A DNA stretch of 45,915 nucleotides from contig VBLC01000058.1 of NCBI GenBank assembly GCA_005879315.1, forward strand, positions 1 through 45,915, given 5' to 3'. This DNA is from Deltaproteobacteria bacterium. GTDB taxonomy: Bacteria > Myxococcota > Myxococcia > Myxococcales > 40CM-4-68-19. The translations under genes and the position numbers were made by a program. The notes beneath the pieces are model-generated. The model made no database searches and was not told the DNA's origin. It saw only the letters and a list, made by a program, of their open reading frames with translations. Numbering within the stretch: position 1 is the stretch's first letter; each line of letters starts with the position of its first letter. This document shows positions 1 through 45,915 of this stretch, one piece after another.

Positions 1-870
1 ACGCGCGGCCTGGTGGTGGTTCCCTACTACCGGCGCTTCTTGCGGCGCTTTCCGACCCTCTCGAAGCTCGCCGCCGCGCCGCTCGACGACGTCCTCGCGC
101 TCTGGAGCGGCCTCGGCTACTACGCGCGGGCGCGCAATCTCCACCGCGCCGCGCGGGCGGCGGGCAAGAGCTTGCCGCGCAGTTGCGCCGAGCTGCTCAA
201 GCTGCCCGGCTTCGGGCCGTACACCGCAGCGGCGGTCGCATCGCTCGCCTTCGGCGAAGACGTGCCGTTGGTGGACGGCAACGTCGCGCGTGTGCTCGCC
301 CGGGTCTTCCGGCTGCGCGGCGATGCGCGAGCGCAGGCGTGGCCCATCGCTGCCCGCCTCTTGCCGCGGGGCCGCGCCGGCGAATTCAACGAAGCGCTGA
401 TGGAGCTGGGCGCGACCGTCTGCACGCCGCGCCAGCCGCGCTGCACGGTCTGTCCCATCCGGGATCAATGCGCGGGCCGCGACAGGCCCGAGGCCTTCCC
501 CGCAGCGAAAAAGCGCGCGGCGCGGCCCCTCTTGCATCTGCAGGCGGTAGCTCTGCGGCGCGCGGATGGCGCGGTCCTCCTCGCGCGCCGGCCCGAGCGC
601 GACCTCTTCGGCGGACTCTGGGATCTGCCCGCGACGGTTCCGCTCGCCGGCGTGCGCGTGCAAGGCCCGCTGCGCCGCCGCGGCATGGTGGAGCAGACCC
701 TGACCCATCGGCAGCTGTTCGTCGCGATCCGCGTGGGTCGCGCCTCGGGCGCGCCGCGCAGCAAGCGCCTTCGCTGGGTCATGCCCGGCGAGTTGGGAAA
801 GCTCGGACTCTCCTCCTTGGCGCGCAAGTCTCTGCGGCTCGCCGGCGTGATAGCTTCCGCGCCTTCGTGA
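1..870 (+). CDS. mutY: A/G-specific adenine DNA glycosylase MutY, 5' end cut by the window
   Basis: Base-excision repair enzyme that removes adenine mispaired with 8-oxoguanine. The reading frame is open from base 1 (T-R-G-L-V-V-V-P-Y-Y), matching the stretch just after the QQT motif of MutY, so about 40 N-terminal residues, including the catalytic Glu, lie outside the window; the GTG at 13 is not the real start. Visible parts are WSGLGYYARARNLH, the helix-hairpin-helix LPGFGPYTAAAVASLAFG, the catalytic-Asp segment VPLVDGNVARV, and a 4Fe-4S loop with the spacing C-x6-C-x2-C-x5-C (CTPRQPRCTVCPIRDQC). The C-terminal third is the Nudix-like 8-oxoG recognition domain (DLFGGLWDLP, then LTHRQ). The stop TGA shares a base with the next ATG (TGATG), so it may be co-transcribed with the TolC-like gene, although the functions are unrelated. 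Confidence 0.95.
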   Translation, partial: TRGLVVVPYYRRFLRRFPTLSKLAAAPLDDVLALWSGLGYYARARNLHRAARAAGKSLPRSCAELLKLPGFGPYTAAAVASLAFGEDVPLVDGNVARVLARVFRLRGDARAQAWPIAARLLPRGRAGEFNEALMELGATVCTPRQPRCTVCPIRDQCAGRDRPEAFPAAKKRAARPLLHLQAVALRRADGAVLLARRPERDLFGGLWDLPATVPLAGVRVQGPLRRRGMVEQTLTHRQLFVAIRVGRASGAPRSKRLRWVMPGELGKLGLSSLARKSLRLAGVIASAPS

Positions 871-2228
871 TGCTCGCTCTGCTCTTCATCGCGCAGGCCG
901 TGCAGCCCGTCCCGGTGCCGCAGGATTCTGCGCTGCGCGCGCCGCTGCCCGAGCTGCCCCGGCCTCCGCCCCCCGAGGGGCCAGTGTTGCCGCTCGCCGA
1001 GGCGCTGCGGCTGGCGCGCGAACAGGCTCCCGATCTCGCCGTCGCGCGCGAGCGCGTCGAGCAGGCCCGCAACAACGTCCAGCGAGCCTGGGCGACGCTG
1101 CAGCCGACGCTGACGGCGACGGGCACGTACACCCACAATTCGCTGCCGGCGCTGATCTTCACCTTCGATCCGGTGCAGGGTTTCGGGACGAAAGAGGGCA
1201 GCAAGAACACCGAGGCAGGCACGCTCGTCTTCGCCTGGAACCTCTTCAACCTGCGCGCCTTCCCGGCGCTGACCAGCGCCAAACAGCTGGTCGACGTCGC
1301 CGCCCTCACCGAGGCGCAGCAGCGTCGCGAGCTCCTTCTCGCGGTCGCCTCGACCTACTACTCGGGAGTCGCGCTGCGCGAGCTGGCCGGCGTCGCCTTC
1401 CAGCAGGCCCGGGCCACGCACGACCACGCGCGCGACGCGCTGGCGCGCTTCGAGGCCGGCCTGGTGCAGCGCTCGGCTGCGCTGCGCGCGCGCATCGACG
1501 CGCTGCGCGCCGACCAGGAGACGCAGCGCGCGCTTTTCTCCTACGCCTCGGCGAAGAGCCAGCTGGCAGCGCTCTTCGACCGCCACGACACCGCTTTCGA
1601 GCTCGCCGCTCCCGAGCGGGCGCCGGAGGAAGTGCGCGGTGCCTTCCGCGAGCTGATGGAAAAAGCGCTGCGCGAGCGGCCGGAGATGGCCGCCGCGCGC
1701 GCCAACGAGGAGATCGCCGCGCGCCTCAAGACCGATGCCTGGGAGCAGTTCGCGCCGACGCTGGCGTTGACGGGCACCGGCCGCTACAACAACCCGGCGA
1801 CGACGTTCACCGGCGACAAGACGACGTGGGCGGTCGCGCTCGCCCTCACGCTGCCGCTCTACGACGGAGGCTTCCGTTACGTGGCCCTCAAGGACGCCGA
1901 CAGCCAGATCCGCCAGGCGCGCGCGCAGACCCGCGGGCAGGCGGCGCGCATCGAGGACGAGCTGCGCCGGGCCCAGCTCGATCTCGACTCGGCGCGGACC
2001 CTGCGCGACGAAACGGAACAGACTCTCGCCGTCTCGCGCGAGAACGAGCGGCTGGTGCGGGCCCAGTTCGACGCGGGAACGGCATCGCAGGTGGAAGTCT
2101 CCGACGCGGAGGCCGCGCTCTTCCAGAGCGAATCGAATGCGCTGCAGCAGCGCCTCTCGGTGGAGCTCGCCGCGCTGCGAGTGGCCAAAGCCGTCGGCGC
2201 CTTCGATCTCGAGGGAGGCGGGAAGTGA
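870..2228 (+). CDS. TolC-family outer membrane efflux protein
   Basis: Outer membrane channel subunit of tripartite efflux or type I export systems; 452 aa, usual for TolC/OEP proteins. The start ATG at 870 is chosen because a hydrophobic signal peptide (MLALLFIAQAVQ) follows it at once and it overlaps the mutY stop. A proline-rich spacer precedes two OEP repeats: LPLAEALRLAREQAPDLAVA near the start, and the strand-plus-helix LALTLPLYDGGFRYVALKDA in the second half, followed by long helices rich in Ala, Arg, Glu and Gln (SRENERLVRAQFDAGTASQ, then VEVSDAEAALFQSE). No periplasmic adaptor or inner-membrane pump is adjacent. Instead exbB, exbD and tonB follow with overlapping codons. The exported substrate cannot be told from the sequence. 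Confidence 0.9.
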   Translation: MLALLFIAQAVQPVPVPQDSALRAPLPELPRPPPPEGPVLPLAEALRLAREQAPDLAVARERVEQARNNVQRAWATLQPTLTATGTYTHNSLPALIFTFDPVQGFGTKEGSKNTEAGTLVFAWNLFNLRAFPALTSAKQLVDVAALTEAQQRRELLLAVASTYYSGVALRELAGVAFQQARATHDHARDALARFEAGLVQRSAALRARIDALRADQETQRALFSYASAKSQLAALFDRHDTAFELAAPERAPEEVRGAFRELMEKALRERPEMAAARANEEIAARLKTDAWEQFAPTLALTGTGRYNNPATTFTGDKTTWAVALALTLPLYDGGFRYVALKDADSQIRQARAQTRGQAARIEDELRRAQLDLDSARTLRDETEQTLAVSRENERLVRAQFDAGTASQVEVSDAEAALFQSESNALQQRLSVELAALRVAKAVGAFDLEGGGK

Positions 2229-2869
2229 TCGCCGACAAGCTCCTCGCTTTCACGCTCCTGGGCGCGGGCTGGGTGCTCTGGCTCCTGCTCGCGCTTTCGG
2301 TGCTCTCGGTGGCGGTGATGATCGAGCGGGCGCTCTACTTTGGACGCAGGCGCATGTCGAATGCGTTCCCCGAGCTGTTGCGCAAATGCCAGCGAGGCGA
2401 TCTGCAGGGCGCCGCCGCGATGGCTCTCTCCGATGCCATGGAAGACGAAGTGGTCCGCATCGCCGCCGGCGTGGCCGGGAGCGGCGACGAGGCCGTGGAG
2501 AAGGCGGTGCAGTCGACCATCGATCGCCGCCGCCTCGAGTATGAGCAGTGGCTCTTCATCCTCGGCACCTTGGGCAACAACGCGCCCTTCATCGGCCTCT
2601 TCGGCACCGTGCTCGGCATCATCCGCGCCTTCGCCGATCTCGCCGCGACCGCCCGCGGCGGCGGCGCCAACACCGCGGCGAGCGTGATGGCCGGCGTCTC
2701 CGAGGCGCTGGTCGCGACGGCCGTGGGGCTCTTCGTCGCCATCCCCGCCGTTCTCGCCTTCAACATCTTCCAGCGCCTGCTCAAGCGGGTGGTGGGCCGC
2801 TCCACCGCGCTCGGCAACGCCATCGCGGCCGGCCTGCACGTCGCGCGCACCAACGGCAAGGGGAACTGA
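2225..2869 (+). CDS. exbB: ExbB/TolQ/MotA-family proton-channel protein
   Basis: Inner membrane subunit of a proton-driven motor that energises TonB. The GTG start at 2225 overlaps the tolC-like stop (GTGA) and is preceded by GGAGGCGGGAA, a strong ribosome site. The 214-aa protein has an N-terminal membrane segment (VLWLLLALSVLSVAVMIERA), a short cytoplasmic part, and the two family helices: LGNNAPFIGLFGTVLGIIRA, which is the family signature, and AVGLFVAIPAVLAFNIFQ. The length is short for ExbB but normal for TolQ-like proteins. With ExbD and TonB next door an ExbB role is favoured over TolQ, but TolQ-like motors driving other envelope processes in myxobacteria cannot be excluded. Confidence 0.9.
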   Translation: MIADKLLAFTLLGAGWVLWLLLALSVLSVAVMIERALYFGRRRMSNAFPELLRKCQRGDLQGAAAMALSDAMEDEVVRIAAGVAGSGDEAVEKAVQSTIDRRRLEYEQWLFILGTLGNNAPFIGLFGTVLGIIRAFADLAATARGGGANTAASVMAGVSEALVATAVGLFVAIPAVLAFNIFQRLLKRVVGRSTALGNAIAAGLHVARTNGKGN

Positions 2870-3279
2870 TGGCCACCGCTCCCGTCGATCCGGAAGACGA
2901 GGGGATCAACGCCATCAACGTCACGCCCCTGGTCGACATCACCCTGGTGCTCCTGATCATCTTCATGGTCACGGCCTCGTACATCGTCCGCGAGACCATC
3001 GAGGTGGAGCTGCCGCGGGCGGCGCACGGCGGCGAGACCCTGCAGAAGACCTTCGCGATCCTGGTCACCAAAGACGGGCAGACCTTCCTCAACGGCGTCC
3101 CGGTCGACGATGCCGGGCTGGAGAGCGCGGTGCGTGCGGCGCGCGCCAAAGGCGAGGAAGTGCAGGCCATCGTCGGCGCCGACAAGAATGCGACACACGG
3201 GTCGGTGACCCACCTGCTCGACGTCCTCAAAGGCGCGGGGGTCGTCAAGTTCGCAATCCAGATCGAGAAGCTGCAGTGA
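2869..3279 (+). CDS. exbD: ExbD/TolR-family motor protein
   Basis: Partner of the upstream ExbB in the proton-driven complex; 136 aa, the family's usual size. The ATG at 2869 overlaps the exbB stop (TGATG). Visible are the short cytoplasmic N-terminus with the conserved INVTPLVDI box, whose Asp at the start of the membrane helix is the proton-path residue in the family, a single transmembrane helix (LVLLIIFMVTASYIV), and a periplasmic domain ending in LLDVLKGAGVVKFAIQIEKL. Co-translation with exbB is likely from the one-base overlap. Confidence 0.92.
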   Translation: MATAPVDPEDEGINAINVTPLVDITLVLLIIFMVTASYIVRETIEVELPRAAHGGETLQKTFAILVTKDGQTFLNGVPVDDAGLESAVRAARAKGEEVQAIVGADKNATHGSVTHLLDVLKGAGVVKFAIQIEKLQ

Positions 3280-3298
3280 TCGCGTTACTCTTGCGGCG

Positions 3299-4036
3299 GT
3301 GGACAAGCTTCTCCTTGCCCTGAGCGCATCGCTGGTGGTCCACGCGACCATCGCCGCCGGCATGTCGCGGCTGTCGTCGCAGCGGCAGGCGCACCCGCAG
3401 ATCGCGCTGCAAGTTGCGGTGGTCGAGAAGCCGCCGCCTCCCCCGCCCGAGGTGCAGCCGCCCAAGCCGATCCGCAAGGTGGTGCCGATGAAGATCGCTC
3501 GCGCCCCCAAGCAGGACCTGCCGCCGCCGACGATCGTTCCGCCGCGCACCGAAGCGCCGCCGCCGCCGTCGCAGGAGGCGAAGGAGATGAGCAAGGCGGT
3601 GATCGTCACCGGAATCACGCTGGAGAGCACTTCGCAGGGAGGCTCGTTTGTCGTCGGCGTGGGAAACACGCTCTACGGCGATCCGGGGCGCACGGCCGTC
3701 GATCCTGCCGCGGTCAAGCCTTACAAGGCGGAGCGGTACGCGCCGGTGGCGCAGGTGACGGAGATGCCGTCGCCGCTCAATCGAGATTCGCTCAACCTGC
3801 GCAAGTACTATCCGCCGCAGGCGCGGAAGAACGAGTTCGAGGGCGACGTGGTGCTGAGGCTGCTCATCGACGCCGACGGGACGGTGGCGAAAGTGGACGT
3901 CATCAGCGATCCCGGCGAAGGCCTCGGTCCCGCCGCGGCGCAAGCCGTGCGCGAGCTGCGCTTCAGCTCGCCGAAGGTCAACGGCGTTCCTTGCGCGACC
4001 ACGGTGCCCTTCACCGTGCACTTCACGATGGACTGA
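3299..4036 (+). CDS. tonB: TonB energy transducer
   Basis: Periplasm-spanning protein that transmits ExbBD energy to outer membrane receptors. The GTG at 3299 is the likely start, 19 nt after exbD, because the membrane anchor (LLLALSASLVVHATIAAG) follows directly. The linker is proline-rich (KPPPPPPEVQPPKPIRK, DLPPPTIVPPRTEAPPPP), as in TonB. The C-terminal domain has the family layout: YYPPQARKNEFEGDVVLRLL, then IDADGTVAKVDVISDPG and a final strand VPFTVHFTMD. It is 245 aa, normal for the family. No TonB-dependent receptor lies in the window, so the transported ligand is unknown. It converges with the ROK kinase gene with only 9 nt between the stops. Confidence 0.9.
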   Translation: MDKLLLALSASLVVHATIAAGMSRLSSQRQAHPQIALQVAVVEKPPPPPPEVQPPKPIRKVVPMKIARAPKQDLPPPTIVPPRTEAPPPPSQEAKEMSKAVIVTGITLESTSQGGSFVVGVGNTLYGDPGRTAVDPAAVKPYKAERYAPVAQVTEMPSPLNRDSLNLRKYYPPQARKNEFEGDVVLRLLIDADGTVAKVDVISDPGEGLGPAAAQAVRELRFSSPKVNGVPCATTVPFTVHFTMD

Positions 4037-4045
4037 AAGACCAGC

Positions 4046-5062
4046 TCAGGCAGCTTCGGCGAGGAAGGCGCGGGCGAGGAGCGCGGCGCCGACGACGCCG
4101 GCCTGGTCGCCCAGCTCCGGCGTGGAGATCTGCAGCACGGCGCGGGACTGCTTGGAGGCGTGCGCGTCGATCTCGGCGATGGCCACCCGCATCATCCGCG
4201 GCGAGCCGGAGAGAACGCCGCCGCCGAGCAGGAGCCGCGAGGGGTTCAGCGTCGTCACCAGATTCGCGAGCGCGATGCCGAGAAGTCGTCCCGCCTCCTC
4301 GAGCAAGCGGATCGAGAGCGCATCGCCCTCGTGCGCCGCGCGTTCCATCGCCGCCGCCGTCACCTTCTCGGGCTCGCCGACGAGCTCGAGCAATTTGCCG
4401 CCCACCTCGGGATGGTGCTTGCCTGCCGTCCGGGCCGCCGCCAGCGCGATGCGCAGATCGTCGCGCGCCCAGCCCGCCAGGTGATGTCCGCCCGCATAGG
4501 CTTCGAGACAGCCGCGCTGGCCGCAGGTGCACTGCCGCCCGCCGGGCTGCACCTGGATGTGGCCGAGCTCGCCCGCCACGCCGCTCGCCCCCTCGCGCAG
4601 CTTGCCGCCCATGATGATGCCGGCGCCGACTCCGCTGCCGACCAGGACGACGATGAGATCATCCACGCCGCGGCCAGCGCCGGCCTCGCGCTCTCCCCAG
4701 GCCGCCATCGAGAGGTCGTTCGCCAACCAGAGAGGAATGCGCGGCGCGCGCGCCTGCATCAGCTTGACGAAAGGCACTTCCTTCCAGCCGAGGTTGGGCG
4801 CCGCGAGCACGACCCCCGTGCCCTTCTGCACCATGCCGGCGACGCCGATGCCCATGCCTCTCATCTCGGCAAAGGGGAGCCCGGCCGCGCCGCACGCCGT
4901 CTTGGCCGCGCGCACCACCGCCTCGGCGACCTGCGGCGGCTCGCGCGACAAGAGGCGATGTTTCTCCTGGCCGAGCACGTGGCCGCCGCCATCGATCACC
5001 GCGGCGCGCACGTTGGTGCCGCCTAGATCGATGCCGAGGTACAGCTCCTCCTTGGGCCTCAT
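4046..5062 (-). CDS. ROK-family sugar kinase, glucokinase-like
   Basis: Cytoplasmic ATP-dependent sugar kinase of the ROK family, most likely glucokinase or a related hexose or N-acetyl-hexosamine kinase; 338 aa. The N-terminal phosphate loop is GIDLGGTNVRAAVID. The catalytic base is Asp116 in LWLANDLSMAAWGE. The ROK zinc site is visible as His168 (GELGHIQV) and Cys178/Cys180/Cys185 in CTCGQRGCLEAYAGG. The second ATP loop is LLGGGVLSGS. No N-terminal helix-turn-helix is present, so it is a kinase rather than a ROK repressor. It is the last gene of a minus-strand run that includes phosphomannomutase and GDP-mannose synthesis, which suggests a role in feeding hexose phosphate into that route. 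The exact sugar is not decided by sequence. Confidence 0.85.
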   Translation of the reverse strand: MRPKEELYLGIDLGGTNVRAAVIDGGGHVLGQEKHRLLSREPPQVAEAVVRAAKTACGAAGLPFAEMRGMGIGVAGMVQKGTGVVLAAPNLGWKEVPFVKLMQARAPRIPLWLANDLSMAAWGEREAGAGRGVDDLIVVLVGSGVGAGIIMGGKLREGASGVAGELGHIQVQPGGRQCTCGQRGCLEAYAGGHHLAGWARDDLRIALAAARTAGKHHPEVGGKLLELVGEPEKVTAAAMERAAHEGDALSIRLLEEAGRLLGIALANLVTTLNPSRLLLGGGVLSGSPRMMRVAIAEIDAHASKQSRAVLQISTPELGDQAGVVGAALLARAFLAEAA

Positions 5063-5093
5063 GCCGGCTCGATCTTAGCAGCCGCAAAGGCCC

Positions 5094-6464
5094 TCAGGCC
5101 AACTCGCGCCGGATCTCCTCCACCGTGCCCTGGATGAGCCGCTCGATCTCGCGCAGCCGCGCTTCGCTGTTCGCTTCGTAGCGCAAGACGAGGAGCGGCT
5201 GCGTGTTGGAGGCGCGCACCAGGCCCCAGCCTCCCTCGAGGATCACGCGCACGCCGTCGACCTCGATGGTGCGGCCCTTCTTGCGCAGCCTTTCCTTGGC
5301 GCGCTCGACTGCCTTGAACTTCTTCTCCTCGGGAAAGTCGAAGCGGATCTCCGGCGAGCTGAAGGTCTTCGGCACGCCGTCGAGCATCTTCGAGAGCGGC
5401 CGCTCGTCGCGCGCCATCAGCTCGAGCAGGCGGGCGGCGGAATAGATGCCGTCGTCGAAGCCGTAATAGCGGTGCTTGAAGAAGAGATGGCCGCTCATCT
5501 CGCCGGCCAGAAGCGCGTGCTCTTCGGCCATCTTCGCCTTGATCAGCGAGTGGCCCGCCTTCCACATGATGGCGCGGCCGCCGTGCTTCTCGATGTCGTC
5601 GTACAAGGTCTGCGAGCACTTCACTTCGCTGACGATGGTGGCACCCGGCCGCTCGCGCAGGACGTCGCGAGAGAAGAGGATCATCAGCTGGTCGCCCCAG
5701 AGGATGCGGCCGTTCTCGTCGATGGCGCCGATGCGGTCGGCGTCGCCGTCCCACGCCACGCCGAGGTCGGCCTTGCACTCGGCCACCTTGGCGATGAGAT
5801 CGCGCAGGTTCGCCTCGACGGTCGGGTCGGGATGGTGATTGGGGAAGGTCCCGTCGAGCTGGCAGAACAGCTCGATGACGTGATGGCCGAGCGCGCGCAA
5901 GAGGCGCGGGCCGACCATCCCGCCCGTGCCGTTGCCGGCGTCGCAGACGACGCGCAGCGGCCGCTCGGTCATGCCGAGCGACTGCACGATGAAGTGGATG
6001 TACGGGATGACGGCGTCGTGCTCGACCTCGCGCGCCTGGCGGCCGCCGTCGCGAGCGTCGAGCACGTGCTTCTTCAGCTCCTGCACTTCGGGACCGGCGA
6101 AGGTGGTCTTGCCGATGCCGAGCTTGAATCCGTTGTACTCGGGCGGGTTGTGCGAGCCGGTGATCATGCAGAACCCGTCGACCGGCAGGGTGTGCGCCGA
6201 GAAGTAGGTCACCGGCGTCGGAACCACGCCGATGGAGATGACCTCCACGCCGTGCGAGCGCACCCCGCGCGAGAAAGCGGCCGCGAGTGGCTCGCTGGAA
6301 GTGCGGTGGTCGCGGCCGAGCACGATGCTCTGCGCGGCGGGATCTCGCTGCAACAGATAGTGCCCGAATCCGCGGCCGAGCTGCTCGGCGAAGGCCGGCG
6401 TCAGCTCGCTCGAAACCAGGCCGCGGATGTCGTATTCGCGAAAGACGTGCAGCGGGACCGCCAT
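5094..6464 (-). CDS. Phosphomannomutase/phosphoglucomutase
   Basis: Interconverts hexose 6- and 1-phosphates (AlgC/ManB type); 456 aa, normal for the family. The ATG at 6464 is chosen because VFREYDIRGLVSSELTP begins just after it; an upstream in-frame ATG at 6521 would add 19 residues not expected in the family, although GAGG lies close before it. Landmarks are the phosphoserine loop ITGSHNPPEYNGFK (Ser104), the metal loop WDGDADRIG (Asp239, 241, 243), the sugar-binding GEMSGHLFF, and the phosphate-binding end RASNTQPLLVLRYEA. Together with manC upstream it supplies GDP-mannose for surface polysaccharide. The preceding 99 bases hold no other gene. Confidence 0.92.
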   Translation of the reverse strand: MAVPLHVFREYDIRGLVSSELTPAFAEQLGRGFGHYLLQRDPAAQSIVLGRDHRTSSEPLAAAFSRGVRSHGVEVISIGVVPTPVTYFSAHTLPVDGFCMITGSHNPPEYNGFKLGIGKTTFAGPEVQELKKHVLDARDGGRQAREVEHDAVIPYIHFIVQSLGMTERPLRVVCDAGNGTGGMVGPRLLRALGHHVIELFCQLDGTFPNHHPDPTVEANLRDLIAKVAECKADLGVAWDGDADRIGAIDENGRILWGDQLMILFSRDVLRERPGATIVSEVKCSQTLYDDIEKHGGRAIMWKAGHSLIKAKMAEEHALLAGEMSGHLFFKHRYYGFDDGIYSAARLLELMARDERPLSKMLDGVPKTFSSPEIRFDFPEEKKFKAVERAKERLRKKGRTIEVDGVRVILEGGWGLVRASNTQPLLVLRYEANSEARLREIERLIQGTVEEIRRELA

Positions 6465-6563
6465 AGGGACCGCGGACCATAGCGCGCTTTCCCTCGCCGC
6501 GCAGCGCTGCCGCCGCACCATGGCCTCGGCTTGTCCGACACTCGATGGTCCGCGCCGGATGGA

Positions 6564-6818
6564 TCAGCGCGCTCCGATCGGCAGCTTGGACGGATCGACC
6601 AGCGAGCGGAAGCAGGCGATGGGCGGATCGCCGGGCAGGAGGGCCGAGAGCGCGTAGTTGCTGCGCGCGAGCTGCAGAGCGACGCCCTCGATCGCCTGGG
6701 CGAGCTCTGCTCCCGACTTTCCTTTCGCCTCCTCGATGGGCCGGCAGATGACCGGCTTCATCGCCATCGTCTTGACCGCGGGTTGCGCCAAGAGCAGCGC
6801 GAAGATGGCAAAGCGCAT
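6564..6818 (-). CDS. Small putative secreted protein of unknown function
   Basis: An 84-codon gene between manC and the mutase. It is supported by a very strong ribosome site (GAGGAGGGAGCG directly before the ATG at 6818) and by an N-terminal hydrophobic stretch that looks like a signal peptide (MRFAIFALLLAQPA). The remaining about 70 residues contain two Cys (KPVICRPIEEA and PPIACFRSLVD), which could pair, and a central amphipathic helix (GAELAQAIEGVALQLARSNY). It starts 14 nt after the manC stop, so it is probably in the same transcript. I do not recognise a family. An antisense reading is unlikely given the ribosome site. Confidence 0.7.
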   Translation of the reverse strand: MRFAIFALLLAQPAVKTMAMKPVICRPIEEAKGKSGAELAQAIEGVALQLARSNYALSALLPGDPPIACFRSLVDPSKLPIGAR

Positions 6819-6832
6819 CGCTCCCTCCTCTC

Positions 6833-7915
6833 TCACAACTTGTCGTTGCGGCCCTGCGCGCGGAGCGCATCGACGATCGCCCGCACCTCCTGGGCGCGTT
6901 CGCGCGGGACGACCAGAAGCGCGTCGCCGGCGTCGACGATGCAAAGGCCGCGCGTTCCGATCGCAGTCACCAGCCGCCCGCCCGACGAAAGCACCACGCA
7001 GTCGTCGCAGTCCAGCGTGAGCGCGTCGCCCGAAATGGTGTTGCCGCGCGTGTCGAGCGGCCGCACTTCGGGCAGCGCCGCGAAGGAGCCGACGTCGCTC
7101 CAGCCGAAGTCGCCGGAGACGAGCGCGATGCGGCGAGTGCCGCGCGACTCCGGCTCCATCACGCCGTAGTCGATGCTGATCGACTGCAGCCGCGGGAAAT
7201 GCTCTTGCGCCGCGGCGCGGGCGGCGTCGGGGCCGCGGGCCAGCGCCAGGCCGATGCGCGAGAGGCCTTCGCGCACCTTGGGTAGATGCCGCGCGATCGC
7301 CTCCAGCATCGCATCGGCGCGGAAGACGAAGATCCCCGCGTTCCACGAATACGATTTGTCTTGCAGGTAGCGCGCGGCAGTGGCGGCGTCAGGCTTCTCG
7401 ACGAAGGCCTCGACGGCGTACGAGCCATCCTCGCGAGCGGCCCCGCGGAGCAGATATCCGTAGCCGGTCTCGGCGCGCGTCGGGCGGATGCCGAGAGTGA
7501 GCAGGTCGCCCTTCTGACAGGCGCGAGCGGCGAGCTGCAGCGCCTCGCGAAAGCGCTCGCTGTCGACGACGTGCTGGTCGCTCGGCAGCACCACGATGGT
7601 GGCGTCGGGATCTTCCTTCTGCACATGGAGCGCGGCGAGCCCGATGGCGGGCGCGGTGTTGCGCGCCGCCGGCTCGATCAGAAGATGCTTCTCGAGCAGC
7701 CGCGGCAAGAGCTGCCGCACCGCCCCGGCATGGTCCTGCCCGCACACAACCCAGATGCGCTCCGCCGGGCAGAGCGGCTCGACGCGCTGGAAGGTCTCGG
7801 CGATGAGCGCGCGCTCGCTCACCAGCGGGAGGAACTGCTTCGGTTTCTTCGCCCGCGAGAGCGGCCAGAAGCGCGTGCCGCTGCCGCCGGCGAGAATGAC
7901 TGCGTGCAAGCCCAC
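6833..7915 (-). CDS. manC: Mannose-1-phosphate guanylyltransferase
   Basis: Makes GDP-mannose from GTP and mannose 1-phosphate in the cytoplasm. It is a 360-aa single-domain form without the fused isomerase of long ManC/AlgA proteins. The nucleotide-binding start is VILAGGSGTRFWPLSRAKKP followed by KQFLPL, then LIEPAARNTAPAIGLAAL, the substrate loops TGYGYLLRG and AFVEKPD, YSWNAGIFVF, and the late signature SGDFGWSDVGSF. The start is a GTG at 7915 immediately after the upstream stop (TGAGTG). With the mutase encoded 370 nt further on it completes the route from mannose 6-phosphate to GDP-mannose, so the operon probably serves lipopolysaccharide, exopolysaccharide or glycan building. Confidence 0.93.
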   Translation of the reverse strand: MGLHAVILAGGSGTRFWPLSRAKKPKQFLPLVSERALIAETFQRVEPLCPAERIWVVCGQDHAGAVRQLLPRLLEKHLLIEPAARNTAPAIGLAALHVQKEDPDATIVVLPSDQHVVDSERFREALQLAARACQKGDLLTLGIRPTRAETGYGYLLRGAAREDGSYAVEAFVEKPDAATAARYLQDKSYSWNAGIFVFRADAMLEAIARHLPKVREGLSRIGLALARGPDAARAAAQEHFPRLQSISIDYGVMEPESRGTRRIALVSGDFGWSDVGSFAALPEVRPLDTRGNTISGDALTLDCDDCVVLSSGGRLVTAIGTRGLCIVDAGDALLVVPRERAQEVRAIVDALRAQGRNDKL

Positions 7916-8509
7916 TCATTCCTCCTTGGTGGCCAGCTGGATCAGCTGGTGCACGATGCGCGCCGTGGCGCCCCACACGATGGTGCCCCGCACCGTGTAC
8001 CAGTAAAGGGGGAAAGGCGTCCCCTCGCGCTCGCGCAATTCCACGCGCAGATTGGCGGGGTCGCAGAAGCCGGCGAGCGGCAGCTCGTGGAGCGCGGCGA
8101 TCTCGGCTTCGCTCGGCGTCCAGGGATAGCGCCCGGCGGCGGTGAAGGCGAGCGGGTCGATGACGCCGACCACCGGCGAGATGACGAAGCCGGTGACGAA
8201 GGTGGGGCAGTCGTCGAGCAGGCCGATGATCTCGACGTCCTCCTTGCGCAGCCCCACTTCCTCGCGCGCCTCCCGCAGCGCGGCGCTGACCACGTCGGCG
8301 TCGCCGGGATCGACCGAGCCGCCGGGAAAGCTCACCTGGCCGGCGTGCGCGCGCAGCTCCTTGCTGCGCTCGGTGAAGAGCAGGTGCAGCCCTTCCGGCC
8401 GGGGCAGAAGCGGCACCAGCACCGCCGCGGCCTTGCCCAATTCGGGCCACAACTGCGGCTTGTGGCGCGCGAGCGCGCGGCGGATCTGCGCCAGGGTCGG
8501 CGCGATCAC
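7916..8509 (-). CDS. Nudix CoA pyrophosphatase, NudL type
   Basis: Nudix hydrolase of the CoA pyrophosphatase class, which cleaves CoA or acyl-CoA to phosphopantetheine and 3',5'-ADP; 197 aa. The class-specific upstream motif is present (LLFTERSKELRAHAGQVSFP) and runs into the Nudix box GGSVDPGDADVVSAALREAR followed by EEVGL. The start is a GTG at 8509 that overlaps the uppP stop (GTGA) and has AGGAAAG just before it; longer upstream frames are antisense noise over uppP. Its position between uppP and manC is a transcriptional association rather than an obvious pathway link. Confidence 0.88.
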   Translation of the reverse strand: MIAPTLAQIRRALARHKPQLWPELGKAAAVLVPLLPRPEGLHLLFTERSKELRAHAGQVSFPGGSVDPGDADVVSAALREAREEVGLRKEDVEIIGLLDDCPTFVTGFVISPVVGVIDPLAFTAAGRYPWTPSEAEIAALHELPLAGFCDPANLRVELREREGTPFPLYWYTVRGTIVWGATARIVHQLIQLATKEE

Positions 8510-9318
8510 CTCTTTCCTGCCATCCACACCACGACAATCGCAAGCGCCGCGAGCAGGCGGTAGATGGAGAAGGCCGCGTATGTCCGGCGGCGGAGATAAT
8601 CGAGCATCCAGCGGATGACCGCGGCGCCGACGATGGCCGAGGCGAAGAAGCCGGCCGCCAAGGCGCCCCAGGTCAGGCTGCTCTCGCCGCTGCGCATCTC
8701 GCGCACCATCTCGGGAAACTTGAGCAGGCCGGCGCCGAAGATGACCGGCGTCGACATGAGGAAGCTGAAGCGGGCGATCTCCTCGCGGGTGAATCCCATG
8801 AAGAGGCCGGTGGTCATGGTGGCGCCGCTGCGCGAGACGCCGGGCACGAGCGCCGCCACCTGCGACAGCCCGATGAGGAACGCGCGCGGAAGGGTGATCT
8901 CCTCGAGCGTGCGCACCTTCGGCCCGACCCGATCGGCGATGTAGAGAACGATGCCGAGCAAGGCCAGCGCGGCGGCGATGAGCAGCGGCGCGCGCAGGTG
9001 CTCCTCGACGAATTTCTCGAGGATCTTGCCGGCGATGCCGGCGGGGATCGCCGAGACCACCAGGCCCCAGAAGATGCGCCGGTCGGACGCGCTGCCGCGG
9101 CCGAAGAGGGCGGCGCCGATCAGCCGGACCCATTCGCGCCAGAAGATCATCAGCACCGCGACCAGCGTTCCCCAGTGGAGCGCCACGTCGAAGGCGAGGC
9201 CCGGATCGTCCCAGTCGAGGAGCCAGGGCACGAGCGCGAGATGGCCGCTGCTGGAGATGGGCAAGAACTCCGCCAGCCCCTGGACGATGCCGAGAATGAC
9301 GGCCTGGAAGATCGACAC
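8506..9318 (-). CDS. uppP: Undecaprenyl-diphosphatase UppP (BacA)
   Basis: Integral membrane phosphatase that recycles undecaprenyl pyrophosphate, the lipid carrier of peptidoglycan and O-antigen synthesis; 270 aa, usual length. The first signature is at the N-terminus (GIVQGLAEFLPISSSGHLAL, with the catalytic Glu and Ser cluster), the second is LVPGVSRSGATMTTGLFMGF. About eight hydrophobic helices can be seen. The GTG at 9318 is taken as start because family homology begins with SIFQAVILGIVQG. The ribosome site is weak (AAGGAAC about 12 nt upstream). It lies 5 nt after ahcY and overlaps the Nudix gene by 4 nt. Confidence 0.93.
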   Translation of the reverse strand: MSIFQAVILGIVQGLAEFLPISSSGHLALVPWLLDWDDPGLAFDVALHWGTLVAVLMIFWREWVRLIGAALFGRGSASDRRIFWGLVVSAIPAGIAGKILEKFVEEHLRAPLLIAAALALLGIVLYIADRVGPKVRTLEEITLPRAFLIGLSQVAALVPGVSRSGATMTTGLFMGFTREEIARFSFLMSTPVIFGAGLLKFPEMVREMRSGESSLTWGALAAGFFASAIVGAAVIRWMLDYLRRRTYAAFSIYRLLAALAIVVVWMAGKR

Positions 9319-9323
9319 CGCGC

Positions 9324-10785
<1,462 letters not shown>

Positions 10786-12444
10786 GTGACCAACATTCGC
10801 TCGGCGAGATGGGGCGCTGCACTTGTCTTGGTCGGCTGCGCTTCTTTGCGCCCGTCGGTGCCGGCGGCCGATCCGTGGAAATCTGCGGCGCTGCTCGAGA
10901 CCCGACCTCCGTCCCCGCGGCCCGCGCCGACCGAGAAGGCCCGAGCCGCTCCCGACGATCCGCGTCTGCGCACCCCGGTGACGCTCCGCTCCGACTCCAC
11001 CGACCTGCGCTCGCTCTTGCTCGGTCTCTCCCGCCAGACCGGCCTCAACATGAACGTCGCCAGCGACGTGCGCGGCACCGTCTCGGCCAACTTCAACAAC
11101 GTCCCCGTCTCGACCGCCCTCACCCAGCTGCTCCGGCCGCTCGGCTACGGCTACAAGGTGAGCGACGACGTCGTTCACGTCTTCAAGCAGGACCTGGAGA
11201 CGCACATCTTCCACGTCGACTATCTCAGCTCGCAGCGGCGCGGCGTCACCCGCGCCACTTCCAGCGACCGCACCCTGGGCGCCAACCTGGGCGGCTTTCA
11301 GTTCAACTCCTTCGGCACGGGCGGGTCGGCGCAGCCCGCGGTGTCCTACGGCGGTCAGTCGGGAATGTCGGGAGCAGGGCAGTATCAGGAGAGCAGCAGC
11401 GAGCTCTCCGTCACCTGGCAGGCGAACTTCTGGTCCACGCTCCACGACGGGCTCTCCGCGCTGGTCTTCGGCCACAGCACGGAAAAGCCCGCTTCCGCCG
11501 ACGCGGGCGGCGGCAGCTCCAACGTGGACAAGGAAGGGCGCACGCTGATCGTCAACCCCACCGCCGGCACGGTGCTGGTGCGGGCGCTCCCCGGGACGCT
11601 CGAGGACGTCGAGCGATACGTCCGCGCACTGCAGGACGGAATCCAGCGGCAGGTGGTGATCGAGGCGCGCATCCTCGAGGTCACGCTCTCCGACGACTTC
11701 CGCTTCGGAGTCGACTTCTCCAACCTCCCGCTCCTCACCAAATCGGCGGCCGCCAACCTGGGCATCAAGCCGGCGCCGCCCCCGCCGGTGTTCAACGCCG
11801 CCATGGGCGCGACGGCGCCGGCCGGGACCATATCTTTTGGACCTGGCGGTCCCGACTGGCAAGTGATCGTCTCCGCCCTGCGCGGCATCGGCGACGTCAA
11901 GATGATCTCCTCGCCGCGCATCTCGGCGCTCTCCAACCAGAAGGCCATGGTCAAGGTGGTCCGCGACCGCGTCTACTACGCTGCCCAGGTGCAAGGGACG
12001 GTCATCCTCTCCGGCACCACCGTGCCGGGCGCTGTGCAGTTCGTTCCGGTGGTGGTCCCCGAGGGCGTGCTGGTGGACGTCATTCCCCACGTTGCCGAGG
12101 ACGGGATGATCACCATGGACATCCACCCCAGCTTCTCGCAGATCATCAACGAGAAGCAGGCCCCGCAGAACCAGGGCAGCCAGCCCGAGGTGGAGCGGCG
12201 CGAGATCGAGACCACCGTCCGCGTTCGCAGCGACGAGACCATCGCCATCGGCGGGCTCTTTTCCGAGCGGACCACCGATCGGATCACCGGCATCCCCGGG
12301 CTCATGTACCTGCCGCTGCTCGGCGTGCTCTTCCGCCGCACCGAGACGGTGACGGAGAAGACCGAGCTGATCGTCCTGCTCACGCCGCGCACCCAAGGCA
12401 GTCATCTGGCCACCGAGTACCTCGACCGCGCGGCGGGCAAGTAA
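10786..12444 (+). CDS. Lipoprotein secretin of MshL / type II-IV pilus family
   Basis: Outer membrane ring through which a pilus or secreted substrate passes; 552 aa from the GTG at 10786. The N-terminus is a lipoprotein signal (RSARWGAALVLVGCASLRPS, acylated Cys in LVGC), as in MshL. An STN/N0-like domain follows (LRSLLLGLSRQTGLNMNVAS), then a Gly/Ser-rich stretch, an N1-like repeat (TLIVNPTAGTVLVRALPG), VVIEARILEVTLSDDFRFGV, and the secretin core (VKMISSPRISALSNQKAMVK, VVPEGVLVDVIPHVAEDG, GIPGLMYLPLLGVLFRR, KTELIVLLTPR). NQKAMVKV and the lipobox favour MshL over PilQ or GspD. An alternative start at ATG 10753 would bury the lipobox 33 nt deeper. The YfhO-like gene follows after 6 nt. Confidence 0.87.
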   Translation: MTNIRSARWGAALVLVGCASLRPSVPAADPWKSAALLETRPPSPRPAPTEKARAAPDDPRLRTPVTLRSDSTDLRSLLLGLSRQTGLNMNVASDVRGTVSANFNNVPVSTALTQLLRPLGYGYKVSDDVVHVFKQDLETHIFHVDYLSSQRRGVTRATSSDRTLGANLGGFQFNSFGTGGSAQPAVSYGGQSGMSGAGQYQESSSELSVTWQANFWSTLHDGLSALVFGHSTEKPASADAGGGSSNVDKEGRTLIVNPTAGTVLVRALPGTLEDVERYVRALQDGIQRQVVIEARILEVTLSDDFRFGVDFSNLPLLTKSAAANLGIKPAPPPPVFNAAMGATAPAGTISFGPGGPDWQVIVSALRGIGDVKMISSPRISALSNQKAMVKVVRDRVYYAAQVQGTVILSGTTVPGAVQFVPVVVPEGVLVDVIPHVAEDGMITMDIHPSFSQIINEKQAPQNQGSQPEVERREIETTVRVRSDETIAIGGLFSERTTDRITGIPGLMYLPLLGVLFRRTETVTEKTELIVLLTPRTQGSHLATEYLDRAAGK

Positions 12445-12450
12445 CACCGT

Positions 12451-14796
12451 ATGGAGCGGCTCCGTCCGGCGCTTCCGCTCCTGGCGGTGCTTCTCTTCTT
12501 CGCCCTTTTGCTCGTCCCGACACTCTCGCCCGACGTCCAGCTCTTCTACCGGGACACGAGCCGCCTCTATTATCCGGTGAAGCGCTTCATCGCCGAGGAG
12601 ATCTCCGCGGGCCGGCTGCCCTTCTGGTACCCCTGGAGCGAGTCGGGCACCTCGCTCCTCGGGCAGGTGACGCCTGGCCTCCTCCATCCCTTCACGCTGC
12701 TCTACGCGGCGCTGCCTTTCGAGCTGGCTTTCAAGTTGAACCATCTCTTCGCGCTGCCGCTCGCGGCGCTGGGCGCCTTCCTCCTTTGCCGCCGGGTGGG
12801 CGCCACGCCCTGGGCGGCAGCGGCGGGCGGCATCCTCTATGGCGGTTGCGGATACCTCGCCTCGATGGCCGCTACCAACCTGCCCTTCGCGCTGGGGGCG
12901 GCGACGGTGCCGATCGCCATCGAGCGCGGCATCGCCTTCGTCCGCGCGCCAGCGCCCAGGACGCTGCTGCTCGCGGGCGGCTCGCTCGCTCTTTGCGCGT
13001 ACGCCGGCGAGCCGCAGTCAATGCTCTTCGCCGGGCTCCTCGGCGGCACCTGGCTCGTGCTCGAGGGATCGGTACAACGCCGCGCGCCGCGGGCGCTCGC
13101 CCTGGTCGCCTGCTGGGGAGCCTGCGCGCTCCTGCTCTCTGCGCCGGCGTCGTTTCCGGCGGCTCTGCGCTTCGCGCAATCGAGCCGCGCCTCGGGGGTC
13201 AGCGCTTCCGAGCAGGCGATGTTCTCGGTCGCCCCGGCGCGACTTCTCGGCTACGTCGTGCCCGAGGCTTTCGACGACCCTTCGCTGCCGCCGCCGGGCG
13301 CTCCGTCCGACTGGAAGAGCCCCTACCGCGAGTATCTCTCCTGGCAAACCCTGTCTGCCTTCAGCGACTCCATCACCATCGGGCCTGCCGCCGCGCTGCT
13401 CGCGCTCTTCTCTCTTGGGGCTGGACGCAAGGGCAGGCTGCTTCTTCTCGGCGCCGCGGTGCTGGCGCTCGCCTCCACCGGCGATGCCTTGGGCATGAAC
13501 AAGCTCTTGACCACCGCGCTGCCGGTGTTGCGCATCTTCCGCTACGCGGAGAAGTTTGCCGGGCCGACCTCGCTCGCTCTCGCCGTGGCGGCGGCGCTAG
13601 GCATCGACGTGGCTCTTGGCGGAACGCGCCGCGCTGCTCTCTTGCTCCTGGTCTCTTCCGCCGCGCTGGCGGTGCTCTGCTTTTTGCTCGCGCTCTTGCC
13701 CGCCTCGTCGCTCACGCCCTGGCTGATCGATCACGGCGCGACCCATTCGCCCGCCGCTGCCGAGGCATTCGTCCTCTCGCTGCGGCTCGGGCTGCGCTTT
13801 TCGCTGGGCGTCTTCGGCGCCTTGACGCTGGCCGCTTTCCTCCGCGTCCGTCTGCAGCGCGCGCGCTTTCTGGCAGCGATGGTCTGCGCGGCCAGCGCGG
13901 TCCAGACGGTACCGGCCCATCTGCAGACCTTGCCGCTCGAAGCCATCCGCGAACGCGCGCCCCTCGCGGCCGAGCTTTTCCAGCGCGGCGGTCCCAGCCC
14001 GGGGCGTTGGCGGCTATTCACCAATACCGATCTCACCGCCACGCCCTGGCGCGACCAGCTGGGTGAGCGCGCCGCGGGATTCGTCGGCGTGCGCCGGTCG
14101 CTCTTGCCGCAATTCGACGTCATCGAGCGCATCGAGAGCGCCAGCCAGTATTTCACCGTCGGCGACGGCCGCTACGTGAGGGCGCTGCTCTCCGCGCCCA
14201 AGGCGATGTTCGCCGTCCTCGGGATCCGATTCGCGCTCTTGCACTCCTTTGACGTCGACCGCCCCCTGGCGCGAACGAAGAACCTCACTCCGCTGCCGCT
14301 GGGTTATTTGCTGGCCGAGTTCCCCCAGCGTCCGCGGGCGTGGCTGGTCGGCCGGGCAGACCCAGTCCAAGACGCGGATGCCCTGCTTCTCCTCGAGAGG
14401 CCGGACTTCGATCTCGGCCGCGTCTGCAGCGTGCCTCGCGAGGCAACCGCGGTCACTGCGGAGCTGATCTCAGATGCGCCAGTGGAAGGCCAGGCAGCCC
14501 TGCGTCGAGCCTCGAGCGATCTGCTCCTGGCGAAGGTGAATGCGTCCCGGCCGGCGCTGCTGGTCGTCTCCGAGCACTTCGACGAAGGCTGGTCGGCCAC
14601 CGTCGATGGCAAGGCTGCGCCTGTCGTGCGCGCAGACCTCACCGTGCTGGGAGTGCCCGTGCCGCGCGGCGAGAGCGCCGTGCGGCTGCGCTTCGTCCCG
14701 CGCGGACTTCTCCCCGGTGTCGCCGCGCTCCTGGCGACTCTCGGGGCGCTGCTCGTCTGGCGGCTGGCGATCGTTCACCTCAGGGCGCGCGCCTGA
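12451..14796 (+). CDS. YfhO-like polytopic membrane protein, possible glycosyltransferase
   Basis: 781-aa integral membrane protein with about a dozen hydrophobic segments, resembling the YfhO family (GT-C-like fold, lipid-linked sugar transfer in the few studied members). The N-terminal helix is followed by an acidic extracytoplasmic loop (DVQLFYRDTSRLYYPVKRFI, then LPFWYPWSESGTSLLGQ) typical of the family. The C-terminal soluble part has the YfhO ending LLVVSEHFDEGWSATVDGKA and VPVPRGESAVRLRFVPRGL before a last membrane helix. It begins 6 nt after the secretin, so it is co-transcribed with it; a role in modifying pilins or surface glycans is an inference from context only. Confidence 0.75.
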   Translation: MERLRPALPLLAVLLFFALLLVPTLSPDVQLFYRDTSRLYYPVKRFIAEEISAGRLPFWYPWSESGTSLLGQVTPGLLHPFTLLYAALPFELAFKLNHLFALPLAALGAFLLCRRVGATPWAAAAGGILYGGCGYLASMAATNLPFALGAATVPIAIERGIAFVRAPAPRTLLLAGGSLALCAYAGEPQSMLFAGLLGGTWLVLEGSVQRRAPRALALVACWGACALLLSAPASFPAALRFAQSSRASGVSASEQAMFSVAPARLLGYVVPEAFDDPSLPPPGAPSDWKSPYREYLSWQTLSAFSDSITIGPAAALLALFSLGAGRKGRLLLLGAAVLALASTGDALGMNKLLTTALPVLRIFRYAEKFAGPTSLALAVAAALGIDVALGGTRRAALLLLVSSAALAVLCFLLALLPASSLTPWLIDHGATHSPAAAEAFVLSLRLGLRFSLGVFGALTLAAFLRVRLQRARFLAAMVCAASAVQTVPAHLQTLPLEAIRERAPLAAELFQRGGPSPGRWRLFTNTDLTATPWRDQLGERAAGFVGVRRSLLPQFDVIERIESASQYFTVGDGRYVRALLSAPKAMFAVLGIRFALLHSFDVDRPLARTKNLTPLPLGYLLAEFPQRPRAWLVGRADPVQDADALLLLERPDFDLGRVCSVPREATAVTAELISDAPVEGQAALRRASSDLLLAKVNASRPALLVVSEHFDEGWSATVDGKAAPVVRADLTVLGVPVPRGESAVRLRFVPRGLLPGVAALLATLGALLVWRLAIVHLRARA

Positions 14797-14871
14797 CGGC
14801 GCACGCCTTGGGCAGCAAGGCCAGCACCGACCGCGAGCGCGGCTCCTGGCGACGCTCGGAGCGCTGCTCGT
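14727..14871 (+). repeat. Imperfect direct repeat of the YfhO gene's 3' end
   Basis: A 30-nt segment at 14727-14756 inside the gene recurs at 14842-14871 after its stop, with 28 of 30 bases the same (the copies begin GCTCCTGGCGAC). The copies are 115 nt apart and the second is non-coding. This looks like a remnant of a local duplication of the gene end. Confidence 0.7.
14805..14821 (+). other. Small hairpin between convergent genes
   Basis: GCCTTG and CAAGGC form a 6-bp stem with a 5-nt loop (GGCAG) 8 nt after the YfhO-like stop, between two convergent transcription units. There is no following T-run, so it is not a standard intrinsic terminator; it may be chance. Confidence 0.25.
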
Positions 14872-14892
14872 CGGGCGAGCGGGAAAGCCGGG

Positions 14893-15480
14893 CTACTCGA
14901 CCGTGTCGTTGACGTCGTTCGCCGGAACTCCGGAGACGATGTTCGCCCCGACGTCTACGCAGCTACCCATCCTGCGGCTGAAGCTGGCGATCGTCCATGT
15001 GTCGATGGTCGGGTCGTCGTCGATGTTGCCCTGGGCGGCGGAGAGGAACGATGCGCCCGATGGCCCGGGAGTGAGAGAGACAGTGCTGCAGCTGGTATTC
15101 CCCTGGGTGACACCGACCGTCGCTTGGGCGCCGAATCTGAAGGTGTCGACGTCGATCCCGACGGCGCCGAGCGTGTTGGTCGCCTGCGTATCGGAGCGGT
15201 CTTCCAGGCTCCCTGCGGTAGACAGATAGTAGCGGTACCGGTTCCCTCGCTCAGGCGAGAAGCCCACATTGGACACGTTCGTGCTGTAAACGCTGAACTC
15301 CTGCAGATAAGCCTTCTGCATGCTGTAGAGCGAGCGCAGGTTGGTCATCGCCTCGGCCTGCTTGGCGCGGGCCTGCAGCTTCATGAAGCTGGGGATCGAC
15401 ATCGAGCTGAGGATGGCGATGATGGCGATGCACACCATCAGCTCCAGCATGGTGAAGCCTTTCATGATCTTCCGCATCAT
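14893..15480 (-). CDS. Type IV major pilin, PilA-like (third of three)
   Basis: 195-aa prepilin. The short basic leader is cut before Phe in MKGFTMLELMV, with Glu at position 5 of the mature protein as in type IV pilins; a hydrophobic helix follows (CIAIIAILSSMSIPSFMKL). Then comes the myxobacterial PilA-type body: QARAKQAEAMTNLRSLYSMQ and VGFSPERGNRYRYYLS. The C-terminal half has SFLSAAQGNIDDDPTIDTWT and ends MGSCVDVGANIVSGVPAND; two Cys could form the pilin disulfide. The start is ATG 15480 or 15477; GGAGGA of the preceding gene end serves as ribosome site, and the stop and start of neighbours abut. It shares the GNRY block and the PAND ending with the two upstream pilins. Confidence 0.88.
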   Translation of the reverse strand: MMRKIMKGFTMLELMVCIAIIAILSSMSIPSFMKLQARAKQAEAMTNLRSLYSMQKAYLQEFSVYSTNVSNVGFSPERGNRYRYYLSTAGSLEDRSDTQATNTLGAVGIDVDTFRFGAQATVGVTQGNTSCSTVSLTPGPSGASFLSAAQGNIDDDPTIDTWTIASFSRRMGSCVDVGANIVSGVPANDVNDTVE

Positions 15481-16101
15481 CTAATCCTCCGGTGGCTCTC
15501 GTTCTGGGTTCGGTTCGATTGCGTTGATGTCGTTCTGATCGTTGGCGGGCTCGCCCGCGGGCACATGGGGCGGGGCGTCGCAGCCCGAAGTGGTCCGCCC
15601 GAAACTGGCGATCGACCACTGGTCGACGGGCCTGTCCTCGTCGATGTTCCCCTGGGCGCCGGCGACGAACGACCCGTCCACCGTCCCCGTCTTCACCGCC
15701 GGCGCGAGGCCGCACTTCATCGGCGCCAGCGGAGCGTCGCGGTACGCGGTGGGGAACTTGAAGAGGTCGATCATGATCGCGTCGGCGCCCGCGGTGGTAG
15801 TCGGGGTGGTGCCGGTGCGGTTGTCGGCGTTCTGCGAGGAAGTGCCGTTGAGATTGTACTGGTAGCGGTTGCCGGCCAGAGGCTCGAAGCCGATCTTCGA
15901 GACCGACGCGCTGTAGGCGCCGAAGGCGTAGAAATATCCCTGCTCGGACGCCCAGAGCGCGCGCAGGTTGGTCTTGGCTTCCGACTGGCGGGCCCTGCCC
16001 TGCAGCCGGGAAAATCCCGGAGCCGAGACCGCGCAGAGCAGCGCGACGATGGAGATGGACACCATCAGCTCCAGCATGGTGAAGCCCTTCGGCACCCGCA
16101 T
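15481..16101 (-). CDS. Type IV major pilin, PilA-like (second of three)
   Basis: 206-aa prepilin with leader MRVPKG and mature start FTMLELMVSISIVALLCAVS. ATG 16101 is preferred over a GTG at 16110 because GGGTGGGAGCG lies just before it. The body carries QGRARQSEAKTNLRALWASE, IGFEPLAGNRYQYNLNGTSS and ADAIMIDLFKFPTAYRD; the Cys pair is in MKCGLAP and TTSGCDA. It differs from its sisters by Thr-rich TGTTPTTTAGADA and by a charged C-terminal tail (NPEREPPED) after the shared PAND motif. It sits directly before the third pilin and 21 nt after the first. Confidence 0.88.
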   Translation of the reverse strand: MRVPKGFTMLELMVSISIVALLCAVSAPGFSRLQGRARQSEAKTNLRALWASEQGYFYAFGAYSASVSKIGFEPLAGNRYQYNLNGTSSQNADNRTGTTPTTTAGADAIMIDLFKFPTAYRDAPLAPMKCGLAPAVKTGTVDGSFVAGAQGNIDEDRPVDQWSIASFGRTTSGCDAPPHVPAGEPANDQNDINAIEPNPEREPPED

Positions 16102-16122
16102 CGCTCCCACCCGGAAGACGGC

Positions 16123-16707
16123 TTACTCGAGGACGTCGTCGAGATCGTTGGCGGGCTCGCCCGACACCACGTTGGCGTCCGCGTCGCAGCCCGTGGTGGT
16201 GCGGCTGTAGCTGGAGATGGTCCACTGGTCGGGCGTGGCGTCGGAGTCGACGTTCCCTTGCGCGGAGCCGAGGAAGCTGCCCTGGCTGCCGATCACTACG
16301 TTTGCGCTCATCCCGCACTTGAGGTTCGCGAGCGTAGCGTCGGTGTACGCGTTGGGGAACTTGAAGGTGTCGATCATGATCGCGTCGGCCCCCACGGCCG
16401 TGCTGGCCAACGTGCCTGTGCGACTATCCGTGTTCGCCGAACCAGTGCCGTTGAGGTTGTACTGGTAGCGGTTGCCGCGCTCGGGCGAGAATCCGATCTT
16501 CGCCACGCTCGAGGAGAAGGTGTCCTTCTCCTGGAAGTAGGCCTTCTCGGACGTGTAGAGCGCCTTGAGGTTCGACTTGGCCTCCGACTGCTTCGCCCGG
16601 GCCTGGAACTTGAGGAAGGTCGGAATGGAGACGGCCGAAAGGATGCCCACGATGGCGATCACCACCATGAGCTCGAGCAGGGTGAAGCCCCGCGCTGCGC
16701 TTTTCAT
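16123..16707 (-). CDS. Type IV major pilin, PilA-like (first of three)
   Basis: 194-aa prepilin, leader MKSAARG and mature start FTLLELMVVIAIVGILSAVS. ATG 16707 is preceded by GGGGGGAAA. The segment FLKFQARAKQSEAKSNLKAL and YFQEKDTFSSSVAKIGFSPE plus RGNRYQYNLNG closely resembles Myxococcus xanthus PilA as I recall it, and so does the layout of the end (LGSAQGNVDSDATPDQWTIS, then TGCDADANVVSGEPANDLDD). The Cys residues in LKCGMSA and TGCDA likely form the disulfide loop. It is the first of three tandem paralogues and is divergent from the assembly operon across a 126-bp gap. Confidence 0.9.
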   Translation of the reverse strand: MKSAARGFTLLELMVVIAIVGILSAVSIPTFLKFQARAKQSEAKSNLKALYTSEKAYFQEKDTFSSSVAKIGFSPERGNRYQYNLNGTGSANTDSRTGTLASTAVGADAIMIDTFKFPNAYTDATLANLKCGMSANVVIGSQGSFLGSAQGNVDSDATPDQWTISSYSRTTTGCDADANVVSGEPANDLDDVLE

Positions 16708-16833
16708 TTTCCCCCCTACAGTGGAGCTGTACGTCTTACAACGACGGCCAGCCTCGTCGCGGACGGGGCTCGTGTCAAGCCCCCCCTTGACCCTGCCCTC
16801 CATCGGCTCTACTGATCGCGCCCGGGAGGGGGG
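16708..16833 (+). promoter_or_regulatory. Divergent promoter region between the PilA-like genes and the assembly operon
   Basis: A 126-bp gap from which both pilus transcription units must start. On the minus strand a perfect TTGACA (16778 to 16773) is visible but no good -10 follows at 16-18 nt. On the plus strand TTGACC (16787-16792) is followed 17 nt later by TACTGA (16810-16815), a weak -10. GGGGCT (16765-16770) and AGCCCC (16778-16783) form a 6-bp inverted repeat with a 7-nt loop overlapping the TTGACA, a possible operator. The ribosome site of the plus operon is GGGAGGGGGG before ATG 16834. Confidence 0.5.
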
Positions 16834-17592
16834 ATGTCCAAGCGGCGCGGGTTCACGCTGCTCGAGACGATCGTGGCGCTCGCCGTCACGTCGATTCTCC
16901 TCGCCGGCCTCGTGCCGCTCCTCGGCCGCACCAGCAATCGCGCCCGCGAGCAGGAGTCGATCGCGGGGATGCTCGCGCTCAAGGAGTCGATCGCCGGAAC
17001 GCCCGACTCCGCCGGCTTCATCGCCAGCATGGGCAGGCTGCCGCGCTCGCTCGACGAGCTGCTCGCATCGCCGCAGCAAGGACGCGCCGGCCTGGGCGGA
17101 TTGCCCGTCGGCTGGGTAGGGCCCTACCTCTCGAGCGGCAGTCCCGATCCGCTCCGCGATGGCTGGGGGCGCTCCTACCTCCTCGATCCCTGCAGCGCTC
17201 CGGGCAGCTGGCGACTCCGATCGCTCGGCCCCGACGGCTCGAAGAGCACCGACGACGATCTGGTCGTTCCGCCGCAGGGCTGTTTCCCCTCCACCGGGAC
17301 GCTGCGCCTTGAGATCCTGCGCGACGCTGGCGGCGCACTCGCCGCTCCCGGCGGGAATCTGGCGGTGACGCTCTACTCCGCACTCGACGGAGAGGAGCTG
17401 TCATTCGCCGGCACGGCCGCGGGGAATTTCGTCTCCTTCCTCTGCTCCGGCGCCGACTGCCAGATTCCGCTCGGCACGCATGCGGTCAGCGTCCAGCTCG
17501 ACGGCGGCTCGCTCTTCTGGCGCAACGTCGCGGTGACGCGCGCAGTGAACAGCGCCAGCCTCGCTTTTCCCTTTCCTCCGCGAGTGAACTGA
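16834..17592 (+). CDS. Prepilin-like protein with GspG-type core and extra C-terminal domain
   Basis: 252-aa prepilin-like protein; leader MSKRRG, mature start FTLLETIVALAVTSILLAGL with Glu5. After the helix comes a core (MGRLPRSLDELLASPQQGRA, LPVGWVGPYL, DGWGRSYLLDPC, LRSLGPDGSKSTDDDLV) that resembles major pseudopilins; GPDG-x4-DDD recalls the GspG calcium loop. Beyond residue about 150 an additional domain of beta-type sequence (NLAVTLYSALDGEELSFAG, HAVSVQLDGGSLFWRN) with several Cys is not found in GspG. The next gene is a paralogue of the core, starting in the stop of this one (TGATG). A minor tip pilin is one possibility. Confidence 0.8.
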   Translation: MSKRRGFTLLETIVALAVTSILLAGLVPLLGRTSNRAREQESIAGMLALKESIAGTPDSAGFIASMGRLPRSLDELLASPQQGRAGLGGLPVGWVGPYLSSGSPDPLRDGWGRSYLLDPCSAPGSWRLRSLGPDGSKSTDDDLVVPPQGCFPSTGTLRLEILRDAGGALAAPGGNLAVTLYSALDGEELSFAGTAAGNFVSFLCSGADCQIPLGTHAVSVQLDGGSLFWRNVAVTRAVNSASLAFPFPPRVN

Positions 17593-18293
17593 TGCGGCCG
17601 CGGGGGTTCACGCTCCTCGAGCTCCTGGTCGTGCTCGGACTGATGGGCGCGACCGCCGCCACACTCGCGGCCCAGCTTCCCTCGCAGGCCGGAACCGAGG
17701 TCGAGACCCGGGTCGCGCTCCGGCGCACCCTCGAGGCCATCTATGGCAATGGGTCCGGCGCGGGCGGCTTCCTCGGCGACGTAGGCCGGCTTCCCGCGCT
17801 CGAAGAGCTGGTCGGCCGCGGAGATCTCCCGGCCGCACAGCGAGCGCAAGGGATCGCGGCGGGATGGTCGGGCCCCTACCTCGAGTCGCTCCCCACCGAC
17901 GGATGGAGCCGGCCGCTGCGGCTCGACCCGGACGGCCGCCTGCGCAGCGCGGGAGCGAACGGCATCTTCGACGACGAGGACGATCTGGTCGCGCCCGCCG
18001 CGCCGCCCTTGCCACGGGGAAATCTCGGCTCGCTCTGCGTCGAGGTGCTGCTGGGAAAGCGCGCCCTGACGGCGGGGGAGGCCTCGGTGCAGATTTTCTC
18101 CCCCGACTTCTCGGGCAGTCCGGCCTGGGTCGCGGCGAGCTCGCGGCCCGACTGCGCGTTCTTCTTTGCCGCGGCGCCCGCCGGCAAGAGGTTGGTCATG
18201 GCCAGCGGCGCGGGCTTGAGCGGGTTCAGCGCGGCCGTGGTTCCGCGCGGAGGTTCCGCCGCGGCGCGGATCGCCCTGGATGCGGCGCGATGA
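17592..18293 (+). CDS. Prepilin-like protein, paralogue of the preceding one
   Basis: 233-aa prepilin-like protein; leader MRPRG, mature start FTLLELLVVLGLMGATAATL. The core parallels its neighbour: VGRLPALEELVGRGDLPAAQ, AAGWSGPYLESLPTDGWSRP, LRLDPDGRLRSAGANGIFDD then EDDLVAP, so the two arose by duplication. An added C-terminal part (LCVEVLLGKRALTAGEASVQ ... MASGAGLSGFSAAVVPRGG) corresponds to the extra domain of the neighbour. The ATG shares a base with the upstream stop. It is part of the same operon as the ATPase and platform genes. Confidence 0.8.
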   Translation: MRPRGFTLLELLVVLGLMGATAATLAAQLPSQAGTEVETRVALRRTLEAIYGNGSGAGGFLGDVGRLPALEELVGRGDLPAAQRAQGIAAGWSGPYLESLPTDGWSRPLRLDPDGRLRSAGANGIFDDEDDLVAPAAPPLPRGNLGSLCVEVLLGKRALTAGEASVQIFSPDFSGSPAWVAASSRPDCAFFFAAAPAGKRLVMASGAGLSGFSAAVVPRGGSAAARIALDAAR

Positions 18294-18769
18294 GGCGAGG
18301 CTTCACCATGGTGGAGGTGCTCACCGTGCTGGGCGTCGTCGCCGTCCTCACCACCGTCGCGGTCACCGGCAGCGAGGCGGTGCTGGAGCGCGCGCGCATC
18401 TCGCGGACCGCATCGGACGTGCGGGTGGTGGTGAACGCGCTTCGCCAGTACCAGATCGACGTCGGCCTCTTCCCCGCCGCCGTCGAGGACCTGACCACCC
18501 AGCCGGCCGACGCCCCCCGCTGGAAAGGCCCCTATCTCGATCGCTGGCCCGCCGGCGCCGCCTGGGACCGCGCCGCGATCTGGAGCTACGAGCGCCAGAC
18601 CTGGTTCGACGGCTCTCCCTCGTGGGGCGTCGCCGTCTGCCACCGCAACGCTCCGGAGATGGAGCTGATGGCCAAGGTGGACCGTGCCTACGACGACGGC
18701 GATCTCGCCACCGGCGGCGCGCGGCTGGTCCGCGATTGCCTGCGCATCCACGTCGGTCACGACCCCTGA
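18290..18769 (+). CDS. Small pseudopilin, GspG/GspH-like
   Basis: 159-aa prepilin-like protein; leader MRRG, mature start FTMVEVLTVLGVVAVLTTVA with Glu5. The body (ARISRTASDVRVVVNALRQY, QIDVGLFPAAVEDLTTQPAD, WKGPYLDRWPAGAAWDRAAI) is laid out like the major pseudopilin GspG: helix, QxDxGxxP, GPYL. The calcium loop is not clear. The ATG at 18290 overlaps the upstream stop (ATGA). The ATPase gene follows after 40 nt. A role in the pilus or pseudopilus fibre is inferred from family and context. Confidence 0.82.
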   Translation: MRRGFTMVEVLTVLGVVAVLTTVAVTGSEAVLERARISRTASDVRVVVNALRQYQIDVGLFPAAVEDLTTQPADAPRWKGPYLDRWPAGAAWDRAAIWSYERQTWFDGSPSWGVAVCHRNAPEMELMAKVDRAYDDGDLATGGARLVRDCLRIHVGHDP

Positions 18770-18809
18770 CGTGGACTCTACGCGGTTGCGTCGGGGATAC
18801 TTGACTGCG

Positions 18810-20531
18810 ATGGCCAGCGCGCCTCTGACCCAGCCGAAGCCGAAGCTCGCCGCGCGGCCGCGCCATGTTCCGCTCGGCCAGCTGTTGGTCGAGGCCGGCG
18901 TGCTCAGCGAAGACCAGCTGGCGCGCGCTCTCGCCGAGCAGAAGCGGACCCAGGCGCCACTCGGGGCCGTGCTGGTGGGCCTCAACTTCGCCGATGAGGC
19001 GACGGTCGCGGCCCACCTCGCGATCCAGGAAGGCGTCCCATTCTCGGCGCTGCCGCGGGAGCCGCTCGATCCCGAGGTGCTCTCGCTCGTGCCCGAGCCG
19101 CTGGCGCGCGAGCATCGCCTGGTGCCGTTGGGGAAACGCGGCAACACGCTGCTGCTGGCGATGGCGCAGCCCGGCGACTTCGCCGCGCTCGACGCCGTCC
19201 GCGCCGCCACCGGCCTGGTCCTCGACCGCGTGGTCGCGCCCCAAAGCGCCATCGAGGCCTGCATCGAGCGCAGCTACCGCCGCAAGGAAGCTCTCGAGGC
19301 GGTCTTCGAGCGCGCCATCTCCGCGGCCTGGTCGCCAGGGACGAGCGGCGATCCCATCGTCGAGCTGGTCGATCAGATCGTCACCCGCGCCGTCGAAGAG
19401 CGGGCGACCGACATCCACCTGCAGCCGGAGGAGAACCTGCTCCGCATCCGCCTGCGCATCGACGGCCTTCTCCAAGCCGGGCCGGTCGTGCCGCGCAAGC
19501 TCGCGCCGCAGGTCGCCGCCCGCATCAAGGTGATGGCCGGCCTCGACGTCTCCGAGAGCCGCCTGCCGCAGGACGGGCGCATCCGCTTCCAGCTGAAGAA
19601 CCGGGCCGTCGATCTGCGCGTCTCGACGTTCCTCACCCAGCACGGCGAAAACGTCGTGCTCCGGGTCCTCGACCGGACGGCGCAAGCCCTCTCGCTCGAG
19701 GCGCTGGGGATCTCGCCGGAAGACCTCGATCGGCTGGGCACCATCCTCCGCCGGCCCAGCGGCGTGGTGCTGGTGACCGGCCCGAGCGGCGCCGGCAAGA
19801 CCACCACCCTTTACGCCGCGCTCAACCGGCTCAACTCCATCGAGGTCAACATCATGACCGTGGAGGAGCCCATCGAGTACGAGCTGCAGCTCGTGCGCCA
19901 ATCGCAGGTGAACAGCAAAGCGGGCATCACCTACGCGGCCGGGCTGCGGGCCATCCTCCGCCAGGATCCTGACATCATCCTGGTCGGCGAGATCCGCGAC
20001 GCGGAGACCGCCCAGCTGGTGATGCGCGCTTCACTGACCGGGCACCTGGTCTTCTCCACGCTCCACACGCACAGCTCGGTGGGAGCGATTCCACGGCTCG
20101 TCGATCTCGGCCTCACGCCGGCGCTGCTCAGCTCCACGCTGCAGGCGGTCCTGGCGCAACGGCTCTGCCGCCGGCTCTGCGAGGATTGCCGCGAGGAGGA
20201 AGCGCCGCCGGTCGAGCTGATGCCGCGCCTGCTCGAGGTCGCCCGCCGCCTGGGCCGGGAGGAGATCTCGGTGTGGAGGGCGCGCGGCTGCGCGGCCTGC
20301 CGGCAGACGGGATATCACGGGCGCATCGGCGTCTTCGAGCTGGTCGAGATGGGTGCCGAGCAGCGCGCCCAGCTCCTCGAGGGCGAGCTCGGTCCCGCGC
20401 TGATGAGCGAGCATCGCGCGCTCGGCCGCCCCACCCTCTTCGAGGACGGCCTCGCCAAGGCGCTGCACGGCCTCACCAGCTTGGCGGAGCTGGAGCGTAC
20501 GCTGGAGCCGGAGCTGGTCGACCGCTCCTAG
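18810..20531 (+). CDS. GspE/PilB/MshE-family assembly ATPase
   Basis: Cytoplasmic hexameric ATPase that powers pilus or pseudopilus assembly; 573 aa. An N-terminal MshEN-like region has two related segments (PLGQLLVEAGVLSEDQLARA and APLGAVLVGLNFADEATVAA). The N2 domain (DPIVELVDQIVTRAVEERAT, DIHLQPEENLLRIRLRIDG) precedes the motor: Walker A GPSGAGKTT at 324-332, Asp box TVEEPIEY, Walker B QDPDIILVGEIRD, His box LTGHLVFSTLHTHS. The zinc tetra-cysteine is LCRRLCEDC plus GCAACRQTGYHGRIGVFELV. ATG 18810 is taken as start; a TTG at 18801 in frame with GGGGA upstream is possible. The platform protein follows after 6 nt. Confidence 0.92.
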   Translation: MASAPLTQPKPKLAARPRHVPLGQLLVEAGVLSEDQLARALAEQKRTQAPLGAVLVGLNFADEATVAAHLAIQEGVPFSALPREPLDPEVLSLVPEPLAREHRLVPLGKRGNTLLLAMAQPGDFAALDAVRAATGLVLDRVVAPQSAIEACIERSYRRKEALEAVFERAISAAWSPGTSGDPIVELVDQIVTRAVEERATDIHLQPEENLLRIRLRIDGLLQAGPVVPRKLAPQVAARIKVMAGLDVSESRLPQDGRIRFQLKNRAVDLRVSTFLTQHGENVVLRVLDRTAQALSLEALGISPEDLDRLGTILRRPSGVVLVTGPSGAGKTTTLYAALNRLNSIEVNIMTVEEPIEYELQLVRQSQVNSKAGITYAAGLRAILRQDPDIILVGEIRDAETAQLVMRASLTGHLVFSTLHTHSSVGAIPRLVDLGLTPALLSSTLQAVLAQRLCRRLCEDCREEEAPPVELMPRLLEVARRLGREEISVWRARGCAACRQTGYHGRIGVFELVEMGAEQRAQLLEGELGPALMSEHRALGRPTLFEDGLAKALHGLTSLAELERTLEPELVDRS

Positions 20532-20537
20532 GACGCC

Positions 20538-21752
20538 ATGCCGACCTTCCAGTATCTCGCCCAGACGCGCGAAGGGGGCCGCCAGAGCGGCCTTCTCGAG
20601 GCGGGCTCGGCCGACGGGCTCGAGTCGGCGCTCTCGGCCCGCGGCCTCTTGCTCGTCACCTGCGAGGAGCGAAAGCCGCTCTTCCGGCGTCGCGCGCCGG
20701 CCGAGGGACGGATCGGCACGGCCGTCCTCGCCGAGTTTTTCAGCGAGCTGGGCGTGGCCCAGAGCGCCGGCGTACCGCTGCTCACCGCGCTCGACGACGT
20801 CGCCGCGGCCCGCGAATACCCGGCAGCGCTGCGCGACGCCTCCGCCTCGCTTTCGCGCAGCGTACGGACGGGGACCACGCTCGCCGAGGGGATGCGCAAG
20901 CTCCCGCGCGCGTTTCCCTCCTACTTCGCCGCGCTCATCGAGGTGGGCGAGCGCACCGGCCGGCTGGACAGGGTCTGTGACGAGCTCTACCGGCACCTGC
21001 GCTGGCGCGATTCGGTGGCCAAGCTCCTCCTCGGCGCGAGCATCTACCCGGCGGTGGTGATCGCGGCGACGCTGGGGCTCTTCTGCCTCATCGTCGGCTT
21101 CGTGCTGCCGCGGCTCGCGCCCTTCCTCAAGTCTCTCGACGTCCAGCCGCCGCTGCCGACGCGCATCCTCATCGCCTTCGGAGCGAGGATGAACGGGCCC
21201 CTTCCCGCCCTCGCCGCCCTCGTCGCCGGTCTGGCTCTCGCCGCGCTCCTTCTCGCCTGGCGCTACCCGCGCACGCGGCCCTGGCTCGACAAAAGGCTCC
21301 TCCGCCTGCCGGTTGCCGGACCCATCATCGTGCAGCTCAACGCCTCGCGGCTGGCGCACTCGCTGGCGCTGATGCTGGCCACCGGCATCGACCTGGTCAC
21401 CTCGCTGCAGCTCTGCGAGGGCCTGATGGGCAGCAGCACCCTGGCCAGGCTGGTGGTGCAGGCGCGCGAGTCGGTGCTGCGCGGCGACCAGCTCTCGGCC
21501 GCTCTCGGCCGCAGCGAGCAGCTTCCCCGCCTCCTCCTCCGAGCCATCGCGGTGGGGGAGAAGACGGGCAACCAGCCCGAGATGCTCGGCCGGGTGGCCG
21601 ACTATTACGACCGCGAGCTGCCGGGCAAGGTGCAACGGATCTTCGCCTCGCTCTATCCGGTGATGGTGCTGATCCTCGGGAGCCTCATCCTCTTCATGGG
21701 GCTGGGCATCCTGCTTCCCGTCTACGCCAGCGCCACGGGCGTGCAGCGATGA
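20538..21752 (+). CDS. GspF/PilC-family inner membrane platform protein
   Basis: Inner membrane platform that couples the ATPase to fibre growth; 404 aa, the usual size. It begins with the short family N-terminus (PTFQYLAQTREGGRQSGLLE) and has two copies of the T2SSF domain: FFSELGVAQSAGVPLLTALD with IEVGERTGRLDRVCDELYRH, and ARLAHSLALMLATGID..L(V) with AVGEKTGNQPEMLGRVADYY. Membrane helices follow each copy (LLGASIYPAVVIAATLGLFC; YPVMVLILGSLILFMGLGIL) plus one in the middle. It overlaps the next gene by 4 nt. Confidence 0.93.
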   Translation: MPTFQYLAQTREGGRQSGLLEAGSADGLESALSARGLLLVTCEERKPLFRRRAPAEGRIGTAVLAEFFSELGVAQSAGVPLLTALDDVAAAREYPAALRDASASLSRSVRTGTTLAEGMRKLPRAFPSYFAALIEVGERTGRLDRVCDELYRHLRWRDSVAKLLLGASIYPAVVIAATLGLFCLIVGFVLPRLAPFLKSLDVQPPLPTRILIAFGARMNGPLPALAALVAGLALAALLLAWRYPRTRPWLDKRLLRLPVAGPIIVQLNASRLAHSLALMLATGIDLVTSLQLCEGLMGSSTLARLVVQARESVLRGDQLSAALGRSEQLPRLLLRAIAVGEKTGNQPEMLGRVADYYDRELPGKVQRIFASLYPVMVLILGSLILFMGLGILLPVYASATGVQR

Positions 21753-23098
21753 CGGTGGGCCTGGAGATCCGCGGCGGCGAGGCGCGCATCGCTGTGAGGG
21801 AACGCGGCGCGGTGCGGGCGATGCGCTCGGTGCGGCTCGAGGCGCTGCCCGGGGCGCTGCGCGAGATGGGCGCCGCGCGGCAGGACTGCTTCCTCGCCTG
21901 GGGCGAGGGCGCCTTCCATCAGATACTCACCGCGCCAGCGCTCGGCAGAGTGGAGCAGGTCGGCTATCTGAAGCGGCGCGCTCTCTTGCCGGACGACGCG
22001 GAGCTGGAGGAGCTGGGGCCCGCGCGCATCGGCGAACATGCGGGGGTCGAGTTGCTCGCCGTCAGCCTCGCGCCCGCTCAACTCGCCGAGATCTTGCGCT
22101 TCGCCAGGTCGCTGCCGGTCCAGCTCCGGCTCGCGACCAGCATTCCGCTCGGCCTCGCTCGCGTCGAGGCGCTCCTGCCGAAGCAGGCCCTCGCCACGGC
22201 CCTCGCCCTGCTCTTCAGGGACCGCGCGACGGTGGTGGTCGTCGAGAACGGCCGCGTCCGCCTGGTGCGCGAGTTCGACCCGGCCCTCCTCGGAGAGACG
22301 GGAGACGCGCTGGCGCAGGAGATCGCCCGCACGGTGCGCCACTTCGCGCAGTCGCAGCCGGTGGGCCGCGCGGTGCTCGCCGGAGAGCAGGAGCTCATCG
22401 ACCGCAGCCTCGCTCCCCTGCGCCACGCCATCGCCTGCCCCGTGAAGCAGCTCTCCGAGATCCTGCCGACCGCGGCGAACCGCTACGCGGTGTCCCTCGG
22501 GCTCTCCCTGGGAGATCGCGGGCCGCGAGTGCCCAACCTGCTCCCGCCGAGGCTGCGCTTCCGGCGCGAGCGGCGATCGATCACCGCGGCCGCGATCGCG
22601 CTGGCGCTCGCCGCACTGGCCGCGGCCTGGCAGTCGCGGCCGCAAGCTCTCGTCGCCGCCCGGTCCGCCGAGAAGAAGGTCGCAGAGCTGGAAGTGCTGC
22701 GGCGATCGCGGCTGGAGCAGATCTCCTCGGCGCAGGCGGTGGAGCGGAACCTCGGCTGGGCCACGCGCTGGCGCGGAGTCTTCGACCGATTCGCCGAGAG
22801 CCATGATCGCTGGGCGCAGATGGCGGTGGGCCTGGCCAACGCAGCCCCGCCGGCCGTCGTCTTCGATCGGCTGGAGGCGGTGCGCCGCGGAGAGAGCTGG
22901 ACGGTTGCGGTCGATCTGCGCTCCGCCGACGAGACCAGCGTGCGCGATTTCGCCGGCCAGGTGGGCGGGCTGCCCCACGTCAAACAAGTGATCATCGCCG
23001 GTCTGCGCGGGCGAGCCGGGCCGCGCATCGAGTTCGAGCTCGACAACCCCTCCCCGCTGGCGGAGAGCGCGCTCTCGCCCGCCGGCCGGGGAAGGTGA
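21749..23098 (+). CDS. PilM-PilN fusion-like protein (MshI/GspL-like)
   Basis: 449-aa protein. The first about 270 residues look like the cytoplasmic actin-like PilM/GspL/MshI domain (MTVGLEIRGGEARIAVRERG start, ATALALLFRDRATVVVVENG, QEIARTVRHFAQSQPVGRAV). A single membrane helix follows at about 276-296 (SITAAAIALALAALAAAW), then a periplasmic part with coiled-coil-like helix and ferredoxin-like fold as in PilN (AVERNLGWATRWRGVFDRFA, WTVAVDLRSADETSVRDFAG). PilM and PilN are usually separate in type IVa systems, while GspL joins similar parts, so this gene is either GspL-like or a fusion. The ATG overlaps the platform gene stop. Confidence 0.75.
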   Translation: MTVGLEIRGGEARIAVRERGAVRAMRSVRLEALPGALREMGAARQDCFLAWGEGAFHQILTAPALGRVEQVGYLKRRALLPDDAELEELGPARIGEHAGVELLAVSLAPAQLAEILRFARSLPVQLRLATSIPLGLARVEALLPKQALATALALLFRDRATVVVVENGRVRLVREFDPALLGETGDALAQEIARTVRHFAQSQPVGRAVLAGEQELIDRSLAPLRHAIACPVKQLSEILPTAANRYAVSLGLSLGDRGPRVPNLLPPRLRFRRERRSITAAAIALALAALAAAWQSRPQALVAARSAEKKVAELEVLRRSRLEQISSAQAVERNLGWATRWRGVFDRFAESHDRWAQMAVGLANAAPPAVVFDRLEAVRRGESWTVAVDLRSADETSVRDFAGQVGGLPHVKQVIIAGLRGRAGPRIEFELDNPSPLAESALSPAGRGR

Positions 23099-23102
23099 AG
23101 CC

Positions 23103-23660
23103 ATGCCCGAGGCGCTGCGCAACTTCGCGGTCCAGGCGTTTGGCACGGCGCTGCTCGCCGCGCTGCTCGGCGCGGCGGCGCTGGTGGGTCCTGCCCTCTG
23201 GCGCAACTCGCGCGCCCTCGAGCGCGCCGCCGAGATCGAGCAAAGGCTTCGCTCCGACGATCCCGGTTCCCTCCTGCCCGCGCAAGCGGACGTCGAGGCG
23301 CAGCTCCGGCAGCTGGAAGCTGCGGTGCCGGCCGAGCGCCGCGACCTCGAAGTGCTCGATCGCCTGCGCGCCGCCGCCCGCAACGCCGGGGCGCTCAACG
23401 TCGAGGTCGCAGCCGAGGGCGGCGCTCGCGTCGCGCCCCCGCGGCAGCGGCTCGAGAGCGCGACGCTCTTCACCCGCGAGCCCGCCCAGCTGCACACCGC
23501 CGTGATGACGATGGCGGGCGAATGCCACTACGGCGAATTCCTCGCCTTCCTCGATCGCCTGGCGCACGAGCCGGGACTGCATTCGCTCGAGTCGGTCTCG
23601 CTCGAGCGCCGGCCGCCCCGCGTCTCCTGGAGGCTCACCCTGAAAGCGGCCCACTGGTGA
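23103..23660 (+). CDS. PilO/GspM/MshJ-like inner membrane protein
   Basis: 185-aa bitopic protein: N-terminal membrane helix (FGTALLAALLGAAALVGPAL), coiled-coil stretch (NSRALERAAEIEQRLRSDDP, VEAQLRQLEAAVPAERRDLE), then a ferredoxin-like end with MTMAGECHYGEFLAFLDRLA, which matches the GxYxxLxxFLxxL pattern of PilO. It would pair with the PilN part of the upstream protein in the alignment subcomplex that joins secretin and platform. It starts 4 nt after the previous stop and overlaps the next by 4 nt. Confidence 0.78.
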   Translation: MPEALRNFAVQAFGTALLAALLGAAALVGPALWRNSRALERAAEIEQRLRSDDPGSLLPAQADVEAQLRQLEAAVPAERRDLEVLDRLRAAARNAGALNVEVAAEGGARVAPPRQRLESATLFTREPAQLHTAVMTMAGECHYGEFLAFLDRLAHEPGLHSLESVSLERRPPRVSWRLTLKAAHW

Positions 23661-24121
23661 ACAAGCGGCTCCTTTGGCTGCTCCTCGGGGGAGCGATCCT
23701 GGTGACCGCGCTGCGGTTCGCGGTCGACCGGCCTCGCCCGCAGCGGCCCCGCCAGTTGCCCCCGCCGGCCGCCGCGCCGGCCCCGCGGCCCGCGAGGATG
23801 CTGCCCAAGCTCCTGCGCGATCCCTTCCTCACTCCCGCGGAAGAGGCGGCGCTGACGAGAGTGCCCGAGCCTCCCAAGGCAGTCCGCGCAGCGCTGCGCG
23901 TCGAAGCGCTGGTGGTGCCGAGCGACGGCCGCCGCAAGGTGGCCATCGTCAACGGCCATGCCTACGCGGAGGGCGAGCGCATCGGCGAGGAGACGCTGGC
24001 CGTGATCGCGGCCGATCACATCGAGCTGGTCTCGCCGGCAGGAATGCGCCGCACCCTTTCCTTCGACGAGGGCGCCCCCGTCTGGCCGGTCCGCTCGGAA
24101 AAGCGCGCGCAGGGCCGCTGA
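23657..24121 (+). CDS. PilP/MshK/GspC-like periplasmic protein
   Basis: 154-aa protein with GTG start at 23657 (GTGA overlap with upstream stop). A membrane anchor (RLLWLLLGGAILVTALRFAV) is followed by a Pro/Ala/Arg-rich linker and a short beta domain (VEALVVPSDGRRKVAIVNGH, YAEGERIGEETLAVIAADHI, ELVSPAGMRRTLSF) that resembles the homology-region fold of GspC, PilP and MshK, which contacts the secretin. No lipobox is seen, so GspC/MshK-like anchoring fits better than lipoprotein PilP. It is the last gene of the operon. I see no terminator hairpin with a T-run after it. Confidence 0.72.
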   Translation: MNKRLLWLLLGGAILVTALRFAVDRPRPQRPRQLPPPAAAPAPRPARMLPKLLRDPFLTPAEEAALTRVPEPPKAVRAALRVEALVVPSDGRRKVAIVNGHAYAEGERIGEETLAVIAADHIELVSPAGMRRTLSFDEGAPVWPVRSEKRAQGR

Positions 24122-24130
24122 ACCACCGCG

Positions 24131-24481
24131 TCAACATGATTTGCGGCTCAGCGCAGTGAGCAGCGCATAGAGCCGAAGTCCGACAGACGAAATGCCGCTT
24201 GCGGACTCCGGACTGCAATATCCTGCTGCGGCCGCGACATCGATTGCCGCCGCAGCCTCGCAGGCTTCACCGCGCGCTATCCCGTAGACGCGGGCTTTAT
24301 CCGCGTTGCTGACGCGGCCAACCGCCTCTGCGATGTTGAGGCACACGCTCATCGCAGCGCGCATCGCCTGGTCCCGCAGCTTGGAGTCGGCGATCTTCGC
24401 TGCGCGCACGAGAACCACCAGTTCGCGAGCGACCTGATACGCGATGAGATTTTGGTGAGGCAAAGCCGTCCAGTTCGCCAT
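24131..24481 (-). CDS. Four-helix-bundle protein, S23/IVS-like (Avd-related fold)
   Basis: 116-aa protein of the four-helix-bundle family first found in 23S rRNA intervening sequences and related in fold to the Avd protein of diversity-generating retroelements. The pattern is typical: NLIAYQVARELVVLVRAAKI, DSKLRDQAMRAAMSVCLNIA, EAVGRVSNADKARVYGIARG, EACEAAAAIDVAAAAG. The start at ATG 24481 has a good ribosome site (GAAGGAGG). The gene is visibly richer in A/T than both neighbours. Its start and ribosome site lie in one arm of a perfect 22-bp inverted repeat, and a 14-bp tandem repeat lies upstream, which suggests arrival by transfer. The molecular role of stand-alone members is not known to me. 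No reverse transcriptase is near. Confidence 0.82.
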   Translation of the reverse strand: MANWTALPHQNLIAYQVARELVVLVRAAKIADSKLRDQAMRAAMSVCLNIAEAVGRVSNADKARVYGIARGEACEAAAAIDVAAAAGYCSPESASGISSVGLRLYALLTALSRKSC

Positions 24482-24532
24482 TCGTCGGCCTCCTTCACAA
24501 ACGCGCAGCGAGGAGGCCGACGAATGGCGAAC
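24473..24532. repeat. Perfect 22-bp inverted repeat over the four-helix-bundle start
   Basis: Arms 24473-24494 and 24511-24532 are exact reverse complements (right arm begins AGGAGGCCGACGAATGGCGA), separated by a 16-nt loop. The left arm holds the ribosome site, start and first codons of the minus-strand gene; the right arm holds the same ribosome site and start on the plus strand, where ATG 24524 opens only a 15-codon frame. Transcribed, it would form a long hairpin covering the ribosome site. Confidence 0.93.
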
Positions 24533-24754
24533 GGACGACGATCCCAAGTCCGCGCGAGCGCAGCGAGCTAGAAGGAAGAGCCAGCGAGAAAGCTGCAGCC
24601 GCAGTGACAGCGCCGCAGGCGCTGGCGCGAGGCTGCCAAACCGAGAACGAGAAGCTGAGAACGACAGCCCGAGAACGAGAACCCGAGAACGACAGCCCGA
24701 GAACGAGAACCCGAGAACGAGAACTCGAACCTTCGCTCTTAGAGGAGTCCCGAC
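24482..24754. other. Gene-free stretch between the four-helix-bundle gene and metK
   Basis: No credible gene is seen in these 273 bases. They hold the right arm of the inverted repeat, a short palindrome AGCGCC-GCA-GGCGCT at about 24609-24623, the 14-bp tandem repeat, and the bases downstream of the metK stop at 24755. The base composition is purine-rich on the plus strand in the right half. Confidence 0.7.
24640..24723. repeat. Tandem repeat, six 14-bp units
   Basis: Units at 24640, 24654, 24668, 24682, 24696 and 24710 follow CCCGAGAACGAGAA or CCCGAGAACGACAG; the first two units differ slightly at their left ends. Every unit contains GAGAACGA. The end alternates GAGAA and GACAG in units 1-5, and the last two units both end GAGAA. 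There are no unique spacers, so it is a minisatellite and not a CRISPR. Confidence 0.92.
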
Positions 24755-25927
24755 CTACGCCGCGCCCTTGAGCCCCGCCGCCTGCCGGAGCGCCTCGGCC
24801 CGGTCGGTCCGCTCCCAGGTGAACTCCGGCTCGCTCCTGCCGAAATGGCCGTATGCCGCCGTCTTCTCGTAGATGGGCCGGAGCAGATCGAGCTCGCGGA
24901 TGATCGAGGCGGGCTTCAAGGAGAACGTCGCGCGCACCGCCCGTTCGATCTGCTCCTCCGGCACCCGGTGCGTCCCGAAAGCCTCGACCATGATCGAAAC
25001 CGGCTCGGCCACGCCGATGGCATAGGCAACCTGCACTTCGCAGCGCCGCGCGAGGCCGGCCGCGACGACGTTCTTCGCCACCCAGCGCGCCGCGTAGGCC
25101 GCCGACCGATCGACCTTCGAGGGATCCTTCCCGGAAAAAGCGCCGCCGCCGTGGTGGCCCATGCCGCCGTAGGTGTCGACGATGATCTTGCGGCCCGTCA
25201 CGCCCGAGTCGCCCATCGGCCCGCCGATGATGAAGCGGCCGGTGGCGTTGATCATCCGCTTCATCTCCGGCGCGCGCAGCTCCGCCGGCACCACCTTGTC
25301 GATCACTTCCGCGCTCACCGCCTCGCGCAGCTGCTCGGTGGAGACCGAATCCTCGTGCTGCGCCGCGATCACCACCGCCTGCACCTTGTGCGGCCGCCCG
25401 CCGCGGTACTCGACGGTCACCTGGCTCTTTCCGTCGGGGCGGAGGAACTTCAGCTCGCCGCGGCGGCACTGCGCCAGCCTGCGCGTCAGCCGGTGCGCTA
25501 GCGCGATGGGCAGCGGCATCAGCTCCGGCGTCTCGTCGCAGGCGTAGCCGAACATCATCCCCTGGTCGCCCGCCCCCTGCTCCTTGGAAGCGGAGGAGTC
25601 GACTCCCATGGCGATCTCGGGCGACTGCTGCTCGACCGCGACCATCACCGCGCAGCTGCGCGCGTCGAACCCCATCGAGCCGTCGTTGAAGCCGATGCGC
25701 TCCACGGTGCGGCGGACGATCTCGGCGTACTTGAGGTTGGCGCGGGTGGTGATCTCGCCGATGAGGAGGACGAGGCCGGTCTTGACCGCCGTCTCCAGCG
25801 CCACTCGGCTCTGCTTGTCCTGGCGCAGGCAGTCGTCGAGCACCGCGTCGGAGACCTGATCGCAGATCTTGTCCGGATGGCCTTCGGTGACCGATTCGGA
25901 GCTGAAGAGCGCATCGCGCAGCTGCAT
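24755..25927 (-). CDS. metK: S-adenosylmethionine synthase
   Basis: Makes S-adenosylmethionine from methionine and ATP; 390 aa, normal length. Signatures are [20 protein letters not shown] at the start, the hexapeptide region [20 protein letters not shown], the [20 protein letters not shown] loop followed by [20 protein letters not shown], and the end [13 protein letters not shown]. It lies 56 nt after ptsI on the same strand. That gap is too short for a typical SAM riboswitch and none was seen. Confidence 0.95.
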
Positions 25928-25983
25928 TCAGAAAGCCTCGTCTTGGAAAAGGCGCGGAGAATCTCGTCGTTTGGCGGCGGTTG

Positions 25984-27756
<1,773 letters not shown>

Positions 27757-27772
27757 GGCCCCCTGAGATCTA

Positions 27773-29386
27773 TCACAGCCGGGAGAGCTTCACTTGCAGC
27801 CGGCGAAGCTCTTCATTCACCTTTACGTACTGCATTTTTCCCTGCTCCGAGGCCAGCTGGGAGGCGATCTGCGCCGAGGACGACTTGAGCACGCCCCTGG
27901 CCGCCGGATTTTCCGCCAGCCAATCGAGCGCCCGCGTCGCCGCCTCGCGCACCAGGAGTTGCTCTTCGGAGAGGGCCTTCACCAGCGGCCCGACCGCCTC
28001 CGGAGCGCCGAGCCGGCCCAGCTCGTACGCAGCGCGGGCACGGACGACGATGTCCTTGTCCGCCAGCTTGGGCAGCCAGCAAGGGGCATCTTGCGCGCAA
28101 ACCCGCGCCGCCTCGAGAGGCTGCGACAGCTCGCCGAACTGCGTCGCCAGCAGATCGCAGGCGGTGCGCGGATCGTCCACCGGCATGGTCAGCTCGATCA
28201 GCTGCTTCAGGCAGGTGGAGTTGCTCCCGCGCGATTCCCTGCTGGCGATGGCGAGCACGTCCTTGCCCAGCGCCGGCTCGCCGAAGAGCGCTGCCGCCTG
28301 GGCGACGATGAGGCGCAGCTTGAGGATTCCTCCTTGTGCCTTCTTCATCAGCTCGCGCGCCTGGGAGCGGTCGCCGATCCAGACCAGCGCCTCCGCCGAG
28401 AACGTGGTCAGATCCTCGTCCTGCGCATCGCGGGTCGTGACCAGCGTCTGGATGGGCGCCGCGGCCTCCTTGGCGCGCAACCTTCCCAGCGCGTTGGCGG
28501 CGAACTGCCGCACCAGATTGGAGAGCAGGCGCGCCGTCGAAGGAACCGGATCGGGGTCCGTATACTTGAGCTTGGCGAGCAGCACCGGGATGGCGCGCGC
28601 GTCGCCGAGATCTCCCAGAACCAGCGCCGCCTTCGCATAAGTGCCGGCCGGCGCGCGATTGTTCTCCTTCGCCCAGGCAAGATACGCCGCGTCCTGGTCC
28701 TGGGCGATCTTCAGCAAAGGCTCGACCGCCGGCGCGCCGATGAGGAAGAGCGCGAAAGAGCTCTCGGGCAGGAAGCTCACTCCCTGCCGCTCGAGGACGA
28801 GGCCGTGTTCGAGCGCGGGGATCGCGGCCGGATCACCGATCTGGCCCAGCGAGATGATGGCCTTCTTCACCAAGAGAGGCGGAGCTGCCGGGTCGTCGAC
28901 GATGTGCGCCAGCTCCGGGACGGCCTCGCGAGCGTGCACTTGTCCTAGCGCCTGGACCGCGGCGAGGCGGACGAGATCGTCTCTCGCTCGGGCGAGCCGC
29001 AGCAGCGTGGGTTCCGCGCGCGAGTCGCCGATGTTGCCCAATGCCTCGGCGATCCTGGCGTTGGTGCGGTTGGCCGCGCGCGCGGCCTGATCGCTGCCGG
29101 CCCCCACGGTGGTGTCGACCGCCTCGACGAGCGGCTGCACTTCGCCGGGGCCGCCCAGATCCTCCAGCGCGAGCGCGGCGTCCTCTTTCACCAGCGGGTC
29201 CTTCAAGAGCGCAGCGATCTGCGGCGCGGCCTGCTTCGCCTTCAGCTTGCGCAGCTCCTGCACCGCTTTGACGCGCGCTTTGGGATCTCCGTCCTGCAGC
29301 TGCTTGATCCAGGTCTGCGGATCCTTCGGGTCCCCTCCCTTGCACGCGCACAAGAGGAGGGCCAGACAAAGAGCGGGATGGCGCAC
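27773..29386 (-). CDS. HEAT-repeat lipoprotein
   Basis: 537-aa protein starting at GTG 29386 (GAGGG just upstream). The N-terminus is a lipoprotein signal peptide (RHPALCLALLLCACKGG, acylated Cys in LCAC). The rest is a chain of HEAT/PBS-lyase-like helical repeats, for example RVKAVQELRKLKAKQAAPQI, LVRLAAVQALGQVHAREAVP, AIISLGQIGDPAAIPALEHG, AALVLGDLGDARAIPVLLAK and ARAAYELGRLGAPEAVGPLV. Such proteins scaffold protein-protein contacts in the periplasm or at the outer membrane; the partner is unknown. It is divergent from fmt (65 nt between starts) and upstream of ptsI and metK. Similar lipoproteins are common in myxobacteria, which fits the host guess. Confidence 0.85.
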   Translation of the reverse strand: MRHPALCLALLLCACKGGDPKDPQTWIKQLQDGDPKARVKAVQELRKLKAKQAAPQIAALLKDPLVKEDAALALEDLGGPGEVQPLVEAVDTTVGAGSDQAARAANRTNARIAEALGNIGDSRAEPTLLRLARARDDLVRLAAVQALGQVHAREAVPELAHIVDDPAAPPLLVKKAIISLGQIGDPAAIPALEHGLVLERQGVSFLPESSFALFLIGAPAVEPLLKIAQDQDAAYLAWAKENNRAPAGTYAKAALVLGDLGDARAIPVLLAKLKYTDPDPVPSTARLLSNLVRQFAANALGRLRAKEAAAPIQTLVTTRDAQDEDLTTFSAEALVWIGDRSQARELMKKAQGGILKLRLIVAQAAALFGEPALGKDVLAIASRESRGSNSTCLKQLIELTMPVDDPRTACDLLATQFGELSQPLEAARVCAQDAPCWLPKLADKDIVVRARAAYELGRLGAPEAVGPLVKALSEEQLLVREAATRALDWLAENPAARGVLKSSSAQIASQLASEQGKMQYVKVNEELRRLQVKLSRL

Positions 29387-29451
29387 GCACCCTCGCCTAT
29401 CACGGCTCGTTGCGCGGATCGAGGAAGCGGATGCGCTACATTCGCGGCGGG

Positions 29452-30366
29452 ATGCGCATCGTCTTTCTGGGCACGCCGGAGTTCACGCTGCCGCTGCTCG
29501 AGGCCTGCGCGCGCGCCGGCGACCTCGTGGCGGTGATTGCGCAGCCCGATCGCCCCGCCGGCAGGCACGCGAAGCTGAAGGCGCCACCCGCGAAGATCTG
29601 GGCGCAGCAGCAGGGAATCCCGGTGTTGCAGCCGGAGAAGGTCAAGCAGGGGCGGCTGGCGGCGCTGCTCGCCGAACACCGACCCGACGTGGCGGTGGTG
29701 GCGGCGTACGGCCGCATCCTCCCCCCCGATGCGCTGCGCGTACCGGCTCAGGGATGCATCAACGTGCACGCCTCGCTGCTCCCCGAGCTGCGCGGCGCGG
29801 CTCCGGCGCAATGGGCGGTGGCGCGGCAATATCGCGAGACGGGCGTGACCCTCATGCAGATGGACGAGGGGCTCGACACCGGCGACATCATTCTACAGAA
29901 GAAGCTGGCGATCGCTCCCGACGAGACCGGCGAGTCGCTCCTGGCGAAGCTCGCTCCTCTCGGCGCCGAGGCGCTGCTCGAAGCGCTGCCGCGCCTGCAA
30001 GAGTTGCCGCGAATCCCGCAGGACCACTCCCGCGCGACGCTGGCGCCGCTGCTCAGCCGCGAGGACGGCCGCGCGGACTTCAGCAAGAGCGCCTTCGAGC
30101 TGGACGCGCGCCGGCGCGGCTTCACTCCCTGGCCGGGCGCGTGGACAACGCTTTCGGGTCAGACGCTGAAGATCCACCTCGCGCAGCCCCTGCAAACAGC
30201 GCACGGCCGCACCCCTGGCGAAGTCCTCGCCGCTCTCGACGTCGCCTGCGGCGAGAACACCATCTGGCGCCTTCTCGAAGTGCAGCTCGAGGGCAAGAAG
30301 CGCCTTTCTGCCGGGCCCTTCCTCGCCGGCCTGCGGCCAGAGGCGGGTTTTCGCCTCGGAACATGA
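29452..30366 (+). CDS. fmt: Methionyl-tRNA formyltransferase
   Basis: Formylates initiator Met-tRNA using 10-formyl-THF; 304 aa, normal. ATG 29452 is the start because [18 protein letters not shown] matches the family N-terminus; an in-frame ATG at 29410 would add 14 unlikely residues. Catalytic residues are Asn104 and His106 in [20 protein letters not shown] and Asp142 in [13 protein letters not shown]. The C-terminal tRNA-binding domain begins near [18 protein letters not shown]. It precedes the aro operon by 13 nt, so it may share its promoter, although the def gene often paired with fmt is absent. Confidence 0.95.
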
Positions 30367-30379
30367 GATATTCGGCCCC

Positions 30380-31411
30380 ATGCTGATCGTGCTCCACCCC
30401 GACGTCTCGGCCGAGGCACAGGCGGCCATCGAGGGCCGCGTCCGCGAGCTGGGCTTCACGCCGCACCCGATCAGCGGCGCCGGCCGCACCGCCATCGGCA
30501 TCACCGGCAACAGAGGCGCCATCGATCCCGGCCCCTTCCGCGAGATGGAGGGCGTCGCCGACTGCATCCCCGTCACCGCGCCCTACAAGCTGGTCAGCCG
30601 CGAGGTGAAGCACGAGGACACGGTCGTCGACGTCGCCGGCGTGCCGGTGGGCGGCCGCGATCTGGTCGTCATGGCCGGGCCCTGCGCCGTCGAGAACGAG
30701 AACCAGATTCTCAGCGCGGCGCGCGGCGTGGCCGCATCCGGCGCATCTCTCCTGCGCGGCGGCGCCTTCAAGCCGCGCACCAGCCCCTACGACTTCCAGG
30801 GGCTGAAGCAGAAAGGCCTCGAGCTCCTCGCCAAGGCGCGCAGCGAGACGGGCCTCAAGATCGTCACCGAAGTGAAGGACACCGAGACGCTCCCCGCGGT
30901 CGCCGAGACCGCGGACTTGCTACAGATCGGCGCCCGCAACATGCAGAACTTCTCGCTCCTGGAGGCCGTCGGGGATCTGCGCAAGCCGGTGCTGCTCAAG
31001 CGGGGCATGTCCAGCACCTTGAAGGAGCTGCTCATGGCCGCCGAGTACATCGTCTCGCGCGGCAACAAGCAGGTGATCCTCTGCGAGCGGGGCATCCGCA
31101 CCTTCGAGACGATGACGCGCAACACGCTCGACCTGAACGCCGTGCCGATGCTCAAGCGCGAATCGCACCTGCCGGTGGTGGTCGATCCTTCGCACGGGAT
31201 CGGCATCCGCAGCGCCGTCCTGCCCATGGCGCGCGCCGCGGCCGCGGCAGGAGCGGATGGCCTGATCATCGAGGTGCATCCCGATCCCGACCGCGCGCTG
31301 AGCGACGGAATGCAGTCGCTCAACCTTGCCATGTTCGAAAAGCTGATGCGCGAAGTGGAGAAGATTGCCGCCGCGTTGGGGCGCGGCTTGCATCGGGTGG
31401 CCAGGGCGTGA
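30380..31411 (+). CDS. aroF: 3-deoxy-7-phosphoheptulonate synthase (DAHP synthase, type I-beta)
   Basis: First committed step of the shikimate pathway, joining PEP and erythrose 4-phosphate. The 343-aa protein has an N-terminal ferredoxin-like regulatory domain ([20 protein letters not shown], about 1-75), the arrangement of the Thermotoga type feedback-regulated by Tyr or Phe, and then the barrel: [103 protein letters not shown] and [16 protein letters not shown]. The symbol follows common annotation usage. It is the first pathway gene of an operon with all other shikimate steps, 13 nt after fmt and overlapping aroA by 4 nt. Confidence 0.94.
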
Positions 31412-32745
31412 AGGCGCGCATCTCACCGCTGCGCCGCAGGATCGACGCCGCGGGAGTGCGCGTGCCCGGCGACAAGAGCATCTCGCACCGCGCGCTGATG
31501 CTCGCCGCGCTGGCGAAGGGCGAGAGCCGCATCGGCGGGCTCGCGCCGGGAAATGATGTGCGCTCCACCGCGCGCTGTCTTTCGAAGTTGGGAGTGAAGC
31601 TGGCGCGGGGCGAGGGCGACCCAGGGATGGGTCCCGATGACGCCATCGTCGTCGGTCAGGGTCGGCGCGGCCTGCGCGAGCCGAACGGCCCGCTCGACTG
31701 CGGCAACTCGGGAACGTCCCTCCGCCTCCTCACCGGAATCTGCGCCGGCGCCGGCCTCGAGGCGACCTTGATGGGCGACGAATCCCTCTCGCGGCGCCCG
31801 ATGGAGCGCGTCGCCGCGCCCCTGCGCGAGATGGGCGCGGTGGTCGAGACCGCCTCGAACGGGCGGCCGCCGGTGACCGTGCGGCGCGGCCATCCTCTGC
31901 ACCCCGCGCGCATCGAGACGAAGGTGGCCTCGGCGCAGGTGAAGAGCGCCGTGCTGCTCGCCGGCATGTTCATCGATGGCGAGACGATTTTTTCCGAGCC
32001 GGCGCGCAGCCGCGATCACACCGAGCGGATGCTCCGCACGCTGGGCGCCGATCTGCGTGTGCAGGGGAGTACGGTGACCCTGCGCGGGCCGGCCGAGCTT
32101 CCCGGTTTTGCGCTCGAAGTTCCTGGTGACCTCAGCTCCGCTGCCTTCCTGATTGCGGCGGCGCTGGTCGCCCCGGAGGGCGGGTCGCTGCAGATCGAGC
32201 ACGTCGGGGTCAATCCGACCCGCACTGGCTTTCTCGACGCGCTTGCGCTCTTCGGCGCGCGTCTGAAGCTTGAATTGGGCGGACAATCGAAGGCGGCCGA
32301 ACCGACGGCGCGGCTGACGGCATCGGGGCAGAAGCTGAAGGGCGCGCACCTCGACGGCGAGCTGATCCTGCGATCGATCGACGAAGTCCCCATCCTCGCC
32401 GTGCTCGGCGCGCTTGCCGAGGGCGAGACCGTCATCCGCGGCGCCGCCGAGCTGCGCATCAAGGAATCGGACCGCCTGGCGCAGATGGCCGCTGGCTTGC
32501 GGGCGATGGGCGCCAAAGTCGAAGAGCTGCCCGACGGTCTGCGCATCGAAGGCGCCGGCAGCCTTCCCGGCGGCGTGCAGATCGACTCGGCAATGGACCA
32601 TCGCATCGCTCTCGCCTTCTCCGTGGCCGCGCTCGCCGCCGAGAAGCCGACCACCATCGCTGGCGCCGAGTGGGCCGACGTTTCCTTCCCCGGCTTCTTC
32701 GCGCTCTTGCAAAGGCTCGGCGCCGAGGTGGAGATCCTCGCCTGA
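31408..32745 (+). CDS. aroA: 5-enolpyruvylshikimate-3-phosphate synthase
   Basis: Sixth shikimate step, transferring enolpyruvyl from PEP to shikimate 3-phosphate; 445 aa. The GTG start at 31408 overlaps the DAHP synthase stop (GTGA). Motifs are [106 protein letters not shown] and [13 protein letters not shown]. The phosphate-loop reading [10 protein letters not shown] is closer to the Bacillus-type form (GNSGTT-RL) than to the enterobacterial GNAGTAMRPL. It overlaps aroE by 3 nt. Confidence 0.96.
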
Positions 32746-33506
32746 TGCGCGCGATCTATCTCCTCCTCGGCGATCCCGTTGCCCACTCGCGCTCGCCCGC
32801 CATCCACGCCCGGGCCTTTGCGCTGCTCGGGATCGACGCCGTCTACGCGCCCTGCAGGGTGACCGATGTCCCGGCCGCCATCCGCGGGCTGCGCGCGCTC
32901 TCGGTGGCTGGCGCGAACGTGACCGTGCCGCACAAGGAGGCCGTCGCCGCGCACCTCGACCAGCTCGACGAGACGGCCCGTCGCATCGGCGCGGTGAACT
33001 GCATTTCGAACCTCGGCGGCGCGCTGCACGGCCACAACACCGATCGCGAAGGTTTTCTCCGCGCGGTCGGCGAGGACCTTCCCCGGCCAGCCGTCGTGCT
33101 CGGCGCGGGAGGGGCAGCACGCGCGGTCCTCGACGCCATCGGGCCGGAGGTCAGCGTCGTCAGCCGCAACCGTGCGCGCGCCGAGCGGCTGCGGGTGCCG
33201 CTGGCCGGGAAGGACGCCGCCTATCGCGCAAGGCTCGTCGTCAACTGCACTCCGGTCGGCATGGATGGTGCGGAGATGCCCGTCGAGGTCGAGCGCCTCC
33301 GCGATGACACCACCCTCGTCGATCTCGTCTACGCCGGCCCGAGCGGCGAGACGGCGCTGGTCCGAAGCGCGCGCGAGCGCGGCCTTCGCGTCGTCGACGG
33401 GCTGACCGTGCTCGTCCATCAAGCCATCGCCTCGCTGGAGATCTGGCTGCAGCGGCCCGATCTCGGCTTTCTCGCGCGCGATCTGCGGCAGGCGGCGCTG
33501 GCATGA
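32745..33506 (+). CDS. aroE: Shikimate dehydrogenase
   Basis: Reduces 3-dehydroshikimate to shikimate with NADPH; 253 aa, a little short for the family. The ATG at 32745 shares a base with the aroA stop and is followed by the family start (YLLLGDPVAHSRSPAIHARA). The catalytic Lys is in GANVTVPHKEAVAAHL, the catalytic Asp in LHGHNTDREGFLRAV; the NADP loop is [16 protein letters not shown] with SRNRARAERL, then NCTPVGMDG and a late GLTVLVHQAIASLEIW. It overlaps the aroC-aroK fusion by 4 nt. Confidence 0.95.
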   Translation: MRAIYLLLGDPVAHSRSPAIHARAFALLGIDAVYAPCRVTDVPAAIRGLRALSVAGANVTVPHKEAVAAHLDQLDETARRIGAVNCISNLGGALHGHNTDREGFLRAVGEDLPRPAVVLGAGGAARAVLDAIGPEVSVVSRNRARAERLRVPLAGKDAAYRARLVVNCTPVGMDGAEMPVEVERLRDDTTLVDLVYAGPSGETALVRSARERGLRVVDGLTVLVHQAIASLEIWLQRPDLGFLARDLRQAALA

Positions 33507-35203
33507 GCCGGCTGCGCTTTCTCACAGCCGGCGAGTCGCACGGACCGGCCCTGGTGGGCATTCTCGACGGCCTGCCGGCGGGGCTGGAGCTGTTGGCCTC
33601 GCATCTCGAGCGCGACCTGCAGCGGCGCAAGCTCGGCTACGGCCGCGGCGGGCGGATGGCCATCGAGCCGGAGAAGCCGCGCATCCTCGCCGGCGTGCGC
33701 CACGGCCGCACCTTGGGCTCGCCGCTCGCGGTCCTGATCGAGAACGCCGATCATCCCAAAGCCTGGGCCGAGCGCATGGCGGTCGAGCCTGTCGCCGATC
33801 CGGGCAAGCTCGTGACGCTGCCTCGGCCAGGGCATGCCGACCTGACCGGGTCGATCAAGTTCGGGCATGAAGATCTGCGAAATTCCCTGGAGCGGGCCAG
33901 CGCGCGCGAGACCGCGATGCGCGTCGCGCTCGGCGCCGCCGTGCGCAGGCTTCTCGACGAGCTGGACGTGCGCGTCGGCTCCTGGGTCACCGCAATCGGC
34001 GCCGCCCACGCGCGCGACATCGATCTCGTCGAGGCCAGCGAAGACGCCGAAGCGCTGGCGCTGCGCGCCGATGCCTCGCCGGTGCGCGCCCTCGATGCGC
34101 AAGCAGAGGAAGCTTTCAAGGTGGCCATCGAAGAAGCGCAGGCCCGCCGCGACACGGTAGGCGGCATCTTCGAAGTGCGCGTCACCGGCCTCGTCGCCGG
34201 GCTGGGCAGCTACACGCAGCACGACCTGCGTCTCGACGGCCTCCTCGCCCGCGCGCTCGCCAGCATTCCCGCCATCAAGGCCGTCGAGCTGGGCGACGGC
34301 TGGCGAAATGCCGCGCTCTTCGGCTCGCAGGTGCACGACGCGATGGGGCGCGCGGGCGGCGGGATCACGCGCGAGACGAATCGCGCCGGCGGACTCGAGG
34401 GCGGCGTCAGCAACGGCGAGCCGCTGATCGTGCGCGCGGCGATGAAGCCGCTCGCCACCGTGCCGGCAGCGTTGCGCAGCGTCGACCTCGCGAGTGGGCT
34501 GCCCGACGCGGCGCACGTCGAGCGCAGCGACACCTGCGCCGTGCCGGCGGCAGCGGTGATCGGCGAAGCGGTGATCGCGCTCGCGATCGCCGACGCGCTC
34601 TTGACCAAGCTGGGAGGCGACTCGATGGACGAGCTGCTCGCTGCGCATCGCCTCGCCTGGCGGCGGGCGCGGCCGCTCGCCGGACACGTCTTCCTCTGCG
34701 GATTGCCGGGAGCAGGCAAGACGACTCTCGCGCCGATCCTCGCCCGCAAGCTGGGGCTGCCCTGCGTGGAGCTGGACGACGAGATCGAGCGCGCCGCTGG
34801 AAAGCGCGTGGCGGAGATCTTTTCTACGGAAGGCGAGGAGGGTTTTCGCCACCGGGAAGCGGAAGCGCTCCGAGCGGCGGTGCGCGCTCCGCGCTGCGTG
34901 ATTTCCCTCGGCGGCGGAGCGATCACCACGCGCGCCGTGCGGCACTTCGTGCGGAGGAGCGGCCATCTGCTCTGGCTGCGCGCGCCCGTCGAGCTGTGCA
35001 TCGAGCGCGCCGGGACGGGAAGGCCGCTGCTCGCCGGCGACCCCGCCGCGAAAATGCGCGCTCTCGCCACGGCGCGCGAGCCGCTCTACGCGCGGCTGGC
35101 CGACGCCGTGCTCGAGGTGGTGCCGGGCCTCGCGCCCGAGCCGCTCGCGGCCCAGGCCGCTGCGGCGGTGGCGGCGCTGGAGGCACAGCGTGCCCATGCT
35201 TGA
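33503..35203 (+). CDS. aroC-aroK: Bifunctional chorismate synthase / shikimate kinase fusion
   Basis: 566-aa fusion. Residues 1 to about 390 are chorismate synthase (EPSP to chorismate, FMN-dependent): LRFLTAGESHGPALVGILDG, KLVTLPRPGHADLTGSIKFG, NSLERASARETAMRVALGAA, GITRETNRAGGLEGGVSNGE, and the end IALAIADALLTKLGGDSMDE. From about 394 a complete shikimate kinase follows without a linker: Walker A CGLPGAGKTT (400-409 region), shikimate-binding VELDDEIERAAGK, EGFRHREAEALRAA, SLGGGAITT and lid TGRPLLAGDP. There is no stop or frame change between the halves. The two activities are not consecutive; AroA acts between them. It overlaps aroB by 14 nt. Confidence 0.95.
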   Translation: MSRLRFLTAGESHGPALVGILDGLPAGLELLASHLERDLQRRKLGYGRGGRMAIEPEKPRILAGVRHGRTLGSPLAVLIENADHPKAWAERMAVEPVADPGKLVTLPRPGHADLTGSIKFGHEDLRNSLERASARETAMRVALGAAVRRLLDELDVRVGSWVTAIGAAHARDIDLVEASEDAEALALRADASPVRALDAQAEEAFKVAIEEAQARRDTVGGIFEVRVTGLVAGLGSYTQHDLRLDGLLARALASIPAIKAVELGDGWRNAALFGSQVHDAMGRAGGGITRETNRAGGLEGGVSNGEPLIVRAAMKPLATVPAALRSVDLASGLPDAAHVERSDTCAVPAAAVIGEAVIALAIADALLTKLGGDSMDELLAAHRLAWRRARPLAGHVFLCGLPGAGKTTLAPILARKLGLPCVELDDEIERAAGKRVAEIFSTEGEEGFRHREAEALRAAVRAPRCVISLGGGAITTRAVRHFVRRSGHLLWLRAPVELCIERAGTGRPLLAGDPAAKMRALATAREPLYARLADAVLEVVPGLAPEPLAAQAAAAVAALEAQRAHA

Positions 35204-36254
35204 GGTCGAATTCGCCTCTGGCGCGCGGACCACCTGCGTGATCGAGCCCGGCGCCCTCTCGCGGCTGCCGCAGCTCTGCGCACAGGCCGGGCTCAAAGGC
35301 ACCGCGGGGCTCGTCTGTGACGCCAGGCTCATGCAGCTCCATCGCGAGGCGCTCCTCGCGCTGCGGCCGGCCTTCGGCGATCCGCTGGCGCGGCCGGTGA
35401 GCGAGGCGCGCAAGACGCTGGCCGAGGTCGAGGCGATCTGCGAGACGCTCTCGGCGCGCGGCGTGCAGCGCGACGGATTCGTCGTCGCGATCGGCGGCGG
35501 AGTGCTCACCGATCTGGCCGGCTTCGCGGCGGCGATCTACCTGCGCGGCGTCCCTTGGGCGAGCGTTCCATCGACCTTGCTGGCGCAGGTCGACGCCGGC
35601 TTCGGCGGAAAGACGGGCGCCAACCTGCGCGCCGCAAAAAACTTGATCGGCGCCTTCCATCAGCCGCGGCTGGTGGTCTGCGATCCGCTCTTGCTGACGA
35701 CGCTGCCCGAGCGCGAGCGCTGGAGCGGTCTCGCCGAAGTGGTCAAGTGCGCGCTGATCGCGCCGGGCGATCTGCTCGACCGCTGCGAGCGCGATCTCGA
35801 GAAGGCCGCGGCCGGCGATCCGGCGGCCCTGGCGCCGCTCGTCGAAGGCGCGGTGCGCGTCAAGGCGCGAATCGTTTCGGCCGACGAGCGCGAAGGGGGA
35901 GTCCGCGCCTTCCTCAATTTCGGCCATACCGTGGGACATGCCCTCGAGGCCGCGACGGAGTACACGCATTTCACCCACGGCGAGGCCGTGGCGCTGGGGC
36001 TCAAAGGCGCGCTGGCGCTTTCGCCGCTGGCCGAGAAGGAGCGCGCGCTGCGGCTGGTGGAGCGGCTGCGTGTCGCCGCCTCTCGTTCGCTCGACGCCGA
36101 CCGGCGCGAAGCCGCGCTGCAAGCGATGTCGCGCGACAAGAAGGCCCGCGCGGGGCGCATCCGCTTCGTGGTCTTGGATGCGCTCGGCGCGCCTCGACTG
36201 ACGGAAGTCTCGCCAGCCGAATGCGCGCGCGCCCTGGCGGAGGCCCTTTCGTGA
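35190..36254 (+). CDS. aroB: 3-dehydroquinate synthase
   Basis: Second shikimate step, cyclising DAHP to 3-dehydroquinate with NAD and a metal; 354 aa. Motifs are RDGFVVAIGGGVLTDLAGFA, YLRGVPWASVPSTLLAQVDA, GGKTGANLRAAKNLIGAFHQ, the metal ligands in GLAEVVKCALIAP, LNFGHTVGHALEAATEYTHF and THGEAVALGL, and RDKKARAGRIRFVVL. The GTG at 35190 is preferred over ATG 35196 because GGAGG lies 6 nt before it; the start lies inside the 3' end of the aroC-aroK fusion. It overlaps aroQ by 4 nt. Confidence 0.95.
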   Translation: MPMLEVEFASGARTTCVIEPGALSRLPQLCAQAGLKGTAGLVCDARLMQLHREALLALRPAFGDPLARPVSEARKTLAEVEAICETLSARGVQRDGFVVAIGGGVLTDLAGFAAAIYLRGVPWASVPSTLLAQVDAGFGGKTGANLRAAKNLIGAFHQPRLVVCDPLLLTTLPERERWSGLAEVVKCALIAPGDLLDRCERDLEKAAAGDPAALAPLVEGAVRVKARIVSADEREGGVRAFLNFGHTVGHALEAATEYTHFTHGEAVALGLKGALALSPLAEKERALRLVERLRVAASRSLDADRREAALQAMSRDKKARAGRIRFVVLDALGAPRLTEVSPAECARALAEALS

Positions 36255-36685
36255 ATGTTCTCCTGCTCAACGGACCGAACCTGAACCTGCTCGGCGAGCG
36301 CGAGCCCGAGATCTACGGGACGACCACGCTGGCGCAGATCGAGCAGATGGTCCAGGCGCGCGCGCGCTCGTTGGGCGCGAGCGTGCGCGCCTTCCAGTCC
36401 AACCATGAAGGCGCGCTGATCGACGAGCTCCACCAGGCGCGCTTCTGGGCGCAGGGCGTGATCTTCAATCCCGGCGCCTTCACGCACTATTCGTACGCGC
36501 TGCGCGACGCCATCGCCTCGACGCGGCTGCGCGTCGTCGAGGTGCATCTCTCCGATCTCTCCAAGCGCGAACCGTGGCGGCAACAGAGCGTCATCGCGGA
36601 GGTGGCCGCCCACCGCATCATGGGCAAAGGCGCCGCGGGATATGTCGAGGCGCTGGAGTGGCTACTGCAGCACGGCGCGCAGTGA
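36251..36685 (+). CDS. aroQ: 3-dehydroquinate dehydratase, type II
   Basis: Third shikimate step (dehydroquinate to dehydroshikimate), small dodecameric type II enzyme; 144 aa. The GTG at 36251 overlaps the aroB stop (GTGA). Motifs are VLLLNGPNLNLLGEREPEIY with the catalytic Tyr, VRAFQSNHEGALIDELHQA, IFNPGAFTHYSYALRDAI and VVEVHLSDLSKREPWRQQSV. It closes the aro operon; its last 24 nt overlap the end of trpA on the other strand. Confidence 0.96.
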   Translation: MNVLLLNGPNLNLLGEREPEIYGTTTLAQIEQMVQARARSLGASVRAFQSNHEGALIDELHQARFWAQGVIFNPGAFTHYSYALRDAIASTRLRVVEVHLSDLSKREPWRQQSVIAEVAAHRIMGKGAAGYVEALEWLLQHGAQ

Positions 36686-37414
36686 GCGGACCAGATCGGC
36701 GGCCGCCTGAAGACCCTTCTCGTGATGGGTCGCGACCAGCGCCGTTCCGACGACGACTCCGTCCGCCTTGCCCTTGAGCGCCGCGGCCTGCTCGGGCCGG
36801 GAAATTCCAAACCCAACCGCGACCGGAACGGGAGAGACGGCGCGCAATTCGCCAAGCCGGTTTTGCAAATCCTCCGGCAGCGCCGCTCGCGAACCGGTGA
36901 CGCCGGTGACGCTGACGTAATAGACGAACCCGCGCGCGCTCCGGGCGATGGTTGCCGCGCGCGCCGCCGGAGTGGTGGGCGCAACCAAGGGAACCAGATC
37001 GAGCCGCTCGGCCGCAAGCGCATCGCGCAGCGGTCCCGCTTCTTCGAAGGGCAGGTCGGGAACGATCGCTCCGCACAGCCCGGCCTCGCGCAGCGCGCGG
37101 GCGAACGACTGCGCTCCCATCGACTCGATCGGATTCACGTATCCCATGGCGACCATCGGCGCGCGCAGCCGCAGACCTCTGGCAAGATCGAGGAGCCCGC
37201 GCAGCGTCGCTCCGGCACCCAGAGCGCGCGTGGCGGCTTCCTGCAGCACTGGCCCGTCGGCGATGGGATCGGAGAAGGGCAGGCCCAGCTCGATGACGTC
37301 CGCGCCCGCCTCGTCGATGGCTTGCAAGAGCGCCGCGGTGTCGCCGTCGCCGCCCATCGCGTAGCAGACCAGCGCGGTGCGCCCCTTCACGAAGGCGTCG
37401 GAGAGGCGGCTCAC
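36662..37414 (-). CDS. trpA: Tryptophan synthase alpha subunit
   Basis: Cleaves indole-3-glycerol phosphate and passes indole to TrpB; 250 aa. GTG 37414 overlaps the trpB stop (GTGA). The catalytic Glu and Asp are in [20 protein letters not shown]. Other motifs are [61 protein letters not shown] and [14 protein letters not shown]. It is the last gene of the trp operon. Its 3' end overlaps the 3' end of aroQ by 24 nt, so the two operons converge with no spacer. Confidence 0.96.
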
Positions 37415-38619
37415 TTGAGCGCTCCGAGAATGGTGTCGAGGTCCTTGTCGCCGCGGCCCGAGAGGTTCGCCACGACCAAGGGCGAAGGCGGAATCTCGCG
37501 CAGCGCCGCGATGGCGTGCGCCGATTCGAGCGCGCAAAGGATTCCCTCGGCGCGGGCGAGCTGCTGAAAGGCCTCCAGCGCTTCCTGGTCGGTGGCAGTG
37601 AGCACCTTGAGCCGCCCCTGGTCGCGCAGGTGCGACAGCTCGGGACCGACGCCGGGATAGTCGAGCCCGGCGCTGATCGAATGCGCCTCGCTCACCTGCC
37701 CTTCGTCGTTCTGCAAGAGATAGGAGCGCGCGCCGTGCAGCACGCCAGGCCGGCCGCGGCTGAGCGACGCGCCGTGCTTGCCGCTCGTAAGGCCGTGCCC
37801 CGCTGCTTCGACTCCGTAGAGCGCGACGGCCGGCTCGCGCACGAAGCGGTGCAGCGCGCCGATGGCGTTCGATCCTCCGCCCACGCAAGCGACCACCGCG
37901 TCCGGCAGGCGGCCCTCGGCGGCGAGGACCTGCGCGGCGATCTCCTCGCCGATCACCTTCTGCAGCTCGCGAACCAGGAAGGGATACGGATGCGGGCCGG
38001 CGGCGCTGCCGATGCAGTAGTAGGTGGTGCGGACGTTGGTGACCCAGTCGCGGATGGCCTCGTTCATCGCGTCCTTCAAGGTGCGCGAGCCGGCCACGAC
38101 GCTGCGCACCTCGGCGCCGAGCAGCTTCATCCGCGAGACGTTGGGGCTCTGCCGCGCCACATCGAGCGAGCCCATGTAGACGACGCAATCGAGGCCGAGC
38201 AGCGCGCAGACGGTGGCGGTCGCGACGCCGTGTTGGCCCGCACCGGTCTCGGCGATGACGCGCTTCTTGCCCATCCGCCGCGCCAGGAGCGCCTGGCCCA
38301 AGGTGTTGTTGAGCTTGTGCGCGCCGGTGTGGAGGAGGTCCTCGCGCTTCAGGTAGATGCGGCCGGAAAGTCCGAGCGCGCGCGCCAGTCGATCGGCGCG
38401 AAAGAGCGGCGTCGGCCGGCCGGCGTAGTTCACCAGCAGCGAGGACAACTCCTCGCGATATGCCGGATCGCGGCGCGCCTCCGTCCACGCGGCCTCCAGC
38501 TCGTCCAGCGCGGGGATCAGCGTCTCCGGCACGAACCGTCCGCCGTACTGGCCGAAGCGGCCGCGCGCATCGGGCGGATCGACAGGCTCTTCGGCGAAAA
38601 GAGGCGGGAGCCCTCTCAT
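37411..38619 (-). CDS. trpB: Tryptophan synthase beta subunit
   Basis: PLP enzyme that condenses indole with serine; 402 aa. ATG 38619 has GGTGAGG upstream and overlaps the trpF stop (ATGA). Signatures are [36 protein letters not shown], the PLP lysine in [58 protein letters not shown] and [13 protein letters not shown]. It corresponds to the TrpB1 type that partners TrpA. Confidence 0.97.
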
Positions 38620-39212
38620 GCGGACCTCACCGCCTTCACGAAGGCGCGCACTTTCGCTGCGTCCTTGTAGCCGTCGGGACCTTCGATGCCGGAGGCGACG
38701 TCCACCCCAGCAGGCTGCGCTTCCCGGATCGCTTGCGCCACATTCTCGGCAGTGAGGCCGCCGCCGATGAACACCGGCGCGTCTTGCAGCGCGCGAGCCT
38801 TGCGCGCGAGCGACCAGTCGAAGCTCTTTCCCGAGCCGCCGCTCGGGCCGTCGAGCAGGAGTCGCGCCGCGCCCGGCCGCTTCGCGAGCGAGGCCTCGCC
38901 GGTGATCTGCAGCGCCGCGTAGAGCGGCACGTCGGCTCTTTCTGCCGGCCAGGCGCCGTGCAGCTGCGCTGCCGCAAGCCCCACCGCGCTCGCGGTCGTA
39001 AGGACTTCGGCGAGCGGCGCGTCGAGGAAGACGCCGACGAGCGGCAGGCCGGAGGGCAGCGCATCGCGGATCGCTTTCGCCTCGGCGATGCTGACTCGTC
39101 GCTTGCTGCGCGGAGCGAAGACGACGCCGATCTCGTCGGCGCCCTCCTCGGCGCACAGCAGCGCGTCGCCCACGGTTCGCACGCCGCAGAGCTTGATGCG
39201 CACTTCGCTCAT
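38616..39212 (-). CDS. trpF: Phosphoribosylanthranilate isomerase
   Basis: Fourth enzyme of the tryptophan branch (isomerises PRA to CdRP); 198 aa. ATG 39212 overlaps the trpC stop. Motifs are [20 protein letters not shown] with the catalytic Cys, [42 protein letters not shown] with the catalytic Asp, [16 protein letters not shown] and [16 protein letters not shown]. It is a separate protein, not fused to trpC. Confidence 0.95.
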
Positions 39213-39967
39213 GCCTGCACCAGCGCGCGGGTCGCGCTCTCCGGATCGGCGGCGGAGGAAAGCGCCTCCCCGACGAGCAATGCGGCGGCGCCTTGCGAGC
39301 GGAAGCGGCGAACGTCCTCGACCGACTTGATGCCGCTCTCGGCGACGAGTGGCGCGATCTTTTGCGCCTCTGGCGCAAGGCGCGCGAAGGTGTCGGGATG
39401 CACCTCGAGCGTCTTCAGATCCCGGGCGTTGATGCCCAGCAGATCCGGCTGGCAGAGCGCCGCCGTCTGGAGCTCGCTCTCTTGGTGAACTTCGCAGAGC
39501 ACCGCCATCTGCAGCTCGCGGGCGAGCGAAGCGAGCTCCTCGAGCAGCGAGGGCGGCGCGGCGGCGGCGATGAGCAGCACCGCGTCGGCGCCAAAAGCGC
39601 GCGCCTCGTAGACCTGGAAGATGCTGACGATGAAGTCCTTGCGCAGGACCGGCAGCGAGACTGCCGCGCGGGCGGCGCGCAGATCCTCGAGCGAACCGCC
39701 GAAATGAACGCGGTCCGTCAGGACCGAAAGACAGGCCGCGCCGCCGCGCTCGAAGGCCTTGCCGAGCTGCGCGGGATCGAGCTGCGGATTGATCGCGCCG
39801 CGCGAAGGGCTGGCGCGCTTCACCTCGGCGATGAGCGGATTGCCCGCCGCTTGCAAGAGCCGCGTCTTGAACGGGCGGACATCGTCGAGCGGCTCCGGCA
39901 GCGGCGACTTGCGCCGCTCCTTCAGATCGGCGACGGCCTGCTCGACCAGCTTCTGCAGATGGGTCAC
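39209..39967 (-). CDS. trpC: Indole-3-glycerol-phosphate synthase
   Basis: Closes the indole ring from CdRP; 252 aa. GTG 39967 overlaps the trpD stop (GTGA). Motifs are [16 protein letters not shown] with the catalytic Lys, [90 protein letters not shown] and [11 protein letters not shown]. It is encoded in the middle of the trp run. Confidence 0.96.
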
Positions 39968-41016
39968 GGCTTTGCAGTGCCTCCGCCCGCCGGCTGCGGC
40001 ACCGCGCGCGCCTGCGAAGACTTCACCAGCCGCTCCAGCCGATCGAGCGCAGCGCCGTTGTCGATGTTCTTCGCCGCGAGCGAAACGCCTTCGGCGACCT
40101 CCTCGCAGACTCCCGCCGCGGCCAGCGCTGCTCCGGCGTTGAGCAGGACGGCCTGGCGGCGCGCGCCGTCCTCCCCGCGCAGGACCCCGCGGAGCATGTC
40201 TGCGTTCTGGGCCGGGTCGCCGCCTTTGAGCGCCTCGAGCGGCGCGCGCTTCACCCCGACCTGCTCGGGCAGGATCTCGAACTCGCGCACTTTCGTTCCC
40301 CGCACCTCCGCCACGCGCGTCGGCCCGCTGGTGGAGATCTCGTCCAGGCCGCCGTCGCCGTGGACGACGAAGGCCCGATCGCAGCCCAGCTCCGCGAGAG
40401 TGCGCGCCATGATCGGCACCAGATGCGCCGAATAGACGCCCAGGAGCTGCCTCCGCGCCCCCGCCGGATTCGCCAGCGGCCCGAGCAGATTGAAGAGCGT
40501 GCGCAACCCCAGCTCCTTGCGCACCGGCGCCACGTGCCGCATGGCCGCGTGATGGCGCGGGGCGAAGAGAAAGCCGATGCCGCACTCGTCGATGCAGGCC
40601 GCGACTGCCTGCGGCTCGAGCTCCACCTCGACGCCGAGCGCGGCAAGCACATCCGCGCTGCCGCACCTGGAAGAGACGGCACGGTTGCCGTGCTTGGCCA
40701 CGCGCGCTCCGCCCGCCGCCGCGACGAAGGCCGACGCGGTGGAGATGTTGAAACTGTGGGAGCCGTCGCCGCCCGTGCCGCAGGTGTCGATCAGCCGATC
40801 GAGCGGCACTTCGATTTTCCGCGCGCGCGCCCGCATCGCCTGGGCCGCGCCGGCGATCTCGTCGGGCGTCTCGCCTTTGATGCGCAGCGCGACGAGCAAG
40901 GCGGCGATCTGCGCCACCGGCGCGCCGCCCTCGAGCATGGCGTCCACCGCCTCCGCCGCCTGCGCGCGGGTGAGGTCCTTCCCTTCCACCACCATCCGGA
41001 GCGAATCGATCAGCAT
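39964..41016 (-). CDS. trpD: Anthranilate phosphoribosyltransferase
   Basis: Second tryptophan-branch step, adding phosphoribose from PRPP to anthranilate; 350 aa. ATG 41016 shares a base with the trpG stop (TGATG). The PRPP loop is IDTCGTGGDGSHSFNISTAS, followed by VAAAGGARVAKHGNRAVSSR and CGSADVLAALGVEVE, then FLFAPRHHAAMRHVAPVRKE and FNLLGPLANPAGARRQLLGV. A C-terminal extension ends in a Gln/Ala/Gly-rich tail. It is not fused to trpG. Confidence 0.96.
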   Translation of the reverse strand: MLIDSLRMVVEGKDLTRAQAAEAVDAMLEGGAPVAQIAALLVALRIKGETPDEIAGAAQAMRARARKIEVPLDRLIDTCGTGGDGSHSFNISTASAFVAAAGGARVAKHGNRAVSSRCGSADVLAALGVEVELEPQAVAACIDECGIGFLFAPRHHAAMRHVAPVRKELGLRTLFNLLGPLANPAGARRQLLGVYSAHLVPIMARTLAELGCDRAFVVHGDGGLDEISTSGPTRVAEVRGTKVREFEILPEQVGVKRAPLEALKGGDPAQNADMLRGVLRGEDGARRQAVLLNAGAALAAAGVCEEVAEGVSLAAKNIDNGAALDRLERLVKSSQARAVPQPAGGGTAKP

Positions 41017-41606
41017 CAGATCCTCAGGAAGTTCCGCAAAAGCGTCTGCCCGTCGGGGGTGAGGATCGATTCGGGATGGAACTGCACGCCGAACACCGGC
41101 AGCCGCGAATGGCGCAGCGCCATGACGATGCCCTCGCGGTTGCGCGCGCTCACTTTCAATTCGCGCGGCAGGGAGCGCTCCTCGACCACCAGCGAATGAT
41201 AGCGCCCGGCGCGCAGCTTCTTGGGCGCGCCGCGGAAGAGCGTCGAGCCGTCGTGGACGATCTCGTCGGCCTTGCCGTGCACCGGCTGGGGAGCGCGGAC
41301 AACCTTGCCGCCGAAGGCCTGCCCGATGCTCTGATGGCCGAGGCAGACGCCAAGGATGGGAATGCGCCGCGCCGGCTTTCCGTCCAGTCCGCAGGCGAGG
41401 CGGATCAATTCCAGGCAGACGCCGGCCTGGTCCGGCGTGCACGGACCCGGCGAGAGCACGATACGCTCCGGCTCGCGAGCGAGAATCTCCTCCGCGCCGA
41501 GGGCGTCGTTGCGGATCACTTCCGAGCGCGCGCCCAATTCGCCGAGGCGCTGCACCAGATTGAAGGTGAAGGAGTCGTAGTTGTCGACGACGAGAAGGCG
41601 CTTCAC
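41016..41606 (-). CDS. trpG: Anthranilate synthase glutamine amidotransferase component
   Basis: Supplies ammonia from glutamine to TrpE; 196 aa. GTG 41606 overlaps the trpE stop (GTGA). It starts VVDNYDSFTFNLVQRLGELG; the oxyanion loop is IVLSPGPCTPDQAG, the nucleophile Cys is in ILGVCLGHQSIGQAFGG, and the His-Glu pair is in LPVFGVQFHPESILTPDG. The same subunit could also serve a para-aminobenzoate synthase, since no separate pabA or pabB lies in the window. Confidence 0.95.
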   Translation of the reverse strand: MKRLLVVDNYDSFTFNLVQRLGELGARSEVIRNDALGAEEILAREPERIVLSPGPCTPDQAGVCLELIRLACGLDGKPARRIPILGVCLGHQSIGQAFGGKVVRAPQPVHGKADEIVHDGSTLFRGAPKKLRAGRYHSLVVEERSLPRELKVSARNREGIVMALRHSRLPVFGVQFHPESILTPDGQTLLRNFLRI

Positions 41607-42949
41607 AGGGCCGCCTCGATCTGCGGCTTGCGCCCCGCCGCCGCGCCGTACGCCGCGCCCACCGAGGCGCGCACTTTCGCCAGCAACTCGCGCCACTCGG
41701 CGGCGGGATTGCTGTCGGCCACGATGCCCGCTCCGGCCTGCGCGAACAGCCGCCCGCGCGAGCGGAACAAGGTGCGGATGGCGATGGCGAGCTGCACGTC
41801 GCCGGCGCCGGAGAACCAGCCGACCGCGCCGCCATAAGGTCCGCGCTGCACCCCTTCGAGCTCGTCGATGATCTCCATCGCGCGGATCTTCGGCGCGCCG
41901 CTCAAAGTGCCGGCCGGGAAAGCGGCGGCGAAGGCGTCGACCGCGGTGAGCCCCTTGCGCAGCTGCCCGCTCACCTCGCTGGTCATGTGCATGACGTGGC
42001 TGAAGCGCTCGGTCTCCATCAGCCGCTCGACGCGCACCGAGCCGATCTCGCAGACGCGGCCGACGTCGTTGCGGCCCAGATCGACGAGCATGACGTGCTC
42101 GGCGCACTCCTTCGGATCGGCGCGCATCTCTGCTTCGAGCCGCAGATCCTCTTCCATGTTCGCGCCGCGCCGGCGCGTGCCGGCGATGGGCCGCAGCGTC
42201 ATCTTGCCCGCCGCGACTTCGACCAGCAGCTCGGGCGAGGCGCCGAAGAGCTCGCGGCCGCCGAGGCGCAGATAGAAATGGTAGGGGGCGGGGCTGGCGG
42301 CACGCAGCGTGCGGTAGAGCGAGAAGCCGTCGCAGTCGGGCAATTCGAAGCGCTGGCTGAGGACGACCTGGAAGAGATCGCCCGCGCGGATGTACTCGAG
42401 GGCGCGCTTCACCGCCGCCTTGAAGTGCCGCTCGCCGCCGCCGACCGGAAGTCCGCCTTTCAAGATCATCGCGCCGTTGCGCGTGTCGCCGAAGAGCCGC
42501 GCGCCCAAGGACTGCGCCGCCGGACGCCGGAGCGCGCCGGGAAATTGTCCTTCGGCGAATCCGCGCAGCACGCGGCCGGCGAGCGACTGCGCTGCCTCGA
42601 GAGAATCGGCGATGGCCCAGGTGCGGCCCTGCCGGTGATCGAAAGCGACGAGCTCGCGCACGCGCAGCAGGTCGGCGTCGGGAAAGAGCGGATCGGGACC
42701 GAGCCGCTGCGGGAGCCGCTCGCTCCACGCCGCTGCCGGCCAGCCGAGGTAGCCGACGTAGCCGCCGCAGAACGGAGGTAGATCCGCGACGCGTTCACAG
42801 CGCGCTTCCAGAAGCGCCGCTCGAATGGCCTCGAGCGGATTTTCCGGCAACTCCGGCAGAGCGCGCTGCGCTCCTTGGCGCACGGTGATCCGCGGCGCGG
42901 CGAGTCCCGAGGCGCGGCGCCCGTCGCGCGGCGACCCGCCCACGCCCAC
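41603..42949 (-). CDS. trpE: Anthranilate synthase component I, apparently frameshifted near its 5' end
   Basis: Converts chorismate to anthranilate with TrpG. The uninterrupted frame has its first start codon (GTG) at 42949 and encodes 448 aa, about 50 short of the family. Chorismate-binding motifs are complete: RALEYIRAGDLFQVVLSQRF, MTLRPIAGTRRRG, ECAEHVMLVDLGRNDVGRVC, MHMTSEVSGQLRKGLTAVDA, FPAGTLSGAPKIRAMEIIDE, GPYGGAVGWFSGAGDVQLAI. The same frame stays open up to 43093 and there encodes family-like ELPGDLLTPFGVFCLL and AFLFEGALGRYSYV, but without a usual start codon. Adding one base near 43066 would join it to an N-terminus starting at GTG 43116 and give 504 aa. TrpE is favoured over PabB by its motifs and operon. 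Confidence 0.92.
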   Translation of the reverse strand: MGVGGSPRDGRRASGLAAPRITVRQGAQRALPELPENPLEAIRAALLEARCERVADLPPFCGGYVGYLGWPAAAWSERLPQRLGPDPLFPDADLLRVRELVAFDHRQGRTWAIADSLEAAQSLAGRVLRGFAEGQFPGALRRPAAQSLGARLFGDTRNGAMILKGGLPVGGGERHFKAAVKRALEYIRAGDLFQVVLSQRFELPDCDGFSLYRTLRAASPAPYHFYLRLGGRELFGASPELLVEVAAGKMTLRPIAGTRRRGANMEEDLRLEAEMRADPKECAEHVMLVDLGRNDVGRVCEIGSVRVERLMETERFSHVMHMTSEVSGQLRKGLTAVDAFAAAFPAGTLSGAPKIRAMEIIDELEGVQRGPYGGAVGWFSGAGDVQLAIAIRTLFRSRGRLFAQAGAGIVADSNPAAEWRELLAKVRASVGAAYGAAAGRKPQIEAAL

Positions 42950-43116
42950 GTAGCTGTAGCGGCCGAGCGCTCCCTCGAAGAGGAAAGCGTCGCCGCCGGG
43001 CTCTTGCTCTTGATCGAGGAGGCAGAAGACGCCGAACGGCGTCAGCAGATCACCGGGCAGCTCTACGGCTGCCGTTCCAAAGCCGACTCCGGGTCAAAGG
43101 CTTCATGGACCCGCAC
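42950..43116 (-). pseudogene. trpE: 5' segment of trpE in a broken frame
   Basis: On the minus strand GTG 43116 opens a frame reading VRVHEAFDPESALERQP and then hits TAG at 43065-43063. The overlapping frame reads VELPGDLLTPFGVF from 43066 and continues into trpE. One missing G at CAG-CCG-TAG (or a -1 ribosomal shift) is enough to join them. The joined gene, 41603-43116 plus one base, is exactly 505 codons including the stop. An in-frame TAG lies just before the GTG. Only 46 nt separate this start from the divergent rsmB ATG, leaving no room for a leader-peptide attenuator. Confidence 0.65.
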
Positions 43117-43162
43117 AGTAACGGGCTACACCCGCCAGGATCAAGTGATACAAGCCGCGCCG

Positions 43163-44497
43163 ATGGCCACGCCCGCGCGCCGCATCGCTGCCGAGGTCCT
43201 CCTCCGCGTCGAAGAGGACGGCGCTTTCGCCAACCTGGCGCTCGATGCGGCGCTTCGCCAGGCCGGCGTGCTCGAGCCTCGCGAGGCGGCGCTGGCGACC
43301 GAGCTGTCGTACGGCACCTTGCGCTGGCAGATCGAGCTCGACCGCGCGCTGGTCGAGCACAGCGACAAGGCCATCGATGCGCTCGACGCGCCGGCGCGGG
43401 TCGTGCTGCGGCTGGCGGCGTACGAGCTGCTCCATCACTCGCTCGTGCCCGAGCGCGCGGCGGTGAACGAAGCGGTCGAGCTGGTGAAGGAGCTCAAGCT
43501 CTCGCGCGCCGCGGGATTCGTCAATGCGGTCTTGCGCCGCGTGGCCGAGACGCGGGCTGCGCCGGAGCCGCCTTCGCGCGAGACCGATCCGGTGGGGAAC
43601 ATCGCCGCGCGCTTCGCGCATCCGCGCTGGATGGTCGAGCGCTTCATCAAGTGGCTCGGCCCCGACGAGGCCGAGAAGCTCTGCCAGGCCAACCAGCAGC
43701 AGGCGCCGGCCACGGTGCGCGTCAGGCGAGGCGCACGCGAGCGGGCGCTGCAGGCGCTGGCGCCTTACGACCCCCGGCCGGGAAGATATTCTCCGGATGC
43801 GCTCGTCCTTTCGGGTGCTCCGCCCGCGCTCGACATCGAAGGCCATGAAGAGGGCCTCTTCCAGGCGCAGGACGAGGCGGCGCAACTGGTGTCGATCTAC
43901 GCCGCGCCCTCCGCCGGCGCGAACGTGCTCGACGCTTGCGCCGCGCCGGGCGGCAAGGCTTGCCATCTGGCAGAGATGTCGCGCAGCGTGCTGGCCGTGG
44001 ACCGGCACGCGCGCAAGACGCAGCAGATCGCCGAGGCGGCGCGGCGGCTCGGACTGTCGAATGTCGAGGCGCGGGCGGCCGACGTCGCGCTGCCGCTGCC
44101 GGGCGTCGAGCCGCACAGCTTCGATCTGGTGCTGCTCGATGCGCCCTGCTCGGGCCTGGGAACGCTGCGCCGCCATCCGGAGGCAAAACTGCGGCGCACG
44201 CCGGCCGAAGTGGATGAGCTGGCGCAACTCCAATCGCGGCTGCTCGCTTCCGTGCAGCGCTACGTCAAGCGCGGCGGCCTGCTCGTCTATGCCGTCTGCA
44301 CCCTCACGCCGGAGGAGTGCGACGAGCAAGTCGATCGATTCCTGAAATCCTTTTCGCATTTCCAACTCGAGGGGCCGCCGCCGGGCTGGCCGCACGCCGA
44401 TTGCCTCGATTCGCGCGGCCGCCTGCGCACCCTGCCGCATCGGACCGGGACCGACGGCTTCTACGCCGCGCGGTTTCGTTCGGGAGATTCACCATGA
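43163..44497 (+). CDS. rsmB: 16S rRNA m5C967 methyltransferase RsmB
   Basis: SAM-dependent rRNA cytosine-5 methyltransferase with N-terminal NusB-like RNA-binding domain (ARRIAAEVLLRVEEDGAFAN, ATELSYGTLRWQIELDRALV, VNEAVELVKELKLSRAAGFV, NAVLRRV); 444 aa. The SAM site is VLDACAAPGGKACHLAEM. The two catalytic Cys are in LLDAPCSGLGTLRRHPE and LLVYAVCTLTPEECDEQVDR. ATG 43163 is taken as start; an in-frame GTG at 43145 is possible. It is divergent from trpE and overlaps rpe by 4 nt (ATGA). Confidence 0.94.
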   Translation: MATPARRIAAEVLLRVEEDGAFANLALDAALRQAGVLEPREAALATELSYGTLRWQIELDRALVEHSDKAIDALDAPARVVLRLAAYELLHHSLVPERAAVNEAVELVKELKLSRAAGFVNAVLRRVAETRAAPEPPSRETDPVGNIAARFAHPRWMVERFIKWLGPDEAEKLCQANQQQAPATVRVRRGARERALQALAPYDPRPGRYSPDALVLSGAPPALDIEGHEEGLFQAQDEAAQLVSIYAAPSAGANVLDACAAPGGKACHLAEMSRSVLAVDRHARKTQQIAEAARRLGLSNVEARAADVALPLPGVEPHSFDLVLLDAPCSGLGTLRRHPEAKLRRTPAEVDELAQLQSRLLASVQRYVKRGGLLVYAVCTLTPEECDEQVDRFLKSFSHFQLEGPPPGWPHADCLDSRGRLRTLPHRTGTDGFYAARFRSGDSP

Positions 44498-45147
44498 AAG
44501 ACGTGCTCATCGCTCCCTCCCTGCTCTCCTGCGACCTGTCGCGCATCGGCGAGGAGATCCGCGCGGTCGAGAAAGCGGGCGCCGACCTCATCCACGTCGA
44601 CGTGATGGACGGGCGCTTCGTCCCCAACCTCACCTGGGGCCCGCCGGTGGTGGCGGCGATGAAGGGCGTGGCGAAAACCCCGCTCGACTGCCACCTGATG
44701 ATCGTCGAGCCGGAAAGATACGTCGAGGATTTCGCGAAAGCCGGCGCGTCCAACATCACCGTGCACGTCGAGGCCAGCCCGCATCTGCATCGGACGCTGC
44801 AGGAGATCAAGGCGACCGGCGCGATGGCGGGCGTGGCGCTCAACCCGCACACGCCGCCCGATCACGTCGAGTACGTGCTGGAGAGCCTCGACCTGGTCCT
44901 GGTGATGACCGTCAACCCTGGCTTCGGCGGCCAGAGCTTCATCGAGGCGTGCCTGCCCAAGATCGAGAAGCTGGCGAGCTGGATCGAAAAGCGCGGATTG
45001 AAGGCCCGCGTCGAAGTCGACGGCGGCATCGCTCCCGACACGGCGCCGAGAGTGATCAGCGCGGGAGCGACCGTGCTGGTGGCCGGCACCGCGATCTTCG
45101 GGCGGCCGAACTATGCCCAGGCAATCCGTGCCCTTCGCGGTTCCTGA
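44494..45147 (+). CDS. rpe: Ribulose-phosphate 3-epimerase
   Basis: Interconverts ribulose 5-phosphate and xylulose 5-phosphate in the pentose phosphate route, which also yields erythrose 4-phosphate for the aro pathway; 217 aa. Motifs are IAPSLLSCDLSRIGEEIRAV, GADLIHVDVMDGRFVPNLTW, DCHLMIVEPERYVEDFAKAG, ALNPHTPPDHVEYVLESLDL, VLVMTVNPGFGGQSFIEACL and VEVDGGIAPDTAPRVISAGA. The start overlaps the rsmB stop, and GGGAG precedes the ATG. Confidence 0.96.
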   Translation: MKDVLIAPSLLSCDLSRIGEEIRAVEKAGADLIHVDVMDGRFVPNLTWGPPVVAAMKGVAKTPLDCHLMIVEPERYVEDFAKAGASNITVHVEASPHLHRTLQEIKATGAMAGVALNPHTPPDHVEYVLESLDLVLVMTVNPGFGGQSFIEACLPKIEKLASWIEKRGLKARVEVDGGIAPDTAPRVISAGATVLVAGTAIFGRPNYAQAIRALRGS

Positions 45148-45193
45148 CAATCTTGTCTTTGAACTTTTGCCGCAGTGCGTTTAAGCATGAGCG

Positions 45194-45661
45194 ATGGACG
45201 GAAACGTAACGCTGCTCCCGCATCCCGATGCTCCCCGCCCTGTCGTCGCCCTCGTCGCCCACGACCGCCGCAAGGACGAGATGGTCGAATGGGCCCTCTT
45301 CAACCGCGGCACGCTCTCCCGCTGCAGCATCTTCGCGACGCGAACGACGGGCCTCACGCTGCAGTCGGCGATCGATTCGCGAATCCAGCTTCTTCTTTCC
45401 GGCCCGCTCGGCGGCGATGCGCAGCTCGGCTCGCTCATCGCCGAGGGGCGCATCGACGCGGTCTTCTTCTTCTGGGACCCGCTCACGCCGCAGCCGCACG
45501 ACGTGGACGTGAAGGCGCTCCTGCGCCTGGCCGTCCTCTACGACGTGGCCATCGCCTGCAACCGCAGCTCGGCCGACCACATCATCTCTTCGCCGCTCTT
45601 CACGGTGCCGGAGAAGTACCGGCAGGATCGCGGGCCCAACTACGCGCCCTGGGCGCGCTGA
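45194..45661 (+). CDS. mgsA: Methylglyoxal synthase
   Basis: Converts dihydroxyacetone phosphate to methylglyoxal and phosphate, a bypass that relieves sugar-phosphate stress; 155 aa. Landmarks are VALVAHDRRKDEM (His23, Asp24), LLLSGPLGGDAQLGSLIAEG (catalytic Asp75), FFFWDPLTPQPHDVDVKALL (Asp95, His102, Asp105) and IACNRSSADHIISSPLF, each offset by 4 from the Escherichia coli enzyme. It lies 46 nt after rpe. Its last 22 nt overlap the 3' end of the gene on the other strand. Confidence 0.96.
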   Translation: MDGNVTLLPHPDAPRPVVALVAHDRRKDEMVEWALFNRGTLSRCSIFATRTTGLTLQSAIDSRIQLLLSGPLGGDAQLGSLIAEGRIDAVFFFWDPLTPQPHDVDVKALLRLAVLYDVAIACNRSSADHIISSPLFTVPEKYRQDRGPNYAPWAR

Positions 45662-45915
45662 GGCTTCTGCGCGACCAGAGCCCAGAACTGCTTGGGGACG
45701 ATGCCGAGCGCCCGCTCGGAGAGCGGCGCCCACTGCAGGCCATGCACCGTCTTGAGGTCGAGCCTGCCCTCGGCCATCGCTTCGATCTCGCTGCGCAACC
45801 AGGCGCGCCGCCGCAGATCGAGACCGTGCGCGGCGAAGAGCGCGTGAAGCGCCGGGAACGATGCGCGGGTGGTGGAGAGAGCCTGCGCGTTGCCGTCGAG
45901 GCCGAGCACTTCCAT
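45640..45915 (-). CDS. 3' part of an unidentified protein, possibly a methyltransferase
   Basis: A 91-codon frame running off the right edge; the Met at the edge may be internal. Visible sequence (RASFPALHALFAAHGLDLRR, RLDLKTVHGLQWAPLSERAL, IVPKQFWALVAQKPQ) ends in the hydrophobic FW-x-LVA pattern often seen as the last strand of class I SAM methyltransferases, but no SAM-binding motif is in view, so the family is a guess. Its stop lies within mgsA, 22 nt past the mgsA end. Confidence 0.5.
   Translation of the reverse strand: MEVLGLDGNAQALSTTRASFPALHALFAAHGLDLRRRAWLRSEIEAMAEGRLDLKTVHGLQWAPLSERALGIVPKQFWALVAQKPQRAQGA

What the first reader, a model, noticed from the sequence alone, without database searches (positions are those of the whole stretch)
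24131..24740. Four-helix-bundle gene with a perfect 22-bp start-site inverted repeat and a 14-bp minisatellite
Seen: the ribosome site and start of the gene are mirrored on the opposite strand by an exact 22-bp inverted copy, and six 14-bp units lie about 110 nt further on. The segment is less GC-rich than both neighbours. The mirrored copy gives a second ribosome site and ATG facing rightward that opens only 15 codons. Known: this fold family occurs as inserts in 23S rRNA genes and as the Avd accessory of retroelements. Inference: a small mobile or formerly mobile unit, perhaps moved through hairpin or homing-like action, with the hairpin also silencing its own translation.
Basis: partly seen in the sequence, partly recalled or inferred. 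Interest (0 to 1): 0.65.

Follow-up and report, generated by a model that had tools for sequence, protein, structure and literature searches.

The report
Dispersed S23-gene hairpin mobile element
The small gene is one copy of a previously undescribed (as far as I could find) family of bacterial mobile elements that spreads through myxobacterial genomes as a four-helix-bundle protein gene packed between DNA hairpins and simple repeats, with no recognisable transposase of its own.

Summary
The gene (24131-24481, minus) is an S23/IVP four-helix-bundle protein. Its genome holds about 17 IVP places, and relatives hold up to 13. The same kit recurs with different sequences: simple-repeat array, a conserved 'CGCC/GTCA' hairpin (window 24591-24639, not in Rfam), a perfect inverted repeat over ribosome site and ATG, the IVP gene, and often an inverted second hairpin or second gene. 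A covariance model of the hairpin searched over 60 genomes gave 57 hits. 48 lie beside IVP genes: 39 upstream on the gene's strand, 9 downstream inverted, none otherwise. Copies have terminal inverted repeats, about 10-bp target duplications, empty sites in relatives, deleted derivatives, a preference for gaps between convergent genes, and dN/dS mostly 0.03-0.14 between intact copies of the own genome. So this is a mobile element whose protein is selected as it spreads. The window copy lacks the 3' arm and is probably a stranded half. No reverse transcriptase is needed. The mobilising enzyme is unknown; a Y1 transposase acting in trans is a candidate. Near-absence of G-U pairs argues that the hairpins are kept at DNA level. 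Novel variant; mechanism unproven.

The parts
24131..24481 (-). IVP / S23-family four-helix-bundle gene, 116 aa, ATG at 24481, stop TGA at 24131-24133
   Evidence: AlphaFold model pLDDT 93 with four helices; Foldseek hits 2gsc and 2rld
24473..24494 (-). Start-site inverted repeat, gene-side arm: ribosome site (about 24489-24495) and ATG (24479-24481)
24511..24532 (-). Start-site inverted repeat, mirrored arm, exact complement of the other arm
24524..24571 (+). Mirrored ATG and 15-codon reading frame ending in TAG; a by-product of the inverted repeat, not evidence of a gene
   Evidence: read
24591..24639 (-). Conserved 'CGCC/GTCA' hairpin: outer stem GCAGCC/GGCTGC, internal loop CGCC/GTCA, inner stem AGCGC/GCGCT
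   Evidence: covariance model R1, 61.5 bits, E=1.1e-11; covariation; no Rfam match
24641..24728 (.). Minisatellite, 14-bp unit in 28-bp pairs (CCGAGAACGAGAAC CCGAGAACGACAGC); other copies use unrelated units in the same place
   Evidence: other copies
24122..24754 (.). Whole inserted unit: it fills the gap between the stop codons of two convergent genes; no 3' hairpin, no 3' repeat arm, no CAATGCC-type terminal repeat
23522..24121 (+). Left neighbour (ORF as listed; true start may be nearer 23660), last gene of a type II secretion / type IV pilus type cluster; no Pfam match itself
24755..25927 (-). Right neighbour, S-adenosylmethionine synthetase (metK)

Best explanation
The segment is a 3'-truncated copy of a family of short bacterial mobile elements whose only gene encodes an S23/IVP four-helix-bundle protein. 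A full element in this genome is about 0.75 kb (shown for two copies of 761 and 779 bp): terminal inverted repeat, simple-repeat array, CGCC/GTCA hairpin, start-site palindrome and IVP gene, then inverted copies of hairpin, array and terminal repeat, or a whole second gene facing the first. Copies insert mainly in gaps between convergent genes and duplicate about 10 bp of target (shown in sequence). IVP is selected while copies multiply (shown). Inferred: IVP, like its fold relative Avd, is a basic nucleic-acid-binding oligomer that binds the element's own hairpins, marks or folds the DNA for a strand-transfer enzyme acting in trans (best candidate: a hairpin-recognising Y1 transposase, or host repair enzymes), and perhaps controls its own translation through the start palindrome. 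The window copy keeps its 5' hairpin and an intact gene but has lost the 3' end, so it is probably immobile.
For: About 17 IVP places in one genome. Patchy occurrence, 24 of 60 relatives, up to 13 copies, with near-identical copies in a closed genome. Empty site of one insertion in two other genomes of its genus, of another in one. Hairpin model: 57 hits in 12 of 60 genomes, 48 within 700 bp of an IVP gene, 39 upstream same strand, 9 downstream opposite, 0 other. Flank inverted repeats far above random places in about a third of loci. Paired terminal repeats. Target-duplication scores 10, 9, 9, 8, 7, 7 of 10 with single-case chance rates 0.00005 to 0.07. dN/dS 0.03-0.14 between copies of the own genome's two close subfamilies. 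Deleted palindromic derivatives. Convergent-gene gaps in 10 of 15 scorable copies. RT not needed: absent from 11 of 14 genomes with 3 or more IVP genes; Y1 present in all 14.
Against: No movement was observed. Only a few copies have clear paired terminal repeats, and two of the six scored target duplications had ends placed by eye. The window copy has no terminal repeat or 3' arm, so for this copy mobility is inferred from its relatives. The Y1 link is not corrected for ancestry and vanishes without the own genus (rho 0.17, p=0.21); four genomes with IVP have no Y1 hit (they hold one or two copies). IVP has no recognisable catalytic site. The hairpin and start-stem sets used for covariation were chosen partly for pairing; only the later model hits lessen this.
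Confidence: 0.6

Rival explanations
1. Selfish RNA-type element: the transcribed element folds into a long stem with IVP in the loop, as the 23S rRNA intervening sequences do, and spreads by reverse transcription with an enzyme supplied in trans.
For: Same protein family and long terminal stems as the Coxiella 23S IVS (PMC4990558); IVP fold resembles Avd of the DGR reverse-transcriptase complex, TM about 0.75; leader RNA folds far better than shuffles, z=-6.1.
Against: No reverse transcriptase family match in this genome (97.55% complete) and in 11 of 14 genomes with 3 or more IVP genes. Target duplications and terminal repeats point to DNA ends. G-U pairs nearly absent.
Confidence: 0.12
2. 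Non-autonomous MITE-like DNA element moved by an ordinary transposase in trans; IVP is a useful passenger (host benefit or element regulation) and plays no part in movement.
For: Terminal repeats, about 10-bp duplications and deleted palindromic derivatives are typical of MITEs.
Against: In the own genome the terminal-repeat pattern found no ordinary insertion sequence sharing the ends. Purifying selection is kept in many separate copies, and the hairpin stays tied to the IVP gene in order and strand in 12 genomes with unrelated arrays.
Confidence: 0.2
3. Static regulatory or structural gene: the start palindrome is an autoregulated translation or operator switch and the family grew by ordinary duplication with host selection.
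For: Start palindrome over ribosome site and ATG in 36 of 52 starts; strong compensatory change; low dN/dS.
Against: Empty sites, terminal repeats, target duplications and flanks that differ between copies are not explained by duplication.
Confidence: 0.06
4. The palindromes are chance or assembly artefacts of a GC-rich draft genome.
For: The window genome is a draft of 125 contigs, and several copies lie near contig ends.
Against: The same architecture occurs in a closed genome and in Anaeromyxobacter isolates; control ATGs never exceed a stem score of 7.
Confidence: 0.01

Closest known systems
23S rRNA intervening sequences with S23/IVP gene (Leptospira, Coxiella; PMC4990558)
   Same: Same protein family (PF05635), selfish and patchy, gene enclosed by complementary ends that form a long stem.
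   Different: Here the elements lie in gaps between protein genes, occur in many copies per genome, and carry a conserved CGCC/GTCA hairpin, a start palindrome, simple-repeat arrays and, in some copies, target duplications.
Avd accessory protein of diversity-generating retroelements
   Same: Four-helix-bundle fold, TM about 0.75 to the Avd subunits in 8ub7.
   Different: No reverse transcriptase in the genome; no sequence-level match to Avd in PDB chains; template and variable repeats were not sought.
REP sequences and REP-associated tyrosine (Y1/RAYT) transposases
   Same: Small hairpins in inverted pairs around a gene, in intergenic positions, with solo copies elsewhere.
   Different: The gene inside is IVP, not a Y1 transposase; no Y1 hit within 2 kb of an intact IVP element in this genome; target duplications are not expected of HUH enzymes (own knowledge).
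MITEs
   Same: Short, terminal repeats, target duplication, internally deleted palindromes.
   Different: Carry a conserved gene under purifying selection; no parent transposase with the same ends found in this genome.

Membership tests
S23 / IVP protein family (PF05635, TIGR02436) | Profile score above curated cut-off and four-helix-bundle fold | tested here: met
   61.4 against 33.8 bits and 62.7 against 24 bits; fold match to 2gsc and 2rld
23S rRNA intervening sequence (IVS) | Inserted within a 23S rRNA gene | tested here: not met
   Lies between a secretion-cluster gene and metK; no Rfam match at the locus
23S rRNA intervening sequence (IVS) | Gene enclosed by complementary ends that form a stem | tested here: not met
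   Not met for the window copy (flank score 14); met in about a third of the other loci
23S rRNA intervening sequence (IVS) | Excised from the transcript by RNase III | not testable with these tools
   Needs RNA experiments
Diversity-generating retroelement (Avd) | Reverse transcriptase gene in the system | tested here: not met
   No RVT_1 match in the genome
Diversity-generating retroelement (Avd) | Template repeat and variable repeat with adenine-specific changes | not tested
   Not sought, as no reverse transcriptase is present
REP / RAYT system | Y1 transposase encoded between or beside the hairpins | tested here: not met
   13 Y1 hits in the genome, none within 2 kb of an intact IVP element; a trans-acting one elsewhere in the genome remains possible
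DNA transposable element with terminal repeats | Paired terminal inverted repeats | tested here: inconclusive
   Present in four placed copies of this genome, partly degenerate in others, absent in the window copy
DNA transposable element with terminal repeats | Target-site duplication | tested here: met
   10/10 and 9/10 matches, others 7-9 of 10, in copies other than the window's; two of six placed by eye
DNA transposable element with terminal repeats | Encodes or is linked to a transposase | tested here: inconclusive
   None in the element; a Y1 enzyme in trans is possible; DDE enzymes were not surveyed

The most novel reading that the evidence does not exclude
A new class of mobile element in which a non-catalytic S23/IVP four-helix-bundle protein is the element's own mobility factor, recognising a conserved CGCC/GTCA DNA hairpin and directing insertion between convergent genes with about 10-bp target duplication; the 23S rRNA intervening sequences would be rRNA-trapped cousins.
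Probability: 0.4. Interest if true: 0.88.

Novelty: new variant of a known kind. Interest (0 to 1): 0.72.

Why it matters
S23/IVP proteins have been known for decades from 23S rRNA inserts with no agreed role, and many genomes carry the gene annotated only as 'four helix bundle protein'. If these genes are the cores of mobile elements, a large annotated-but-unexplained family gains a function, the old proposal that rRNA intervening sequences are mobile (Ralph and McClelland 1993, cited in PMC4990558) becomes directly testable, and the relation to Avd links element spread with retroelement accessory proteins.

Tried and rejected
Reverse-transcriptase dependence: rejected on co-occurrence. Known RNA family: no Rfam match at E up to 0.5 in 12 loci. 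Phage, plasmid or viral origin: no match. Defence or phage protein family: no match in PADLOC or PHROGs. Empty-site comparison at the window's own site: synteny beyond metK is not kept even in the genus, so it shows absence but no exact junction. First structure string for the start-hairpin alignment was mis-registered and replaced. Extending the search around a Bacteroidota hit was not possible with the handle I gave, so reach beyond Myxococcota is untested. Literature searches found no description of dispersed IVP elements; only open-licence papers are held.

Full report
Observation. Every feature reported is in the sequence: the exact 22-bp inverted repeat 24473-24494/24511-24532, the 14-bp array 24641-24728, a GC dip that is clearest against the left side, the IVP gene and the 15-codon mirrored frame (read). 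The palindrome over ribosome site and ATG scores 22; 150 other ATGs in the window reach at most 7.

Copies. The protein finds 17 places in its own genome. Nine or more belong to two close subfamilies; aligned flanks show a common unit extending well beyond the gene. In 60 genomes (own and relatives) the family PF05635 is patchy, 24 of 60, up to 13 copies in a relative. A named-genome scan gave 80 loci, nearly all from Myxococcota or records labelled only Deltaproteobacteria, including Anaeromyxobacter oryzisoli and A. terrae. None was found in phages, plasmids or viral contigs.

Anatomy. Reading in the gene's direction: a simple-repeat array whose unit differs between lineages (CGAGAAC here, GGGAAA, GAAAAGGAG, GACCGC, GTGCTC elsewhere); a hairpin with constant internal loop CGCC/GTCA; the start palindrome; the IVP gene; then, in complete copies, an inverted hairpin and array, or a second IVP unit facing the first. 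Flank-to-flank complementarity exceeds all random placements (maximum 31) in about a third of loci, up to 132; the window copy scores 14, so it lacks the 3' arm. Its gene ends nine bases from the neighbour's stop codon.

Hairpin. A covariance model over 60 genomes finds 57 places in 12 genomes at E of 0.001 or better. 48 lie within 700 bp of an IVP gene: 39 upstream on the same strand, 9 downstream on the opposite strand, none in another arrangement. The model was built from 19 sequences, several of them from these same genomes, so part of the 48 is by construction; the orientation rule and the absence from IVP-free genomes (one weak exception, G040) are not. The window's own copy is at 24591-24639. 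Compensatory change is strong: 87 doubly changed cells against 22 in shuffles for model hits, 22 against 4 for the start palindrome. Both sets lean toward pairing because of how they were gathered. No Rfam family matches.

DNA or RNA. Across 35 distinct start-palindrome pairs there are 728 Watson-Crick, 3 G-U and 22 mismatched pairs. The hairpin set has 3 G-U in 454 cells. An RNA helix would be expected to tolerate more wobble. I infer upkeep at DNA level, for instance as cruciform or folded single strand, or by copying between arms. The stems were found with Watson-Crick scoring, which may under-count wobble-rich ones. The leader also folds well as RNA (z=-6.1), so a translation role is not excluded.

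Movement. In a closed relative (G033) four near-identical paired elements sit at four sites. One site is empty, with no gene and no array, in two other genomes of its genus; another is empty in one. In the window's genome several copies end in CAATGCC-type terminal repeats. Flank duplications score 10, 9, 9, 8, 7, 7 out of 10, with chance rates 0.00005, 0.0017, 0.0017, 0.012, 0.067, 0.067; two of these ends were set by eye. Some of the flanks are themselves near-palindromic, so for those a direct repeat and an extension of the terminal repeat are hard to tell apart; the 10/10 case is not affected. Deleted palindromic derivatives exist. 10 of 15 scorable copies lie between convergent genes, often within a few bases of both stops; the gene calls there rest on codon-position GC content.

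Protein. Copies within the own genome's two close subfamilies have dN/dS 0.03-0.14; more divergent comparisons and the very young G033 copies give higher or unstable values. So the protein is preserved while copies multiply, which a pure passenger would not need. The model is a confident four-helix bundle closest to S23 structures 2gsc and 2rld, and more distantly to Avd of the DGR complex.

Enzyme. No reverse transcriptase is present here or in 10 other of the 14 IVP-rich genomes; every one of those 14 has at least one Y1 transposase hit (Fisher p=0.007 for presence over all 60), but the correlation is not corrected for ancestry and is lost without the own genus's IVP-rich members. The enzyme therefore stays open. 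DDE transposases were not surveyed.

Conclusion. Shown: a dispersed, structured, multi-copy element family with a selected IVP gene and hallmarks of insertion. Inferred: that IVP acts in movement by binding the hairpins. Not shown: movement itself, the enzyme, and any regulatory role of the start palindrome. The window copy is best read as a 3'-truncated member.

Noticed in passing
L078 right flank (G033:C1, near 3593900-3594400); query 609-748: A stretch beside one IVP pair matches many places (roughly fifteen) in each of G035 and G043; it looks like part of a multi-copy HNH-endonuclease-like gene family.
   Followed up: no
L077-L080 (G033): The IVP N-terminus carries an in-frame Ser-Pro simple repeat of variable length, so the protein varies from 133 to 166 aa between near-identical copies.
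   Followed up: no
L080, between the two facing IVP genes: An extra insertion of about 200 bp rich in palindromes, absent from the other three copies.
   Followed up: no
L250 (G001:C193), 1117-1161 and 1255-1299: Two hairpins face outward around a simple-repeat array with no IVP gene, the reverse of the usual order; perhaps the junction of two elements.
   Followed up: no
G000:C50:144966-146020: Inverted arms of 180 bp at 84% identity about 0.7 kb apart, not linked to IVP.
   Followed up: no
L002: The IVP reading frame runs on into the 3' simple-repeat array, adding a His-Glu-rich tail.
   Followed up: no
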